A stretch of 64,000 nt of DNA. Origin: Pseudomonas sp. M30-35. Lineage in GTDB: Bacteria; Pseudomonadota; Gammaproteobacteria; Pseudomonadales; Pseudomonadaceae. The translations under genes and the position numbers were made by a program. Position 1 is the first letter of the stretch. Each line of letters begins with the position of its first letter. Below are positions 1 to 64,000 of the stretch, in pieces. The notes below the pieces were generated by a model. The model saw nothing but the letters and a program-made list of their open reading frames with translations. It had not been told where the DNA came from and made no database searches. The DNA lies in NCBI RefSeq assembly GCF_002163625.1, contig NZ_CP020892.1:620001-684000 (forward strand). Reading direction: 5' to 3'.

Positions 1-974
1 TCGTCCCGAAACTGGCCGCTGGCGACTTTGCTTTCCAGGTCGATATGGGTTGCCGCGATGACTCGCACATTCAGTGGTTTTACTTGATTCGAACCCAGCG
101 GCTCGACTTCCTGTTCCTGCAATACGCGCAGCAGTTTTGCCTGCAAGGGCAGGGGAAGATCGCCAATTTCATCGAGAAACAGAGTGCCGCCATCGGCCAA
201 TTCAAACTTGCCAATACGCGCCTTGCGATCCGCACCGGTGTAAGCGCCGGGAGCCGTGCCGAATAATTCAGCCTCAACTAATGTTTCCGGAATCGCCGCG
301 ACATTGACCGCAACAAAGGCGCCGTTGGCCCGTGGCGAGAGGTTGTGGATACCTTGGGCGAGCAGTTCTTTGCCGGTACCGGTTTCGCCACGGAGCAACA
401 CCGTTGCATCCAGTTGTGCGGCGCGTCGGGCCTGGCGTTTGACTTCGCTGGCGGCGTGACTGGTACCAATAAAACCTGCAATTGTGTAGCGCGCCCGTCG
501 GGCCTTGGCCAACTCATGCTGAGTGGCCAGTAGCTGATTCTGCAGAATGTTGTACTTGGCCATTAACGGCTTTAGATGCCGGGCGCGATCAAACAGTACG
601 AAACCTAAAGCGCCGACCAAGGTGCCGTCTTCATCGCAGAGCGGAATTCGGGTAACCACAAAGTGCTCATCGCCGAATGCCATCAGATCAAGCATGCTCG
701 GCTGACCGCTTTCGACCACTTCACGCAGTCTGCTGGCGGGCAGAACTTCTTCGATTTCTTTGCCCAGTACACTGCGCGCATCGCTGATGCCTACCTTCTG
801 CGCGTACTTATCGTTTATCCATACAATCCGCGCCTGGCGGTTCACTGCGATGGTGCCCTCGCATTGTGCATTGAGGTGATCAAACAATAACGGCATGGCC
901 ACGGCGCGAAAGCGCTCGGGTGATACGCCGATGATCAAACCATCGTGGTCGAGGTCTTCGCGGGAAATAGTCAT
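1..974 (-). CDS. Sigma-54-dependent transcriptional activator with PAS domain (C-terminus beyond window)
   Basis: Enhancer-binding protein that would activate RNA polymerase-sigma54. The reading frame is open to the window edge, leaving about 324 residues. A PAS-like sensory domain lies at about residues 25-130. It is followed by an AAA+ domain with Walker A GETGTGKE and a sigma54-contact loop reading [10 protein letters not shown], a variant of the usual GAFTGA. Walker B is seen as [12 protein letters not shown]. The DNA-binding C-terminus is outside the window. The start is the ATG at 974; an in-frame ATG 12 bases upstream (986) is possible, and neither has a strong Shine-Dalgarno. It is divergent from the TRAP operon, so by gene context it is probably the regulator of that operon; this is inference. 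Confidence 0.9.
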
Positions 975-1308
975 CGCCAGCAGCATCCAGATAAAACAAT
1001 CAGACGATTATGGGCAGGCCCGCGTCTGGTTGTCCAAAGCATGCGCATCATGCCTTTTGATAATGGCGCTTTGTGCAGGCATTTGAGATAGTTAGCTGGC
1101 TATGCGCTAGCCGCTAGCTGGCCACTCGCGACTCACAAGGTCAAATGAGTGGTTTCAACGCATAAATGCGTGCACTTTGTGCCAACCCGGCACGCTCAGG
1201 CGACCTATCCGCTCGCCGCTGGATCTGCCGAACGCAGTTATCAATACTGTGTATTGAGCTTCGAGCCATAAATAATAAAACGATATCGATCCACATCAAG
1301 GATGCCCG
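975..1308. promoter_or_regulatory. Divergent control region between sigma-54 activator and TRAP operon
   Basis: No gene seen in this 334-base stretch. It contains the inverted repeat GGCTA-N5-TAGCC at 1098-1112, a possible activator site. Scanning the dctP-proximal strand for GG-N10-GC gives only weak sigma-54 matches, near 1098 and near 1200, neither with a good TTGC element. An AT-rich stretch lies at 1264-1285 and AAGGA precedes the dctP start codon by a few bases. Confidence 0.4.
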
Positions 1309-2307
1309 ATGAAATTTTCCCGTTGCTTTACGCTGCTGGCGACTGCCGCTGCTTTGTCTGTTGCGATGACTGCTCAGGCTCGCGAATACTCTGTTTCAAC
1401 CGTTCTCTCGGACGCTTTCCCATGGGGGCAAGCTGCGCAGAAGTGGGCGGATTTGGTAAAAGAGCGCTCAGAAGGGCGCATCACCCTGCGGGTTTATCCG
1501 AATGCTCAACTGGTTGCTGGCGACCAGACCAAAGAGTTTTCGGCCATGCGCTCCGGGTTGATTGATATGGCTGTCGGCTCGACCATCAACTGGTCGCCAC
1601 AAGTGCCAGAGCTCAACCTGTTTTCTGTACCCTTCCTGATGAAAGACAATGCTGACCTTGACGCAATCACTCAGGGTGAGGCGGGCAAGTTGGCGTTCAG
1701 CGCTATCGAGAAACGCGGCATCATGCCGTTGGCTTGGGGTGAGAACGGCTTTCGTGAGCTGTCCAACTCGGTCAAACCACTGCGCACCCCGGCTGATCTC
1801 ACTGGTCTGAAAATCCGTGTGGTGGGCTCACCGTTGTTCCAGGACACCTTCACTGCGCTGGGGGCTAACCCAACGCAAATGAGTTGGTCCGATGCCAAGC
1901 CTGCGTTAACTACTGGCGCGGTCGATGGCCAGGAAAACCCGATCTCGGTATTCGATGTGGCGCGGGTTGATCAGGTCGGTCAAAAGTACCTGACGTTGTG
2001 GCACTACATGGCGGATCCGCTGATTTTTGCGGTCAACCAGCGTGTCTGGAAAACCCTGCCGGAGGCTGATCGTGAACTGCTGCGTCAAGCTGCACTGGAC
2101 GCGGGTAAGTGGGAAATAGAGTTGTCGCGTGGTCAGCAAGAACAACGATTGGCCGACATCCGTTCGCGAGGTGTTGAAGTCGTTGAGTTGAGCGATGCTG
2201 AGCGCAGCGCTTTCGTTGAAGCAACGCAAAGCGTTAAGCAAAACTGGGAAGCGAAAATCGGCCCAGAGTTGATGAAAGCTGCACAAGACGCCATTGCTAA
2301 ACCCTGA
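1309..2307 (+). CDS. dctP: TRAP transporter periplasmic solute-binding protein, DctP family
   Basis: Periplasmic receptor that captures an organic anion, typically a C4-dicarboxylate or another carboxylate, and hands it to the DctQM permease. A signal peptide of about 24 residues ends at AQA. The mature part has DctP-family features: the QTKEFSAMRSGLIDMAVGS segment, the GLKIRVVGSPLF segment holding the Arg that normally pairs with the substrate carboxylate, and an ENPIS segment. Its 332 residues are the usual family length. AAGGA lies in front of the start codon. It is the first gene of a dctP-dctQ-dctM operon. The substrate cannot be read from sequence. Confidence 0.93.
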   Translation: MKFSRCFTLLATAAALSVAMTAQAREYSVSTVLSDAFPWGQAAQKWADLVKERSEGRITLRVYPNAQLVAGDQTKEFSAMRSGLIDMAVGSTINWSPQVPELNLFSVPFLMKDNADLDAITQGEAGKLAFSAIEKRGIMPLAWGENGFRELSNSVKPLRTPADLTGLKIRVVGSPLFQDTFTALGANPTQMSWSDAKPALTTGAVDGQENPISVFDVARVDQVGQKYLTLWHYMADPLIFAVNQRVWKTLPEADRELLRQAALDAGKWEIELSRGQQEQRLADIRSRGVEVVELSDAERSAFVEATQSVKQNWEAKIGPELMKAAQDAIAKP

Positions 2308-2316
2308 CCCTGTGTG

Positions 2317-2342
2317 ACCCGCAGGCCTTCAACCTTGCGGGT
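2317..2342 (+). promoter_or_regulatory. Stem-loop between dctP and dctQ
   Basis: Perfect 7-bp stem ACCCGCA/TGCGGGT followed shortly by a T-rich stretch that runs into the dctQ start. It may partly terminate transcription or protect the 3' end of dctP mRNA, as often seen where a binding protein must be made in excess of its permease. Confidence 0.5.
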
Positions 2343-2356
2343 AGTTTGAGGTTTTT

Positions 2357-2833
2357 ATGAATAAACAACCGGACGCACGCATAGAGCGTGCGCTGGCGAC
2401 GCTGGCGCTGGTGATCATCAGTTTGATCAGCCTGGCTAACGTGGTGGTGCGTTATTTCACCAATGCATCCTTTGCATTCACTGAAGAGTTTTCGGTGTTT
2501 TTGCTGGTTATCCTGACCTTTGCCGGTGCGTCTGCGGCGCTACGGCGTAATCGTCACATTCGCATTGGCATGCTTGAACGCATGTTCCCGCGCCTGCGCA
2601 CGCCACTGATCTTCCTGCAGTGGCTGGCAGCGATGACGGTGCTGGGGTTGATCGTCTGGTACGGCGGTCAATTCGCGCTAGAGGAATACCAATGGGATTC
2701 TGAATCACCGGGCTTGGGCCTGCCGAATTGGTGGTATGTGGTCTGGCTGCCAGTGTTGGCGCTGTTCATGGTCTTTCGACTGACCCAGATGAGCCTTGAT
2801 CGACTGCGCGGGAGACTCAGCGATGAGCCCTGA
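2357..2833 (+). CDS. dctQ: TRAP transporter small permease, DctQ family
   Basis: Small integral-membrane subunit of the TRAP transporter, 158 residues, with four hydrophobic segments as expected for DctQ. It contains the family-typical FTEEFSVFLLV stretch and a charged RRNRHIRI loop. GAGG lies just before the start codon. The stop overlaps the beginning of dctM by 11 bases, indicating translational coupling. It acts with DctM in the inner membrane to import solute using a sodium gradient (family knowledge). Confidence 0.92.
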   Translation: MNKQPDARIERALATLALVIISLISLANVVVRYFTNASFAFTEEFSVFLLVILTFAGASAALRRNRHIRIGMLERMFPRLRTPLIFLQWLAAMTVLGLIVWYGGQFALEEYQWDSESPGLGLPNWWYVVWLPVLALFMVFRLTQMSLDRLRGRLSDEP

Positions 2834-4118
2834 TATGTGGTTGATTGTGAGCTTTATCGGCTTACTGGTGCTCGGTGTCCCGGTTGCATTTGCCTTGGGG
2901 CTTTCGGGCGCCATTGGCATTATTGTCGGTCTGTCACCAGATATGCTGGCAACTCTGGGCACCAATACCTACAACGGTGTTGCTAAATACCCGTTGATTG
3001 CGATTCCGTTGTTTATCCTCACCGGTCTGGTGTTCGAGAAAGCGGGTGTGGCCTTGCGTTTGGTTCGCTTTGCCCAAGCGCTGATCGGGCCTCGGCATGG
3101 TGGCTTGGCGCTGGTCGCGATTCTGGTTTGTTTGATCATGGGCGGCATGAGCGGCTCGGGTCCGGCGGATGCTGCTGCGGTCGCGATGGTAATGTTGCCG
3201 AGCATGACCAAGGCCGGTTATCCGAAACCCTTCTCTGCGACGCTGATTGCGGCGTCCGCCTCGACTGCGATTCTGATCCCGCCCTCGATTGCCTTGATTC
3301 TTTATTCAATCGTGGTGCCGGGCGTTGATCTGCGCGCGCTGTTCGCAGCGGGCCTGTTTCCGGGAATCATCGCTGGCTTGGTGTTGCTGCTGCCTGCATG
3401 GCTGCTGTCGCGCCACTATGGTTGGGAGTCGCCTGACAGCGCAGAGCGTCCACCGGTGTGGGCGAGTTTCAAACAAGCGCTGCCCGCTTTATTTGCCCCG
3501 GTCATTATTCTCGGTGGCTTGCGCAGCGGGCTGTTCACTCCGACTGAAGCCGCCGTTGTTGGTGTGGCTTATGGCGTGGCGATTGGCCTGTTTATAACCC
3601 GTGATCTCGACTTGCGCAGTTTGTGGAAGCTCTGTGGCGAAGCGGCGATGATCTCGGGTGTGGTGATGTTGATTATCGCCCTGGCTGGGATATTCGCGTG
3701 GGCCGGGACCATGCTCGGCACATTCCGCCATTTGGCTGAGTGGTTGATCTCGTTATCAGACAACAGCACGGTGTTGCTGATACTGGTGATGGTTGCAGTA
3801 CTGCTCGCGGGGATGTTGCTCGATGCGATATCCATCTACTTGATTCTGATGCCAATCCTGATTCCAGTTATGCAGCACTTTGGCTGGAACCCGGTGTGGT
3901 TCGGCATTTTGTTGGCGATGAATATTGCTATCGGTCAGTTCACCCCACCCGTTGCGATCAATCTGATGGTGACGGCCGAAGTTGCCAAGATACGTCTTGA
4001 GCAAACTGTCGGTTGGGCGCTGTTATTCGTGTTGGTGATGGGCAGTGCGCTGGTGTTGGTCGCCGTATTCCCAGAAATTGCACTATGGTTACCACGTGTA
4101 CTTGGCTATGCAGTTTAA
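2823..4118 (+). CDS. dctM: TRAP transporter large permease, DctM family
   Basis: Large membrane subunit that carries the transport pathway. The chosen start gives 431 residues (MSPDMWLIVSF), because GGGAG sits a few bases ahead of this ATG, inside the end of dctQ; an upstream in-frame start at 2796 has no such site. A dozen or so hydrophobic segments are present. The GGMSGSGPADAAAVA and FTPPVAINLMV regions are typical of DctM. It is the last gene of the operon. A GCAGCG/CGCTGC stem-loop at 4201-4219 follows but has no T tract. Confidence 0.92.
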   Translation: MSPDMWLIVSFIGLLVLGVPVAFALGLSGAIGIIVGLSPDMLATLGTNTYNGVAKYPLIAIPLFILTGLVFEKAGVALRLVRFAQALIGPRHGGLALVAILVCLIMGGMSGSGPADAAAVAMVMLPSMTKAGYPKPFSATLIAASASTAILIPPSIALILYSIVVPGVDLRALFAAGLFPGIIAGLVLLLPAWLLSRHYGWESPDSAERPPVWASFKQALPALFAPVIILGGLRSGLFTPTEAAVVGVAYGVAIGLFITRDLDLRSLWKLCGEAAMISGVVMLIIALAGIFAWAGTMLGTFRHLAEWLISLSDNSTVLLILVMVAVLLAGMLLDAISIYLILMPILIPVMQHFGWNPVWFGILLAMNIAIGQFTPPVAINLMVTAEVAKIRLEQTVGWALLFVLVMGSALVLVAVFPEIALWLPRVLGYAV

Positions 4119-4324
4119 ATTGCAATGATCGACTGCCGCGTTTCTGACCTTCACAAGCGCGGTGGTGGATGCAACGACGGCAGCCAGTGCTTAGAGCCCT
4201 GCAGCGTATGTGTCGCTGCACATGGGGCTATCAAAGGCTCGATTCTGATAGTGGCAATTGATTTCTAAGGTGCCATCACGGTGCTATACATTGATCAAAG
4301 TCACCCAAGCGGTCAGGATAAAAA

Positions 4325-5422
4325 ATGTCACTGTTGCGCCCCCAGCAACGCATAAATGACGAGCTAATTGCTTCGGGAATCGAAGACGCTAGCAAGCGTA
4401 AGATGATGCGCGTCATTCTGGTCGCGACTGGGGTTACGTTAAGCGGCTTTGCGCTGCTGCAATTTCTCTCTGGCAATCATCTGTTCGCCCTATTCGAAGC
4501 CTGCGCATCGGTACTGCTGGTGCTCGGCGGCTGGCGTATCGTTTATGTGCGAGACCTGACCCCATGGGTTTACCTTTACGTACTGCCGACTGCATGTTTC
4601 CTGGTCTACATCATAATCATGCCGCAAGCCTCGGCGACTGCGTTCGTGTGGATCTACATGATTCCATTGCTCAGTTATCTATTACTGGGGCGGGCTCGAG
4701 GTTTTTTGGTCTCGGTGCCTTTTATGGTGGTGTCGACGCTATTGTACTTTCAGCAACACCGCTACACGCTTGATGCCAGTGGTTTGATTGACCTGGGTAA
4801 CGCAATACTCTGTGGCCTGCTGACCATTGCCTTTGTGCACATCTATGAAACCTTGCGCGCACAAGCCTATCGTCAGCTTGAGCGATTGGCGCAGACGGAT
4901 GCATTGACCGGTGTCGATAGCCGAGGCTGCTTTCAGCAAGCGTTGGAACGCAGTATTCACGAAGCTGAGCGCAGCAACCTGGCCATTGTCCTGGTGATCT
5001 TGGATGTTGATCACTTCAAGCAGGTTAATGATGAATGGGGACATGTTGCCGGTGATATGGCTTTGCAACACCTGTGCTCATCGATTTTGGAGCGCTTGCG
5101 AGTCACTGACAGCATGGGCCGTCTGGGCGGTGAGGAGTTTGGTTTGTTGCTGCGAGATACCGACCTCAAGGGGGCCAAACCCTTGATTGAAGATTTGCGC
5201 ATGCAGCTTGCCACTTCGCCTTTGCAATACGGCAACCAGCAGATCCCTCTCTCGGCAACCTTTGGTGTCGCTGAATGGCCAAGCGATGGACGCAGTGTTG
5301 ACGAGCTTTATCGTTGCGCTGACCGGCGTTTGTATTACGGCAAACAACAGGGGCGCAACCAGTTGGTAACTGCGGATAGGGTTGGGGAGCAAGCTGATTT
5401 GGTCAGCAGTGCAAACGTCTAG
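4325..5422 (+). CDS. Membrane-bound diguanylate cyclase (GGDEF)
   Basis: Makes cyclic di-GMP from two GTP. The N-terminal ~175 residues hold about five or six hydrophobic segments and form an integral-membrane sensor of unknown ligand. The catalytic GGDEF domain follows. The signature is GGEEF at residues 268-272, which is an active form. A product-inhibition I-site RVTD lies at 259-262, exactly five residues upstream. LDVDHFKQVNDEWGH is the metal/substrate loop. No EAL domain. It stands alone between the TRAP operon and a convergent methyltransferase. Confidence 0.92.
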   Translation: MSLLRPQQRINDELIASGIEDASKRKMMRVILVATGVTLSGFALLQFLSGNHLFALFEACASVLLVLGGWRIVYVRDLTPWVYLYVLPTACFLVYIIIMPQASATAFVWIYMIPLLSYLLLGRARGFLVSVPFMVVSTLLYFQQHRYTLDASGLIDLGNAILCGLLTIAFVHIYETLRAQAYRQLERLAQTDALTGVDSRGCFQQALERSIHEAERSNLAIVLVILDVDHFKQVNDEWGHVAGDMALQHLCSSILERLRVTDSMGRLGGEEFGLLLRDTDLKGAKPLIEDLRMQLATSPLQYGNQQIPLSATFGVAEWPSDGRSVDELYRCADRRLYYGKQQGRNQLVTADRVGEQADLVSSANV

Positions 5423-5451
5423 CGATTCCATTGGGCAATGGTGCGCTGGGC

Positions 5452-6402
5452 CTATTCAGTGTCTGGTGCAAGGCTAAATACCAGTGCCTTCAAGCCACTG
5501 TTGGGGTCGATGTCGGCGAACTCCGGCGGATTTTCCAGGCGTTGCTCGAAGCGCAGACTCGGCGCATCGTTAGCCATACCCTCAATCAAAAATTGTGGAC
5601 CCACATCCGGATCATTAACGCAGGCCAGCACCACGCCTTGCTCGGTCAGCAGTGCCGGTAGGCGGCGAATGATTCGCTGGTAATCCTTACTCAAAGCAAA
5701 GCTGCCTTTCTGAAACGACGGCGGATCGATAATGATCAAGTCATATGGGCCGAGCTTGCTAACTTTGCCCCATGACTTGAACAACTCATGACCCAAGAAG
5801 CTAACTCGGCTCATGTCATGCTGGTTCAAACGGTGGTTGTCGCGGCCACGACTCAAGGCCGCACGCGCCATGTCCAGGTTGACCACATGCTCAGCGCCAC
5901 CGGCGATTGCGGCCAGGGAAAAACCGCAGGTGTAGGCAAACAGGTTCAACACGCGTTTGCCCTGTGCGTGCTCGCGCACCCATTGGCGGCCGTAACGCAT
6001 ATCGAGAAACAGGCCGTTGTTTTGTTTTTTGCCGAGGTCGAGTTGGTAGCGCAGGCCGTCTTCACTGATTACGCACTCATCAACCATTTCGCCGTGAAGC
6101 ACTTCCATGCTGCTATCTGGCAAGTAGCGGTGTTGTAACAACAGGCTTTGCGCCTTGCTGACCTGCCATGGCGTCGATTGAGTCAGCGTCACCAGCATCT
6201 GCTTGAGTGCTTCGAGTTCAGCCGCTTGCGGCTCGCGAAACAGCGACACCAATAACACCCCTTGTAGCCAGTCGACGGTGACATGTTCAAGCCCAGCCCA
6301 TAGGCGGCCACGGCCATGAAACAGCCGCCGTGTTTCAGCTGGGGCTGTGTTCAGGGCTTCGCTCAGATGGTTGTTGAGAGTTGTTAGCGCGGCAGAGTTC
6401 AT
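5452..6402 (-). CDS. Class I SAM-dependent methyltransferase, RlmI/RlmK-like
   Basis: Predicted 23S rRNA (cytosine-C5 or guanine-N) methyltransferase-like enzyme. The SAM-binding motif I is NLFAYTCGFS (residues 153-162), and the catalytic motif DPPSF at 226-230 matches the RlmI/RlmK/YccW group. At 316 residues it is shorter than RlmI and lacks the N-terminal PUA domain, so the substrate is uncertain. It is convergent with the diguanylate cyclase gene, with a 29-base gap. The start is the only ATG fitting the family alignment; the ribosome site is weak. Confidence 0.82.
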   Translation of the reverse strand: MNSAALTTLNNHLSEALNTAPAETRRLFHGRGRLWAGLEHVTVDWLQGVLLVSLFREPQAAELEALKQMLVTLTQSTPWQVSKAQSLLLQHRYLPDSSMEVLHGEMVDECVISEDGLRYQLDLGKKQNNGLFLDMRYGRQWVREHAQGKRVLNLFAYTCGFSLAAIAGGAEHVVNLDMARAALSRGRDNHRLNQHDMSRVSFLGHELFKSWGKVSKLGPYDLIIIDPPSFQKGSFALSKDYQRIIRRLPALLTEQGVVLACVNDPDVGPQFLIEGMANDAPSLRFEQRLENPPEFADIDPNSGLKALVFSLAPDTE

Positions 6403-6669
6403 AAATCATCACGGTCTGAAAGATCCACGCCATTTTAAAGGCAAGCGCATGAACGGGTTGGAAAATTTCAGCAGACCACGGCAATGCCTTGAAGTGCTTG
6501 GCTGCTGACGCGCTTCAATGGCTGCTGACGCGTTGCAATAGCGGGTGAGCGAGTCAAAACCTGACGTTAAATGCCAATTCAATGTCATCAAATGACAATT
6601 AACACGATAAAGGGAGTGCGATTATTTAGGTCAAATAAAAACTAAATCCCTAAGAGGGAGATCCACACC

Positions 6670-6804
6670 ATGAGCAATTGCCTGATTGCACTGTCGCTTG
6701 TTGCCGTACTTCTGAGTAGCGTTTGGATTATCAAAGCAGAAGTCCAAGCTGAGAAACCTGTTACTTATAGCGTTAGCATCGCTGATGTCCTAAGCAACCA
6801 CTGA
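6670..6804 (+). CDS. Small single-pass membrane protein, 44 residues
   Basis: Not recognised. It is a short frame that is supported by AGGGAG placed about nine bases before the ATG. The product has a hydrophobic segment of about 20 residues directly after MSNC, which could be a membrane anchor or an uncleaved signal, and then a polar tail of some 22 residues ending in LSNH. There are no close neighbours on the same strand. The clean ribosome site and the amphipathic layout make it more likely than a chance frame, but no homologue comes to mind. Confidence 0.55.
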   Translation: MSNCLIALSLVAVLLSSVWIIKAEVQAEKPVTYSVSIADVLSNH

Positions 6805-7009
6805 TGTCCCTGCTTGTTTGAGGTATTACAGGCGATACGACATTCGTTGTGAATTTCGCTTGTATGTCTAGCGCGATCGCGCCGCAGATTTATCTGCTTC
6901 TCCAATGCGTCTCAGCCTGACATTTCTGCACTGCGCAAAGCCTGCTGCACGTTCCCACCGCATCTACAAAGCAGGTGCACGTTTTCCGTGTGTGCCCAGC
7001 TTGAGTTGT

Positions 7010-8026
7010 TTATAGCTCACTCAGACGTAGCTGTTTGCGTCGCTCTTTGGGCGATTTCGCATGCCAGCGCTTGCAGGCGCGATTGAACGAGCTTTGCTCT
7101 GCGTAACCGAGTAAACCGGCCACTTGAGCCATTGGCATATGGGCTTCAATCAGGTAGCGGTCTGCCAATTCCATGCGGGTTCGGTCAACCAGGTCTTCGA
7201 ACAATAGATTGCGCTCCGACAATCGACGTTGCAGCGAGCGTTCGCGCATTCCGAGCCGTTCTGCAATCAATGGCAGGCTGCAGCGCTGTGTTGGCAGCAA
7301 GCGCAGAATCAGTTGTTCCACCTGGTTGCAGATGTCCAGAGGGTTGGCATCGCTGATTGCACTGACGTACTCGATAAGCGTGTCGTGCAGCTCTTGATTA
7401 TGTTGATCAATTGCTTTGCTTAAGTGTTCAGGCCGCAGAACCAGTGCGTTACAGGCTTGGCCGAAGTAGGCGTGCGCGCCAAAGAAGCGTTGATAGCGTG
7501 CTTGCGGCAAGTCTGTGGTGGTGCGCAGCATGACTGAGTCGGCGCGGAAGTTACTGCCAAAAAGCATTTGCAGGGTCTTGTGTGCGATGCAAAGGGCCAG
7601 CTCGGTTATTTGCCGAAGTCGATTCAGGCCGGGTATGTGGACTTCGAGTAGCAGTTGGGGGTGCGCTGGGTCGGTTTTGAGATCGATCTCAAGTGAAATC
7701 CCCGGGCTGTATACATGTAGAAATTTTGCGATCTCATGCAATGCCCCGCCAACGGTTGATGAGTTCTGAGCGATCACTGCGATAGGCCCAAGAATCATCA
7801 TGTTTTGCCGCTCGGCAAGCTGTAGGCCGAAATCTGCACATTGCAATTGCTCCGCCGAGTACTCCAGCAAGTTGACCATGGCGCGATAAGAAATTACCGC
7901 CGAGCTGCTGTTGAGCAATTGCGGGTCGATATTGAAGCGTTTGAGCATTTGATCGGGATCGCCGCCAAGCTCTCTAATGAGTTGGGGGTAGCCAGTGAGC
8001 GATGTGGTTCTTATTAATGCAGTCAT
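7010..8026 (-). CDS. AraC-family transcriptional regulator
   Basis: Transcription factor of 338 residues. The N-terminal part (about 20-210) matches the arabinose-binding-like domain found in the Pseudomonas OruR/ArgR-type AraC proteins. The C-terminal ~90 residues form the double helix-turn-helix, with the second recognition helix in VAGLLGYAEQSSFNRACKRW. It is followed on the same strand direction by nothing closely spaced; the cupin gene 340 bases upstream is also on the minus strand and might be a target. The effector is unknown. Confidence 0.88.
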   Translation of the reverse strand: MTALIRTTSLTGYPQLIRELGGDPDQMLKRFNIDPQLLNSSSAVISYRAMVNLLEYSAEQLQCADFGLQLAERQNMMILGPIAVIAQNSSTVGGALHEIAKFLHVYSPGISLEIDLKTDPAHPQLLLEVHIPGLNRLRQITELALCIAHKTLQMLFGSNFRADSVMLRTTTDLPQARYQRFFGAHAYFGQACNALVLRPEHLSKAIDQHNQELHDTLIEYVSAISDANPLDICNQVEQLILRLLPTQRCSLPLIAERLGMRERSLQRRLSERNLLFEDLVDRTRMELADRYLIEAHMPMAQVAGLLGYAEQSSFNRACKRWHAKSPKERRKQLRLSEL

Positions 8027-8283
8027 TGGTTCAATGGCAGGTTTCTGTCAGTAACTGCTAGTTACTATGGGCCTTGGGTGCCTATAACGCCACTATATTA
8101 CCGCCTGGGCTGTAGATCACTATGCCGATGCTTTTATCCGGCAAATCAAAAGTTTGATGAGAGCCTGAGGTTGGTTTTATGGCTGACTGATATGTACCCG
8201 CAAGCGTATTTACTTGGCAGACAGCCGAACGAAAGTGATCAACACCGGCGCGAACAAAGCTAAACCTTTTGCTCAGGCAATAA

Positions 8284-8334
8284 AAAACGCCTGGAGAATG
8301 ATCGAGTGCAAGCGTGACATTCAATAGGCGTTTT
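8284..8334 (-). terminator. Inverted repeat downstream of cupin gene
   Basis: Nine-base arms AAAACGCCT and AGGCGTTTT separated by about 33 bases. On the minus strand it follows the cupin gene and ends in a T run, so it may terminate that transcript. The long loop makes this uncertain. Confidence 0.4.
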
Positions 8335-8369
8335 CAGGTGGCTTTACAGGGCGTGCCGCATTGCGAAGT

Positions 8370-8882
8370 TCAGGCCTTGGTGAAATTTGGGGCTGGGCTG
8401 CTGATGTAACGAACATCTTCAGCGCCCGGCTGCTGTTTAATCGCTTGGTCAACCCAGGCTTTGATCAGGCCAGCGTCCATCATGTTGATGTATTCGCCTG
8501 TTTCGCTGAAATTAACGTTTGCCCCGAAAACAATCATGAAGGTGTCAGTGTCTTCGGTGTTGTCTGCTGGAACATTGAATTGGTGAATCGATCCTCCCGG
8601 TTCGAACAGGTAGCTGCCCGCAGTTTGTTTCTGATCCGGGTATTCGGTGTAGTACCAGCAACCGGACAGAGTGTAGAGATGCACAACACCGGTGTGATAG
8701 TGGATTGGCAAGGTCACGCCCGGCTTGAATTTAACGCGCAGGCACCACACTCCGTTGTGCGTATCGAGAAACAATGGCGCTACGCTGATGCCGGGATGCA
8801 GCAGGCCATCAAGAAAAGGTTGAGCGTTGCTCGAGATGGTGAGTAGCTCATCTTGATGGGTAAAGGTGTCAGGCAGGGCCAT
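8370..8882 (-). CDS. Cupin protein, 2,4'-dihydroxyacetophenone dioxygenase family
   Basis: Single-domain cupin of 170 residues that resembles 2,4'-dihydroxyacetophenone dioxygenase and its many uncharacterised relatives. The metal-binding motif is GVTLPIHYHTG with His61 and His63; the second motif EPGGSIHQF supplies His100. His68 stands where canonical cupins have Glu. GAGGAA lies seven bases before the start. It is probably a cytosolic iron oxygenase or oxygenase-like protein, but the substrate cannot be inferred and there are no aromatic catabolism genes nearby. An AraC regulator follows on the same strand. Confidence 0.82.
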   Translation of the reverse strand: MALPDTFTHQDELLTISSNAQPFLDGLLHPGISVAPLFLDTHNGVWCLRVKFKPGVTLPIHYHTGVVHLYTLSGCWYYTEYPDQKQTAGSYLFEPGGSIHQFNVPADNTEDTDTFMIVFGANVNFSETGEYINMMDAGLIKAWVDQAIKQQPGAEDVRYISSPAPNFTKA

Positions 8883-9502
8883 ATCAATTTCCTCGTTATT
8901 ATTTTTGGCTAATCGACAGCGTTGGCTGTGACTGTTTTGTCGAGAAGACGCAGATCAGCTGTGTCGAATCCGTCGAACTTCAATCCTTACAGCTTTCCTG
9001 CATCATCATTTGGATAGGACTGATTCTGGAACCTAGCGCGTTCTAAAGATTGGCCTCAGCTGCCATGTATTTGACAATTCGCGCCACGTCGATCTGCTCA
9101 ATCGTTCGCTTTTACGGGCCGTTTAGGGGGCGACATTGAAGTGCTTATATGCCCGCTTGCCGGGTTGTCGATGAGGTGCAAGGTTGCCTGGACAGACCTT
9201 CATCCAAGCTTTGCTTGGGCTACGCTTACGCCAAGCAGAATCTTTAGCTGACATTATTTCTGGAGGCCATTGCTGTGCCGCATGCACAGCGTTATAACAG
9301 CGCCCGAAATACTGTGCTGTCTCTGTGTTTCGCTGATGCTGACCCTAGGAGCGAATAGGGTCAGTTCATTGGGTTGTAGTTGTACATGTTGTTCGTTGCA
9401 CGTTCTCCGCTCGCTTTGATACCGAGCCTCTAAGGGCTCAACTACAGTGGTTTGATGGCGGGGCCACAACGTTGTGGCAGTCCGTACGATGGGGAGTCAG
9501 TA
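8883..9502. other. 620-base intergenic region with two hairpins
   Basis: I see no supported gene. A perfect six-base stem CCAAGC-TTT-GCTTGG lies at 9204-9218 and a perfect eight-base stem TGACCCTA-N8-TAGGGTCA at 9340-9363. Neither is followed by a clear T tract. A short minus-strand open stretch near 9040-9115 (ending KYMAAEANL) could be a gene remnant but has no start. Confidence 0.4.
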
Positions 9503-11161
9503 ATGCGCGTTGCAGCCAACCTGTGGATAGCTGTTTGTTGCTGTGTTCTGTGGTCGAGTTGGTTAAATGTGGCGTCTGCTGCTGACACGGCAATGATTGC
9601 CGAGGGCGTGCCAGCAGAGTTGAAGATTGCTAATAGAAGCATTGTCGTATTGCGTGCAACGCTGCTCAGCGAAACACCTGAGCAACGTGTCAGCCGCGCG
9701 CGTGCGATTATTGATGAAGCACTGGATAGCAATGAAGCGTTAGAGGTCAGGGTTGAATCCGTGCTGAATAGCTACATCGTCCTGCTTGGTCAGCGACGAG
9801 CGTTTATTATTTCACCGGGAGATATCGACACCACGGACAGCTCCACGCGTAATACCGCCGAGATTGCCGCGGAAAAACTACGCCTCGTGGTTGCCGAAAC
9901 GCAGCAAACACGAAATGTGAACTTTATGCTCATGGCCGCAGGCTTCAGCCTCGTTGCCACACTGATCTATTTTATCTTGTTGCGTGGCGTGAGCTGGGTC
10001 CGGCGCAAACTGGTCAGCCAGTTGCCGCGACTCATGCAGCGCCATATCAGTACGCTTAAAGTCGGTCACACACCGCTGATTGATATCAAAAACATTTATT
10101 ACGTGGTCGACCGCCTGTTGTGGCTGTTGTATTGGGCGTTGGTGTTTTTGTTCAGCTATCAGTGGCTGGGCTTTGTGCTTTCGCGGTTCCCGTATACCCG
10201 GCCGTGGGGTGAGAGCCTTAATATTTACCTGCTGAACATGGCCGGTTACCTGCTTGAGGGTGTGATCAGTGCGCTGCCTGGGTTGGCGGTTGCTGTTGCC
10301 ATTTTCTTTATGGCACGCGGCATCATCGGGTTTACCCGTAGTTTGCTGATGCGCATGGCGCGTCCAGGTACTATCACTTGGCTGAGTGGAGAAACGCTGC
10401 AGCCAACGATGCGCCTGACATCTATCGCGATCTGGCTGTTTGCTTTAGCCATGGCTTATCCCTACTTGCCGGGCGCAGGCACTGATGCGTTCAAGGGCTT
10501 ATCGGTGTTGGTCGGTTTGATGATCTCCCTCGGCGCATCGAGCGTGGTGGGTCAAGCTGCAGCGGGGCTGATACTGACGTACTCGCGGACCTTGCGTCCG
10601 GGGGAGTTCGTCAACGTAGGCGGCCACGAAGGCACGGTTACCGAGTTGGGCATGTTCACCACAACCATCCGTACAGGCCTGGGTGAGGTGCTGACGATTC
10701 CTAATGCGATGATCACTGGCGGCGTGACCAAGAACTACTCGCGCACGGTCAATGGCAGTGGCTATGTGGTCGATACGGTGGTCACCATCGGCTATGACAC
10801 GCCGTGGCGCCAAGTCGAAGCCATGCTGCTTGAAGCGGCTAAGCGCACTGACGGGATCATCAACGAGCCTGCGCCGCAAGTGTTCCAGACTGCGCTCTCA
10901 GACTTCTATCCTGAGTATCGCCTGGTCGCACAGGCCATCCCCAGTGAGCCACGCCCTCGTGCGCAATTGCTCAGCGTGTTGCATGCCAATATTCAGGATG
11001 TCTTCAACGAGTACGGCGTAGCCATTATGTCGCCGCATTATTTAAGTGACCCGCAAGACGCCAAACTGGTCCCGCGCGAAAACTGGTATGCCGCGCCTGC
11101 GCAAAAGCCCAAAACGGCATTGGGTGAAGGCCGAGGGAGCGACAGTGCGGAGCCCGCGTAA
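9503..11161 (+). CDS. MscS-family mechanosensitive channel with signal peptide
   Basis: Inner-membrane channel thought to release solutes on osmotic downshock. I chose the ATG at 9503 because GGGGAG precedes it by seven bases and a signal peptide ending near ASA follows directly; upstream in-frame starts at 9452/9455 lack both. The protein has 552 residues. A periplasmic N-terminal region is followed by four or five membrane segments and then the MscS core with the pore helix LGASSVVGQAAAGLIL and the beta domain LRPGEFVNVGGHEGTV. A proline-rich cytosolic tail ends the protein. It appears monocistronic. Confidence 0.9.
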   Translation: MRVAANLWIAVCCCVLWSSWLNVASAADTAMIAEGVPAELKIANRSIVVLRATLLSETPEQRVSRARAIIDEALDSNEALEVRVESVLNSYIVLLGQRRAFIISPGDIDTTDSSTRNTAEIAAEKLRLVVAETQQTRNVNFMLMAAGFSLVATLIYFILLRGVSWVRRKLVSQLPRLMQRHISTLKVGHTPLIDIKNIYYVVDRLLWLLYWALVFLFSYQWLGFVLSRFPYTRPWGESLNIYLLNMAGYLLEGVISALPGLAVAVAIFFMARGIIGFTRSLLMRMARPGTITWLSGETLQPTMRLTSIAIWLFALAMAYPYLPGAGTDAFKGLSVLVGLMISLGASSVVGQAAAGLILTYSRTLRPGEFVNVGGHEGTVTELGMFTTTIRTGLGEVLTIPNAMITGGVTKNYSRTVNGSGYVVDTVVTIGYDTPWRQVEAMLLEAAKRTDGIINEPAPQVFQTALSDFYPEYRLVAQAIPSEPRPRAQLLSVLHANIQDVFNEYGVAIMSPHYLSDPQDAKLVPRENWYAAPAQKPKTALGEGRGSDSAEPA

Positions 11162-11272
11162 CGGCTTGGCAGTTTGCTTGGAAAAGTCGCATGGAGAAGG
11201 ACGAGGGCAAGCGACTTCAGTACCGTTGCCGGACGCCTAGCGATGCAGCTGCTGTGAAACGATCTGCGTAAT

Positions 11273-11308
11273 AAAAAGGGGGCAGAAATTAATCTGCCCC
11301 CTTTTTTT
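11273..11308. terminator. Bidirectional terminator between mscS-like and chemoreceptor genes
   Basis: Thirteen-base arms, AAAAGGGGGCAGA and TCTGCCCCCTTTT, with a short AT-rich loop, flanked by A and T runs on both sides. It serves the two convergent genes. Confidence 0.9.
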
Positions 11309-11354
11309 GCTGTTTTCGCAGCAGGGTTTGCCCGAGGTCTAAGCTGCTATAGCC

Positions 11355-13037
11355 TTAGATACGGAACTGACCAACCAGTGAGCCCAAACGATCACCAAGG
11401 CCTGCCAAGTTGCGTGCAGTGTGTGCGCCTTGCTGGGTTTCATCCGCCACGCTGTCGACTGCCACAGCAATCTTGTGCACGCTACGGTTGATCTCTTCAG
11501 CCACTGCGGTTTGCTCTTCTGCTGCGCTGGCGATCTGCGCGTTCATCGCATTGATGGTGCCGATCAGCTGCGCAATCGCGTCGAGCGAAGTACCCGCGTG
11601 GTTGGCTTGCTCGCGGGTTACATCACCGGCATCGCTGGAGCGCTGCATCGAGGTGACCGCAGCTTGCGTACCCTTCTGCAAGCGATCGATCATGCCTTGA
11701 ATCTCTTGGGTGCTCTGCTGAGTGCGACTGGCCAGTGCACGGACTTCATCGGCGACGACGGCAAATCCGCGACCGGCTTCACCAGCACGTGCGGCTTCGA
11801 TAGCGGCGTTGAGGGCGAGCAAGTTGGTCTGTTCAGCGATTGAGCGGATCACATCCAGTACGCCGACAATCGAGGTCACATCCTTTTGCAGGGTATCAAG
11901 CGATACACCGCTGTCACGAATATCCTGCACCAGAGTGTGAATACGCTCGATACTGCCATCGACCACTTTTTTCGCGGCCTGGCCTTCGGTGTCAGTCTTC
12001 TGCGCAGCCTCTGCTGCACCTTGAGCGCTTTGTGCAACTTCTTGCGCTGCTGCCGACATCTCGTTGATCGCGGTGGCAACCTGATCGGTCTCGTGGCGCT
12101 GGCGCTCCATGGCATCTTCCGAGCGCTGGGCTTGTGCCGATACCTGGCCGACCAGCTCGGTCAGTTGGCCCGTCACGTCAACCATCTGGCTAACCATGCC
12201 ATGAATCTTCTCGACAAAGCGGTTGAACGAACCGGCCAGTTGGCCCAGCTCGTCGTCGCCATTAATGGGCAGGCGACGGGTTAGGTCACCTTCACCGGCG
12301 GCGATGTCATCGAGGTTGTCCTTGATCTGCTGCAGAGGGCGCAGGAAGGTGTTGCTCAACACCACACCGGCAATGCCGAACACGACCAACAACACAATCG
12401 CGATCACCACGATGCTGCTGATGATGGTGCTGATGCGCTGATCAATTGCAACCTGCACCTTGGCGATTTGCGCCTCGACACCGTCCAGATTAATTGCCGT
12501 GCCCAGCGCCATGTCCCACTTTGGCAGGTAATAGCTGTAAGCCATTTTCGGCACCATCACTGAGTCATCAGTCGGCAATGGCGAGCTGTAATTCACGTAG
12601 TAGGTATTGTCCTTGGCGACCCTCACCAATTCGCGATTGATGTACACGCCGTTGGAGTCGCGTCGGTCGTTCAGATTCTTGCCGACATCCACTGGGCTGT
12701 CACCCCGAAACAGGCGAACCACATTGGAGTCATGGCCGAAGAAGTAGCCGTCTTTGCCGTACTTGATCTTCGACAGAATGGCGATGGCCTGCTCACGGCT
12801 AGCCATATCGCCCGGCGCTGCGTTGTCATACAGCGTCTGCACCGAACCCAGTGCGATTTGCGAGTAATGCTGCAGTTCCTTGCGGCTTTCCTGTAGCAGG
12901 CGCTCGCGCGTTTCCTTGAGCTCTTCGGTGGCCAGGTTTTGCAACACCCAGCCGGCCGCGCCACTAATGACCAAGGCAAAGAGCAGTACAGGTATCAGTG
13001 CGAGCAGCACCACTTTGGTTTTCAGTTTAAGCAACAT
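11355..13037 (-). CDS. Methyl-accepting chemotaxis protein with single Cache domain
   Basis: Transmembrane chemoreceptor of 560 residues. GAGGA before the ATG at 13037 decides the start; the upstream in-frame extension has no ribosome site. The order is: membrane helix 1 (about 9-29), periplasmic Cache domain with the sCache_2-type [11 protein letters not shown] motif, membrane helix 2 (about 190-215), HAMP, then the methylation and signalling coiled coil with the conserved hairpin tip [18 protein letters not shown]. No C-terminal CheR-docking pentapeptide is present. sCache_2 receptors often sense short carboxylates; the actual ligand is not readable. Confidence 0.93.
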
Positions 13038-13305
13038 TAGGCAAATCCTCGTACAGCGCCAAAGGCAGATTACTAGCGCGTCGGATACCTTATCGGTCGC
13101 TTGGCTGAAAAATTGAATGGGAATTGTTGTGCCGCGATGAACAGTCATCTTCAGGCCCGGCTGAGTGGACTGTCTTCATACCAAGGTGCGTCATCTGTTT
13201 GTAACGTTATCGACATAAGTTGGCAGGCGGACTGCTGTGGGTGATGGGTTTCGACGTCATTATTTGTCTTCTTTGTCGGACTTAATGATCGAATAGGAAT
13301 TTACT

Positions 13306-14295
13306 ATGACGGCCGGTGACACCCGCAGAAAAGTGATAATCAGGTCTGATGACATGAAAGCTGATGACTTCATGCAGCTGTCCTCAATGATGTTTGGCAC
13401 CGTCTATGCCAACTTACCCCGTTTGGACAAGCGCATTAATATCGCTGGCGTATATGGCCGCTATGACGGGGTTAGTTTTCGCCATATGATTTACCGCGGA
13501 AACTTTACGATCGAGCTGCCGCCGGTTAACGATGAAATAACTTTTGTGCTGCCCATCGCAGGCAAGATCATGTTCAACCAGGCCAGCGATATGGTCGGTG
13601 TTCCCAGTGTTGGCATTGCCATGGACAAAGCTGATCTGCGCTCAACACGGTTTATCGACAGCCATGAACAATATGGTTTTTCCATTCGCCGGGGGCTATT
13701 TGCCGAGCGGCTTTCTACGCTCTTGGGTAAACCCATTTTAAACAGTGTCAGGTTTCATCCGATGGTGGATTTAAACCTGCCTGCATTTGCGGGCGTCAGG
13801 TCATTGCTGGAGTTTGCTACTGGCGCTGATGCTGACGCTTTGATCAACTCCAGTGCCCTGATGCCGATGCGTATTCAAGAGATGTTGGTGGATGCTGTGC
13901 TGGAGAGCTGGCCACACAATTACACTGACTTGCTGCAACGCAAGGGGCCGCTTATAGCGCCGCGTCACGTGAAGTTGGCTGTTGAGTTTATTCAGGAGCA
14001 CCCAGAAGCGTCGGTCAGCGGCACTCAACTGGCTGAGCTGACCAATGTCAGCTTGCGCGCCTTGCAAGATGGGTTTCGCCGTTTTATGGGCACTTCAATT
14101 GCGGCCTACCAGAGACAAGTACGCTTGGAACGAGCCCATAGCGCTATTGTTCAGGACCCTTCGCGCTCCATCGCTGAGATTGCCCTGTGTTTGGGCTTTA
14201 CCAATGTGGGGCGTTTTAGTCAGTACTTTCAGAGTGCCTTTGGGCAAAGCCCGCTGGATGTAAAGAACGGTCTGCGCAGGCGTATTTGCACATAG
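13306..14295 (+). CDS. AraC-family transcriptional regulator
   Basis: Regulator of 329 residues. The N-terminal ~200 residues fit the AraC-binding-like domain 2 found in many Pseudomonas regulators. The C-terminal ~100 residues contain both helix-turn-helix units, with the second seen in SIAEIALCLGFTNVGRFSQYF. AGGAA lies before the ATG; a further in-frame ATG at residue 17 (DDMKADDF) is an alternative start. It is divergent from the chemoreceptor and convergent with the phosphatase autotransporter, either of which could be a target. Confidence 0.88.
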   Translation: MTAGDTRRKVIIRSDDMKADDFMQLSSMMFGTVYANLPRLDKRINIAGVYGRYDGVSFRHMIYRGNFTIELPPVNDEITFVLPIAGKIMFNQASDMVGVPSVGIAMDKADLRSTRFIDSHEQYGFSIRRGLFAERLSTLLGKPILNSVRFHPMVDLNLPAFAGVRSLLEFATGADADALINSSALMPMRIQEMLVDAVLESWPHNYTDLLQRKGPLIAPRHVKLAVEFIQEHPEASVSGTQLAELTNVSLRALQDGFRRFMGTSIAAYQRQVRLERAHSAIVQDPSRSIAEIALCLGFTNVGRFSQYFQSAFGQSPLDVKNGLRRRICT

Positions 14296-14298
14296 GTT

Positions 14299-14339
14299 CG
14301 CCGCACCCCCAGCTTCTATTCGAGACTGGGTGTGCGGCG
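14299..14339. terminator. Hairpin between convergent araC and autotransporter genes
   Basis: Fourteen-base arms with one mismatch (CGCCGCAC-C-CCCAG against CTGGG-T-GTGCGGCG) around a 13-base loop. There is no T tract on either side, so termination may be weak or factor-assisted. Confidence 0.5.
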
Positions 14340-14349
14340 TGATAGCGGT

Positions 14350-16263
14350 TTAGAAGGCAATGCTCGCGTTGATCTGACCACTCAGACCACTGCTTTCATC
14401 GCCAGAAAGCACATTAAAGTCGGCACCCAGCGTCAGGGCCTGGTGCGATGCGCTGATGTTCAACCCTGCTTTGATCATGTTGTCTGAGTCGAAAGCCGAA
14501 TCCTGATCAATGCCCAGCCCTAATACGCTGGCCGAGCTTTTAACCTTCGGGTCATTGAGCATGTGTTCATAGCCCAGCTGCAAGCCGGGCGTCACGCGCC
14601 AATCAGCAACCAAGCGCGACTCGAAGCCAAGTTTTACCCCGGCTACCACGCTGTTTAGGCTCCGGTTGGTGCTGTCTACGTCCAGCGCCAGTTCACTGCC
14701 TTTTTCCTTGAAACCATCGAGTTGCACATAGCTGGTGCGCAAGCCAATTTCAGGCTCAATGAGCAGAGACCCACGTGTCATGCGATAACCCAAGCTGCCT
14801 TTGGCTCCATAGAAGCTGCCATGGGTGTCACCCTTTGCCGTTCCGAGGCCGCCAGTCAGATCGCGCTTGCTGCTGTAGTCGATGTAACCCGCATTAACTT
14901 GAACGCTCAGATAGGCACCGCTTTCGAGGCTGTCGAAGGCATAGCGACTGCCCGCGCTGATAAAGGTTGAATCGGTGTTTACATCGCCACCGGCACTGCC
15001 AATGCTGCCCTTGTTGTAGCCAAAGGCGACGTTAGCGCTGGTGCGCTCATTGAAGCGATGAACGCCACCGACCACCGCGCCTTTGGTGTGTTCGTTACTG
15101 CTGGCGGTGCTGCGGGAGCCGTCAGTGCCAAGGTAACCAGCTAAGCCCGTCATCCACAGCGAGGATTCTCCAGCTTTGAGATTGACTCCTGCTGCATAGG
15201 GGCTCAATGCATCCTCGATTAGCGATGCCTGGCGGAGCAAATAGGCACTGGCATCGGCATGTACCTGACCACCGACCTGGGATTCCAGACCGCCTAAGCT
15301 GCCAGCATCAATAGCCGATTGCAGGTAAAAGTTATAGGCGCTATAGGTGCCCGCAAGGCTGGTGTCCTGCAAGGCATTGAGCAAGGAGGCACCAGCTGCA
15401 TCGTTGCCGCTGAAATACTGTTGACCCGGTAGCGTGGCATAACGAACCATCTTGCCACGCAGCACATAAATGGTTTCCTGATCTAAACCAAGGCCTTCTT
15501 TGAGGTAGTTATCCATGCTGCCATAAGTGGCCTCAACCTGGTCTAGACCCGCTTGCAGAAAGCTTGCCTGTACGCCCAGAAGCGGCTCATAGGCGGCAGC
15601 CATGTCCGGAGAAATGGCGTTCAACTGATCCAAGGTCGCCGCCACGCGTTCAGCGGTGTAGGCGTTGGTCGACAGGTAATCGGCCATAATCGTTTCTTCA
15701 TCAACCCCGGCCAGGCTTTGCAGCACCGCGGCTGTCCAGCCGGTGCGATCTTTACCCGCTGTGCAGTGAAATACCGCTGCGTCCTCGCTGCTGGCTAATG
15801 CGCGCATCAGGTTGCCAAACTCTGAGCGCACATTTGGGTCGGTGACGAACTCACGTTCCCCTGCCTCCATCATCGCAATGCTTTGGTCCGCAGAGGTGAA
15901 GTTGATGTTGGTAAAGGCTTGGCCGGTAACATCGAAGGTGGTGTAGCTGGCGCCATCAGGAAGAAGGTCCGGAGCCGATGCAATCTCTTCGGGCGTGCGC
16001 AGGTCGAAAACGTTACTGATGTTCAAGGTATCAAGAGTCGCAAGATCTTTAGGCGAAACCGTCAGTTGGTTTGAACGATAAAACACGCCACCACGCATGA
16101 CCCCATTGTTGCTCGTGGTGTACGCCGTGGTATTGCCTGCGACATCGCGGAAGTTATCCGCGCTTGCCAGTCGTGGGGTATCGAGTGTGTTTGTGCTGGC
16201 AGCCTGTGCACTGGAAATGGACAAACTAAGAACGGACAGGGAAAACAGAATGCGGTGAAACAC
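14350..16263 (-). CDS. Autotransporter with tyrosine-protein phosphatase passenger
   Basis: Secreted protein of 637 residues in three parts. A signal peptide ends at AQA (about residue 21). A Y_phosphatase3-type domain (about 30-290) contains the catalytic loop HCTAGKDRTG at 166-175 with nucleophile Cys167 and Arg173; YRSNQL and FDLRT further upstream are also family features. A C-terminal ~270-residue autotransporter beta-barrel ends in Phe (INASIAF), as outer-membrane proteins do. The barrel would place the phosphatase on the cell surface or outside. Related proteins exist in Pseudomonas annotations, but the substrate is unknown. No partner gene is adjacent. Confidence 0.9.
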   Translation of the reverse strand: MFHRILFSLSVLSLSISSAQAASTNTLDTPRLASADNFRDVAGNTTAYTTSNNGVMRGGVFYRSNQLTVSPKDLATLDTLNISNVFDLRTPEEIASAPDLLPDGASYTTFDVTGQAFTNINFTSADQSIAMMEAGEREFVTDPNVRSEFGNLMRALASSEDAAVFHCTAGKDRTGWTAAVLQSLAGVDEETIMADYLSTNAYTAERVAATLDQLNAISPDMAAAYEPLLGVQASFLQAGLDQVEATYGSMDNYLKEGLGLDQETIYVLRGKMVRYATLPGQQYFSGNDAAGASLLNALQDTSLAGTYSAYNFYLQSAIDAGSLGGLESQVGGQVHADASAYLLRQASLIEDALSPYAAGVNLKAGESSLWMTGLAGYLGTDGSRSTASSNEHTKGAVVGGVHRFNERTSANVAFGYNKGSIGSAGGDVNTDSTFISAGSRYAFDSLESGAYLSVQVNAGYIDYSSKRDLTGGLGTAKGDTHGSFYGAKGSLGYRMTRGSLLIEPEIGLRTSYVQLDGFKEKGSELALDVDSTNRSLNSVVAGVKLGFESRLVADWRVTPGLQLGYEHMLNDPKVKSSASVLGLGIDQDSAFDSDNMIKAGLNISASHQALTLGADFNVLSGDESSGLSGQINASIAF

Positions 16264-16410
16264 TGAGTAGCCTCCTAGGGCATTGGCTTGTCCGGCCTAC
16301 TATCGGTACTCAGTTGTTAACCTATGTTACAGAAATTGTTCCGCGCAAAATGGCTGCGCGATCTGTCCTTTTGTTGCGCAAACTGTCTGTTGAGCAGCAT
16401 GCTCAGACGT

Positions 16411-16461
16411 GGACAGATTTATTCCGCGCGTGCCATTTGCAGCGCGTTAATAAATCTGTCC
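16411..16461. repeat. 13-bp perfect inverted repeat, REP/transposon-like
   Basis: Arms GGACAGATTTATT (16411-16423) and AATAAATCTGTCC (16449-16461), with an inner CGCGC/GCGCG stem. The octamer ATCTGTCC occurs again at 16361-16368. Sequences of this type commonly flank REP-associated tyrosine transposase genes in gammaproteobacteria; no such gene is present here. Confidence 0.7.
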
Positions 16462-16473
16462 CTTGGTGGTTGC

Positions 16474-16794
16474 TTAGACGAATGTCTGTTTGGCGGCGCC
16501 ACGCGGCAAGCGATTGCGACCTGGGATTTGCTCTAGCTTCTGACGCCAGGCACTACGAACACTGTGGCTCGTTTTAGGCGTTGCGGTTACGGGTGCAGCC
16601 TTCGCGGCTTTGGCCGCAGCGCGCAATTCGGCAAGGCTCGGTGAGCGATTGACAACGGCTGGCGCTGCTTCTTTCTCGATGGTGCGCAAGCAAAGCTTGC
16701 ATGAAACCTGCGCCTTTTCCTCAGTGCTGCTAAGGCTTGCGCCAGTACGACCGCAAGCAACGGCATCAGGGGAGGGCGAGTAGTGAATAGCCAA
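16474..16794 (-). CDS. Hypothetical protein with HxnCxnCxxC cluster
   Basis: Small basic protein of 106 residues, not assigned a function. The first 40 residues contain His4, Cys14, Cys32 and Cys35 (KLC in a CxxC arrangement), a plausible zinc site. The rest is alanine- and lysine-rich and probably flexible. A similar N-terminal pattern is familiar from small Pseudomonas hypothetical proteins. GGAG is 14 bases from the ATG, which is far. It sits at the left edge of the accessory region and is followed by the inverted repeat at 16411-16461. Confidence 0.55.
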   Translation of the reverse strand: MAIHYSPSPDAVACGRTGASLSSTEEKAQVSCKLCLRTIEKEAAPAVVNRSPSLAELRAAAKAAKAAPVTATPKTSHSVRSAWRQKLEQIPGRNRLPRGAAKQTFV

Positions 16795-17006
16795 GTGTAC
16801 ATCTCCAGCTTTTTAACAAAGCCGGCGATTTTACCTATCAACCACCACCTCTGTCCTTGGAAATCACACCATAAGTGCAACGACGCTTGCGTTGGATCAA
16901 TGGGGGCCCAAGCTTGGCCTGCGTCAGTCCTGACATATCTAATCGCCGCGTAGCGTCGGTTCTTAGGTTTGAGTAGCCAATTCGCTTTGATTTTTCGATA
17001 AGTTAG

Positions 17007-17042
17007 GTATACGTTACATTTAATATCATTTGTTACGTATAC
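17007..17042. promoter_or_regulatory. Probable HipB operator of first hipBA module
   Basis: Imperfect inverted repeat: GTATACGTTAC at 17007-17017 and GTTACGTATAC at 17032-17042, one mismatch over 11 bases. It ends five bases before the hipB ATG, a position suited to autorepression by the HTH protein. Confidence 0.6.
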
Positions 17043-17047
17043 AGAAC

Positions 17048-17299
17048 ATGGATCACTCCCTTATCACACAGCGACTTGGCGAGCAGATTCGGCAGCGCCG
17101 CCTCAATCGCGGTCACACTCAGGCCGTGCTTGCTTCTTTAGCCAATATCACCCGGCAAAAGGTCATCGCCATTGAAAAGGGTGACCTCTCTGTTGGGATG
17201 CTGGCCTATGCGCGAGTGCTGGCAGCCCTGGACTGTGAGCTCAGCGTGGTACCAGCGGCCATGCCCACGCTGGATGAAATCCACGGAGTATTCGACTGA
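17048..17299 (+). CDS. hipB: HipB-type XRE-family antitoxin/repressor
   Basis: DNA-binding antitoxin of 83 residues. The helix-turn-helix occupies about residues 8-65 (GHTQAVLASLANITRQKVIAIE). I take the ATG at 17048; an in-frame TTG at 17030 lies inside the operator repeat and is less likely. The stop overlaps the hipA start by one base (TGATG), so the pair is translationally coupled. HipB proteins bind and restrain HipA and repress their own operon (family knowledge). Confidence 0.85.
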   Translation: MDHSLITQRLGEQIRQRRLNRGHTQAVLASLANITRQKVIAIEKGDLSVGMLAYARVLAALDCELSVVPAAMPTLDEIHGVFD

Positions 17300-18495
17300 T
17301 GAGGACCGTGCTGCAGGTTGCGACGCCGCAAGGCGACAGCGGAAAAATTGTTACCAGCGCCAGCGACTATTTGTTCCGTTACCACGAAGACGCCATTGCG
17401 CAAACAGCGATAAGTTTGCTAATGCCGATGCGCCTGGATGAATACCGCCACCGGGAACTGCATCCGATCTTCCAAATGAACCTGCCCGAAGGCTACGTTT
17501 TGGAGCAGTTGCGCAACCGCTTGGCCAAGGTTGCGAAGGTTGACCCGGTGTTTCTGCTGGCTTTGTCTGGCAGTAGTTCGCCTATTGGGCGGGTGACGGT
17601 TAGCTCGCCAGAGATCGATGCGTTGTTGCGGCGGCAACAGTTCCCCGGAGAGAAGCTGGAAGAAATCCTCGCGTGGGACGGCGCTGAAGATATTTTTGCC
17701 AACCTAGTGGATCGCTACATCCTGCGCGCCGGTATATCGGGCGTGCAGCCCAAAGTGTTGGTGCCTGAGTACCAGGACTCCGCGCCGCAGCGTTTCACCT
17801 CTAAAACCTCTGACCTGATCATTAAGAGCGGCCGAGATGAGTTTCCGGGGGTGGCGATCAATGAGTTCCTTTGCATGTCAGTGGCCAAGGAAGCGGGGAT
17901 TGCGGTGCCGGAGTTCTATCTCTCCGACAACGCCAAGCTCTTTGTCATGCGCCGCTTTGACCGGGATGCGCAGCTCAATCCAATCGGCTTTGAAGACATG
18001 GCGGCATTGATGGGCTTGGGAGCAGAACAGAAGTACAGCAAAAGCTATTCAGCCATCGCCAAGGCCATCCGTCTGTTCTGCCCGGCCGATCAGGTTCAGA
18101 GTTCGTTGGCACAATTATTTGCCATCGTGAGCTTGAGTTGTATCGTCGGTAACGGCGACGCCCACCTGAAGAACTTCGGGCTGCTTTATTCCGATCCTAT
18201 CCAGCGCGATGCGCGGCTGGCACCTGCCTACGATATCGTCAACACCACGGCCTACATTCCAGAAGACGTATTAGCGCTGGAGCTTGTTGGCAATAAGTCA
18301 CTGTTTGCGTCTCGCCAAGGGCTGTTGGATTTCGCTCAGGTCTGTAATGTGGCGCGGCCAGAGGAAGTGATTCGCGGGCAGTTGAGCGCGCTGGAGCTGG
18401 TGCTGGCCCGTTCGACCGAGTTATGCGAACGGGCACTGCATGTCGTCGCGGCGATCAGGCAGAGTGCTGCACCGTTTATGCAGACGTTTGACTAA
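17299..18495 (+). CDS. hipA: HipA-family serine/threonine kinase toxin
   Basis: Toxin kinase of 398 residues. In E. coli, HipA phosphorylates glutamyl-tRNA synthetase and induces dormancy; the target here is unknown. It has an N-subdomain with IGRVT at about 96-100, the glycine-rich loop SGVQPK at 147-152, a candidate ATP lysine at 176, the catalytic NGDAHLKN at 285-292 and the metal-binding YDIVN aspartate at 312. All key kinase residues appear intact, so the toxin is probably active. It is coupled to hipB and stands alone otherwise. Confidence 0.88.
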   Translation: MRTVLQVATPQGDSGKIVTSASDYLFRYHEDAIAQTAISLLMPMRLDEYRHRELHPIFQMNLPEGYVLEQLRNRLAKVAKVDPVFLLALSGSSSPIGRVTVSSPEIDALLRRQQFPGEKLEEILAWDGAEDIFANLVDRYILRAGISGVQPKVLVPEYQDSAPQRFTSKTSDLIIKSGRDEFPGVAINEFLCMSVAKEAGIAVPEFYLSDNAKLFVMRRFDRDAQLNPIGFEDMAALMGLGAEQKYSKSYSAIAKAIRLFCPADQVQSSLAQLFAIVSLSCIVGNGDAHLKNFGLLYSDPIQRDARLAPAYDIVNTTAYIPEDVLALELVGNKSLFASRQGLLDFAQVCNVARPEEVIRGQLSALELVLARSTELCERALHVVAAIRQSAAPFMQTFD

Positions 18496-18659
18496 GGATG
18501 TATGAAAAGGTCCTGCTACGAAACACACAGCCCAGTAACCATGAGGCTTGCAGGCCTGTAGTTCGGTAAAGCGGCCTTTTTCAGCGTACCCCTATACATT
18601 AATATTTGAAGTTGCGCCGGAGTAAACAGAGAGGGCAAGGCCTCGGTGTATTTTCTGTA

Positions 18660-18726
18660 AAACGTGGTCTGACCCCTATTTATTTAAACGTGGTCTGACC
18701 CCTATTTATTGCGACCCCTATTTATT
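18660..18726. repeat. Tandem GTGGTCTGACCCC repeat, transposon-associated type
   Basis: Two 25-base copies of AAACGTGGTCTGACCCC plus CTATTTATT start at 18660 and 18686. A shortened third copy (GCGACCCCTATTTATT) lies at 18711-18726. This sequence type is familiar around IS200-like or REP-associated transposases. The third copy runs into the predicted toxin reading frame. Confidence 0.75.
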
Positions 18727-19512
18727 GCGATCGGCGCCGCGGGAGCTTCACTGGCAAGTCCGGGAGCGGCTATGGGCGTTAGAGTTGCCCCTCGAATAGC
18801 CCCAAGCCTACCTCTATCGCGTCCACTGCCACCACGACTGCCAATGCCTCTGGCGCGACCTGCACCTCGGCCCATCCCGGAAACGTTACCGCGGTCACCT
18901 GCAAGGCCCGTACCTAGGCCAATTGCTGTCCCGCAAACCCGAACGGCAGACAAGGCTCAAGAACGTACACGCAACTGTGATAGCAAAAAGGATAAGGACT
19001 GTATCGATTGTCAACCTGCTGAGGGCACAATGTTGGCGCCCAACAATGGAAAAGGGCACTCGATGTCTAAACAGGCTGCGAGCTATCAGGCCTGGGTAAC
19101 AGGGTTTCCCTTTCCTTTTGAGTGGAGTTGGAACGCAACTTGGTGGGATGGGTTCGACGAGTTGCGCTGCACTCTACTTGAGGCTAAGGCGAACTACGAG
19201 TTTATGTTCATACCTATTATTGGGTTGCCGAAGCCGTGGGCTAATGTTGAAAAGACACTAATTGAACCTGCACGAAATCACTCGTCAAAAGCCAGGCCAA
19301 CTCCCCCGGTTAGAGTCGAGTGGCATTTCCTCCAGCGCATCGTCTATGAGTATTGTTCTGATAAGTATCTGAGTTTAGGACTAGCCAATTTGACAGCTTT
19401 TTGGAATCCCATGCCTGGAGCTTCAGATCACGAGGAATACCTGAAGGAGCGTGACCGTGAAAAGCGGGAGCTGGAAGACTACTACCGCGACAATCCAGAT
19501 CTTTTGGTCTAA
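18709..19512 (+). CDS. Tox-REase-5 nuclease toxin, TseT-like, possibly 5'-truncated
   Basis: Predicted DNase effector of the restriction-endonuclease fold, related to the P. aeruginosa type VI effector TseT. After a proline/arginine-rich linker (about 25-75) come a cysteine cluster (Cys90, Cys98, Cys101) and the toxin core. This has GHSM, the YQAWVTGF segment, DGFD at 147-150 and LLEAK with Glu158-x-Lys160, the PD-(D/E)xK catalytic pattern. The open frame begins at a TTG inside the upstream repeat, so its first residues may not be original. The ATG at 18772, preceded by GGGAG, is the better start. No PAAR, chaperone or secretion gene adjoins it. An immunity gene follows. Confidence 0.8.
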   Translation: MRPLFIAIGAAGASLASPGAAMGVRVAPRIAPSLPLSRPLPPRLPMPLARPAPRPIPETLPRSPARPVPRPIAVPQTRTADKAQERTRNCDSKKDKDCIDCQPAEGTMLAPNNGKGHSMSKQAASYQAWVTGFPFPFEWSWNATWWDGFDELRCTLLEAKANYEFMFIPIIGLPKPWANVEKTLIEPARNHSSKARPTPPVRVEWHFLQRIVYEYCSDKYLSLGLANLTAFWNPMPGASDHEEYLKERDREKRELEDYYRDNPDLLV

Positions 19513-19554
19513 GGAGCAGGCATTACAAGTCCTTTTCGCTTATTCGTGTTCAGA

Positions 19555-20244
19555 ATGCGATTTGATAAGCAAGCAATTGCATCAGTGTCACGTGAAGATC
19601 AGGTGGCGAGGGTTCACCGCTATTTGAGAGGCTTAGGTGGATTACACCCACTTCTCAGCAAATGGTATTTAAAAGGTTCCTCTCTTCGGGAGGCGCTCGA
19701 AAGTGAAGTGGTAGAAAACTTTGAATGCCTAGCAAACGAAGCGTCAAAAGGGTTTGATGATCAATATCCGAATTGTCTAAGCCTGTACGTCTGGAATGGT
19801 CAGGAGAACCCGCTTCAGGGCGGATTGTCCTTTAATTACGACGCGCACGACATGCCATCCATATCCAGTATTGAGTTTGAGGACGCCGGTGCTTTGGTTT
19901 CAGCGCTTGATGACCCAAGGACCTTATTGGTTGATATGTTAAGACTAGCAGTCTCCATTTGGTCAGAGATCGATTGGGGTGTAATAGCCCCCCGCAAGTA
20001 CTACTTGAAAGAACAAGTGTTCTCCGACCGGCAAACCATCGGCTGGATAGGTTTCTGCCCCCACACGCTGAAACGCGGAGACTTTCCAGAGGCTAAAGAA
20101 CTCATCGACATACCAGGCCGTGGAACCATCATGGTGAACTTCGAGCAGGTGATGGATGAGCGCAACCACGATCACTTCCGCATCGTTGGAACGCACGACA
20201 CCAAACTCGTCGAGTTGGGCTATCTGCCGATGTTTAATGACTGA
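19555..20244 (+). CDS. Imm52-family immunity protein
   Basis: Cytosolic immunity protein expected to bind and neutralise the preceding nuclease toxin; Imm52 is the usual partner of Tox-REase-5 (established pairing, my assignment from sequence resemblance). About 229 residues from the ATG at 19555. It is rich in aromatic and acidic residues and has no signal peptide. A GTG at 19546 is also in frame. The only good ribosome site, AAGGAG at 19511-19516, lies ahead of an in-frame ATT at 19522, so a non-standard start is possible. Codon and base use look more AT-rich than the core genes. Confidence 0.72.
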   Translation: MRFDKQAIASVSREDQVARVHRYLRGLGGLHPLLSKWYLKGSSLREALESEVVENFECLANEASKGFDDQYPNCLSLYVWNGQENPLQGGLSFNYDAHDMPSISSIEFEDAGALVSALDDPRTLLVDMLRLAVSIWSEIDWGVIAPRKYYLKEQVFSDRQTIGWIGFCPHTLKRGDFPEAKELIDIPGRGTIMVNFEQVMDERNHDHFRIVGTHDTKLVELGYLPMFND

Positions 20245-20335
20245 TCGTGAGCTCGGCTGTTGCCTAGAAGTGCTGCAAGCCTAGTGAAATTGGGCGTAGC
20301 CTTCCTTTAGCCCGCTGGTGTAACGCAAGAACAAA

Positions 20336-20368
20336 AGCACAAGGCCCAGATTTACCGGGCTTTGTGCT
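20336..20368 (-). terminator. Intrinsic terminator after NERD gene
   Basis: Twelve-base arms with one mismatch (AGCACAAAGCCC on the minus strand) around a nine-base loop, followed on the minus strand by TTTTGTTCTT. Confidence 0.7.
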
Positions 20369-20437
20369 GAGCAGTAAAGCTGCTTGAGATTATTGAACGA
20401 GTAATAGGGGACCCCAATTAACTCTTTCGGCCTTCCT

Positions 20438-21208
20438 CTAAAGACTCTGTATCGTCCGACACTTAGGAAACCCCGAACACCCCCAAAACTGCTCTCCAGC
20501 CTTAGCTCCTGTTTTTCGCGTGCGGACCAGCAGGGCGCTGCCGCATTTCGGGCATTGCCGCTCGGCTGTCGGGTCGCTACGGCGTTTAAGGTTTTGCACA
20601 TGCTCGCGGTGGGTGGCGAGAGTGGGGGCGCGGCGGCCGGTTTGTAGGGCGTGCAGCATGGCGTTGACTTCAGCTTCGCTGAACACTGGCTGCTGGAATG
20701 ATTTGATATAGCGAATAAAACCGATGCCTTGGGTGACATTGGCGGGCATTGGTGTTTTGAAGGTGCTGCCGCCGACAAAGGTAATGACTGAGTGCAGATG
20801 CTCTGGGCTGATGTCGAGCGTTGCTTCCAGCGCCTTGAGGTGTTTGTAGTTCTGGCGCAGTGGGTTTTGGAATTTGAAGCGTTTTTTATAAATCTGTTGC
20901 GTCCACTGTGGCTGCTTTTCGCTGCCAAAGATCCAGCCGCTCATATTCTTGGTTTCGAGCACGAAGATGCCGAAAGGCGAGAGAAATACGTGATCGATCT
21001 GCGTGGTGCCGTCGGGTGTGTTGAGGGTGACGTTGTGCAGGCGGCGGTAGGTTTGCTTATCCAGTTGCAGGTGAGCAAATGGTCGCACCAGCTGCTCACC
21101 GATGTAGCCCTTAAACCAAGGCGACTTGAGCAGAGCCGCTAAAAACGCTAGCGGAATCAGCCAGCCTAGCGTGCCCCAGAGCTGCGTGATGATGGGAGTG
21201 AAGTCCAT
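20438..21208 (-). CDS. NERD-domain protein with topoisomerase-type C4 zinc finger
   Basis: Protein of 256 residues. A membrane helix at about 12-30 anchors it. A nuclease-related (NERD) domain at about 35-165 contains GEQLV, the acidic IDHVFLSPFGIFVLETKN strand pair with a D...ExK arrangement (DH and ETK), and QNPLRQN. A C-terminal zinc ribbon has CPKCG and CSGFPKC cysteines as in topoisomerase IA fingers. Such proteins are common in mobile and defence-rich regions, and the catalytic pattern suggests nuclease activity, but no specific role is established. It is divergent in direction from the immunity gene. Confidence 0.85.
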   Translation of the reverse strand: MDFTPIITQLWGTLGWLIPLAFLAALLKSPWFKGYIGEQLVRPFAHLQLDKQTYRRLHNVTLNTPDGTTQIDHVFLSPFGIFVLETKNMSGWIFGSEKQPQWTQQIYKKRFKFQNPLRQNYKHLKALEATLDISPEHLHSVITFVGGSTFKTPMPANVTQGIGFIRYIKSFQQPVFSEAEVNAMLHALQTGRRAPTLATHREHVQNLKRRSDPTAERQCPKCGSALLVRTRKTGAKAGEQFWGCSGFPKCRTIQSL

Positions 21209-21287
21209 TTCCTGATCTTCTGTACACCATAGTTATCTGGACCTTACCGGAATCTGGCGTAATAGCACGGTAGTATTAAAAGGCGTT

Positions 21288-21312
21288 AATCGGCTCATTC
21301 GGTGAGCCGATT
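21288..21312 (-). terminator. Stem-loop downstream of second hipA
   Basis: Perfect ten-base arms AATCGGCTCA/TGAGCCGATT with a five-base loop, followed on the minus strand by AACGCCTTTT. A third half copy, ATTCGGCTCAC, lies at 21322-21332. Likely end of the hipBA transcript. Confidence 0.6.
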
Positions 21313-21394
21313 GTGCAGGCTATTCGGCTCACAAGCTTCCTGGCTCTTGTGCTTCAGTCACCGACCCCTCACAGCTGTCCCTGCTTTATGTGCT

Positions 21395-22729
21395 TCAGTG
21401 CTTCTTTGCCAGCAGTTCAGAGCGACCAATCACTTCACGGCTGCGCTCTGGTTTGCGCGGCCCTGAGAAACCGGCTTCTTCGATGGCGGTATCCAAGCCT
21501 CGGAAATGCGGAGCGGCTTTGGGGCTGCGCAATGTCTCCATGCCCTCGTTCCAAGCATGCACCATCTGTCTGGCCACATCGCGCCAGGCGGGCTCATTTT
21601 TCGATGCTTCGATAACTTCGTTACCGACCTCTACGGTGGATTCGCAGAGTTGCTCGACCATGGCGGCATACTGGCGCGGTGGAATACCTAAGACAGCTTT
21701 GAAAAAGGTTTCCAGCGACCGACCCGGTGTCCAGGTTTGTCTTCCGCCCACGGACAGGCCAGGAGGGTTGCTGGCGAAGCGCGGGTAGGCCTGAGTGGTC
21801 ACCAGGTCATAAATCGGGGTAAAGGCCACGTCAGCACGCGAGGTGTAAAACAGCGCGATGTTCTTCGAGTGACAGTCGGCATTGCGCACCACATAGTTGG
21901 TCAGCAACTGCCAGCCGAAGTGCTCGCGTTGCGTTTGGAGACGGTTGGCGGGGATATAGGCTCGTGTGGCATTCCACACCCGTTCGGTGGTGGGGTTGTA
22001 CTTTTCATGTGGCGGCAAACCTAGAAGTCCACAAGCGTCTTCGACTCCGCAGCGCGCGATGCCTTGCTCGTCCACATCGAAGCGATCCACTACCAGGATT
22101 TTGCCATCCTCAGACATACGACATGCTGCGACCGGCACGACGTTAAGCCGCTCCAGCACGCGCATGGTGTAGAACTCGTTGAAGCCTAGAAACGGGGTCG
22201 TGTCGTCGGAGCCTTTGATGATGTGAAAGCCGGTGCGCAGGGTAGGTTTGCCTAGTGGCTCCCGAGGTTCGGCGGTGTCGGTGGCAATGAATTTTGGCAC
22301 GACCCCCGACACGGCTACCCGAGCATATTGCCGTACCAGTGCGGCGAACCGGTCAGTGGTGTTTTCCGCCTTGAGCAGATGACTTATCTCAAGCGGTGCC
22401 ATCTCGACGCCAGGCTGAATGCCTTCAGGCGTGACCGAAACTCTGCCGATGCCGGAGCCTCCCACCACGCCCAGCAGCGACAGGTCGGTGCCATCGAGCA
22501 GCGGGCCGAATTCCTCGCGGATAACGCCCAGCAAATAGCCCTCTGGAAGGTTTTGCCGAAAAAAAGGAAACAAATCGCGGGGCCAGCGCCATGCTTGTTC
22601 ACGAACAGGCATCGTTAGGCTGACAAAGTCTTCCGGTGCTGTTGTTGGAAGATATTTCAGCACGTACTCATCGCGCTCCCGGTAGAGTTTGGCCACTAGC
22701 CTGGAGCTGACGTGAACGTCGAGAATCAT
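21395..22729 (-). CDS. hipA: HipA-family kinase toxin, second copy
   Basis: Kinase toxin of 444 residues, close to the length of E. coli HipA and only distantly similar to the 398-residue one upstream. Features are IGRVSV at about 94-99, the loop SGVVPK at 141-146, IIKG at about 170-173 with the ATP lysine, the catalytic NADCHSKN at 283-290 and YDLV with Asp308. The catalytic residues appear intact. The hipB gene ends two bases upstream, so the two are co-translated. The extended C-terminus (about 330-444) has no match I can name. Confidence 0.88.
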   Translation of the reverse strand: MILDVHVSSRLVAKLYRERDEYVLKYLPTTAPEDFVSLTMPVREQAWRWPRDLFPFFRQNLPEGYLLGVIREEFGPLLDGTDLSLLGVVGGSGIGRVSVTPEGIQPGVEMAPLEISHLLKAENTTDRFAALVRQYARVAVSGVVPKFIATDTAEPREPLGKPTLRTGFHIIKGSDDTTPFLGFNEFYTMRVLERLNVVPVAACRMSEDGKILVVDRFDVDEQGIARCGVEDACGLLGLPPHEKYNPTTERVWNATRAYIPANRLQTQREHFGWQLLTNYVVRNADCHSKNIALFYTSRADVAFTPIYDLVTTQAYPRFASNPPGLSVGGRQTWTPGRSLETFFKAVLGIPPRQYAAMVEQLCESTVEVGNEVIEASKNEPAWRDVARQMVHAWNEGMETLRSPKAAPHFRGLDTAIEEAGFSGPRKPERSREVIGRSELLAKKH

Positions 22730-22731
22730 GC

Positions 22732-22992
22732 TCAGCTTCTCCCAGATCGTTGCTCGTCGAGGATGTCTTCGACCGTGCGCTGGTGTCCTGCCTTGACCAG
22801 TTTCAAGTCATAGCCTGCTGCTTCGAGCAGGCGAACCAGCACCGAGACGCTCATATCGCCTTTGGCCAATGTTTCCATTCGGGCTACCGTTGTGCGTGAG
22901 ACACCGGCACGGCTAGCCAAGGCTTCTTGGCTCAGCTTCGCATCACCACGCGCCTGTTTCAGCATTTCCGAAACATCGTAGAGAGAGGTCAT
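22732..22992 (-). CDS. hipB: HipB-type XRE-family antitoxin/repressor, second copy
   Basis: Antitoxin of 86 residues with a helix-turn-helix at about 18-60 (LSQEALASRAGVSRTTVARME). It lies directly before hipA in the same transcript. Its start codon is covered by the first of four palindromes that extend upstream, so strong autoregulation is expected. It differs clearly from the other HipB in this window, which argues against a local duplication. Confidence 0.85.
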   Translation of the reverse strand: MTSLYDVSEMLKQARGDAKLSQEALASRAGVSRTTVARMETLAKGDMSVSVLVRLLEAAGYDLKLVKAGHQRTVEDILDEQRSGRS

Positions 22993-23141
22993 TTGTAGCC
23001 CTTGGGCGTCAAAAATAGATGTAATACCGGAAAATGTAGCTCATGGGCTACATTAACGCAAGAGATGCTGAACTTGATTTGTGGCTTTCGGGCTACGAAA
23101 TGAATTTATTAGTCATTATTTGTGGCTTAAGGGCTACAAAT
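22991..23141 (-). promoter_or_regulatory. Four phased palindromic operators of second hipBA
   Basis: Four related palindromes of the form ATTTGT(A/G)GC-N6-GCTACAAAT. O1 is 22991-23016 (right arm degenerate, overlaps the hipB start). O2 is 23033-23054. O3 is 23077-23101. O4 is 23118-23141. Centres are about 40-45 bases apart, near four helical turns, so bound dimers would face the same side. E. coli hipBA also has four operators of different sequence. Confidence 0.82.
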
Positions 23142-23436
23142 TAGCGAGCGTGACTAAGCGCATGACTGCGCCTTAGCGTTGGCGCGGGATGAGGTCATGT
23201 GAGGCTTCGATCGGAGCCTGGAATGAAGTCAGAAGTAATCACTCAGTTGCCCAAAGAGCTGGCTGTTGCCGTTGTGAGTAGTGATGTCCCTGACTGACTG
23301 GAAGTGTCGTTAGAGCGTGACGAGTATGTGATTGAGGGCTGGGTTTTAAGGAAATACCTCACCCGAGTTTACTGATGTGGACGAATTGTGGACGTTGGTA
23401 CCTGTGAAAGGTCCATGTGTCCGTATTCAGAAAGAC
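23142..23436. other. Stretch between hipBA operators and tRNA terminator
   Basis: No supported gene. A short frame at 23224-23298 (MKSEVITQLPKEL..., 24 codons) and an open stretch just after it (to about 23374) look like pieces of a decayed gene, but neither has a recognisable match or ribosome site. Confidence 0.3.
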
Positions 23437-23460
23437 AAAAGCCGCGCAGTGCGCGGCTTT
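23437..23460 (-). terminator. tRNA terminator
   Basis: Ten-base stem AAAGCCGCGC/GCGCGGCTTT with an AGT loop, followed on the minus strand by TTTTGTCTTT, directly after the tRNA. Confidence 0.88.
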
Positions 23461-23465
23461 AAAGA

Positions 23466-23542
23466 TGGTGGGCCCACACGGACTCGAACCGTGGACCAAA
23501 GGATTATGAGTCCTCTGCTCTAACCAACTGAGCTATGGGCCC
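23466..23542 (-). tRNA. tRNA with CAU anticodon, probably tRNA-Ile2
   Basis: Seventy-seven bases including an encoded CCA. Acceptor GGGCCCA pairs with TGGGCCC; the D arm is AGCTCAGTTGGTTAGAGC, the anticodon loop CTCATAA and the T arm GGTTCGAGTCC. CAU can be elongator Met or lysidine-modified Ile2. The C4-G69 and C5-G68 acceptor pairs and CTCATAATC loop resemble E. coli ileX, favouring Ile2, but automatic annotation often calls it Met. Confidence 0.9.
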
Positions 23543-23557
23543 TCAGAAGCTGGCGGA

Positions 23558-26500
23558 TTATACCGGCGCCTTCCGTGTCATGCCAACTGATCGCTTCGGT
23601 TGGAGGAATTTATCTGCAAAAAGTTTGGCATCCAGGGGCCGATTGATAAAAAAGCCCTGTATTTGCTCGCAACCGGCTTCGGCTAAAAATTGCGCCTGGG
23701 CTTTGGTCTCGACACCTTCTGCAATTACCGTGAGCTGCAGGCTTTTGCCCAAGGCGATGATGGCGCGGGCGATTGCCGCGTCATGGGGGTTTTGCGGTAA
23801 GCCACGTACGAATGACTGGTCGATTTTTAGTGTGTCTAGCGGCAATCGTTTTAGGTAACTCAGCGATGAGTAGCCGGTGCCAAAATCATCGATTGCCAGT
23901 TGTAGGCCGAGGTCTTTGAGGTGGTGAAGTGTACCGAGAGCGTCCTCTGTCTGATTCATGATGAAGCTTTCGGTGATCTCCAGCTGCAATAGGTCAGGCG
24001 CCAAGTTATAGCGCTTGAGTAATGCTGTGATCATTTCGATCAAGTCGGGCTGGCGCAGTTGAACGCCTGCGAGGTTGACTGCGATTGCCCCGAATGGAGC
24101 ATGCGTCGCTTGCCAGTTGGCCATCTGTTTGCACGATTGCTCCAGCATCCAACGGCCCAACGGCAGAATCAAGCCGCACTCTTCGGCTATCGGTATAAAA
24201 CGGCTTGGTTGGATTTCGCCCAGCTCTGGGTGCGTCCAGCGAACCAGTGCCTCGGCGCCGATCAATTGGTTGTTGTTCAGGCTGAATTTAGGTTGGTAGA
24301 CCACGTGCAACTGGTTGTGCTCCAGCGCATGGCGCAAGCCGATTTCAAGGTTCATGCGTTCGGTGGCAATCGAGGTGAGCTCTGGGGTGTATAGCTCTAA
24401 GCGATTGCGGCCTTTGGCTTTGGATTGGTACATGGCCGCGTCGGCATTTTTGATTAGCGAGGCGACATCTTGCGCGTCATCGGGGTAGAGGCTGAGACCG
24501 ATGCTGGCACTTATGAAGAATTGATGCTGCTCAACGATGAATGCCTGGTTGAAGCAGGCGAGCAGCCTTTCGGCCGTTTTCGCCGCTTGGTCGCGGGTCT
24601 GCAGTTCAGGTAAAAGGATGATGAATTCGTCGCCACCGAGCCGCGCCACGGTGTCCTGTTCGCTTAATTGAAGCTTGAGTCGCTCGGCAATACTTTTAAG
24701 TAGTTGGTCACCAATCGGGTGGCCGAGGCTGTCGTTGATGTGCTTGAAGCGGTCCAGGTCCATAAACAGTACCGCGCCATGTCGGTCGCTGGCATGGCAT
24801 TTTTCAAGCTCGGCCTGCAGGCGCGTTTCAAACAGCAGCCGATTAGGCAGGCCGGTTAAAGAGTCGTGGTGGGCTTGGTGGTCGAGTTTTGCTTGCGCTT
24901 GTTTCAGTGGGGTGATGTCAGCAAACACACCCACATAATGGGTTATTTCATTAAGGCTGTTTCGTACGGCGCTTATGGTCAGCCATTCTGGGAACAATTC
25001 ACCGGTTTTACGTTTGTTCCAGATCTCACCCTGCCAATGACCGTTGCGGGTTAGTTGCTGCCACATTTCAGTGTAGAACTTGCGATCATGCAGGCCCGAA
25101 GACAGCATGCTGGCGTGGTTGCCCAGTGTTTCAAGTTCGCTAAATCCGGTGATTTCGGTGAAGGCGCGGTTAATTGCGGTGATGTGTTGATTGGTGTCGG
25201 TGATCATCACGCCTTCTGCAGTGCTTTCAAATACCGTGGCGGCTTGCAGTAGTTTTTCCTGCATGACTTGCCTGTCCGTCACATCGCGGGCGATGGTGAG
25301 CAGGCAGGCCTGGTTGCCTATGGTCATGAGCTGGGCTGAAAGTTCGCAAATACGCACAGCGCCAGTGCTTGTTCTAATCGCGGCGGTGTAGTCCCGTATG
25401 CTGCCGTGGCTCTGTAGCTGCTGCAGTATATAGGTGCGTTGTTTGGGGTTGCTCCAAAGCCCGAGCTCCAAGGTTGAGCGATTTAATACTTGTTTTGCAT
25501 TGAACCCGGTTATGTGGGTGAACCCCTCGTTGGCATCAAGCAGCACGCCATCTTCTGCGCGGGTAATCAGCATGCCATCTGGAGATGCGTGGAATGCTTT
25601 AGCGAATTTTTCCTCGGACAGTTCAAGCAGGTGTTGAGTGCTACGTATTATGCTGATGTCGCGGATGACGATGACCAGCGTGCTGTTGTCCGCGTGATTA
25701 AGTGCTTCGGCTGAGATCAAACCGGTAAACAGCTCGCCGCTACTGCGGCGAAAAGGCAACTCAAGATTGCGCAGTGAGCCATTTGCCATTTTTTTCTGAA
25801 ATGTTCGGTCCGCGTCGGGCTCGCCCCAGATATTCAGTTCATGTGGGGTTTTACCAATTGCCTCGTCTATACGGATTGCAAATTGTTGTTCAAAAGCCTG
25901 GTTTACTTCGAGCAGGGTGCCAGCCTTACGGTCGGCAATGACCATGATGTCTGGGCACTGTTGGAACACCGAAATAAACTTCTGTTTGGACAGGCGCAAT
26001 GCTTGCTCTGTGCCTTTGGCTTCGCTGATATCGATCATCAGGCCGCGCAACGTGAGCCTGTCGTTTTGCTGGCTAAGGGTGACGATGTCGCGCACCCAAA
26101 CGATATGACCATCCTTGGCCAGCATGCGATAGTCGAGACTGTGATCGCGGCCAGCAGCGGTCTCTGTTGTGGTGAAACTTATGGTTTCGGCTGCGTCCTC
26201 AGGGTGCAAAATACTTTGCCAAAAACCTGATTTTTTCCAGTTGTCGAGCGGGTAGCCCAAGAGCTTTTCTGCATGGGAGGAGACGTAGGTGTAGCAGAAT
26301 GAGTCTGCGGTTGATTCCCAGGTGATTGCCGACAAGTTTTCAACCAGGCCGCGATAGTGATGTTCACTTGTACGTAATTCTTGCTCGACCAGGCGTCGTC
26401 TGCTGGCTTCGGAATTCAGGCGCCGGTTACTGATTACGACACTTAACAATATAGCGAGCAGAGCCACTAGAAACGGTAGTCCGTAGATCAGCAACTCACG

Positions 26501-27295
26501 CCAATGGTCGCGGCTATCTATGACCCCGCCAATCCACGGCTCTTGCAATTCATCGATTTGCTCACTGCTCATGTCGTCAAAAACTTTGTCGAGTATGCCG
26601 ACTAATACATGGTTTTTAGACGGTGTCGCCATCGCTAATTGGTAGCGATAGGGGGTCTCACCACTTATCGATACGCCCTCCAGCTTAAGTTGACGCAAAC
26701 GCCAGACGCTGGAGGCAAGGTCACCGACCAGTGCATCTGCACGGCCAGTGCTCAGGGCTTGCAGGGCGGCATCAACCGAGGGCAGGGGCAGCAAGTTTAG
26801 ATCTGGGTTGTTATCGCGCAGTAGCTCGTGTGGTGCGTAGTCTTTGACGACGGCAACCTTTAATCCGTAAAGCGCTTTGAGGTTACGGGGTTGAGGCCCG
26901 TCTTTGCGCGCCAAAATGACGATGGGGAAATCAAGATAAGGGCGAGTAAAGGCTAGGTAGGTTTGCCGTTCGGGTGTCGACATGATGCCCGGCAGTAAGT
27001 CGATATCACCGGCCTTGGCGAGCGTGAGCACTGCACTCCATTCGCGCGGTTCAATGGGTTTGACTTTGACCTTGAGGGTTTGCTCGATGTGGGTGATGTA
27101 GCTTGCGGCGAGACCTCGATACTTGCCTTGTTCATCACGGAATTCAAACGGCGGCCAAGAGGCGTCTATGCCGAGGCGTAGTGTTGGGTGCTGCTGTAGC
27201 CAAAGCTTTTCTGTTGGCGTTAACGTGATTGCCGCTGCGGTTGAAGCCCACAGCGCCAGACAGAACAAAATAATGACTGACAATTGCCGCATCAC
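23558..27295 (-). CDS. Hybrid sensor: solute-binding domain, PAS repeats, GGDEF and EAL
   Basis: Cyclic di-GMP enzyme of 1245 residues. A signal peptide precedes a family-3 periplasmic solute-binding domain (about 25-255), suggesting amino-acid-type ligand sensing. One membrane helix is at about 270-290. About four PAS/PAC units follow to residue 800. GGDEF is intact at 887-891, but the inhibitory I-site is SEQD rather than RxxD. EAL is intact (Glu1015-Ala-Leu, and IDDFGTGYSSL near 1136-1146). Synthase and phosphodiesterase sites both look competent. The start is GTG 27295 or ATG 27292, with no clear ribosome site. It ends 16 bases from the tRNA. Confidence 0.9.
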   Translation of the reverse strand: MMRQLSVIILFCLALWASTAAAITLTPTEKLWLQQHPTLRLGIDASWPPFEFRDEQGKYRGLAASYITHIEQTLKVKVKPIEPREWSAVLTLAKAGDIDLLPGIMSTPERQTYLAFTRPYLDFPIVILARKDGPQPRNLKALYGLKVAVVKDYAPHELLRDNNPDLNLLPLPSVDAALQALSTGRADALVGDLASSVWRLRQLKLEGVSISGETPYRYQLAMATPSKNHVLVGILDKVFDDMSSEQIDELQEPWIGGVIDSRDHWRELLIYGLPFLVALLAILLSVVISNRRLNSEASRRRLVEQELRTSEHHYRGLVENLSAITWESTADSFCYTYVSSHAEKLLGYPLDNWKKSGFWQSILHPEDAAETISFTTTETAAGRDHSLDYRMLAKDGHIVWVRDIVTLSQQNDRLTLRGLMIDISEAKGTEQALRLSKQKFISVFQQCPDIMVIADRKAGTLLEVNQAFEQQFAIRIDEAIGKTPHELNIWGEPDADRTFQKKMANGSLRNLELPFRRSSGELFTGLISAEALNHADNSTLVIVIRDISIIRSTQHLLELSEEKFAKAFHASPDGMLITRAEDGVLLDANEGFTHITGFNAKQVLNRSTLELGLWSNPKQRTYILQQLQSHGSIRDYTAAIRTSTGAVRICELSAQLMTIGNQACLLTIARDVTDRQVMQEKLLQAATVFESTAEGVMITDTNQHITAINRAFTEITGFSELETLGNHASMLSSGLHDRKFYTEMWQQLTRNGHWQGEIWNKRKTGELFPEWLTISAVRNSLNEITHYVGVFADITPLKQAQAKLDHQAHHDSLTGLPNRLLFETRLQAELEKCHASDRHGAVLFMDLDRFKHINDSLGHPIGDQLLKSIAERLKLQLSEQDTVARLGGDEFIILLPELQTRDQAAKTAERLLACFNQAFIVEQHQFFISASIGLSLYPDDAQDVASLIKNADAAMYQSKAKGRNRLELYTPELTSIATERMNLEIGLRHALEHNQLHVVYQPKFSLNNNQLIGAEALVRWTHPELGEIQPSRFIPIAEECGLILPLGRWMLEQSCKQMANWQATHAPFGAIAVNLAGVQLRQPDLIEMITALLKRYNLAPDLLQLEITESFIMNQTEDALGTLHHLKDLGLQLAIDDFGTGYSSLSYLKRLPLDTLKIDQSFVRGLPQNPHDAAIARAIIALGKSLQLTVIAEGVETKAQAQFLAEAGCEQIQGFFINRPLDAKLFADKFLQPKRSVGMTRKAPV

Positions 27296-27368
27296 ATGTG
27301 CAGTCCATGTCGAATGGATAGTTATTTCGAGTGTAGTCTGGGTCTTACTTTGCCGGGAACTATAAAAT

Positions 27369-27396
27369 AAAACCCCCGGTGTTTGCCGGGGGTTTT
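27369..27396 (-). terminator. rpoD terminator
   Basis: Eleven-base arms AAAACCCCCGG/CCGGGGGTTTT with a six-base loop immediately downstream of rpoD; A and T runs on both sides. Confidence 0.92.
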
Positions 27397-27400
27397 AGTG

Positions 27401-29245
27401 TTACTCGTCGAGGAAGGAGCGCAGATGCTCGCTTCGTGTCGGGTGGCGCAACTTGCGTAGCGCCTTGGCCTCGATCTGACGAATACGTTCACGCGTTACA
27501 TCGAACTGTTTACCCACCTCTTCAAGAGTGTGGTCGGTATTCATGTCGATGCCGAAGCGCATGCGCAGTACCTTGGCTTCACGTGCAGTGAGGCCGGAGA
27601 GTACTTCGCGGGTGGCTTCCTTGAGACTTTCCACGGTCGCCACATCAATTGGCGATTGCATGGTGGAGTCTTCAATGAAGTCGCCCAAATGCGAATCTTC
27701 GTCGTCGCCGATTGGGGTCTCCATGGAGATCGGCTCTTTAGCGATCTTCAATACCTTACGGATTTTGTCCTCAGGCATTTCCATGCGTTCGCCCAGTTCT
27801 TCCGGCGTCGGCTCGCGTCCCATCTCTTGCAACATTTGGCGAGAGATGCGGTTGAGCTTGTTGATCGTCTCGATCATGTGCACAGGGATACGGATGGTCC
27901 GTGCCTGGTCAGCAATGGAACGAGTGATCGCCTGGCGAATCCACCAGGTTGCATAGGTCGAGAACTTGTAACCGCGACGGTATTCGAACTTGTCCACTGC
28001 CTTCATCAAGCCGATGTTGCCTTCCTGGATCAGATCGAGGAATTGCAGGCCACGGTTGGTGTACTTCTTGGCGATGGAGATAACCAGACGCAGGTTAGCT
28101 TCAACCATTTCTTTCTTGGCGCGACGTGCTTTAGCTTCACCGATCGACATGCGACGGTTGATGTCTTTGATTTCAGCCAGAGTCAGGTCGCACTCTGTCT
28201 GCAAAGCCACCAGCTTCTGCTGGCAACGCTGAATATCAGCAATGCGGGTGCCAATGGCTTCGGCGTATTTGGCCTTACCTTTAGCTATGGTCTCAGACCA
28301 GCTTTCGTCGATTTCATTGCCTGGGAACTGGCGAAGGAAATCAGCACGCGGCATGCGTGCATCGCGAACACAGATTTGCATAATGGCGCGTTCTTGACCG
28401 CGAAGGCGCGCAAGCGCGTCACGCAGACGAACAACCAGTGCTTCATACTGCTTAGGCACCAGCTTGATCGGCATAAACAGCTCAGCCAGAGCTTTTAGCT
28501 CAGCTTTTGCCTGCTTGCTGCTACGACCATGCTTTTTAAGCGCCTTGTTGGCGATTTCGAGCTGTTCAGCTACTGCGGTGAAGCGGCGAAGGGCTTCTTC
28601 CGGATCCGGACCACCGTCGCCTTCTTCTTCCTCGTCATCGCTGTCGTCGCTGTCGTCGTCATCGTCTTTGTCGTCTGCGCTATCGTCCTTTGCAGGAGTC
28701 GGGGCGGCAGCTTCGGCAGGCACGGTGCCGTCGTCCGGGTCAATATAACCACTGAGGACTTCAACCAAACGACCACCTTCGGTGGTTACGCGGTTGTATT
28801 CGGCAAGAATGCTGTCGACTGTTCCTGGGAAATGGGCAATAGCGCCCATAACTTCGCGGATGCCTTCCTCAATGCGTTTAGCGATTTCGATCTCGCCTTC
28901 GCGGGTAAGCAGTTCCACGGTGCCCATTTCACGCATGTACATCCGCACCGGATCAGTGGTGCGGCCGATATCGGTTTCAACGGCTGCGAGTGCTGCTGCG
29001 GCTTCTTCAGCGGCAGCTTCGTCGGTGTCGGCTTCAGCCAACAACAGAGCGTCCGCATCGGGAGCACTCTCGAATACGTTGATCCCCATGTCGTTAATCA
29101 TGCGGATGATGTCTTCCACCTGTTCCGGATCGGAAATATCCTCCGGCAAGTGGTCATTGACCTCCGCGTAAGTCAGGTAACCCTGCTCACGACCGCGGCT
29201 GATCAATTCTTTCAAACGAGATTGCTGTTGAGCTTTTACGGACAT
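27401..29245 (-). CDS. rpoD: RNA polymerase primary sigma factor RpoD (sigma-70)
   Basis: Housekeeping sigma factor that directs core polymerase to -35/-10 promoters. Its 614 residues match Pseudomonas RpoD. Region 1.1 is at the N-terminus. The non-conserved region carries a strongly acidic run (about residues 185-215). Region 2 has [15 protein letters not shown], and region 4.2 ends with [16 protein letters not shown]. It is the last gene of the rpsU-dnaG-rpoD order, 67 bases after dnaG, and is followed by a strong terminator. Confidence 0.98.
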
Positions 29246-29312
29246 AACACCCTATCCATTGAAGGTCTTGGCGGGCTAAAAACAAGCCGAGGATTATACC
29301 TCGGAATTGGGC

Positions 29313-31286
29313 TCAAGCGCCAGTTGAGCTCTTCTCGCTCTGTGAGGAAGGGCTGCTGTAGTGTTCTCTCAGCAGTGCTTTTTCCTCTTCGGTCAGTTCG
29401 CTCGGGCTTTTCAGCATGACACTGCGCAGTGCCTGTTCACGCCGCCTTTGCGATTGGTTCTGTGCAAGTCTAGTTATGGTGTCGATAAACTGTTGTTCAA
29501 GGTTGTCGTGATCAATTAGCCATTCCTTTTCTGCAAGTGCCTGTAATAGACGCCCCTGTTCGGTGCCGTGCCAGCGTGCAATCAGTTGCAGTGAGCGTAA
29601 GCTCGGGTCCTTTTGCAGCGCGCCAACCAAGGCGACAAGAAGTTGCGCATAGGTGTCGTCTTCTGCAGCGAAGTGGCTGACATTTTCGACTTTTTGCGCA
29701 AGCTCAGGGTGGTGGAGGAGTGTGCGTAATGCACTGATGTTGGGCGATTCAACACCGATAACCGTACGTGGTTTGCGGGGCTTGAAATCGTCGCGAGCTT
29801 TCTTGCTCCACTTGCCGTCCTGTTTCTTCCAGTTGCCTTTGCTCTTTTCCTTACTGCTGAACTCAAAGTTTAGCTCTGGTTCAGCATGTTGGTAGTCGTT
29901 GTAGTCCGGTTGTCCGTCGAGATAAGCGCTGTCCGGTATGTCAGCGAAATCATTTGGCGCTGCACTGCTCTGGTGGCTGTGAGCTGGAGCCATTTGATTG
30001 ACTGTTTCACCGCTAAGGCCAGTGATCTCGGTAAGACGTTGGCGCATCAATATGCGCAGGTTGTTGCCTGGGACTTTTTCAATCATTGGTGCGGCGAGGG
30101 TGACCAGGTGTGCCTTGCCTTCTAGTGAGCGTGGATCGGCTTCTTCGCTCAAATGTTCGAAAAAGTAGTCAGCAAGTGGCTGTGCTTGCTGGTTGATCCG
30201 TGCGCGGAAGGCGTCTGTGCCTTCGCTGCGCACCAGGGTGTCTGGGTCTTCGCCGTCCGGTAAAAATAAAAAGCGGGCGCGTCTGCCGTCCTGCAAATTG
30301 GGCAGAGTGGCCTCTAGGGCGCGCCATGCTGCGTTGCGTCCTGCTTGGTCACCGTCAAAACAAAATAATACGCTTGGCACAATGCGAAACAGGCGTTTCA
30401 GGTGTTCTTCACTGGTCGCTGTGCCGAGCGTGGCAACGGCATTGCGCAGGCCTTGTTGGGCGAGGGCAATGACGTCCATGTAACCTTCGACGACCATTAT
30501 TTCGTCAAGGTCACGGTTGCTTTTGCGCGCTTCAAATAAGCCGTAAAGCTCTTGGCCTTTATGGAATACCGGGGTCTCTGGCGAGTTTAGGTATTTCGGC
30601 TTGTCGTCACCGAGTACGCGTCCGCCAAAGGCTATTACTCGGCCGCGGCTGTCGCGAATCGGGAAAATAACCCGGTCACGAAAGCGGTCGTAGCGTTTTC
30701 CGCTCTCGGCGTTTTCGACCAGCAGGCCCGCGTCAATCATGGCTTTTTGCTGGAGATTATCGCTGGCCAGGTATTTGTGCAGGTTGTCCCAGCCGGGCGG
30801 GGCAAAGCCAAGCCCAAAGTCGCGAGCGATTTCGCCTGTAAGGCCGCGACCTTTAAGGTATTCAATGGCGGCTTTGCGCTGTGGATGGCTCTTGAGTGCT
30901 TGGCGGTAAAACTCTGCTGCTGCGGTGAGCAGCGGGTAAAGCGGTGAGTCTGTCGGCTGGCGCGGCTTGTTGTTGCGTCCGCCTTCTTCGCGGGGCACTT
31001 CCATGCCTGCGCGCTTTGCCAGGTCTTCTATCGCTTGTGGGAAATCAAGCTGGTCGTGGTCCATGACAAAGCCGAGCGCGTTGCCGCCAGCGCCGCAACC
31101 GAAGCAGTAGTAGAACTGTTTGTCAGGGCTGACGCTAAAAGAGGGGGTTTTCTCTTTGTGGAACGGGCAGCAGGCGGTGTAATTCTTGCCAGCTTTTTTT
31201 AATTGAATGCGCGAACTCACCACGTCGACAATGTCGGTGCGGTTGAGCAGGTCATCAATAAAAGACTGTGGAATCAAGCCGGCCAT
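29313..31286 (-). CDS. dnaG: DNA primase DnaG
   Basis: Synthesises RNA primers at the replication fork. Its 657 residues are the usual length. The N-terminal CHC2 zinc site uses Cys40, His43, Cys61 and Cys64. The catalytic core follows with the EGYMD TOPRIM glutamate and DGDQAG aspartates. The C-terminal helicase-binding domain ends the protein. It lies between rpsU and rpoD. Much of the linker (about 430-510) is charged and low in complexity. Confidence 0.98.
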   Translation of the reverse strand: MAGLIPQSFIDDLLNRTDIVDVVSSRIQLKKAGKNYTACCPFHKEKTPSFSVSPDKQFYYCFGCGAGGNALGFVMDHDQLDFPQAIEDLAKRAGMEVPREEGGRNNKPRQPTDSPLYPLLTAAAEFYRQALKSHPQRKAAIEYLKGRGLTGEIARDFGLGFAPPGWDNLHKYLASDNLQQKAMIDAGLLVENAESGKRYDRFRDRVIFPIRDSRGRVIAFGGRVLGDDKPKYLNSPETPVFHKGQELYGLFEARKSNRDLDEIMVVEGYMDVIALAQQGLRNAVATLGTATSEEHLKRLFRIVPSVLFCFDGDQAGRNAAWRALEATLPNLQDGRRARFLFLPDGEDPDTLVRSEGTDAFRARINQQAQPLADYFFEHLSEEADPRSLEGKAHLVTLAAPMIEKVPGNNLRILMRQRLTEITGLSGETVNQMAPAHSHQSSAAPNDFADIPDSAYLDGQPDYNDYQHAEPELNFEFSSKEKSKGNWKKQDGKWSKKARDDFKPRKPRTVIGVESPNISALRTLLHHPELAQKVENVSHFAAEDDTYAQLLVALVGALQKDPSLRSLQLIARWHGTEQGRLLQALAEKEWLIDHDNLEQQFIDTITRLAQNQSQRRREQALRSVMLKSPSELTEEEKALLREHYSSPSSQSEKSSTGA

Positions 31287-31626
31287 AGGCGCTCAGTATG
31301 TTGGCCTGGAGTTGCGCAGGCGGACATGGGAAACGTACATATATAGTCTATTGTGGAGCGCAGATCATTACATCGAAAACTGCAGCGACACCCAAAGAGT
31401 GTGGCCGATGCGATGTGCGGTTACCTGCCATAAAGCGTGTGTTGTGCGTATTTGCGAGAAATTTGTGGCAATCGCTCAGCAAAAAAACTCCGATTATTCG
31501 CGATGGCGAAGCGGAGTGGAGCGCTCAATAGTGAGTAAGCTGAGCTAGGTCAGAAGTTATCTGACAGAAACGGCAAAGCCCGGCCGGAGCCGGGCAATGC
31601 AGACTGCAGCTATGCGGTCTGTACGA
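31287..31626. other. dnaG-rpsU intergenic region lacking the usual yqeY gene
   Basis: The 340 bases contain no convincing gene; plus-strand frames here lack ribosome sites. Next to rpsU is an attenuator-like hairpin, listed separately. In P. aeruginosa I recall a GatB/YqeY-domain gene at this position; it is not found here. Confidence 0.5.
31578..31595 (-). terminator. Hairpin after rpsU
   Basis: Seven-base stem GCCCGGC/GCCGGGC with a four-base loop, 30 bases downstream of rpsU on the minus strand, followed by only TTTG. It may partly terminate so that rpsU is made in excess of dnaG and rpoD, as in E. coli. Confidence 0.65.
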
Positions 31627-31842
31627 TTAGTACAGGCGCACGCTACGGCGCTGTTCGCGCTGTACTTTCTTCGCGTGACGCTTAACAGCGGCTGCTGCTT
31701 TACGCTTACGCTCAGAAGTCGGCTTTTCGTAGAATTCGCGGCTGCGAACTTCAGCCAGTACACCGGCTTTTTCGCAAGAGCGCTTGAAGCGACGCAGAGC
31801 TACGTCGAAGGGTTCGTTCTCTTTAACTTTGACGGCTGGCAT
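31627..31842 (-). CDS. rpsU: 30S ribosomal protein S21
   Basis: Small basic protein of 71 residues that helps mRNA engage the 30S subunit. The sequence [20 protein letters not shown] and the Arg/Lys-rich C-terminus are characteristic of S21. First gene of the macromolecular synthesis order rpsU-dnaG-rpoD; divergent from tsaD, which is also typical. Confidence 0.98.
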
Positions 31843-32051
31843 CCAGGGCGTACCTTCACTTTAATTCGGTGGTTAACGTGCTCCTAACTAAAGGCGCTGG
31901 AGTACGTAGGTTTTTAAGGGTTGCGGATGTTAACGCCTCATCGCGAAGAATGCAAAGCCTCTGATCGAAAAGCGCTGGTCGGCATACCCGTGCGGCCATT
32001 ATTATGCCTGACTTCTTGTTCAAGTCCCTCTTTAAATCAAGGCATTAGCCA

Positions 32052-33077
32052 ATGTTGGTACTGGGTTTAGAAACCTCTTGTGATGAAACCGGTGTCGCGC
32101 TCTATGACAGTGAGCGCGGGCTTTTGGCTGATGCGTTGTTCAGCCAGATCGATTTACACCGTATCTATGGCGGTGTCGTGCCGGAATTGGCCTCGCGCGA
32201 CCACGTAAAGCGCATGCTGCCGCTGATCCGGCAGGTATTGGAGCAGGCGCAGTGCAGCACTGAAGATATTGATGCAATTGCCTATACCGCAGGCCCAGGG
32301 CTGGTCGGTGCGCTGTTGGTGGGGGCTTCCTGTGCCCAGTCTTTAGCCTTCGCCTGGGGGGTTCCTGCGCTGGGTGTGCATCACATGGAGGGGCACTTGC
32401 TCGCGCCAATGCTGGAACAAAATCCGCCTGGCTTTCCGTTCGTCGCTTTGTTGGTTTCCGGCGGGCATACCCAGTTGGTTCGCGTTGATGGCATTGGTCA
32501 ATATCAGTTGCTTGGTGAGTCACTGGATGACGCCGCGGGCGAGGCTTTTGATAAAACAGCCAAGTTAATGGGTTTGCGTTATCCCGGCGGTCCGGAAATT
32601 GCGCGCTTAGCCAGTCAGGGTGTTGCTGGACGGTTTGTGTTCCCGCGACCAATGACTGATCGCCCAGGCCTGGATATGAGCTTTAGCGGCTTGAAAACCT
32701 TCACCCTGAATACCTGGCAGCAATGTGTGACTGAAGGTGATGACGGCGAGCAGACGCGCTGTGATATTGCTCTGGCATTTCAACAGGCCGTGGTTGAGAC
32801 GCTGACAATCAAGTGCCGCCGCGCCTTGAAACTGACAGGGTTGAACAGCTTGGTGATTGCCGGTGGCGTGAGCGCTAACACGGCTTTGCGCCAATCGCTG
32901 GAAAAAATGCTCGGCGAGTTTAACGGGCAGGTGTTTTATGCGCGTCCGGAGTTCTGTACCGACAATGGCGCCATGATCGCCTACGCGGGTTGTCAGCGCT
33001 TGCTGGCCGGGCAGCACGAAGACTTAAGCATTGCGGTGCGCGCACGTTGGCCGATGGAGCAGCTTGCGCCGCTGTAA
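32052..33077 (+). CDS. tsaD: tRNA N6-threonylcarbamoyladenosine transferase TsaD
   Basis: Catalytic subunit of the complex that makes t6A37 in ANN-decoding tRNAs, working with TsaB, TsaC and TsaE. Its 341 residues are standard. The ASKHA fold begins with [13 protein letters not shown], and the iron-binding His111 and His115 lie in [16 protein letters not shown] near the C-terminus is a further signature. Divergent from rpsU. Confidence 0.97.
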
Positions 33078-33141
33078 CCGGATGCTCATGCAGTTTCTGC
33101 TGGCGCCGCCCTGCTGGGTGAGCGCGGCTCATGCTGTGGAT

Positions 33142-33711
33142 TCAGAATTGTCGCTCTCGCCCGGCGAAAAGATCGCGTAAATTCCCGCGGTGACGCCACA
33201 CGATAAGTGCGGTCAATACGCTTACCGGCAGCAACAGGCTAGGCTGTAGCCAGGCCAGTAACGGCAGTGTTAGCGGTGTCGCAATAAGCGCGGCAAGTGA
33301 GCTGGTGCGGGTGGTGGCAAATGTCAGCAGCCATAACACGGCCGCCAACAGCGCGGCGGGCAGGTATAGACCGAGGAATACCCCTGCGGCGGTTGCGACG
33401 CCTTTGCCGCCTCTAAAGCGGAAGTAAAGGGGATACATGTGACCGACGACGGCAGCCAGCCCGATCCATGCTTGCTGCTGAAGGTTAAGACCGAGCATTT
33501 TGGCGATAAAAATAGGCAGTAAACCTTTGAGCAAATCGCCAAACAGGGTGAGCGTTGCTAGGCGTTTGCCAGCGGTTCGCATCATGTTGGTTGCGCCAGG
33601 GTTGCCTGAACCGTACGCGCGCGGGTCTGGTCTGCCTGCAATCTGGCTGAGCAAGATCGCAAAGGAGACTGAGCCGAGCAAGTAAGCAAGCATTACCAGC
33701 AACGCAAACAT
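33142..33711 (-). CDS. plsY: Acyl-phosphate glycerol-3-phosphate acyltransferase PlsY
   Basis: Membrane enzyme that transfers an acyl group from acyl phosphate to glycerol 3-phosphate, the first step of phospholipid synthesis. I start at the internal Met ([14 protein letters not shown]), 189 residues, because homologues begin there; an extension to 33738 is open. Five membrane segments are present. Conserved motifs are GSGNPGATN and [14 protein letters not shown]. It is convergent with tsaD and divergent from folB. Confidence 0.95.
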
Positions 33712-34055
33712 GGAGTTGATCCGCCCCAAGAGGTGCATTGATTCTAGCAGGGCTGACGAAGCCCTAGGAATCCTCTGACAAACTAGCAGGGCTAAGCAAT
33801 CACTAAAAACTGCTGCGCGAGTTATTTTGCGGCTGCCGACGCTGCGCCAGCCGACGCTGCGGCTGCGATGATGGGCCAGCCTTTGGTTATTACTTACTTT
33901 GCTCGTTACTTTTTCAGGGGGGGGCTCTAAGTTCGGGGGGCTCTAAGTCGCAATTGAGCATTTATATCTGTCTGGGAATCTTTATAGTGCCAGACTAATA
34001 TTTTCATTCGAGTAACGTCAGTAATCGTTGGCTAATTCGAGAAGTGGAGAAAAGT
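33712..34055. other. plsY-folB divergent region with short repeats
   Basis: No gene seen. Contents: an AGGGCT/AAGCCCT hairpin near 33750; a duplicated CTAGCAGGGCT; a direct repeat GCCGACGCTGCG at 33835-33846 and 33850-33861; and two copies of a G run followed by CTCTAAGT (G8 at 33917-33924, G6 at 33935-33940). Confidence 0.5.
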
Positions 34056-34412
34056 TTGGACACAGTCTTTATCGAAGGTCTGGAGGTCGATACGGTGATC
34101 GGCGCATACGACTGGGAGCGTACGATTCGTCAGTGCCTGCGTTTGGATCTGCAACTGGGCTGGGATAACAAGCCAGCAGCAGCGGGCGATGATCTCGAGA
34201 AGGCGCTTGATTACGCTAAATTGTCTGCGCGAGTGCAGGCGTTTGCCAGCGAGGCGACTTTTATTTTGGTCGAAACATTCGCTGAGCGTTTGGCTGAGAT
34301 GCTCATGAGTGAGTTCCAGATTCCCTGGTTACGCTTGAAGCTGACCAAACCAGGCGCCGTTCCAGCCGCGCTTGGCGGTGTCGGTGTGGAGATTGAGCGC
34401 GGATGTCGCTAA
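34056..34412 (+). CDS. folB: Dihydroneopterin aldolase FolB
   Basis: Converts dihydroneopterin to hydroxymethyl-dihydropterin and glycolaldehyde in folate synthesis. The start is the TTG at 34056, because GGAG lies six bases ahead and the resulting DTVFIEGLEVDTVIGAYDWER begins like known FolB proteins; a GTG at 34044 is in frame but lies at the ribosome site. 118 residues. It overlaps folK, the next enzyme of the pathway, by ten bases. Confidence 0.93.
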   Translation: MDTVFIEGLEVDTVIGAYDWERTIRQCLRLDLQLGWDNKPAAAGDDLEKALDYAKLSARVQAFASEATFILVETFAERLAEMLMSEFQIPWLRLKLTKPGAVPAALGGVGVEIERGCR

Positions 34413-34936
34413 CCCCGGTTTATCTTGGTCTTGGCAGTAATATCGACCGCGAAGCGCATCTGTGTGCCGGTCTTGATGCGCTGGCGGGATTGCTCAAGGA
34501 CATGCGCTGCTCGGCGGTATTTGAGAGTGCACCCGTCGGCATCAAAAGTGGGCCGTTCTTCAATTTAGTGGTGGTCGGCTTGACCGACATGTCGCTGCAC
34601 GATCTTGATCGTAAATTGAAGTTTATCGAAGCCGATAACGGCCGATATGCGCCTGATCGCGTCGGTTTGCCGTTGGACATTGACGTCTTGCTCTATGGCG
34701 ATCTGGTTGGCAACTTTGATGGCTTGATATTGCCGCGTGCTGAAATCCTGAAGAATGCGTTTGTGCTTTGGCCGTTGTCGCTGCTAGCGCCAACGGTGTT
34801 GCACCCTGGCGAACAACGCAGTTTCACTGAGCTTTGGGCGAACGCGCAGATTGAGCAGGTGCTGAAGCCCACCCTGTTTAGCTGGCGACAGCAGCAACTG
34901 ACGCCGCAGGCGCTCCTTGAGACGCCTGCCTGCTGA
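34403..34936 (+). CDS. folK: 2-amino-4-hydroxy-6-hydroxymethyldihydropteridine diphosphokinase FolK
   Basis: Pyrophosphorylates hydroxymethyl-dihydropterin using ATP, the step after FolB. Its 177 residues show the HPPK features LGLGSN at the N-terminus, FFNLVVVG, and LDIDVLLYG with the paired metal aspartates. Many Pseudomonas carry a second, longer FolK elsewhere, so this may be one of two. It is translationally coupled to folB. Confidence 0.93.
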   Translation: MSLTPVYLGLGSNIDREAHLCAGLDALAGLLKDMRCSAVFESAPVGIKSGPFFNLVVVGLTDMSLHDLDRKLKFIEADNGRYAPDRVGLPLDIDVLLYGDLVGNFDGLILPRAEILKNAFVLWPLSLLAPTVLHPGEQRSFTELWANAQIEQVLKPTLFSWRQQQLTPQALLETPAC

Positions 34937-34966
34937 AACCATGCAGTCATTGCGCTAATTCGTGTG

Positions 34967-34993
34967 CAGCCGCAATCAGACTGATTGCGGCTG
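34967..34993. terminator. Perfect 13-bp inverted repeat between folK and cca
   Basis: CAGCCGCAATCAG at 34967-34979, a one-base centre, and CTGATTGCGGCTG at 34981-34993. It spans the cca stop codon. There is no T tract, so its role as a terminator for the convergent genes is plausible but unproven. Confidence 0.5.
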
Positions 34994-36214
34994 ATAGCCC
35001 TTCTTGAATTGGGTGATGGCCCGCAGCCGCTCGCGCTGTAACGCCTCACCCAATTCCGGCCCTTTGAATCCCTGAGCCAACAAGGGCTGTACGGCGACGG
35101 CGCAAGCTGTTTGCATCACACTTCGCAAATAGCTGGCTTGTGGGTAATCACGTCCTTCAAAACCATCACGACCGCGTGCGTCCATCTCGCAGGCAGCAAT
35201 GAACTCTTCAAAGCGTTGTGGTCTGCGGAATACGTCAAAGCGTTGCAGTAACTCCAACAATGTTGACGGTTTTAGCTCAAGGGCACGATGACCGTGGGTG
35301 TGAAACTCACCGACCAGCAACGCCAACTCCTGGCAGTCTTTGGGGGCTTTGCAGCGAGTATTGATGGCCTTGATCAGCTTGAGTCCACGTTGTTCGTGGG
35401 CAATGTGCCGTGGCCACTGGTCTTCCGGGGTCAGGCCTTTACCCACATCGTGCAGCAAGCTAGCCCAGCGAACACTGAGTGGCTGGTTATATTCTGCGCA
35501 CTGGCGCAGCACGCTGAGGACATGCGCGCCGGTGTCTATTTCGGGGTGATGCGCCGGTGGCTGAGGTACACCAAACAGGGCGTCGACTTCAGGCAGCAAA
35601 ACCTTGAGCGCGCCGCAATCGCGCAGCACCTCAACGAAAACATCGGGTCTTGGTTCCATCAATGCGCGAGATATTTCTTTCCAGCTACGCTCTGCCGTTA
35701 AGGCGCTGAGCTCGCCTGATTCGCTCAGTTGCTGCATCAGTTGCAGCGTCTCTGTGGCGACGCTAAACCCAAGAGGCGCATAACGCGCGGCAAATCTGGC
35801 GACCCGCAGCACACGCAGCGGGTCTTCAGTAAAGGCGGGCGATACATGGCGCAGTAACTTGGCCTCCAGGTCGCGCTGGCCGCCGTATGGATCATAGAGC
35901 TTGCCGTTATCATCCTCGGCGATAGCGTTGATGGTCAGGTCGCGGCGAATCAGGTCTTCCTCGAGCGTAACCTCGGGGCTGGCGTAGAAGGTGAAGCCGC
36001 CATAGCCGCGACCGCTTTTACGTTCCGTTCGCGCAAGCGCGTATTCATCTTTTGTTTGTGGGTGCAGAAAAACCGGAAAATCTGCTCCGACCGGACGATA
36101 ACCCAGCGCGAGCATCTGCTCGGCTGTGGCGCCAACCACGACCCAGTCATTTTCGGTTACTTCACGTCCCAACAAGCGATCACGTACTGCACCGCCAACC
36201 TTATAAATTCGCAT
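34976..36214 (-). CDS. cca: Multifunctional CCA-adding tRNA nucleotidyltransferase
   Basis: Adds or repairs the CCA end of tRNAs. The start at 36214 ([12 protein letters not shown]) is set by GGAGG six bases upstream and gives 412 residues. The N-terminal nucleotidyltransferase has the GGAVRD loop and DEYALARTE metal residues. RRDLTINA and a [15 protein letters not shown] segment follow. A C-terminal HD domain (LLHDVGKG) marks the version that also has phosphohydrolase activity. The last residues lie in the inverted repeat shared with folK. Confidence 0.96.
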
Positions 36215-36270
36215 GTATGCCTCCATTGCTGCAGAGGATAGCGGTTGTAGGTGTCGCATAGGAAGTTAGC

Positions 36271-36789
36271 TTAACGGGCTGTGCTGACGGGTATCTGTGC
36301 AGTGAGTGCAAGCACTGCTTGTTTGAGCTGTTCGGCACTGCAGCTGGCAGGGCTGAGACTGGTTATACCGGTGCCTTGCCACAGCACATTGTCGGCCGGA
36401 TCGGTCAGGCGTAAGTGTAGGGTGCCGGTTTCGTCGTGCAATACATGAATGGCCTGATAGGCGCCCAACTGGTTGGGCGGCGCTTGGTCAACCTTGAACT
36501 CAATAGGTTGCTCACGCACTTCGAGCCAGTAGTAAACATGGAATTGCGCAGGCTCAGCCTGTTGATAACCCAGCTGTTGCAGTTGTTCGCGCAGTAACGA
36601 AGTCAGCTGTGGATAAAGTGCAGGAGTCGCCGCTGAGGGTTTTAGTATGGGTTCGGGGGCGATAAGTTTGAAACGGCTTAATGCGCTGAGAGCCTGCGGG
36701 TTTACAGTGCTTATCTCGGTATGAGGCGCCGGGGTATTTGCGCAACTGGCCATAGCCACGCAGGTCAGAAGTATCAGCAATAAGCGCAT
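36271..36789 (-). CDS. Predicted lipoprotein, DUF4136-like
   Basis: Outer-membrane-type lipoprotein of 172 residues, not functionally assigned. Start at 36789 chosen because GAGGTGA precedes it and a lipoprotein signal follows, with lipobox AMAS-Cys (Cys at about residue 16). The body resembles DUF4136 proteins: YYWLEVREQPIEF, then LHLRLTDPADNVLWQG. It lies 60 bases after spoVR on the same strand. In P. aeruginosa a similar small lipoprotein gene occupies this place. Confidence 0.8.
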   Translation of the reverse strand: MRLLLILLTCVAMASCANTPAPHTEISTVNPQALSALSRFKLIAPEPILKPSAATPALYPQLTSLLREQLQQLGYQQAEPAQFHVYYWLEVREQPIEFKVDQAPPNQLGAYQAIHVLHDETGTLHLRLTDPADNVLWQGTGITSLSPASCSAEQLKQAVLALTAQIPVSTAR

Positions 36790-36849
36790 CAAGGTCACCT
36801 CACAAGATAGGCCTTGATGCTCTTTAGCGGGAAGGCAAAGCACAACCTA

Positions 36850-38430
36850 TCAAATGGGCGGGATGATCAGGTCTAGGCGCGGGTAGTCAGCCTCACGTTC
36901 AGCTTCCTTTTTGGGCGGTACATGCTGGCTGTTGATCTGTTTGTCGCCTTGCATCACTTCAAGATGGATGTCGAAGCCCCACAGGCGATGCAGGTGCTTG
37001 AGAACTTCCTCGGTGGAGTCGCCCAGTGGTTTTCGATCATGCTGCTGATGGCGCAAGGTCAGGGAGCGATCACCGCGTCGGTCGATGCTCCATATCTGCA
37101 CATTGGGCTCCCGGTTGCCCAGGTTGTATTGCGCGGCTAAGGTTTCGCGAATTATTTGGTAGCCGTTATCGTCGTGGATGGCTGGGACAAGCAATTCATC
37201 TTGCTGGTCGTCATCGAGCACGCTGAATAGCTTCAAGTCGCGGATCACTTTGGGCGATAAGTACTGCAGGATAAAACTCTCATCCTTGAAGCTGTGCATG
37301 GCGAACTTAAGGGTGCTCAACCAATCACTGCCCGCGATTTCCGGGAACCAGCGCTGGTCTTCCTCTGTTGGATCCTCACAGATCCGGCGGATGTCGCAAT
37401 ACATGGCAAACCCTAAAGTGTAGGGATTGATGCCACTGTAATACGGGCTGTCGAATGCTGGTTGGTAGACCACGCTGGTGTGCGACTGTAAAAACTCGAT
37501 CATAAAACCGTCTGTGACCAAGCCTTCGTCATAGAGGTCGTTCATTAACGTGTAATGCCAGAAGGTTGCCCAGCCTTCGTTCATGACTTGGGTCTGGCGC
37601 TGTGGATAAAAATACTGGGCTATTTTGCGCACTATTCGAATCACTTCACGCTGCCAAGGCTCAAGCAGCGGCGCATGTTTCTCGAGGAAATACAGGATGT
37701 TTTCTTGTGGCTCAGAAGGAAAGCGGTTGTCGTCTTTGTCGCTGTCCTTGCTCGCGCCTTTAGGGATGGTGCGCCACAGGTCGTTGATCTGCTTTTGCAG
37801 ATGCTCTTCGCGCTCTTTCTGGCGGCGGCGCTCTTCCTCGGCGGATATTGGGTAAGGGCGTTTGTAGCGATCAACGCCGTAATTCATCAGTGCGTGGCAG
37901 GAGTCGATCAGGTCTTCAACTGCATCAATGCCGTGGCGTTCTTCGCATTGCATGATGTATTGCTTGGCGAACACCAGATAATCGATGATCGAGCTAGCGT
38001 CTGTCCACGTGCGGAACAGATAGTTGCCTTTGAAAAAACTGTTGTGGCCATAACAGGCATGGGCGATGACCAGTGCCTGCATGCACATGGTGTTCTCTTC
38101 CATGAGGTACGCGATGCACGGGTCAGAGTTGATCACGATTTCGTATGCGAGCCCCATTTGCCCGCGGCTGTAGTTTTTCTCGGTAGAGAGGAACTGTTTG
38201 CCGTACGACCAGTGGTGATAACCCAGCGGCATGCCAATAGAGGCGTAGGCGTCCATCATTTGTTCGGCGGTGATCACTTCAATCTGATTGGGATAAGTAT
38301 CCAGCGCATAGCGTTCGGCAAGCCGGCTGATTTCACGGTCGTAGGTCCGGATCAGCTCAAAGGTCCACTCCGAGCCGGTGGAGATTGGTTGACGCTTCTT
38401 TTCGGATACAGCCTTCTCAGGATTGATCAT
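36850..38430 (-). CDS. SpoVR family protein
   Basis: Cytosolic protein of 526 residues belonging to the SpoVR/YcgB family, whose biochemical role is not known. Family features include the [11 protein letters not shown] segment, the His-rich [13 protein letters not shown] and the [11 protein letters not shown] motif. It overlaps yeaH by four bases and is the last gene of the prkA-yeaH-spoVR set, which is co-inherited widely and linked to RpoS-type stress and stationary-phase responses. Confidence 0.95.
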
Positions 38431-39698
38431 GCTGTTAGCCTGCGCTGAAAGAGTTCGCGGAATACCGGGTAAATATCACCGGCAGTCACCAACTGTTGCT
38501 GAGCAAAGGTGTCAGCAAACGCCTCACTAATCTGTTGGTATTCGTACCACAGTGCTTGATGCTCGCGCGGGGTGATTTCGACATAGGTGAAGTACTGCAC
38601 GAACGGCATTATCTGGTTGATCAGAATGTCTTTACACACCGGTGAGTCGTCATTCCAGTTGTCGCCATCCGAGGCTTGCGCGGCGTAGATGTTCCATTCA
38701 TTCACCGGGTAACGCTCGGTCATGACTTCTTGCATCAGTTTCAAGGCGCTGGAGACGATGGTGCCGCCAGTCTCGCGCGAATAGAAAAACTCCTCTTCGT
38801 CCACCTCGCGCGCACTGGTGTGGTGACGAATAAACACCACTTCAATTTTGTCGTAATTACGTTTGAGAAATAGGTAAAGCAGAATGAAGAAGCGCTTGGC
38901 GATGTCTTTGGTGGCTTGGGTCATTGAGCCAGAGACGTCCATCAAGCAGAACATCACCGCCTTTGAGCTGGGGTTTGGGTGTTTTACCAGCAGGTTGTAT
39001 TTAAGGTCGAAGGTATCGAGAAACGGCACGCGATGGATGCGGGCCTGTAGTTTGCTGATTTCTTCCTCAGTGGCTTGAATATCGCCGAAGTTGTCCGGTT
39101 CTTCGCGCTTTAGGCGCTCAAGCTCAGCTTGCGCCAGTTTAAGCTTTGCCCGGCTGCTGCCCGATAGAGCAATGCGTCTGGCGTGGGCTGAGCGCAAGGT
39201 ACGTACGATGTTGATGCGTGATGGATTGCCTTCACTGCTGATGCCCGCCCGCACGGTTTTAAAGGTGTCGGTACCGGTTAAATGACGTTTAACCAAGTTG
39301 GGCAGTTCGAGGTCTTCGAACATGAAGTCGAGAAATTCTTCCTGAGTAATCTGAAAGACGAACTCATCCATGCCTTCGCCGGAGTTGCTGGCTTTACCAC
39401 TGCCCTGACCACCACCGCCCCCTTGTGGCCGGGGGATACGGTCACCGCTTGAAAACTCCTTGTTGCCGGGGTGCACAGTGGTTTGTTTGCCACCGCGGCC
39501 GTGATGCAATACCGGTTCGTCGATATCGCGTCCCGGTATGCTGATTTGCTCACCGTGCTCCATATCGGTAATTGAGCGATGGCTGACAGCCTCCTCAACT
39601 GCTTTTTTGATGTGCTCGCGGTAACGTCGCAAAAAACGCTGACGGTTTACCGTGCTCTTGTTCTTGCCGTTTAGACGTCGGTCTATCACGTAGCTCAT
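38427..39698 (-). CDS. YeaH/YhbH family protein (DUF444)
   Basis: 423 residues with a von Willebrand A-like core: [12 protein letters not shown] supplies the DxSxS metal site. The N-terminal region is charged and has a glycine-rich linker (about 95-105). It is the conserved partner of PrkA and SpoVR, lying 111 bases after prkA and overlapping spoVR by four bases. Function is unknown beyond association with the kinase. Confidence 0.95.
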
Positions 39699-39809
39699 GA
39701 CTTCTCCTTAGAGAATGTCTGGGCGGTATTAGCCTCAGACAGCTCTATGGCTAGCAGACATTCAAGCGCCTGCAGCAACCCGCGCAGCCATGGGGCTGCC
39801 GGGTATTGG

Positions 39810-41732
39810 TTACTGCGATTTACGTACCCGTAGATACCACTCGGACAGCAGGCGAACTTGCTTATCGGTGTAACCACGCTCAACCATGCGCGTAACGAAG
39901 TCGTTGTGCTTTTGTTGATCCTCTTTGCTGGCTTTGGCGTTGAAGCTGATAACCGGTAGCAAGTCCTCGGTGTTGGAGAACATTTTCTTCTCGATCACCA
40001 CGCGCAACTTCTCGTAACTGAGCCAGGTTGGGTTCTTGCCGTTGTTGTTGGCCCGGGCGCGCAATACAAAGTTGACGATCTCGTTGCGGAAGTCTTTTGG
40101 ATTACTGATGCCTGCTGGTTTCTCGATTTTCTCCAGCTCTTCGTTAAGGGCGACACGGTTGAGGATTTCGCCGGTTTCCGGGTCGCGGTATTCCTGATCC
40201 TGAATCCAGAAGTCGGCGTACAGCACGTAGCGGTCGAAGATGTTCTGACCGTATTCACTGTAAGACTCAAGGTACGCGGTTTGAATTTCCTTGCCGATAA
40301 ACTCGATATAGCGCGGTGCCAGGTATTCCTTGATGAAGCGTAAGTAACGTTCGCGAACCTCGGCCGGGAATTGCTCTTGCTCAATCTGTTGCTCGAGTAC
40401 GTAGAGCAAATGCACCGGGTTGGCTGCGACTTCGTTTGCATCGAAGTTGAAGACCTTTGACAAAATCTTGAAGGCAAAGCGGGTTGAGAGGCCGTTCATG
40501 CCTTCATCGACGCCTGCGCTGTCGCGGTACTCCTGAATTGACTTGGCTTTAGGGTCGGTGTCTTTGAGGTTTTCGCCGTCATAGACGCGCATCTTCGAGT
40601 AGATATTCGAGTTTTCTGGCTCTTTTAGGCGCGACAACACTGAGAATTGAGCCAGCATCTTCAAGGTGTCAGGCGCGCAGTGCGCATTGGCCAGGGAGCT
40701 ATTGATCAGCAATTTGTCGTAGATCTTGATTTCATCGCTGACGCGCAAGCAATAAGGCACTTTGACGATATAAATCCGGTCGATGAATGCTTCGTTGTTC
40801 TTATTGTTACGGAAGCTATGCCATTCCGATTCGTTGGAGTGCGCAAGCAGTATGCCGTTGTAGGGGATCGCGCCGAGACCCTCGGTGCTGTTGTAGTTAC
40901 CTTCCTGGGTGGCGGTGAGCAGTGGGTGAAGCACCTTGATCGGCGCCTTGAACATCTCAACGAATTCCATCATGCCTTGGTTGGCCCGGCACAGAGCGCC
41001 TGAGTAGCTGTACGCGTCGGCGTCGTTCTGTGGGTACTCTTCCAGCTTGCGGATATCGACCTTGCCGACCAGGGCGGAAATGTCTTGGTTGTTCTCGTCG
41101 CCAGGCTCGGTTTTGGCGACGGCAATCTGCTTGAGAATCGATGGGTAGAGTTTGACCACGCGGAACTGGCTGATGTCGCCACCAAACTCGCCAAGACGCT
41201 TGGTTGCCCACGGCGACATTATGCTGCTCAGATAGCGCCGGGGAATGCCGTATTCCTCCTCTAGAATCTCGCCGTCTTCGGCATCGCTAAACAAGCCAAG
41301 CGGGGACTCGAATACCGGCGAGTCCTTGATTGCATAGAACGGCACTTTCTCCATCAAGTGTTTGAGTTTTTCGGCCAAAGAAGACTTGCCGCCACCCACT
41401 GGGCCCAAGAGGTAGAGGATTTGTTTCTTTTCCTCCAGGCCCTGAGCTGCGTGGCGGAAATAGGAAACGATCTGGTCGATACACTCTTCCATGCCGTGGA
41501 AGTCGGCAAAGGCAGGATAGCGACGTATAACCTTGTTTGAGAATATTCTCGACAGTCGCGAGTTGCTTGAGGTGTCGAGTAGCTCCGGTTCGCCAATGGC
41601 CAGTAATAACCGCTCTGCTGCCGAGGCGTAAGCGCTGCGATCCTGCTTACATAGCTCGAGATACTCCTGCAGAGACAGCTCTTCCTGGCGTGTCGATTCG
41701 AAACGTTGTTGGAAGTGACTGAAAATGCTCAT
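39810..41732 (-). CDS. PrkA-family serine protein kinase (YeaG)
   Basis: AAA-type serine protein kinase of 640 residues. The N-terminal AAA domain has Walker A GPVGGGKSSL at about 111-120. The C-terminal kinase-like domain includes the long helical region after the HSNESEW motif. E. coli YeaG responds to nitrogen starvation and other stress (family knowledge). GAGGTGAAG precedes the start. First gene of the prkA-yeaH-spoVR operon; a structured inverted repeat lies in its upstream region. Confidence 0.95.
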   Translation of the reverse strand: MSIFSHFQQRFESTRQEELSLQEYLELCKQDRSAYASAAERLLLAIGEPELLDTSSNSRLSRIFSNKVIRRYPAFADFHGMEECIDQIVSYFRHAAQGLEEKKQILYLLGPVGGGKSSLAEKLKHLMEKVPFYAIKDSPVFESPLGLFSDAEDGEILEEEYGIPRRYLSSIMSPWATKRLGEFGGDISQFRVVKLYPSILKQIAVAKTEPGDENNQDISALVGKVDIRKLEEYPQNDADAYSYSGALCRANQGMMEFVEMFKAPIKVLHPLLTATQEGNYNSTEGLGAIPYNGILLAHSNESEWHSFRNNKNNEAFIDRIYIVKVPYCLRVSDEIKIYDKLLINSSLANAHCAPDTLKMLAQFSVLSRLKEPENSNIYSKMRVYDGENLKDTDPKAKSIQEYRDSAGVDEGMNGLSTRFAFKILSKVFNFDANEVAANPVHLLYVLEQQIEQEQFPAEVRERYLRFIKEYLAPRYIEFIGKEIQTAYLESYSEYGQNIFDRYVLYADFWIQDQEYRDPETGEILNRVALNEELEKIEKPAGISNPKDFRNEIVNFVLRARANNNGKNPTWLSYEKLRVVIEKKMFSNTEDLLPVISFNAKASKEDQQKHNDFVTRMVERGYTDKQVRLLSEWYLRVRKSQ

Positions 41733-42150
41733 GACTTCACCTCGCTCGATGTTCAGAGACGGCTCGGGGTCGGTCGTGCAGGCGCTGGCGGTTTAGCTGA
41801 GCTTCAGCTACAGATATCCCCCCAGAACACCTACTGAACCTCAGAAAACTACTGCGCTAGGCATTGCTGCGCGTTGCCAGGCTGCTCAATCACGCAGTTT
41901 CATCGATAAACTGCGCTTTCTCGCGGTCGATGCTTTGCACTGCCTTTGCGCCCTGCATTTTTCAAGAGGTCCTTATCATACCGATGGCCCGGATGCCGGA
42001 TGGCAGGCTCTACTTGGTATTTAGATGGCCTAAGATAAATGATAGTTGGTAATTAGAGAGGTCAAGCGTCAAGTGGCCATATCCTTATGATGGAAATGCC
42101 AGAATGGGGCGCCAAGCCTTGGCTGGTGCGGCTTGGCGTGATGTAAAAAA
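41733..42150. other. prkA upstream region with large structured repeat
   Basis: No gene seen in 418 bases. At 41851-41951 a large imperfect inverted repeat has outer arms GCGCTAGGCATTGC and GCACTGCCTTTGCGC and a perfect inner hairpin CGCAGTTT-CATCGAT-AAACTGCG at 41893-41915. It resembles a family of dispersed intergenic repeats seen upstream of Pseudomonas genes. A nine-base stem CGCCAAGCC/GGCTTGGCG at 42110-42138 follows glpE without a T tract. Confidence 0.5.
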
Positions 42151-42480
42151 TTATTCCTGATCAGACTTGCTGGTTTCGTCTGGGAAGCGCGCGTGCCATA
42201 GCTCAAAGCCACCATCAAGGCTGTAAACCTCAGTGAAACCTTGGCCGATCAGGTAGGCCGCAGCGCCCTGACTGGAATTGCCGTGGTAGCAGGAGACGAT
42301 CAAGGGGTGATCGAGGTCCGCTTGGGCGATAAAGTCGACCAGTGAATGGTTATCAAGATGTTGTGAGTCACTGATGTGTCCAGCGGCAAAGCTGTCCGGG
42401 TCGCGAATGTCGACGACCACAGCGCCTTGCTGACGCAGTGCGTGGGCTTGCTCGGGGGAAATTCGTTTGAACTCACTCAT
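42151..42480 (-). CDS. glpE: Thiosulfate sulfurtransferase GlpE (rhodanese)
   Basis: Single-domain rhodanese of 109 residues that moves sulfane sulfur from thiosulfate to cyanide or thiols. The catalytic loop is [10 protein letters not shown] with the active Cys. The start at 42480 follows GAGGAATA. It is two bases after apaH and ends the lptD-to-glpE gene series. Confidence 0.95.
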
Positions 42481-42482
42481 TA

Positions 42483-43301
42483 CTATTCCTCGCGGCACTC
42501 ACAGCGGTGCAGCTTAGCATTATCGATATTCATCAAGGTCAGGGCGCCACCCCATACGCAGCCAGTATCCAGAGGGTACAGGTCGGGCTCTGAGCATTTG
42601 CCTTCAAGTGCTGCCCAGTGCCCAAAGATAATCTTGGTGCCGAGGCTTTTGCGTTGTTTATGGCTGAACCACGGCTGGTAGCCTGGTGGAGCAGTATCCA
42701 AACCTTCCTTGCTTTTCAGGTCCAGAGTGCCATCGGCTGTGCAAAAACGCATGCGGGTGAAGTAATTGGTGATCACCCGTAAACGTGTGACGCCGCTTAA
42801 TTCGCTATTCCACACACTGGGTTCATTGCCGTACATGCCATCGAGAAACTCTTTCAAGCGGCTGTCATCGCGCAGGACTTCTTCAACTTCGGCTGCGCGT
42901 TTGAGGGCTTTTTCGATAGTCCACTGTGGCGCAATGCCCGCATGCACCATCGCCAAGTTGCGCGAGGCATCAAAGTGCATGAGTTTTTGCTGGCGCAGCC
43001 AATCGAGCAAGTCTGTCCGGTCCGGTGCGTCGAGGATTTCTTGCAGGGTGTCGGACTTTTTCAAGCGTTCGACATTCTGGGAAACGGCCAGCAGGTGGAG
43101 ATCATGATTGCCCAGCACACAGGTGACTGACTCACGCATGGCATAGAGAAAGCGCAACGTCTCAAGTGATTGCGGGCCACGGTTTACCAAATCACCTGCC
43201 AGCCAGAGCTTGTCTTTAGCAGGGTCGAAGTTGACACCTTCGAGTAAACATTTAAGCGGTTTTAGGCAGCCCTGCAGGTCGCCAACAGCATAAGTCGTCA
43301 T
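42483..43301 (-). CDS. apaH: Bis(5'-nucleosyl)-tetraphosphatase ApaH
   Basis: Symmetrical hydrolase that splits Ap4A into two ADP and also removes Np4 caps from RNA in E. coli. 272 residues with the phosphoesterase metal motifs [21 protein letters not shown] and a downstream HAGI. It overlaps apaG by one base. Confidence 0.97.
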
Positions 43302-43681
43302 CAGTGCAATGAACCTGGAACAGCCAGACGGAAGGGGGCGATGTTGGCATCAAAGGGAGTGCTGTCTTCGGCAATCATCTGATAGCTACCTTGCATGGTG
43401 CCCACTCGTGTCGTCATGACTGTGCCGCTGGTGTAGGTGTGGGTTTGGCCTGGCGCAATCAACGGTTGTTCGCCGACCACACCCGCGCCGCGAACTTCTT
43501 GTACGCGACCTTCTCCATCCGTGATTAACCAGTGCCGCGATATAAGCTTGGCCGCAAGTTGACCGTTATTGGTAATGGTCACGGTGTAGGCGAATGCGAA
43601 ACGGTTTTGCTCGACCTGTGATTGCTCCGGCAGGTACTGAGTCGCAATGCTGACGTCTATTTGGTAAGGCGAATCTGACAT
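43301..43681 (-). CDS. apaG: ApaG (Co2+/Mg2+ efflux-associated) protein
   Basis: Small beta-sandwich protein of 126 residues, ApaG/DUF525. The start is the ATG at 43681; an in-frame TTG two codons upstream is unlikely. [20 protein letters not shown] and the GTMQGSYQM segment are characteristic. Exact function is unknown. Lies between rsmA and apaH. Confidence 0.96.
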
Positions 43682-43800
43682 GCTCAAACCTGCGGGGCTA
43701 GGTAAAACGGTAAATTGGGTATGCGCGTACAGACATAAAGCTTTAACCCGTTTTTACGCGGGCACATGTCTATTTAGTTGCTGGCAGAGCTCGAGGTTGT

Positions 43801-44616
43801 TCACGTCGGGCTGCTTTCTGTGCTCTGTTCCACCAGTTTGTCGGCCAAGCGCACGAATGCTGCCAAGTCGAGCTGTTCTGGGCGCAGGCTGCCATCGACT
43901 CCTGCCGCTTCAATCTCACTGGCAGGCATTAAAGTCTTGAGCGTATTGCGCAAGGTTTTGCGGCGCTGGCTAAACGCTTCACGCACAACGCGCTCGAGCA
44001 GTTTGTGATCCTTGGCAGGGTGCGGCAGAACTTCGTGCGGCACCAGGCGAACAATGGCTGAGTCGACTTTAGGCGGGGGATTGAACGCCCCCGGGCCAAC
44101 ATTGAATAAGTGCTCAACTCGGCAGTGGTACTGCACCATGATCGATAACCGTCCCCAATCACCGCCGCCAGGGCCTGCGGCAAGACGCTCAACCACTTCC
44201 TTTTGTAGCATGAAGTGCATGTCACGTATCAGTGATGCATTGTTCAGCAGGTGGAAAATCAATGGGGTCGAGATGTTGTACGGCAAGTTACCAACTACTC
44301 GGAGGCTGCGTGGCTGCGCTTCAAGTCGATTGAAGTCAAACTTCAGGGCGTCACCCTGATTCAGGCGAAAGCGCGGTTCGCTGCCGAACTTGGCTTGCAG
44401 GATCGGGATCAGGTCTTTGTCGAGTTCAATTACATCCAGCTGTGTGCCGCTGTTGAGCAGGCCTTCAGTCAGGGCGCCTTGTCCCGGACCGATCTCAAGC
44501 AGGTGCTCGCCTTCTTTGGCGTGGATTGCGCGAAGGATGCGGTGGATCACGCCGGCGTCGTGCAGAAAGTTCTGGCCAAAACGTTTGCGCGCACGGTGTT
44601 GGTAACTCTCGGACAT
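43801..44616 (-). CDS. rsmA: 16S rRNA dimethyladenosine transferase RsmA/KsgA
   Basis: Dimethylates A1518 and A1519 in 16S rRNA late in 30S assembly. 271 residues with GQNFLHD, SAM motif EIGPGQGALT and catalytic NLPYNIS. The start codon and first codons (MSESY) are tandemly repeated upstream, giving two short frames each ending at the next ATG; the ribosome site GAGAG for rsmA lies inside the second repeat unit. Confidence 0.97.
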   Translation of the reverse strand: MSESYQHRARKRFGQNFLHDAGVIHRILRAIHAKEGEHLLEIGPGQGALTEGLLNSGTQLDVIELDKDLIPILQAKFGSEPRFRLNQGDALKFDFNRLEAQPRSLRVVGNLPYNISTPLIFHLLNNASLIRDMHFMLQKEVVERLAAGPGGGDWGRLSIMVQYHCRVEHLFNVGPGAFNPPPKVDSAIVRLVPHEVLPHPAKDHKLLERVVREAFSQRRKTLRNTLKTLMPASEIEAAGVDGSLRPEQLDLAAFVRLADKLVEQSTESSPT

Positions 44617-44650
44617 TAGTAACTCTCGGACATTAGTAGCTTTCAGGCAT
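44600..44650 (-). repeat. Three 17-bp tandem repeats forming minicistrons before rsmA
   Basis: On the minus strand, ATGCCTGAAAGCTACTA (from 44650), ATGTCCGAGAGTTACTA (from 44633) and ATGTCCGAGAGTTACCA (from 44616, rsmA itself). The first two read M-P-E-S-Y-stop and M-S-E-S-Y-stop, with each stop overlapping the next start as TAATG. Confidence 0.9.
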
Positions 44651-44782
44651 TAAAAGCAGCTTCAAGCGTCAAGCCAGGCTTAAAGCAAATATAAAGGCTT
44701 AGGGGTCGTTAGTTTAACAGGGAGTCAGCGCGCTGGCGTCGGTCATCATCGGCGAATGAGCGCAGAGTGGTTTAGCCCGTGA

Positions 44783-45778
44783 TTAACCGCGCAATTGGCT
44801 AGCGGCCATCGCATAGGCGGTTTGCAGGGCGACATCCAGGCTTCCACTGTCGATATTGCCACTGCCAGCCAGGTCCAGGGCGGTGCCGTGGTCGACTGAG
44901 GTGCGGATAATCGGTAGGCCCAGAGTGATATTCACCGCTGCGCCGAATCCTTTGAACTTGAGCACTGGCAAACCCTGATCGTGATACATCGCCAGCACCG
45001 CATCGCAATGGTCGAGATGCTTGGGGGTGAACAATGTATCGGCAGGGAGAGGGCCAATTAGCTGTATGCCTTCGGCGCGCAGGCGGTCAAGGGTGGGCTC
45101 GATGATTTCGATCTCTTCGCGGCCAAGGTGTCCGCCTTCACCTGCGTGGGGGTTCAGGCCACAGACTAAAATACGTGGGTTTTCGAGGCCGAACTTGGTG
45201 CGCAGGTCGTTGTGGAGGATGCGTGTGACACGGCTTAAGCGTTCGTCGGTAATCGCCTCGGCCACATCTTTAAGCGGTAGATGGGTGGTGACCAACGCCA
45301 CACGCAAGCCATGGGTCGCGAGCATCATTACCACTTGTTCGGTGTGCGTCAGCTCAGCCAGAAACTCGGTATGTCCTGAAAAGGCAATGCCTGACTGGTT
45401 GATCACACCTTTATGCACGGGGGCGGTAATCATCCCGGCAAAGTGTCCGTCAAGGCAGCCTTGGCCTGCGCGAGTCAGTGTTTCAAGCACATATCCGGCA
45501 TTGGCTGCATCCAGTCGGCCAGCAGTGACTGGTGTCGCTAAAGGGGTATCCCACACATACAGGCTGCCTGCGGGTGCGGGGCGGTCTGGCCACGCAGCAG
45601 GGCTGGTGCTGATTAAGCGGATATTCAAGCCGAGTAAAGCCGCACGCTCTGCAAGCAGGGTGTGGTTGGCAATTACAATGAGCGGATGGGGATGTGCTTG
45701 CTGGGCAAGCAGCAGGCATAGGTCGGGACCTATGCCTGCTGGCTCACCCGGCGTCAGTGCAAAGCGTTGCGCTGTCAC
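44783..45778 (-). CDS. pdxA: 4-hydroxythreonine-4-phosphate dehydrogenase PdxA
   Basis: NAD-dependent oxidation step of the DXP-dependent vitamin B6 pathway. 331 residues with the N-terminal [21 protein letters not shown], and the metal-site [11 protein letters not shown] and [10 protein letters not shown] motifs. It overlaps the surA stop by four bases. Confidence 0.97.
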
Positions 45779-47073
45779 TGTTTAACTTCTACGTAAGCCT
45801 CGTCGCGGATCTGGCGTAGCCAGGCTTGCAGCTCTTCGTCGTACTTGCGGTTACGCAAGATGGTCTGCGCCTGCTGCTTGCGAGATTGCTCGCTGCTGTC
45901 AGTGGCGCGACGGCCAATCACTTCAAGAACGTGCCAGCCATAACGCGACTTAAATGGCTTGGAGACTTCACCGCTTGGGGTGGCGTCCATCACTTCGCGG
46001 AACTCAGGCACCAATGCCGTTGGATCAATCCAGTCAAGCTTGCCGCCGTTGAGTGCCGAGCCCGGATCTTCCGAGTAGCTCTTCGCCAGTTCGGCGAAGT
46101 TTTCACCTGCTTGAATGCGCTCGTAAAGGCGTTCAGCCAGGCGCTGGCTCTCAGCATCGCTACGGATTTCGTTTGGCTTGATCAGGATATGACGAACACT
46201 GACTTCGTCACGCATCTGGGCGCCACCGCCGCGTTTTTCCTGCAGCTTGATGATGATAAAGCCGCCGGGTGTGCGTACTGGTTCAGTGATGTCGCCAGCA
46301 CTCATGGAACTCAGCATGCTGTCGAACGGAGGTGGTAGTTGGCCAGCTTTGCGCCAGCCCATTTCCCCGCCTTCCAAGGCCGTTTCGCTAGACGAGCGGG
46401 CGATTGCCAATTGAGCGAAGTCGGCACCTTGCTGCAACTGCTGGTAAACGTCTTGGGCTTGGCGGGCAGCCGCTTGAACTTGTTCAGGCGCTGCACTTTC
46501 AGGAACTGGCACCAGAATGTTAGCCAAGCGGAACTCTTCCGACAGCTGCATTTTGCCTAGGTCCGAGGCCAGGAAGTTTTGTACTTCTTGATCGGATACC
46601 TGAATACGATCAGCAACGCGGCGCTGGCGCACGCGGCTGATGATCATTTCACGGCGCACCTGATCCCGCGCATCGTCAAACGACAGGCCATCTCTGTTCA
46701 GTGCAGCACGGAACTGGTCAACGCTCATGCCATTGCGCTGGGCAATGGTGCCGATGGCCTGATTAAGCTCCTCGTCGGTGATGCGAATTCCCGACCGCTC
46801 GCCAATCTGCAGTTGGATGTCTTCAATAATCAGACGCTCCAACACCTGCTGTTGAAGCACGTGCTCAGGCGGTAATGCTGAACCACGCTTAGCGATCGTT
46901 TGCTGGACCTCATTCATGCGCGCATTAAGCTGGCTTTGCATGATGACATCGTTATCGACGATGGCCGCTACGCGGTCCAAAGGTTGTACTTCAGCGTGTA
47001 CCGCAGTACCTATTAGCATCGCGCCCAGCAACAGCGGGCGCACGTAATTAGAAAGCTTTGTCTTCACGTTCAC
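45775..47073 (-). CDS. surA: Periplasmic chaperone and peptidyl-prolyl isomerase SurA
   Basis: Chaperone that escorts outer-membrane proteins, including LptD, through the periplasm. 432 residues: signal peptide ending at VHA (about residue 27), SurA N-terminal domain, and two parvulin domains (the second contains [11 protein letters not shown] and GWHVLEV). Its start lies within the last codons of lptD (26-base overlap), fitting co-translation with its client. Confidence 0.97.
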
Positions 47074-49822
47074 GATAACCTTGAATGCCTTGGTCGAGGA
47101 AAGATTCAGTTTTGTTGCCAGTCACACCGCCCAAGCCTTTGAGTACGATCTGCAGGAAGATTCCGCGATCAGGCTCATCGTTAAACGATGGGTTCTGGCT
47201 AACTTCGTCATTGTCGATCCAGTAACGATTAATTAAGCGCAGTTTCCAGCAGCAGCTGTCGTACTCAAAACCACCAAAGGCTTCCAGCGTACGGTTGCGG
47301 CTGTAATCATACTGCCAGCGTGAAATAACGCTCCACTGCGGAACAATCGGCCAGATAACCGAGAAGTCATGCTGACTGATCTTGTAGTAATCCTTGATGT
47401 ACTCATCGGTGCCAGGCGTGCCGTAGTCACCGCCGCCAACAACCCAGTTACCGGTGCTTTGGTCGTAACGAACGGTGTCGTTGCGATAGCGATAACCAGC
47501 GTTGATAACCTTGTTCGGGTTATCTTCAGGTTGATAGTGGAACATTGCACTGCCGGAACGAGTGCGGTGGCTGTCTGGATCCCAGTTGAAATCTGAGCTG
47601 AAGCGCCAGTCGCGGTTGAAGCGATACAGATACTGCAGCGCGTAAGGTGATACCGATGCCTGAGCATCGTCACGCGTTTTGTAATCAATGCCTGGCAACT
47701 GCACTTTGCGGTCAGCAAAGTAGAAGGCTTGGCCGATGCTGAAGCGCTGACGCTCGAAGCCATTGTCCTCGATCCAGCGGTTGGTCACGCCCAGCGACAG
47801 TTTGTTTTCGTCACCGATGCGGTCTTTACCGGAGAAACGGTTCTCACGGAATAACGAGTTGTAGCTGAAGGTAGATTCACTGGTATCGAATACCGGGATA
47901 TCGGTTTGATCTTCTTCAGGTACATAGAGGTAGAACAAGCGCGGCTCAAGGGTCTGGCGATAATTGGTGCCGAACCATTGGGTGTTGCGATCAAAGTACA
48001 ATCCACTGTCGACGCTGAGCATGCCAACGCCACGGTTTTGTGTGCTGTCATACTTCTGCTCGGCGAGCAAAGTCGACTTGCCTTGGCTATCCAGGTCCAG
48101 ATCGTAGTTGGTGTACAGGTATTTAGCCTGTGGCTTGATGTAGCCCCAGCTCCAGTCCAGCGGCAAGCTTACCGCTGGCTCAAGGTGTAACCGGTCACCG
48201 TTGGCGCGGGCTAGACCCCTGACGTTCTCGTCGAGACGTCGTTCAGGGTTGCCTTCATCGTCAATGTAGTTACCGCTGCGCAGGTCACGATCAAAGCGAA
48301 CCAGCTCAGTGCCGTAAGCGAACTGAACACCACCTGGTTGGAATGGCAGCTTACCGTTCAAGGTGATTTGCGGCAGGCGGTTGTAAGGGGTGATATCGCT
48401 GATAGTCGCCAGCTCATACGCATGAGCGTTAAGTTTGGCGGTATAGCTGTCACCACGGTAAGTCAGGGTGCCGCGCTGGTTAACGAAGTCCGGCGTATCA
48501 ATACCAAGATCAGTATTCAGGTCCTGGAAGTAGTACGGGTCACTAATGTCGGTGTAGTCAACCTCAGCCAGCAGCCGATCATTCAGGCCACCTTTGTGCT
48601 GCCAGCTGTACATCCAGCGAGTGTCGCTGTAGTCGGACTGGAGCTTGCGGTCATCGTTCTCATCGTTAAGGTAGGCGGCGCCAATCTGGCCTTCGCTATT
48701 CTTTGTCAGATAACGGCCTTCGCCTTCCATCAACAAGCCACGGTCACTCATATACGTTGGGTACAGAGTGGCGTCGTAGTTGGGGGCCAGGTTGAAGTAG
48801 TACGGCGTCTGTAACTCGAAACCGTTGTCGCTTGAGCTGCCGATGGTGGGTGGCAGGAAGCCTGACTGGCGACGATCATCGATAGGGAAGTAGATATACG
48901 GTGTGTAAAACACCGGGAAATCTTTGACCCGCAGGGTTACGTTAGTTGCGGTACCGAAGCCGGTGGCAGGGTTTAACGTGATGTTGTTACCTGTCAGGTG
49001 CCAGGCATTGCTGCCAGGTTCGCAACTGGTGTAAGTACCGTCTTTGAGTCGAATAATCGCGGTTTCTTCACGCTTGGCGTACAACGCGTTGCCGCGAATG
49101 TGACCGCGGTGCATGACGTATTCGGCGTTATCGATTTTGGCTTCGCCGTTATCGAGCTGTAGCTCGGCATGATCGCCGACAACCAAGGCACCTTTGTCGC
49201 GCAGACGAACGTTGCCGTTCAGCTCGCCGAGGTTTTCAGCTTGCCGTAGGTTGGCTTCATCAGCTTCAACCTGCATGCCTGCCTGGCGTATGACGACATC
49301 ACCCGCCAACGTGGCAATCTGCTCTTCCTGCTGGTAGCGCGAGGCTTTGGCAGAGACGAACATCGGCGCCTGACTTAGCGGCGTATCGTCATTCATGCCT
49401 GGGCGTTCAGGCTCGACGTAGGCACCCGAACAGTACGGGGCGGTTTCGGCCAGCTGCGCTTCGCTCAACTTTTCACGCGGCACCCAGTCCAAATGGCTGT
49501 AGTCTGCGCTGCGAGATGTCAGACCTTTGCCTTCACTTTCAGTGACAAGCTTGGTGCCGACAGCTGCGGCTGCAACTTTACCGCCGCTACTGCTCTCTGA
49601 AGAGGCAGGCATGCTAATACTGGACTCGGTGTGAACCGGGCGCGCAGGCACTGCCGCATCAGCAGTTTTGGGGCTACACGCCCAACCGCCAGAGGCAGAG
49701 GCCGCACAGTCATACTGCTCGGCTGCTACAGCAAATTGACTGGCAACAGGTTGCAGGGCCAATAGGCCACTAGTCACCAGAAGTGGGAATTTTTTACGAA
49801 TAGCGGGGTATTTTACTGCCAT
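47048..49822 (-). CDS. lptD: LPS-assembly outer-membrane protein LptD
   Basis: Outer-membrane barrel that, with the LptE lipoprotein, inserts lipopolysaccharide into the outer leaflet. 924 residues. A signal peptide ends at about residue 34 (VAAEQYDC). A Pseudomonas-type N-terminal insert rich in Ser/Ala precedes the OstA-like jellyroll. A large barrel (about 300-900) follows, with [10 protein letters not shown] near the end carrying the adjacent cysteines used in the disulfides. Divergent from amgK. Confidence 0.97.
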
Positions 49823-49947
49823 CTTATTTTTCCGGGCTTCCTGCGCGCTAATGACCTAGAGGCCGCACGCCTCTCGATGGGCTTGAAAAGATGCTGGATA
49901 ATAAAGCATGACCCGCGCAACGGCTAGGGCCGTCGGAGACCCTTGTA

Positions 49948-51650
<1,703 letters not shown>

Positions 51651-51651
51651 A

Positions 51652-52392
51652 GTGATTTGGCCGAGCACAGTGTTGGGCGCTGTTGCAGGATTTGCCATTG
51701 CCAGTATTCCAGGTGGTTTACTGGGGGCGCTGCTTGGCCAAGTTGTCGATCGGCGTTTGCGTATGGCCAGTTGGGCGCAATTGCGTGAGCGGCTTGGCGG
51801 GCCTGCGCAGACCGACGATGATCAACTGCTGTTTCTAATGCTTGGGCGTCTAGCCAAATGTGACGGTCGGGTGTTGCCACAACATATCGAACAGGTGCGT
51901 TTAGAAATGCAGCGCTTGCGGCTTGATGAGGTGGCCCAACGGCGGGCGATTGAGGCATTTTCCAGAGGAAAAACCGGGCGTGACAATCTGCGCACACCGT
52001 TGCGTAGCCAAAGTCGAAATGCCACGCCGCTGTTGAGTGCATGCTGGCGTGTGGCAAATGCTGCTGGTCGGGTGAGTCGCACAGAGCGTGAGTTGATTTT
52101 GCTTTGGGGGACATGGTTGGGGGTGTCGGTGCATGCCAACGAATCGCTGCGCACAGGCGGCCAGTCAATGCCTGTTTCATCTGCATACCAGCAAGCGCTG
52201 CGATTGTTAGGCGTCACTGCTCAGAGTGAACGCGCAGAGATCAAGCGCGCATACCGGTTGCTGTTGAGTCGCCATCATCCGGATAAACTGCAAGGCAGTG
52301 GCGCCAGCGTAGACCAGGTGCGAGCGGCTACAGACAAAACCCGCGAGCTGCATCAGGCTTACGAGGTTGTACGCAAGCGTCATGGGTTTTAA
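51652..52392 (+). CDS. TerB-like/J-domain co-chaperone (DjlA-type)
   Basis: Protein of 246 residues starting at GTG 51652, chosen because GGAG lies eight bases ahead and homologues begin (M)IWPSTVLGA. A glycine-rich hydrophobic N-terminus (about 5-28) anchors it, a TerB-like helical domain follows (about 55-155), and a C-terminal J domain contains the HPD motif in RHHPDKL for Hsp70 stimulation. One base separates it from murU, so it is the third gene of that operon. Confidence 0.88.
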   Translation: MIWPSTVLGAVAGFAIASIPGGLLGALLGQVVDRRLRMASWAQLRERLGGPAQTDDDQLLFLMLGRLAKCDGRVLPQHIEQVRLEMQRLRLDEVAQRRAIEAFSRGKTGRDNLRTPLRSQSRNATPLLSACWRVANAAGRVSRTERELILLWGTWLGVSVHANESLRTGGQSMPVSSAYQQALRLLGVTAQSERAEIKRAYRLLLSRHHPDKLQGSGASVDQVRAATDKTRELHQAYEVVRKRHGF

Positions 52393-52417
52393 GTCGTCCC
52401 AGCTGCTACGGGTGCGC

Positions 52418-53485
<1,068 letters not shown>

Positions 53486-53621
53486 AAGTAAGCTTCCCCA
53501 AGGGCCAGAGTGTTCCAGCCTAGCTGTTTCGGCATCCACTTGTAAGCCGCTATATGCGCGGCAAAACCTTAGTGCGGGCTGCTACAATGCGCGCAATCCG
53601 TGTGTATTTCTGAGGTTAGCC

Positions 53622-54296
53622 ATGCAGCCCTTCGCCATTGCCCCGTCAATCCTTTCCGCTGATTTTGCCCGTCTGGGTGAGGAGGTGGACAACGTCCTCG
53701 CTGCGGGCGCCGATATTGTTCACTTTGATGTAATGGACAATCACTACGTGCCTAATCTGACCATTGGGCCAATGGTCTGTGCAGCGTTGCGTAAGTACGG
53801 CATCACCGCGCCGATTGATGCACACCTGATGGTTAAGCCGGTAGACCGCATTATCGGTGACTTCATTGAGGCGGGTGCCAGCTATATAACTTTTCATCCA
53901 GAGGCCTCCGAGCACATCGACCGCTCACTGCAGTTGATCCGTGAAGGCGGCTGCAAGGCAGGTTTGGTGTTCAACCCGGCCACGCCACTGAGCGTGCTTA
54001 AGCATGTGCTGGATAAGGTCGACATGATCTTGCTGATGAGTGTTAACCCAGGGTTTGGCGGGCAGAAGTTTATCCCCGGGACCCTCGACAAGCTGCGTGA
54101 GGCGCGTGCGCTGATTGACGCGAGTGGGCGCGAGATTCGCCTGGAAATCGACGGTGGAGTCAATGTCGGTAATATTCGTGAAATCGCTCAAGCGGGCGCG
54201 GACACGTTTGTTGCAGGCTCGGCGATCTTCAATCAGCCGGATTACTCAGCGGTGATCAATGCCATGCGCGCTGAACTGGCGCAGGTGCAGGGCTGA
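53622..54296 (+). CDS. rpe: Ribulose-phosphate 3-epimerase
   Basis: Interconverts ribulose 5-phosphate and xylulose 5-phosphate in the pentose phosphate pathway. Start at 53622 ([19 protein letters not shown]) with TGAGG ahead; an upstream open extension is not real. 224 residues, TIM barrel, with [18 protein letters not shown] and [10 protein letters not shown] metal and phosphate motifs. It overlaps gph by one base. Confidence 0.97.
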
Positions 54297-55009
54297 TGCC
54301 TTTAAGCTCCGTGCTTGCTGGAGAACTGCCGAAGTTGGTGATGTTCGACCTCGATGGCACCCTGATTGATTCAGCTCCGGATTTGGCTGTCGCCCTCGAT
54401 AAAACCCTGCACTCGCTCGGCCACACGCCAGCGGGTATCGACAATGTGCGCCACTGGATTGGTAACGGCGCGCGCGTGTTGGTGCGCCGCGGACTGGCTA
54501 AGAACATGGCGCATGAACATGTTGATGAGGCGCAAGCAGGGCCTGCGCTTGAACTGTTTATGAGCGCATACGCCGATAATCACCAGCTGACGCAGGTTTA
54601 TCCTGGCGTGGTCGAAACCCTCGACTGGTTGCAGGAGCAGGGTGTGGTGATGGCTGTGGTAACGAATAAACCTGAGCGGTTTGTTGCCCCGTTGTTAGAT
54701 GAAAAGGGCTTGGGCGGATATTTTCGTTGGATTATTGGCGGAGATACCTTGCCACAGCAAAAGCCTGATCCTGCTGCGTTGCTGCATGTCATGCATATGG
54801 CTCAGGTCAGCGCTAACCAGGCGTTATTTGTCGGTGATTCGCGCAATGACGTGCTTGCAGCCAAGGCTGCGCAGGTTTCGTGCGTCGCACTGAGTTATGG
54901 CTATAACCACGGTCGGCCTATTAGCGAAGAGAGCCCAGCCTGTGTGTTGGATGATTTGCGTGAGCTGATACCGTTGATTTCCTTTGAGTCCGAAGCATCG
55001 CTGGGTTGA
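54296..55009 (+). CDS. gph: Phosphoglycolate phosphatase
   Basis: HAD-superfamily hydrolase that removes phosphoglycolate, for instance from DNA 3'-end repair. 237 residues; the nucleophile motif is FDLDGTLIDS and the acid pair is GDSRNDVLAA. The N-terminus carries about 12 residues before the HAD core. Coupled to rpe (TGATG), upstream of the trp leader. Confidence 0.94.
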   Translation: MPLSSVLAGELPKLVMFDLDGTLIDSAPDLAVALDKTLHSLGHTPAGIDNVRHWIGNGARVLVRRGLAKNMAHEHVDEAQAGPALELFMSAYADNHQLTQVYPGVVETLDWLQEQGVVMAVVTNKPERFVAPLLDEKGLGGYFRWIIGGDTLPQQKPDPAALLHVMHMAQVSANQALFVGDSRNDVLAAKAAQVSCVALSYGYNHGRPISEESPACVLDDLRELIPLISFESEASLG

Positions 55010-55109
55010 TTAGACCCGGCGCCTGCGCTAGTGTTGCCTGACTTTACATCCACTCTCTAGAGATTTCCCCGTGGTGGTTACCTGCAAACTCTGGCTTGAA
55101 CGAGCTGGA

Positions 55110-55154
55110 ATGAAAATCATCAAGGCTCTGGCCCGTTGGCGCTGGCGCCTCTGA
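55110..55154 (+). CDS. trpL: trp leader peptide
   Basis: Fourteen-codon frame MKIIKALARWRWRL with Trp codons at positions 10 and 12, preceded by GAGCTGGA. A GGCGCTGGCGCC segment at its end can pair internally, and a GCCGG/CCGGC hairpin follows at 55165-55178. This layout is that of a transcription attenuator sensing charged tRNA-Trp. Confidence 0.78.
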   Translation: MKIIKALARWRWRL

Positions 55155-55222
55155 ATTGATATTGGCCGGTTAGCCGGCGCGTTTGCACACGACCGTTTTA
55201 CCCTCAAACCACGAGGCAGATC
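55155..55222 (+). promoter_or_regulatory. trpE attenuator region
   Basis: Stem-loop GCCGG-N4-CCGGC at 55165-55178, followed by a short T-rich stretch (GCGTTTGC and, later, CGTTTTA), between the leader peptide and trpE. The competing antiterminator would involve the tail of the leader frame. The T tract is poor, so termination strength is uncertain. Confidence 0.5.
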
Positions 55223-56698
55223 ATGATCCGCGAAGAATTCCTGCGTTTAGCCGCTTCCGGCTATAACCGTATCCCTGTTGCCCACGAAACCATTGCTGAC
55301 TTCGACACACCGCTGTCGATCTATCTGAAACTGGCTGATCAAGCCAACACCTATCTGCTTGAGTCAGTTCAGGGTGGTGAGAAATGGGGGCGTTACTCAA
55401 TCATCGGCTTGCCAGCACGCACAGTGCTGCGCGCCTATGATCACACCGTCATTGTTAGCATCGACGGCGTCGAGACCGAACGTCACGAATGCGAAGACCC
55501 GCTAGATTTTGTCGAGAAGTTTAAAGAGCGCTATCGAGTCCCGACCCTGCCAGGCCTGCCGCGCTTTAATGGCGGTCTGGTCGGTTATTTTGGTTACGAC
55601 AGTGTTCGTTACGTTGAAAAGCGTCTGGCTGTTTGCCCCAATCCAGACCCGCTGGGTAATCCGGATATTCTATTGATGGTCTCGGATGCGGTGGTTGTCT
55701 TCGACAATCTCGCTGGCAAGATGCATGCAATCGTACTGGCCGACCCTGCGCAGGATGACGGCTTCGAGCAAGCTCAAGCCCACCTGCAAGAAATCCTACA
55801 TAAATTGCGCCAGCCGATTGAACCGCGCCTTGGTGTCGATCTGAATGCGCCGGTGGGTGCAGAACCTGCATTCCGCTCAAGCTTCAGTCGCGAAGACTAT
55901 GAGCGTGCGGTTGATACCATCAAGGAATATATATTGGCGGGCGATTGCATGCAGGTGGTGCCATCGCAGCGCATGTCGATTGACTTCAAGGCCGCGCCGA
56001 TTGATCTCTACCGGGCGCTACGCTGCATCAACCCGACGCCTTATATGTACTTCTTCAATTTTGGTGACTTTCACGTAGTTGGCAGCTCGCCAGAGGTGCT
56101 GGTGCGGGTTGAGGATAACCTCATTACCGTCCGCCCAATTGCCGGTACACGGCCACGTGGTGTCAACGAAGAAGCCGATCATGCGCTCGAAGAAGATCTG
56201 CTGTCCGATGCCAAGGAGATTGCTGAGCATCTGATGCTGATTGACCTTGGGCGTAACGACGTGGGCCGTGTGGCCAGCACGGGGAGCGTCAAGTTAACCG
56301 AGAAAATGGTCATCGAGCGTTACTCCAACGTGATGCACATCGTGTCCAACGTTACCGGGCAGTTGAAGCCAGGCCTGACGGCAATGGACGCCCTGCGCGC
56401 TATTTTGCCGGCAGGCACCTTGTCCGGTGCACCGAAAATCCGTGCCATGGAAATCATTGACCAGTTAGAGCCCGTGAAGCGCGGTGTGTACGGCGGGGCA
56501 GTGGGCTACATGGCATGGAACGGGAATATGGATACCGCGATCGCGATTCGTACGGCGGTGATCAAAAACGGTGAGCTGCATGTGCAAGCAGGCGGTGGGA
56601 TTGTTGCTGACTCAGTGCCCGCACTTGAGTGGGAAGAAACGCTTAACAAACGTCGGGCTATGTTCCGCGCTGTTGCCCTAGCCGAACAATCTCACTGA
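55223..56698 (+). CDS. trpE: Anthranilate synthase component I
   Basis: Makes anthranilate from chorismate with TrpG supplying ammonia. 491 residues; N-terminal region includes the Trp-feedback [15 protein letters not shown] motif, and the catalytic part has [28 protein letters not shown] and [23 protein letters not shown] precedes the start. Ten bases separate it from trpG. Confidence 0.97.
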
Positions 56699-56708
56699 GG
56701 AGTTTGCC

Positions 56709-57302
56709 ATGTTACTGATGATTGATAATTACGACTCCTTTACCTACAACGTGGTGCAGTACCTCGGTGAGCTGGGTGAAGACGTCAAAGTTGTACGCAA
56801 CGATGAGTTAACCATCGCCGATATCGAGGCGCTCAAGCCTGATCGTATAGTTGTGTCTCCCGGGCCTTGCACGCCGAATGAAGCGGGCGTGTCACTTGAA
56901 GTGATCAAACACTTCGCTGGCAAGCTGCCTTTGCTTGGTGTGTGCTTGGGGCACCAGAGCATCGGCCAGGCGTTCGGCGGCGATGTCGTGCGCGCACGGC
57001 AAGTCATGCACGGCAAAACCAGTCCGGTTCATCACTTCGATAAAGGTGTTTTTGCCGGGCTTAATAATCCGTTGACCGTGACTCGCTACCACTCGTTGGT
57101 GGTTAAGCGTGAAACCTTGCCCGACTGCCTTGAGGTGACCGCCTGGACCCAGACTGAAGACGGTGCGGTCGATGAAATTATGGGCCTGCGTCACAAGACC
57201 CTGGATGTCGAAGGTGTGCAGTTCCACCCGGAGTCTATTCTCACTGAGCAAGGCCATGAGCTATTTGCCAATTTCCTCAAACAACAAGGAGGCGTGCGCT
57301 GA
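56709..57302 (+). CDS. trpG: Anthranilate synthase component II (glutamine amidotransferase)
   Basis: Amidotransferase that supplies ammonia to TrpE and probably also serves p-aminobenzoate synthesis. 197 residues; nucleophile Cys in [10 protein letters not shown], oxyanion loop [11 protein letters not shown] and the catalytic His-Glu in [16 protein letters not shown] precedes the start. It overlaps trpD by one base. Confidence 0.97.
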
Positions 57303-58351
57303 TGGATATCAAGCAAGCCCTTAATCGGATTGTCAGTCAGCTCGACCTTAGCACCGAGGAAATGCAGGACGTCATGCGCGAAATCATGACTGGCCAGTGC
57401 ACTGAAGCCCAGATTGGCGCGTTCTTGATGGGCATGCGCATGAAGAGCGAAACAATCGATGAAATCGTCGGTGCCGTTTCTGTCATGCGTGAACTGGCCA
57501 GCCATGTTGTATTGCCGACCTTGGATCACGTTGTAGATGTGGTGGGGACTGGCGGCGACGGCGCGAACATCTTCAATGTTTCAACCGCCGCAAGTTTTGT
57601 TGTCGCAGCAGCGGGAGGCAAGGTTGCCAAGCATGGTAATCGCGCTGTTTCAGGCAAAAGCGGTAGCGCTGATTTACTCGAAGCCTCGGGCATCTATTTG
57701 AATTTGACCCCAGAGCAGGTCGCTCGCTGTATTGATAGCGTCGGTGTGGGTTTTATGTTCGCGCAGGTGCATCACAAGGCGATGAAGTATGCAGCTGGGC
57801 CGCGACGTGAGCTGGGGTTGCGCACACTATTCAATATGCTTGGCCCTCTGACGAACCCGGCGGGTGTCCAGCACCAGGTCGTTGGTGTGTTCAGTCAAGC
57901 CTTGTGCCGACCGCTGGCCGAGGTGCTCAAGCGCTTGGGTAGCAAGCATATTTTAGTGGTGCATTCGCGAGATGGTCTGGATGAGTTCAGCCTCGCGGCA
58001 GCGACTCATGTTGCCGAGTTGAAGGATGGTCAGATCAGCGAATATGAAGTGTTTCCAGAAGACCTCGGCCTAAAGAGCCAGAGTCTGGTTGGGCTTACGG
58101 TCGATAGCCCTGAAGCATCGCTTGAGTTGATTAGCGATGCATTGGGCAAGCGCAAAACTGAAGCCGGAGAAAAAGCGGCTGATATGATCGCACTCAATGC
58201 GGGCGCGGCGCTGTATGCTGCTGACTTAGCTACGAGCCTTAAAGAAGGTGTGCAATTGGCGCATGACGCCCTGTGCACCGGTCTTGCGCGCGAAAAAATG
58301 CAAGAGCTGGCATCATTCACTGCAGTATTCAAACAGGAGAACCAAGGGTGA
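57302..58351 (+). CDS. trpD: Anthranilate phosphoribosyltransferase
   Basis: Attaches phosphoribose from PRPP to anthranilate. 349 residues with the glycine-rich PRPP motif [15 protein letters not shown], then [19 protein letters not shown] and the second anthranilate region near [21 protein letters not shown] precedes the start. Four-base overlap with trpC. Confidence 0.97.
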
Positions 58352-59187
58352 GCGGGCCAACAGTTCTGGAAAAAATCCTTGCGCGTAAAGTCGAAGAAGT
58401 CGCTGCGCGTAGCCGCATCACCAGCCTCAGTGAGCTGGAGCGTGAGGCACGTGCTGCTGATGCGCCGCGTGGCTTTGCTCTAGCATTGCTTGACCAAGCA
58501 GCTGCGAAGAAGTCTGCGGTGATTGCCGAGATTAAAAAAGCTTCGCCAAGCAAAGGCGTGATCCGTGAGCACTTTGAACCTGGCGAAATTGCTCGCTGCT
58601 ACCAGGAAGGCGGTGCAACCTGTTTATCGGTATTGACTGATATCGATTTTTTCCAGGGCGCTGATCACTTTTTGCAGATGGCACGTAACGCCTGCTCACT
58701 GCCGGTGCTGCGTAAAGACTTTATGATTGATCCCTACCAGATCGTCGAGTCGCGAGCATTAGGCGCTGATTGTGTGTTGCTGATTGCCTCTGCATTAGAA
58801 GATGGACAAATGGCTGAGCTGGCAGCTACGGCTAAGTCATTCAACCTTGATGTATTGGTTGAGGTGCACGACGCTGCAGAGCTAGAGCGCGCGTTGAACA
58901 CGCTGGATACTCCGCTTATCGGTATCAACAACCGCAACCTGCATACCTTTGAGGTTAATCTGGATACAACTTTGGAGCTGTTGCCGCAGGTGCCACGCGA
59001 CCGTCTGGTTGTGACCGAGAGTGGCATCATCAACCGTGCTGATGTTGAGTTGATGGAAATCAATGAGGTGTATGCATTTCTGGTTGGTGAAACCTTCATG
59101 CGTGCAGAGAAACCAGGGGTTGAACTGGAGCGTCTGTTCTTTCCGGACCGCAAGCGCTTGTTCAGTAATAACCTTGATGTCGATTAG
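58348..59187 (+). CDS. trpC: Indole-3-glycerol-phosphate synthase
   Basis: Closes the indole ring. 279 residues from a GTG start (58348), with AGGAG upstream and GTGA overlap with trpD; the frame upstream of this is not coding. TIM-barrel motifs are [35 protein letters not shown] and VTESGI. It is a single-function enzyme with no TrpF fusion. A strong terminator follows. Confidence 0.97.
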
Positions 59188-59198
59188 TCGTACAGGCT

Positions 59199-59241
59199 AA
59201 AAAAAACCGCTACTTCAGTATTCCTGAGTAGCGGTTTTTTT
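59199..59241. terminator. Bidirectional terminator between trpC and vfr
   Basis: Arms ACCGCTACT/AGTAGCGGT with flanking A8 and T7 runs on both sides, serving two convergent genes. Confidence 0.93.
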
Positions 59242-59267
59242 ATGTCGCTTGTTGCGCTATAGCGCTA

Positions 59268-59912
59268 TCAACGCGTACCGAAAACAACCATGGTTTTGCC
59301 TTTGACGTGCACCAAGCCTTGCTCTTCGAGCGCTTTGAGTACACGGCCAACCATCTCACGAGAGCAGCCGACGATTCGGCCGATTTCTTGGCGAGTGATT
59401 TTGATCTGCATCCCATCAGGGTGAGTCATCGCATCAGGCTGCTTGCACAGATCAAGCAGTGTCCGGGCCACGCGCCCGGTTACGTCAAGGAATGCCAAGT
59501 CACCGACTTTGCGCGTGGTATTGCGCAGGCGTTCGGCCATTTGGCTGCCCAGAGCATAAAGGATATCGGGGTCCTGCTCTGTCAGTTCGCGGAACTTGGT
59601 GTAGCTTAGCTCAGCGACTTCACACTCAGTTTTTGCGCGGACCCAAGCGCTGCGCTCCTTATCGGCGCCTTCTTTATCAAACAGGCCCAACTCACCGAAG
59701 AAATCCCCGGAGTTGAGATACGCGATAATCATCTCGCGACCGTCGTCATCTTCAATCAGGATCGTTACCGAGCCTTTAACGATGAAGAATAGCGTTTCGC
59801 AGCGATCACCCGCATAGATGATGGTGCTTTTAGCCGTGTAACGACGGCGGTGACAATGTGCAAGAAGCTTGTCGAGGTTCTTTATTTTAGGTGTAAGGGT
59901 TATTGCGACCAT
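59268..59912 (-). CDS. vfr: cAMP-activated global regulator Vfr (CRP family)
   Basis: CRP homologue that controls virulence, motility and quorum genes in P. aeruginosa. 214 residues. The cyclic nucleotide-binding domain has the phosphate cassette [21 protein letters not shown], and the helix-turn-helix is [20 protein letters not shown]. It is convergent with trpC as in other Pseudomonas. No clear ribosome site was seen. I did not find a strong CRP/Vfr site in its upstream region. Confidence 0.95.
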
Positions 59913-60144
59913 GCCCGAGTCCCGAAATATAAAATGTGTGCCCGTGTTGGAGGCGTTTTCTTATTAGTTATTTGAGCTAGTGTGCCAGTAAAGTGGCGTC
60001 AGCTTAATCAACACTATCTTACACAGGCTAATTTTGCGACCCAGCTAACAACATTGAGTTGAACTTTCTTCAAAGTGAGGCTATAGCCGGGGATTTACGG
60101 CGCTGTGATAAGCTGCCGAACTTTTCATCAGCGGGGTCTTGGTA

Positions 60145-60576
60145 ATGAAAGCGCGCATTCAATGGGCTGGTGAGGCCCTTTTTATCGGTGAATCGGGTAG
60201 TGGCCATGCAGTGGTGATGGACGGTCCCCCAGAAAGCGGCGGACGTAACCTGGGTGTTCGGCCCATGGAGATGGTGTTGATAGGCCTCGGTGGCTGCAGC
60301 AACTTCGATGTGGTGAGTATTCTTAAGAAGTCCCGACAAGCAGTTGAAAGCTGCGAAGCGTTCCTTGAAGCCGAGCGTGCGGGTGAGGAACCTAAGGTTT
60401 TCACCAAGATTCATCTGCACTTCGTCGTAAAGGGGCGCGGCTTGAAAGAGGCGCAGGTCAAGCGTGCGGTCGAGTTGTCGGCTGAGAAGTATTGCTCTGC
60501 ATCAATCATGCTCGCTCGCGGCGGGGTTGAGATCAGCCATGACTACGAGATTATCGAGCTCGGACAGGCGGAATAA
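60145..60576 (+). CDS. OsmC family peroxiredoxin-like protein
   Basis: 143 residues from ATG 60145 (MKARIQWAG). OsmC/Ohr fold with active-type Cys in LIGLGGCSNFDVV and second Cys in AEKYCSASIML. Such proteins reduce organic hydroperoxides or are of unknown use (YhfA branch). The YhfA-type branch seems the closest. It is divergent from vfr, as in P. aeruginosa. Confidence 0.9.
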   Translation: MKARIQWAGEALFIGESGSGHAVVMDGPPESGGRNLGVRPMEMVLIGLGGCSNFDVVSILKKSRQAVESCEAFLEAERAGEEPKVFTKIHLHFVVKGRGLKEAQVKRAVELSAEKYCSASIMLARGGVEISHDYEIIELGQAE

Positions 60577-60630
60577 GCCGGGTTAACTCCGTTTGATTTA
60601 ACTCGTTAGCCTTTCGCTGACATCCTTTTA

Positions 60631-60789
60631 TCATTTGTAGCGTCCACACTCTGGCGGGCGGTGCATTGCATCTGCATAATGGCGCCCCTTTTTAGGGGTG
60701 CTATGCACTTCGTACACATAACCAAAATCGCCAAAGCGAAGAGGTGTTAACCGTCCTACGCAGCCGAGTACTTCACGGTTGACGGGCAT
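60631..60789 (-). CDS. Possible small protein, 52 residues
   Basis: Not recognised. The frame [14 protein letters not shown]...PPECGRYK looks protein-like in composition and occupies most of the gap between the osmC-like gene and speD, but the ribosome site is poor (GGTCGAG). A GCGCCCCT/AGGGGTGC stem lies within it, which could instead be a structure in the speD leader. Confidence 0.22.
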
Positions 60790-60835
60790 GCTCGACCACG
60801 CGGCTTTGCCGCTTTCTATAGAGAGTTTTAAAACG

Positions 60836-61630
60836 GTGAAAAGCAGACTCAAGCTCCATGGGTTTAACAACCTGACCAAGACCTTGAGCTTCAACATCTA
60901 TGACATCTGCTACGCGGAAACGCAGGAAGACCAGCAGGCTTATGTTCAGTACATCGACGAAGAGTACGATGCTGAGCGCCTGACGCAGATTCTCACTGAT
61001 GTTGTTGACATTATCGGCGCTAACATCCTCAACATTGCCCGTCAGGATTACGAGCCGCAAGGCGCCAGCGTAACCATCCTGATTTCCGAGCAGCCGGTTG
61101 AGCCGACCGAAAGCCAGATAGAGGAGTCCCCAGGCCCGCTGCCTGAGACAATCCTTGCGCATCTGGACAAAAGCCATATCACCGTACATACCTATCCGGA
61201 AATTCATCCGGTAGACGGTATTGCCACTTTCCGTGTTGATATTGATGTGTCGACCTGTGGCGTGATTTCACCGCTGAAAGCGCTGAATTACCTGATCCAT
61301 CAATTTGATTCGGACATCGTGACTGTCGATTACCGCGTTCGTGGGTTCACCCGTGACGTTGAAGGTAAGAAGCACTTTATCGATCATGAGATCAACTCAA
61401 TCCAGAATTACCTGTCTGATGACACGCAAGACGCCTATCAAATGACGGACGTTAACGTGTATCAAGAAAACCTGTTCCACACCAAAATGCTGCTCAAGAA
61501 CTACGATTTGGACGATTACCTTTTCGGTGATGCCAGCCGCAGTTTGACCCCAGAGCAGCGTCAGCAGGTTGAGGCGCGTTTGCGTCACGAGATGCTTGAG
61601 ATTTTCTACGCGCGCAACATGCCGAAGTAG
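60836..61630 (+). CDS. speD: S-adenosylmethionine decarboxylase proenzyme, E. coli type
   Basis: Produces decarboxylated SAM for spermidine synthesis. The start is GTG 60836 with GAGAG upstream; homologues begin here ([20 protein letters not shown]), giving 264 residues. Self-cleavage at Lys112-Ser113 ([12 protein letters not shown]) creates the pyruvoyl group. The large E. coli-type form, not the small Thermotoga type. Confidence 0.97.
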
Positions 61631-61644
61631 ATGATTTGCTGAAT

Positions 61645-61672
61645 AAAAAAACCCGCTGATGCGGGTTTTTTT
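61645..61672. terminator. Bidirectional terminator between speD and carbonic anhydrase
   Basis: ACCCGC-TGAT-GCGGGT stem with A7 before and T7 after, between convergent genes. Confidence 0.93.
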
Positions 61673-61683
61673 AGGGCAAGTAC

Positions 61684-62451
61684 TCAGTCCTCATCAATCT
61701 CGCGCTGATTGATTGCTTCTGCTGGACGGTTGTTGCCAGTAAAAACGCTTTGGAATGCGCTGATCTGATCGGGGGAAAGCTCCAATAGCTTCTCGAATAA
61801 TACCCATTGCACGCCTTCAGTGCAGGGCGGTGTGGTCAATGAGCCCTTATAGAAAAAGTGCTTGCTGGAGCTGGGTAGAATTTTGCCGAGATCAGGCGCC
61901 TGCTCTTGGCTGAGTTGTACATGAGCGCCCTTTTTTTGCGGCAACATTTTGCTCCAGATGTGTTCAAGCTGGGTGTTTTTATCACCGCTTTTGATCATCG
62001 CTGCAACCACTAACAACGAGCCATCCGACGCCTGATTGACCCAATGCATTTCCATGGGGAAACGTTTGCCGCTGTACAGGTGTTCGCTTGGGGAGTGGAA
62101 GTGGAACTGTACTAGCTTGTAAGTTTTGCCCTGAAACTGAAGGCTGTTGTCTCCCGTTACGTTGGCTTGAATCGAGTGACCATTGTTGACTACGTCTAGC
62201 GGGCTGCGTTGATAGTTAATACTAAGGCTGGCCGACGCCGCTTTGACATGCGTCGCGCTAGTACTAGGTATATCGATAGGTGATTGGTGTGTGCCCTTGG
62301 CACAGGTGGCGTAGTCGCCATTGGCATCGAGCCCGGCCCAGTGATCCGGGGAGTTGTGTCCTGAATAGCTCCATTCGCTTGCAGCGCTGTACAGCGGTAA
62401 AGTTGCGAGCACGCAGGCGATAAGTTTCAGGCGAATTGGTTTTACTAACAT
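61684..62451 (-). CDS. Alpha-type carbonic anhydrase, periplasmic
   Basis: Hydrates CO2 to bicarbonate outside the inner membrane. The start at 62451 follows AAGGA; a GTG two codons earlier is in frame. 255 residues. Signal peptide to about residue 25 (YSAASEW). Zinc ligands His117 and His119 (QFHFH) and His136 (MEMHW); proton-shuttle candidate His92; Cys50 and the Cys in TTPPCTEGV form the usual disulfide. All active-site residues appear present. Confidence 0.93.
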   Translation of the reverse strand: MLVKPIRLKLIACVLATLPLYSAASEWSYSGHNSPDHWAGLDANGDYATCAKGTHQSPIDIPSTSATHVKAASASLSINYQRSPLDVVNNGHSIQANVTGDNSLQFQGKTYKLVQFHFHSPSEHLYSGKRFPMEMHWVNQASDGSLLVVAAMIKSGDKNTQLEHIWSKMLPQKKGAHVQLSQEQAPDLGKILPSSSKHFFYKGSLTTPPCTEGVQWVLFEKLLELSPDQISAFQSVFTGNNRPAEAINQREIDED

Positions 62452-62561
62452 AAGCACATTCCTTGTGTTTTACAGGTTGGGTTACCTAATCGAGCTTTCT
62501 ACTCGGCCAAGGCTGTATAGCGTCTCGGCCTTTTGCTTGTCCGACTTGGCAGAGCCAAGCC

Positions 62562-63209
62562 TCAGATTCGGTAAGCGCTTTTAGTCATGATCTTGGAGAG
62601 CAGGGTCATGCCGAACTTAACTGGACGAGGGAATTTAATCCCACCGGCTTCGAGTGCAGTACTTGCGTGATGGCTTTCGTCTACACGCATTTGTTGCAGA
62701 ATTGCCCGAGTCTTTTCATCATGCTCAGGCACTTGTTCCAAGTGTTCATCTAGGTGTTTAACCACTTGGTCTTCGGTGGCCGCGACAAAACCTAGGCTGA
62801 CTTTGTCACTGACCAAGCCGGCGAGCGCGCCGACGCCGAATGACAAGCCATAAAAGAGCGGGTTGAAAACACTTGGGCGGCCACCCAGTTGGTGAATCCG
62901 CTGCTCACACCACGCGAGGTGATCAACTTCCTCGTCTGCGGAGTGCTCCATTGCCGCTCGAACTTCAGGCAATTTAGCCGTCAGTGCCTGGCCCTGATAT
63001 AACGCTTGAGCGCAAACCTCACCGGTATGGTTGATACGCATCAACCCGGCAATATGCTTGGCCTCTTGCTGATCAAGCTCGGTATCGGGTTGCACAACCG
63101 CAGGAGATGGGCGTGTTGGTTGGCCGCTGAACGGCAGTAGCGTGCGCAAGGCAACATCCGCTTGCAGTAACAGGCGATCGACTGGGGAGTATTGGCGGTC
63201 ACTGGCCAT
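62562..63209 (-). CDS. coq7: Ubiquinone synthesis hydroxylase Coq7
   Basis: Di-iron monooxygenase that hydroxylates 2-polyprenyl-3-methyl-6-methoxy-1,4-benzoquinone. 215 residues; iron ligands lie in [16 protein letters not shown], the EEVDHLAW motif and [13 protein letters not shown] plus DESHH. Pseudomonas uses this enzyme in place of UbiF. It is monocistronic. Confidence 0.96.
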
Positions 63210-63548
63210 GGGATAATCTCCGGCGAGAACAATTGCCGACAGTGTACGCTAATCGGCAGAGCAGGGCTTGACCGGGATCTGCCTGGTGGTTGTGTCGTGT
63301 GCGCATGGTGCCGTGTTTAGTCACAGCGGCTGATCAATTTCCAGCTGTATTTCAGCGAAATCTAACACCGTTAAATGAATATCTTTGGTCAGCGCTTTAT
63401 CATCTGTGGATAAAGTCATGCTTTTATAGCGTGTATCAACGGGGGCTGCGACAACGCTAAGAACAGGCACTCGATTGAGTTTGCCGGCTATTGGCTTGGA
63501 GTACTGTGCGGCATAGGGCCGTTACAGTAGGTTGTTTGGGGAGTTGCT
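63210..63548. other. coq7-ATPase intergenic region, possible gene remnant
   Basis: No firm gene in 339 bases. On the minus strand a frame runs from about 63520 to a stop at 63321 (with GTG at 63470), reading PVLSVVAAPVDTRYKSMTL... to LEIDQPL. It looks protein-like but lacks a good start and ribosome site, so it may be a remnant. Confidence 0.35.
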
Positions 63549-64000
63549 GTGAAAAACGACATACACGACCTCGGCATGGTGCTCGATTCGAAAGTCAAGT
63601 TGGTGCTGATCGAGTCTTGGGATGAGCTGCGCGTTCTGCAAATGCTCACCAGTTTGGCGGTTAAACGCAGTTTGGGCTTGTACACCTGGTCGGTGACCGA
63701 AGGTTTGCAGCATCTTGGATTTTCCGCGGATACACCCGACCGAGAGGGGTCGCAGGAGCCTGAAGTCGCATTGCGACTGATCAAGGCCGACCCGCAACCC
63801 AATCTTTATGTCATGTGTGATTTGCACCCATTCATGCTGGATAACCCAAAGCTGGTACGGCTGCTTAAAGAAATCGCCATGAATGACAGCTTGCATAAAC
63901 CAACGCTGGTTCTGGTTTCACATGCGTGCAAGCTACCGCCCGAGATTCAGCGCTACGCAGCCCGCTTCAGCCTGGCATTGCCGAGCGAAGATGAATTACA
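63549..64000 (+). CDS. AAA-family ATPase, Ycf46-like (N-terminal part only)
   Basis: The first 150 codons of a gene that runs off the window. Start at GTG 63549, supported by GGGGAG five to six bases upstream. The segment KVKLVLIESWDELRVLQML and the later SHACKLPPEI match the N-terminal domain of Ycf46-type AAA ATPases. The ATPase core lies beyond the edge. In P. aeruginosa an AAA ATPase gene also follows coq7. Confidence 0.78.
   Translation, partial: MKNDIHDLGMVLDSKVKLVLIESWDELRVLQMLTSLAVKRSLGLYTWSVTEGLQHLGFSADTPDREGSQEPEVALRLIKADPQPNLYVMCDLHPFMLDNPKLVRLLKEIAMNDSLHKPTLVLVSHACKLPPEIQRYAARFSLALPSEDEL

Follow-up and report, generated by a model that had tools for sequence, protein, structure and literature searches.

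What accounts for a translation start that is immediately preceded by two further copies of itself? This question is raised by the rsmA gene in the 64,000-nucleotide stretch of DNA analysed here (hereafter the window). Between pdxA and rsmA, on the minus strand, a 17-bp unit running from TAATG to TAC is present in three tandem copies (44602..44652, read from 44652 to 44602), and the unit corresponds to positions −2 to +15 of rsmA, so that rsmA itself begins in the third copy. The minus-strand reading of the array region is ...CTTGAAGCTGCTTTTA ATGCCTGAAAGCTACTA ATGTCCGAGAGTTACTA ATGTCCGAGAGTTACCAACACC. Unit 2 and unit 3 (rsmA) are identical (17/17), unit 1 matches unit 2 at 13/17 positions, and TRF detects a period of 17 both in 44602-44638 (2.2 copies, 100%) and in 44602-44652 (3.0 copies, 88%). 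The two upstream units read as five-codon frames, i.e., minicistron 1, ATG CCT GAA AGC TAC TAA (MPESY; 44633..44650, minus strand), which would be the older unit and lie at the ancestral position of the rsmA start, and minicistron 2, ATG TCC GAG AGT TAC TAA (MSESY; 44616..44633, minus strand), the presumably recent unit with 17/17 identity to the rsmA start. A preliminary description of this DNA, which named no strand for the sequence, had reported a strict 17-base repeat upstream of rsmA and the same two peptides followed by a stop, and both observations are confirmed.

The stop codon of each upstream frame overlaps the next start codon by 1 nt, forming TAATG twice, at 44633 and at 44616. This geometry would permit a ribosome to terminate and reinitiate before rsmA, as had been proposed in the preliminary description. 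However, since 17 corresponds to five codons plus two bases and the unit leads with TA-ATG, both the stop and the TAATG overlap arise automatically from the duplication; the overlaps are set by the unit itself and therefore form a single observation together with the repeat, with no separate evidence of coupling. As 17 is not a multiple of three, the last copy is alone in frame with rsmA. We also scanned 444 kb of the window genome, made up of the window and 19 sampled stretches. There, 501 stop-to-stop frames spanning 150 codons or more, not every one of which is a gene, provided 1624 candidate starts (ATG or GTG within their first 80 codons), and the rsmA start alone is preceded, within 6-60 nt, by a copy matching at 15/18 or better.

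The gene that follows the array is indeed rsmA (ksgA; 43801..44616, minus strand), as previously named. It encodes a 16S rRNA A1518/A1519 dimethyltransferase of 271 aa that matches the RsmA/KsgA model TIGR00755 with 282.8 bits (cut-off 171), and its N-terminus is similar in relatives. Among the 120 of 374 protein homologues listed, none starts with MSESY. The upstream gene is pdxA (44783..45778, minus strand; TIGR00557, 422.4 bits), and the whole cluster can be written surA-pdxA-rsmA-apaG-apaH, with a SurA match slightly below the model cut-off (385.3 bits for a cut-off of 394), an ApaH match above its model cut-off (312.4 vs 222.85) and an ApaG neighbour identified by profile match. Inside the pdxA-rsmA gap, a conserved extended −10-like box, TGTTAAACT (44711..44719, minus strand), possibly resembles an rsmA promoter, a candidacy suggested by conservation: the box is identical in G578, the closest relative found, and TAAACT or TAGACT occurs within 130 nt in 51/55 and 28/29 GGAG-type orthologs of two sets. 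A generic promoter scan found no promoter. A structured regulatory leader, which we also considered, received no support: the leader folds no better than its shuffled versions (z of +0.90 and +1.09), and an Rfam search gave no match at E up to 1.

The distribution of the unit was determined with 80 records of RsmA relatives (best-segment identity 83-91%) and with genus genomes. For 141 ortholog loci (the 80 records and 61 genus-genome loci, two genomes being present twice) and for a second set of 55 further loci, in which G578 is present again, we computed the self-similarity of the sequence preceding rsmA. Besides the window, G578 alone stands out, with 14/17 at a shift of 17; the next-best self-match is 12/17 among the 141 loci and 10/17 among the 55. 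Among 398 genus genomes, the exact two-unit pattern is present in that of the window and absent from the other 397, whereas a looser pattern centred on G578 and allowing three mismatches, searched in nearly the same genomes without that of the window, retrieved only G578 (1/397), with unit 1 alone. The TA that precedes the rsmA ATG is found in 4/398 family genomes, corresponding to the window, G578 and two genomes in which pdxA ends there. In the set of 398 genomes, 397 were matched (G386 was not) and 29 loci were read besides the window's own; in the set of 106 further genus genomes, 105 were matched (G679 was not), 50 of the matched junctions lie outside the loci read, and no third carrier of the unit was found among the 55 loci read. 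These genome draws overlap, span part of the genus and include no second strain of the window's species. The locus thus exhibits adjacent direct copies that include a start codon, with relatives devoid of them, G578 (14/17) apart, as in a start-spanning tandem duplication. The restriction of the exact 17-bp copy to one genome could also be produced by a sequencing or assembly error. We consider this scarcely credible, given that the genome is a single contig estimated at 100% completeness and that G578 independently carries the older, diverged unit.

In an rsmA tree of 75 rows, the window and G578 form a clade (100/100), and their neighbour is a group of 13 rows, drawn open, the joint group being supported at 81/81; the base composition of the window row is marked as unusual by the tree program. 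In all 13 rows of this sister group, a single ATG follows closely on GGAG, without any copy of the unit. More generally, GGAG is present within 28 nt of rsmA in 55/138 and 29/54 ortholog loci, and the loci without it have the end of pdxA within 60 nt (83/138 and 25/54). The presence of GGAG in orthologs and of a single ATG in the sister rows indicates that rsmA most likely started, in the ancestor, at the place of the first ATG of the window array, with GGAG as its ribosome site. As a side observation, the rsmA start adjoins the pdxA end in L024, L042 and other loci of the fluorescens/putida type, and, 17 nt ahead of the rsmA ATGACCGAG, this pdxA end often has ATGGCCGAG, a spacing that bears a weak likeness to the 17-nt spacing of the window.

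G578 shares about 85% DNA identity with the window (flanking pieces: 85.6% over 7.8 kb, 85.4% over 7.4 kb and 82.5% over 0.7 kb). Its junction reads CTTGACGCTTGGAGCTGCTTTTA AAGCCTGAGAGCTACTA ATGTCCGAGAGCTACC and contains a single upstream unit, the older one, with 14/17 identity to the rsmA start of G578 itself; minicistron 2 is absent. Unit 1 is the same at 15/17 bases in the two genomes, and one of the two changes affects the start codon, which is ATG in the window and AAG in G578, so that the peptide of unit 1 cannot start in the latter. Conversely, the ancestral GGAG is kept in G578, now 26 nt from the rsmA start, whereas GAAG occupies the same place in the window (44660..44663, minus strand). 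Between the −10-like box and the old start, the leader is identical at 62/74 positions, about the level of the flanks. Since unit 1 is common to both genomes, it is old, as had been suspected. Selection on the peptide, the alternative raised there, is not supported, and neither is selection on the minicistrons: the unit 1 start is AAG in G578, the two-unit state is confined to 1/398 genomes, unit 1 has drifted at about the rate of its flanks, and the predicted ribosome sites of the minicistrons are very weak (see below). In the sequences compared, nothing points to a selected peptide. The preliminary description had also mentioned a random duplication in a single strain as the outcome of a comparison with related genomes that would contradict it; such a duplication fits unit 2 in the genomes searched and does not fit unit 1. 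Altogether, the earlier interpretation is partly supported.

The strengths of the three starts were predicted by computation. The best anti-SD pairing, computed as the best energy in 8-nt windows, is −0.9 kcal/mol for minicistron 1, −0.9 kcal/mol for minicistron 2 and −3.3 kcal/mol for rsmA. In G578, the corresponding values are −2.7 kcal/mol for rsmA and −6.3 kcal/mol for the silent old site, and in orthologs the mean is −4.2 (n=138), with −5.6 to −6.5 for the GGAG-type (84/84). We also computed an RBS-type score, using a rough re-implementation of a published model type whose constants and 16S tail are uncalibrated for this organism; it gives −1.5 for rsmA, 7.7 for minicistron 1, 17.1 for minicistron 2 and 5.7 for the rsmA of G578. 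The window rsmA lies inside the range of the GGAG orthologs (median 0.12, from −3.6 to 9.2, n=55), and the other orthologs have a median of −0.40 (n=83). Of the three starts, rsmA has the strongest predicted ribosome site, the GAGAG of unit 2 (44623..44627, minus strand; −3.3 kcal/mol), located 6 nt before its ATG. This motif is a copy of rsmA codons 3-4 and is proposed here as a substitute Shine-Dalgarno. At the equivalent place in unit 1, the window has GAAAG (44640..44644, minus strand), a weak site for the minicistron 2 start (−0.9 kcal/mol), and the G578 counterpart is GAGAG (−2.7 kcal/mol). The earlier statement that a GAGAG in each unit serves the next start is therefore wrong for unit 1, which has GAAAG.

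The explanation that we favour, with moderate confidence, is that two start-spanning tandem duplications shifted the rsmA start, that GAGAG took over as a substitute site and that the minicistrons are mostly by-products. Two successive 17-bp duplications across the start (−2 to +15) would have placed the rsmA start 34 nt further downstream, each displaced start becoming a five-codon frame that closes in a TAATG overlap. We infer that the first duplication predates the split between the window and G578 lineages. Right after this event, a strong GGAG site, a five-codon frame and a TAATG would have formed a two-cistron leader. The old start would have been silenced later in G578 by the loss of its ATG and weakened later in the window by the loss of GGAG (GAAG there). 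Initiation at the first minicistron thus looks lost or weakened, by different lesions in the window and in G578, and, as these two lineages alone carry the unit, "weakened twice" amounts to two events. In both lineages, the rsmA ribosome site would now be the GAGAG of the upstream copy of codons 3-4, 6 nt before the ATG. The second duplication, seen in the window genome only, may have provided an intact GAGAG before rsmA, beside a first copy reading GAAAG. Since this duplication is exact, and both copies have AGT for the AGC of G578, it is probably recent and specific for the window lineage. In its present state, rsmA would start at 44616 with the GAGAG at 44627-44623, and the minicistrons would be little translated, with a minority of ribosomes possibly initiating on them and reinitiating at rsmA.

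The GAAG of the window most simply corresponds to one base change from GGAG. Another possible origin is the GAAG located upstream of GGAG in many relatives, left in place by separate deletions; under either origin, the window is without GGAG. A single 7-bp deletion removing the ribosome site was considered and rejected after comparison with G578: an upstream shortening of 14 nt, relative to the sister group, is common to G578 and the window, and this shared shortening plus a GGAG-to-GAAG change is preferred. The SD loss in the window may have come before or after the second duplication. The rsmA of G578 scores poorly (5.7) without a second copy, indicating that compensation is not obligatory. 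Other observations also count against the scenario of displaced starts and a substitute site: the rsmA site (−3.3 kcal/mol) stays weaker than GGAG, and minicistron 1 of the window retains both its ATG and its stop, which a dead remnant need not keep.

Neutral duplication accounts for the sequence nearly as well. Here, replication slippage would have produced copies with no selected effect on rsmA, tolerated since the last copy keeps the frame and enough initiation. The exactness of the second unit and its presence in one genome only speak for slippage, the drift of unit 1 (15/17) and of the leader (62/74) is close to the flanking identity of about 85%, and the leader has no special structure. 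Less easily accommodated is the position of GAGAG, 6 nt before rsmA in both lineages, when GGAG is either 26 nt off (G578) or absent (window). With GAGAG adjoining rsmA and GGAG distant or absent, initiation probably requires the copy, however the latter arose. We regard a purely neutral history as unlikely, while granting it appreciable weight.

A selected chain of two minicistrons, in which termination and reinitiation at the TAATG overlaps would tune how much RsmA is made, appears improbable to us. It draws on the two 1-nt stop-start overlaps, on the intact ATG and stop of both minicistrons in the window and on experiments in E. coli in which removal of the intragenic SD substantially cut reinitiation in four of the five gene pairs tested (PMC6728339). 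The overlaps, however, come automatically with a 17-bp unit that opens with TAATG; the upstream frame is not kept in the one relative that kept the arrangement, the first ATG being AAG in G578; the two-unit state is found in a single genome out of 398; and the ribosome sites predicted for the two minicistrons are not credible (−0.9 kcal/mol each, computed). No regulatory role for RsmA is supported by the sequences analysed here. To return to the scenario of displaced starts, reinitiation through the TAATG overlaps at a low level is possible, and, considering that SD removal reduced reinitiation in those gene pairs (PMC6728339), the same GAGAG would serve both direct initiation and a possible minor share of reinitiation.

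Erm methyltransferases, which are related to RsmA, are regulated by erm leader peptides, and RsmA methylation sets kasugamycin sensitivity. Autoregulation of ksgA in E. coli has also reportedly been described in the older literature, and no report of translational control of rsmA was found in the open-licence literature searched at title and abstract level. One could imagine a leader peptide of the erm type sensing the ribosome or a drug, or a coupled initiation of RsmA that tolerates kasugamycin. RsmA does match Erm models, coupled starts are described as less inhibited by kasugamycin, and the base before the start affects inhibition, G being the most inhibitable context and A and U the least (PMC8794815); all three starts of the array are preceded by A. 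Nevertheless, no peptide is conserved (the first start is lost in G578 and the second frame is present in one genome, as is the two-unit state), no special structure is predicted for the leader and Rfam gives no match, making both variants highly improbable.

Several components of this arrangement are known from other systems, i.e., coupling at overlapping genes, bicistronic leaders, tandem repeats before starts and start-spanning duplication in the laboratory. One precedent is argB in evolved E. coli, in which a 38-bp duplication is among the mutations selected upstream of the gene; the six mutations that were re-introduced increased ArgB by 2.6-8.2-fold while the mRNA changed little (PMC6941894). 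From the coordinates given in that paper, we computed that the duplication (4145912-4145949) includes the start codon at ~4145925. As in the rsmA unit, the duplication is short, spans the start and has a length of 2 modulo 3. It differs by its laboratory selection and its single round, and the authors explain most effects by mRNA structure, with less hidden mRNA around the ribosome site, and not by a copied SD-like motif (PMC6941894). The rsmA case, by contrast, is natural, would have occurred twice and was apparently followed by the loss of the site or codon of the old start. Overlapping gene pairs (ATGA/TGATG; PMC6728339) resemble the array by a stop-start overlap on one mRNA and an SD-like motif in the upstream frame, whereas the rsmA frames have five codons, are copies of the start of the downstream gene, have weak predicted sites and are not conserved. 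The leaders of bicistronic designs share a short first cistron and resemble the state that would have existed right after the first duplication (PMC5995908), but the rsmA leader is natural and originated by duplication, and initiation at its first cistron looks lost or weakened since. Finally, the TAACTGA heptamers of Beggiatoaceae are direct repeats arranged in tandem in intergenic DNA, just before start codons, and overlap the place where a ribosome site is expected (PMC4679880); they form a 7-bp family with little SD character present at many genes, whereas the rsmA array concerns one gene and its 17-bp unit contains both a start codon and an SD-like motif. We found no natural start-spanning duplication supplying a new ribosome site in the open-licence literature, searched mostly at title and abstract level. 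What appears to be new here is the natural occurrence, the two rounds and the loss of the old start's site or codon in two lineages.

If the scenario of displaced starts is correct, the locus keeps two visible stages in the replacement of a ribosome site by a copy of codons 3-4, and G578 is close to the intermediate stage. It would then provide a natural example of how translation starts move, beside the laboratory case of argB (PMC6941894). We tentatively, and with more doubt than conviction, extend this to a general route of start-site migration, in which the old start turns into a coupled five-codon minicistron, selection removes or weakens it, an in-gene GAG-AG becomes the new site and repeats of the process walk the start downstream; if true, this would be a concrete natural route for the birth and movement of ribosome sites and start codons. 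In any case, tiny frames with stop-start overlaps need not be regulatory minicistrons, given that they arise automatically after a start-spanning duplication.

Other short tandem repeats are present in the window. Two overlapping perfect arrays at 18660-18730, with periods of 26 bp (2.0 copies) and 16 bp (2.1 copies), share GACCCCTATTTATT; starting at 18660, the phrase AAACGTGGTCTGACCCCTATTTATTT occurs twice. Imperfect 9-bp GTCGTCGCT repeats of up to 4.7 copies are located at 28634-28675, and a perfect microsatellite of 13 GTT repeats (39 bp) is located at 52729-52767.
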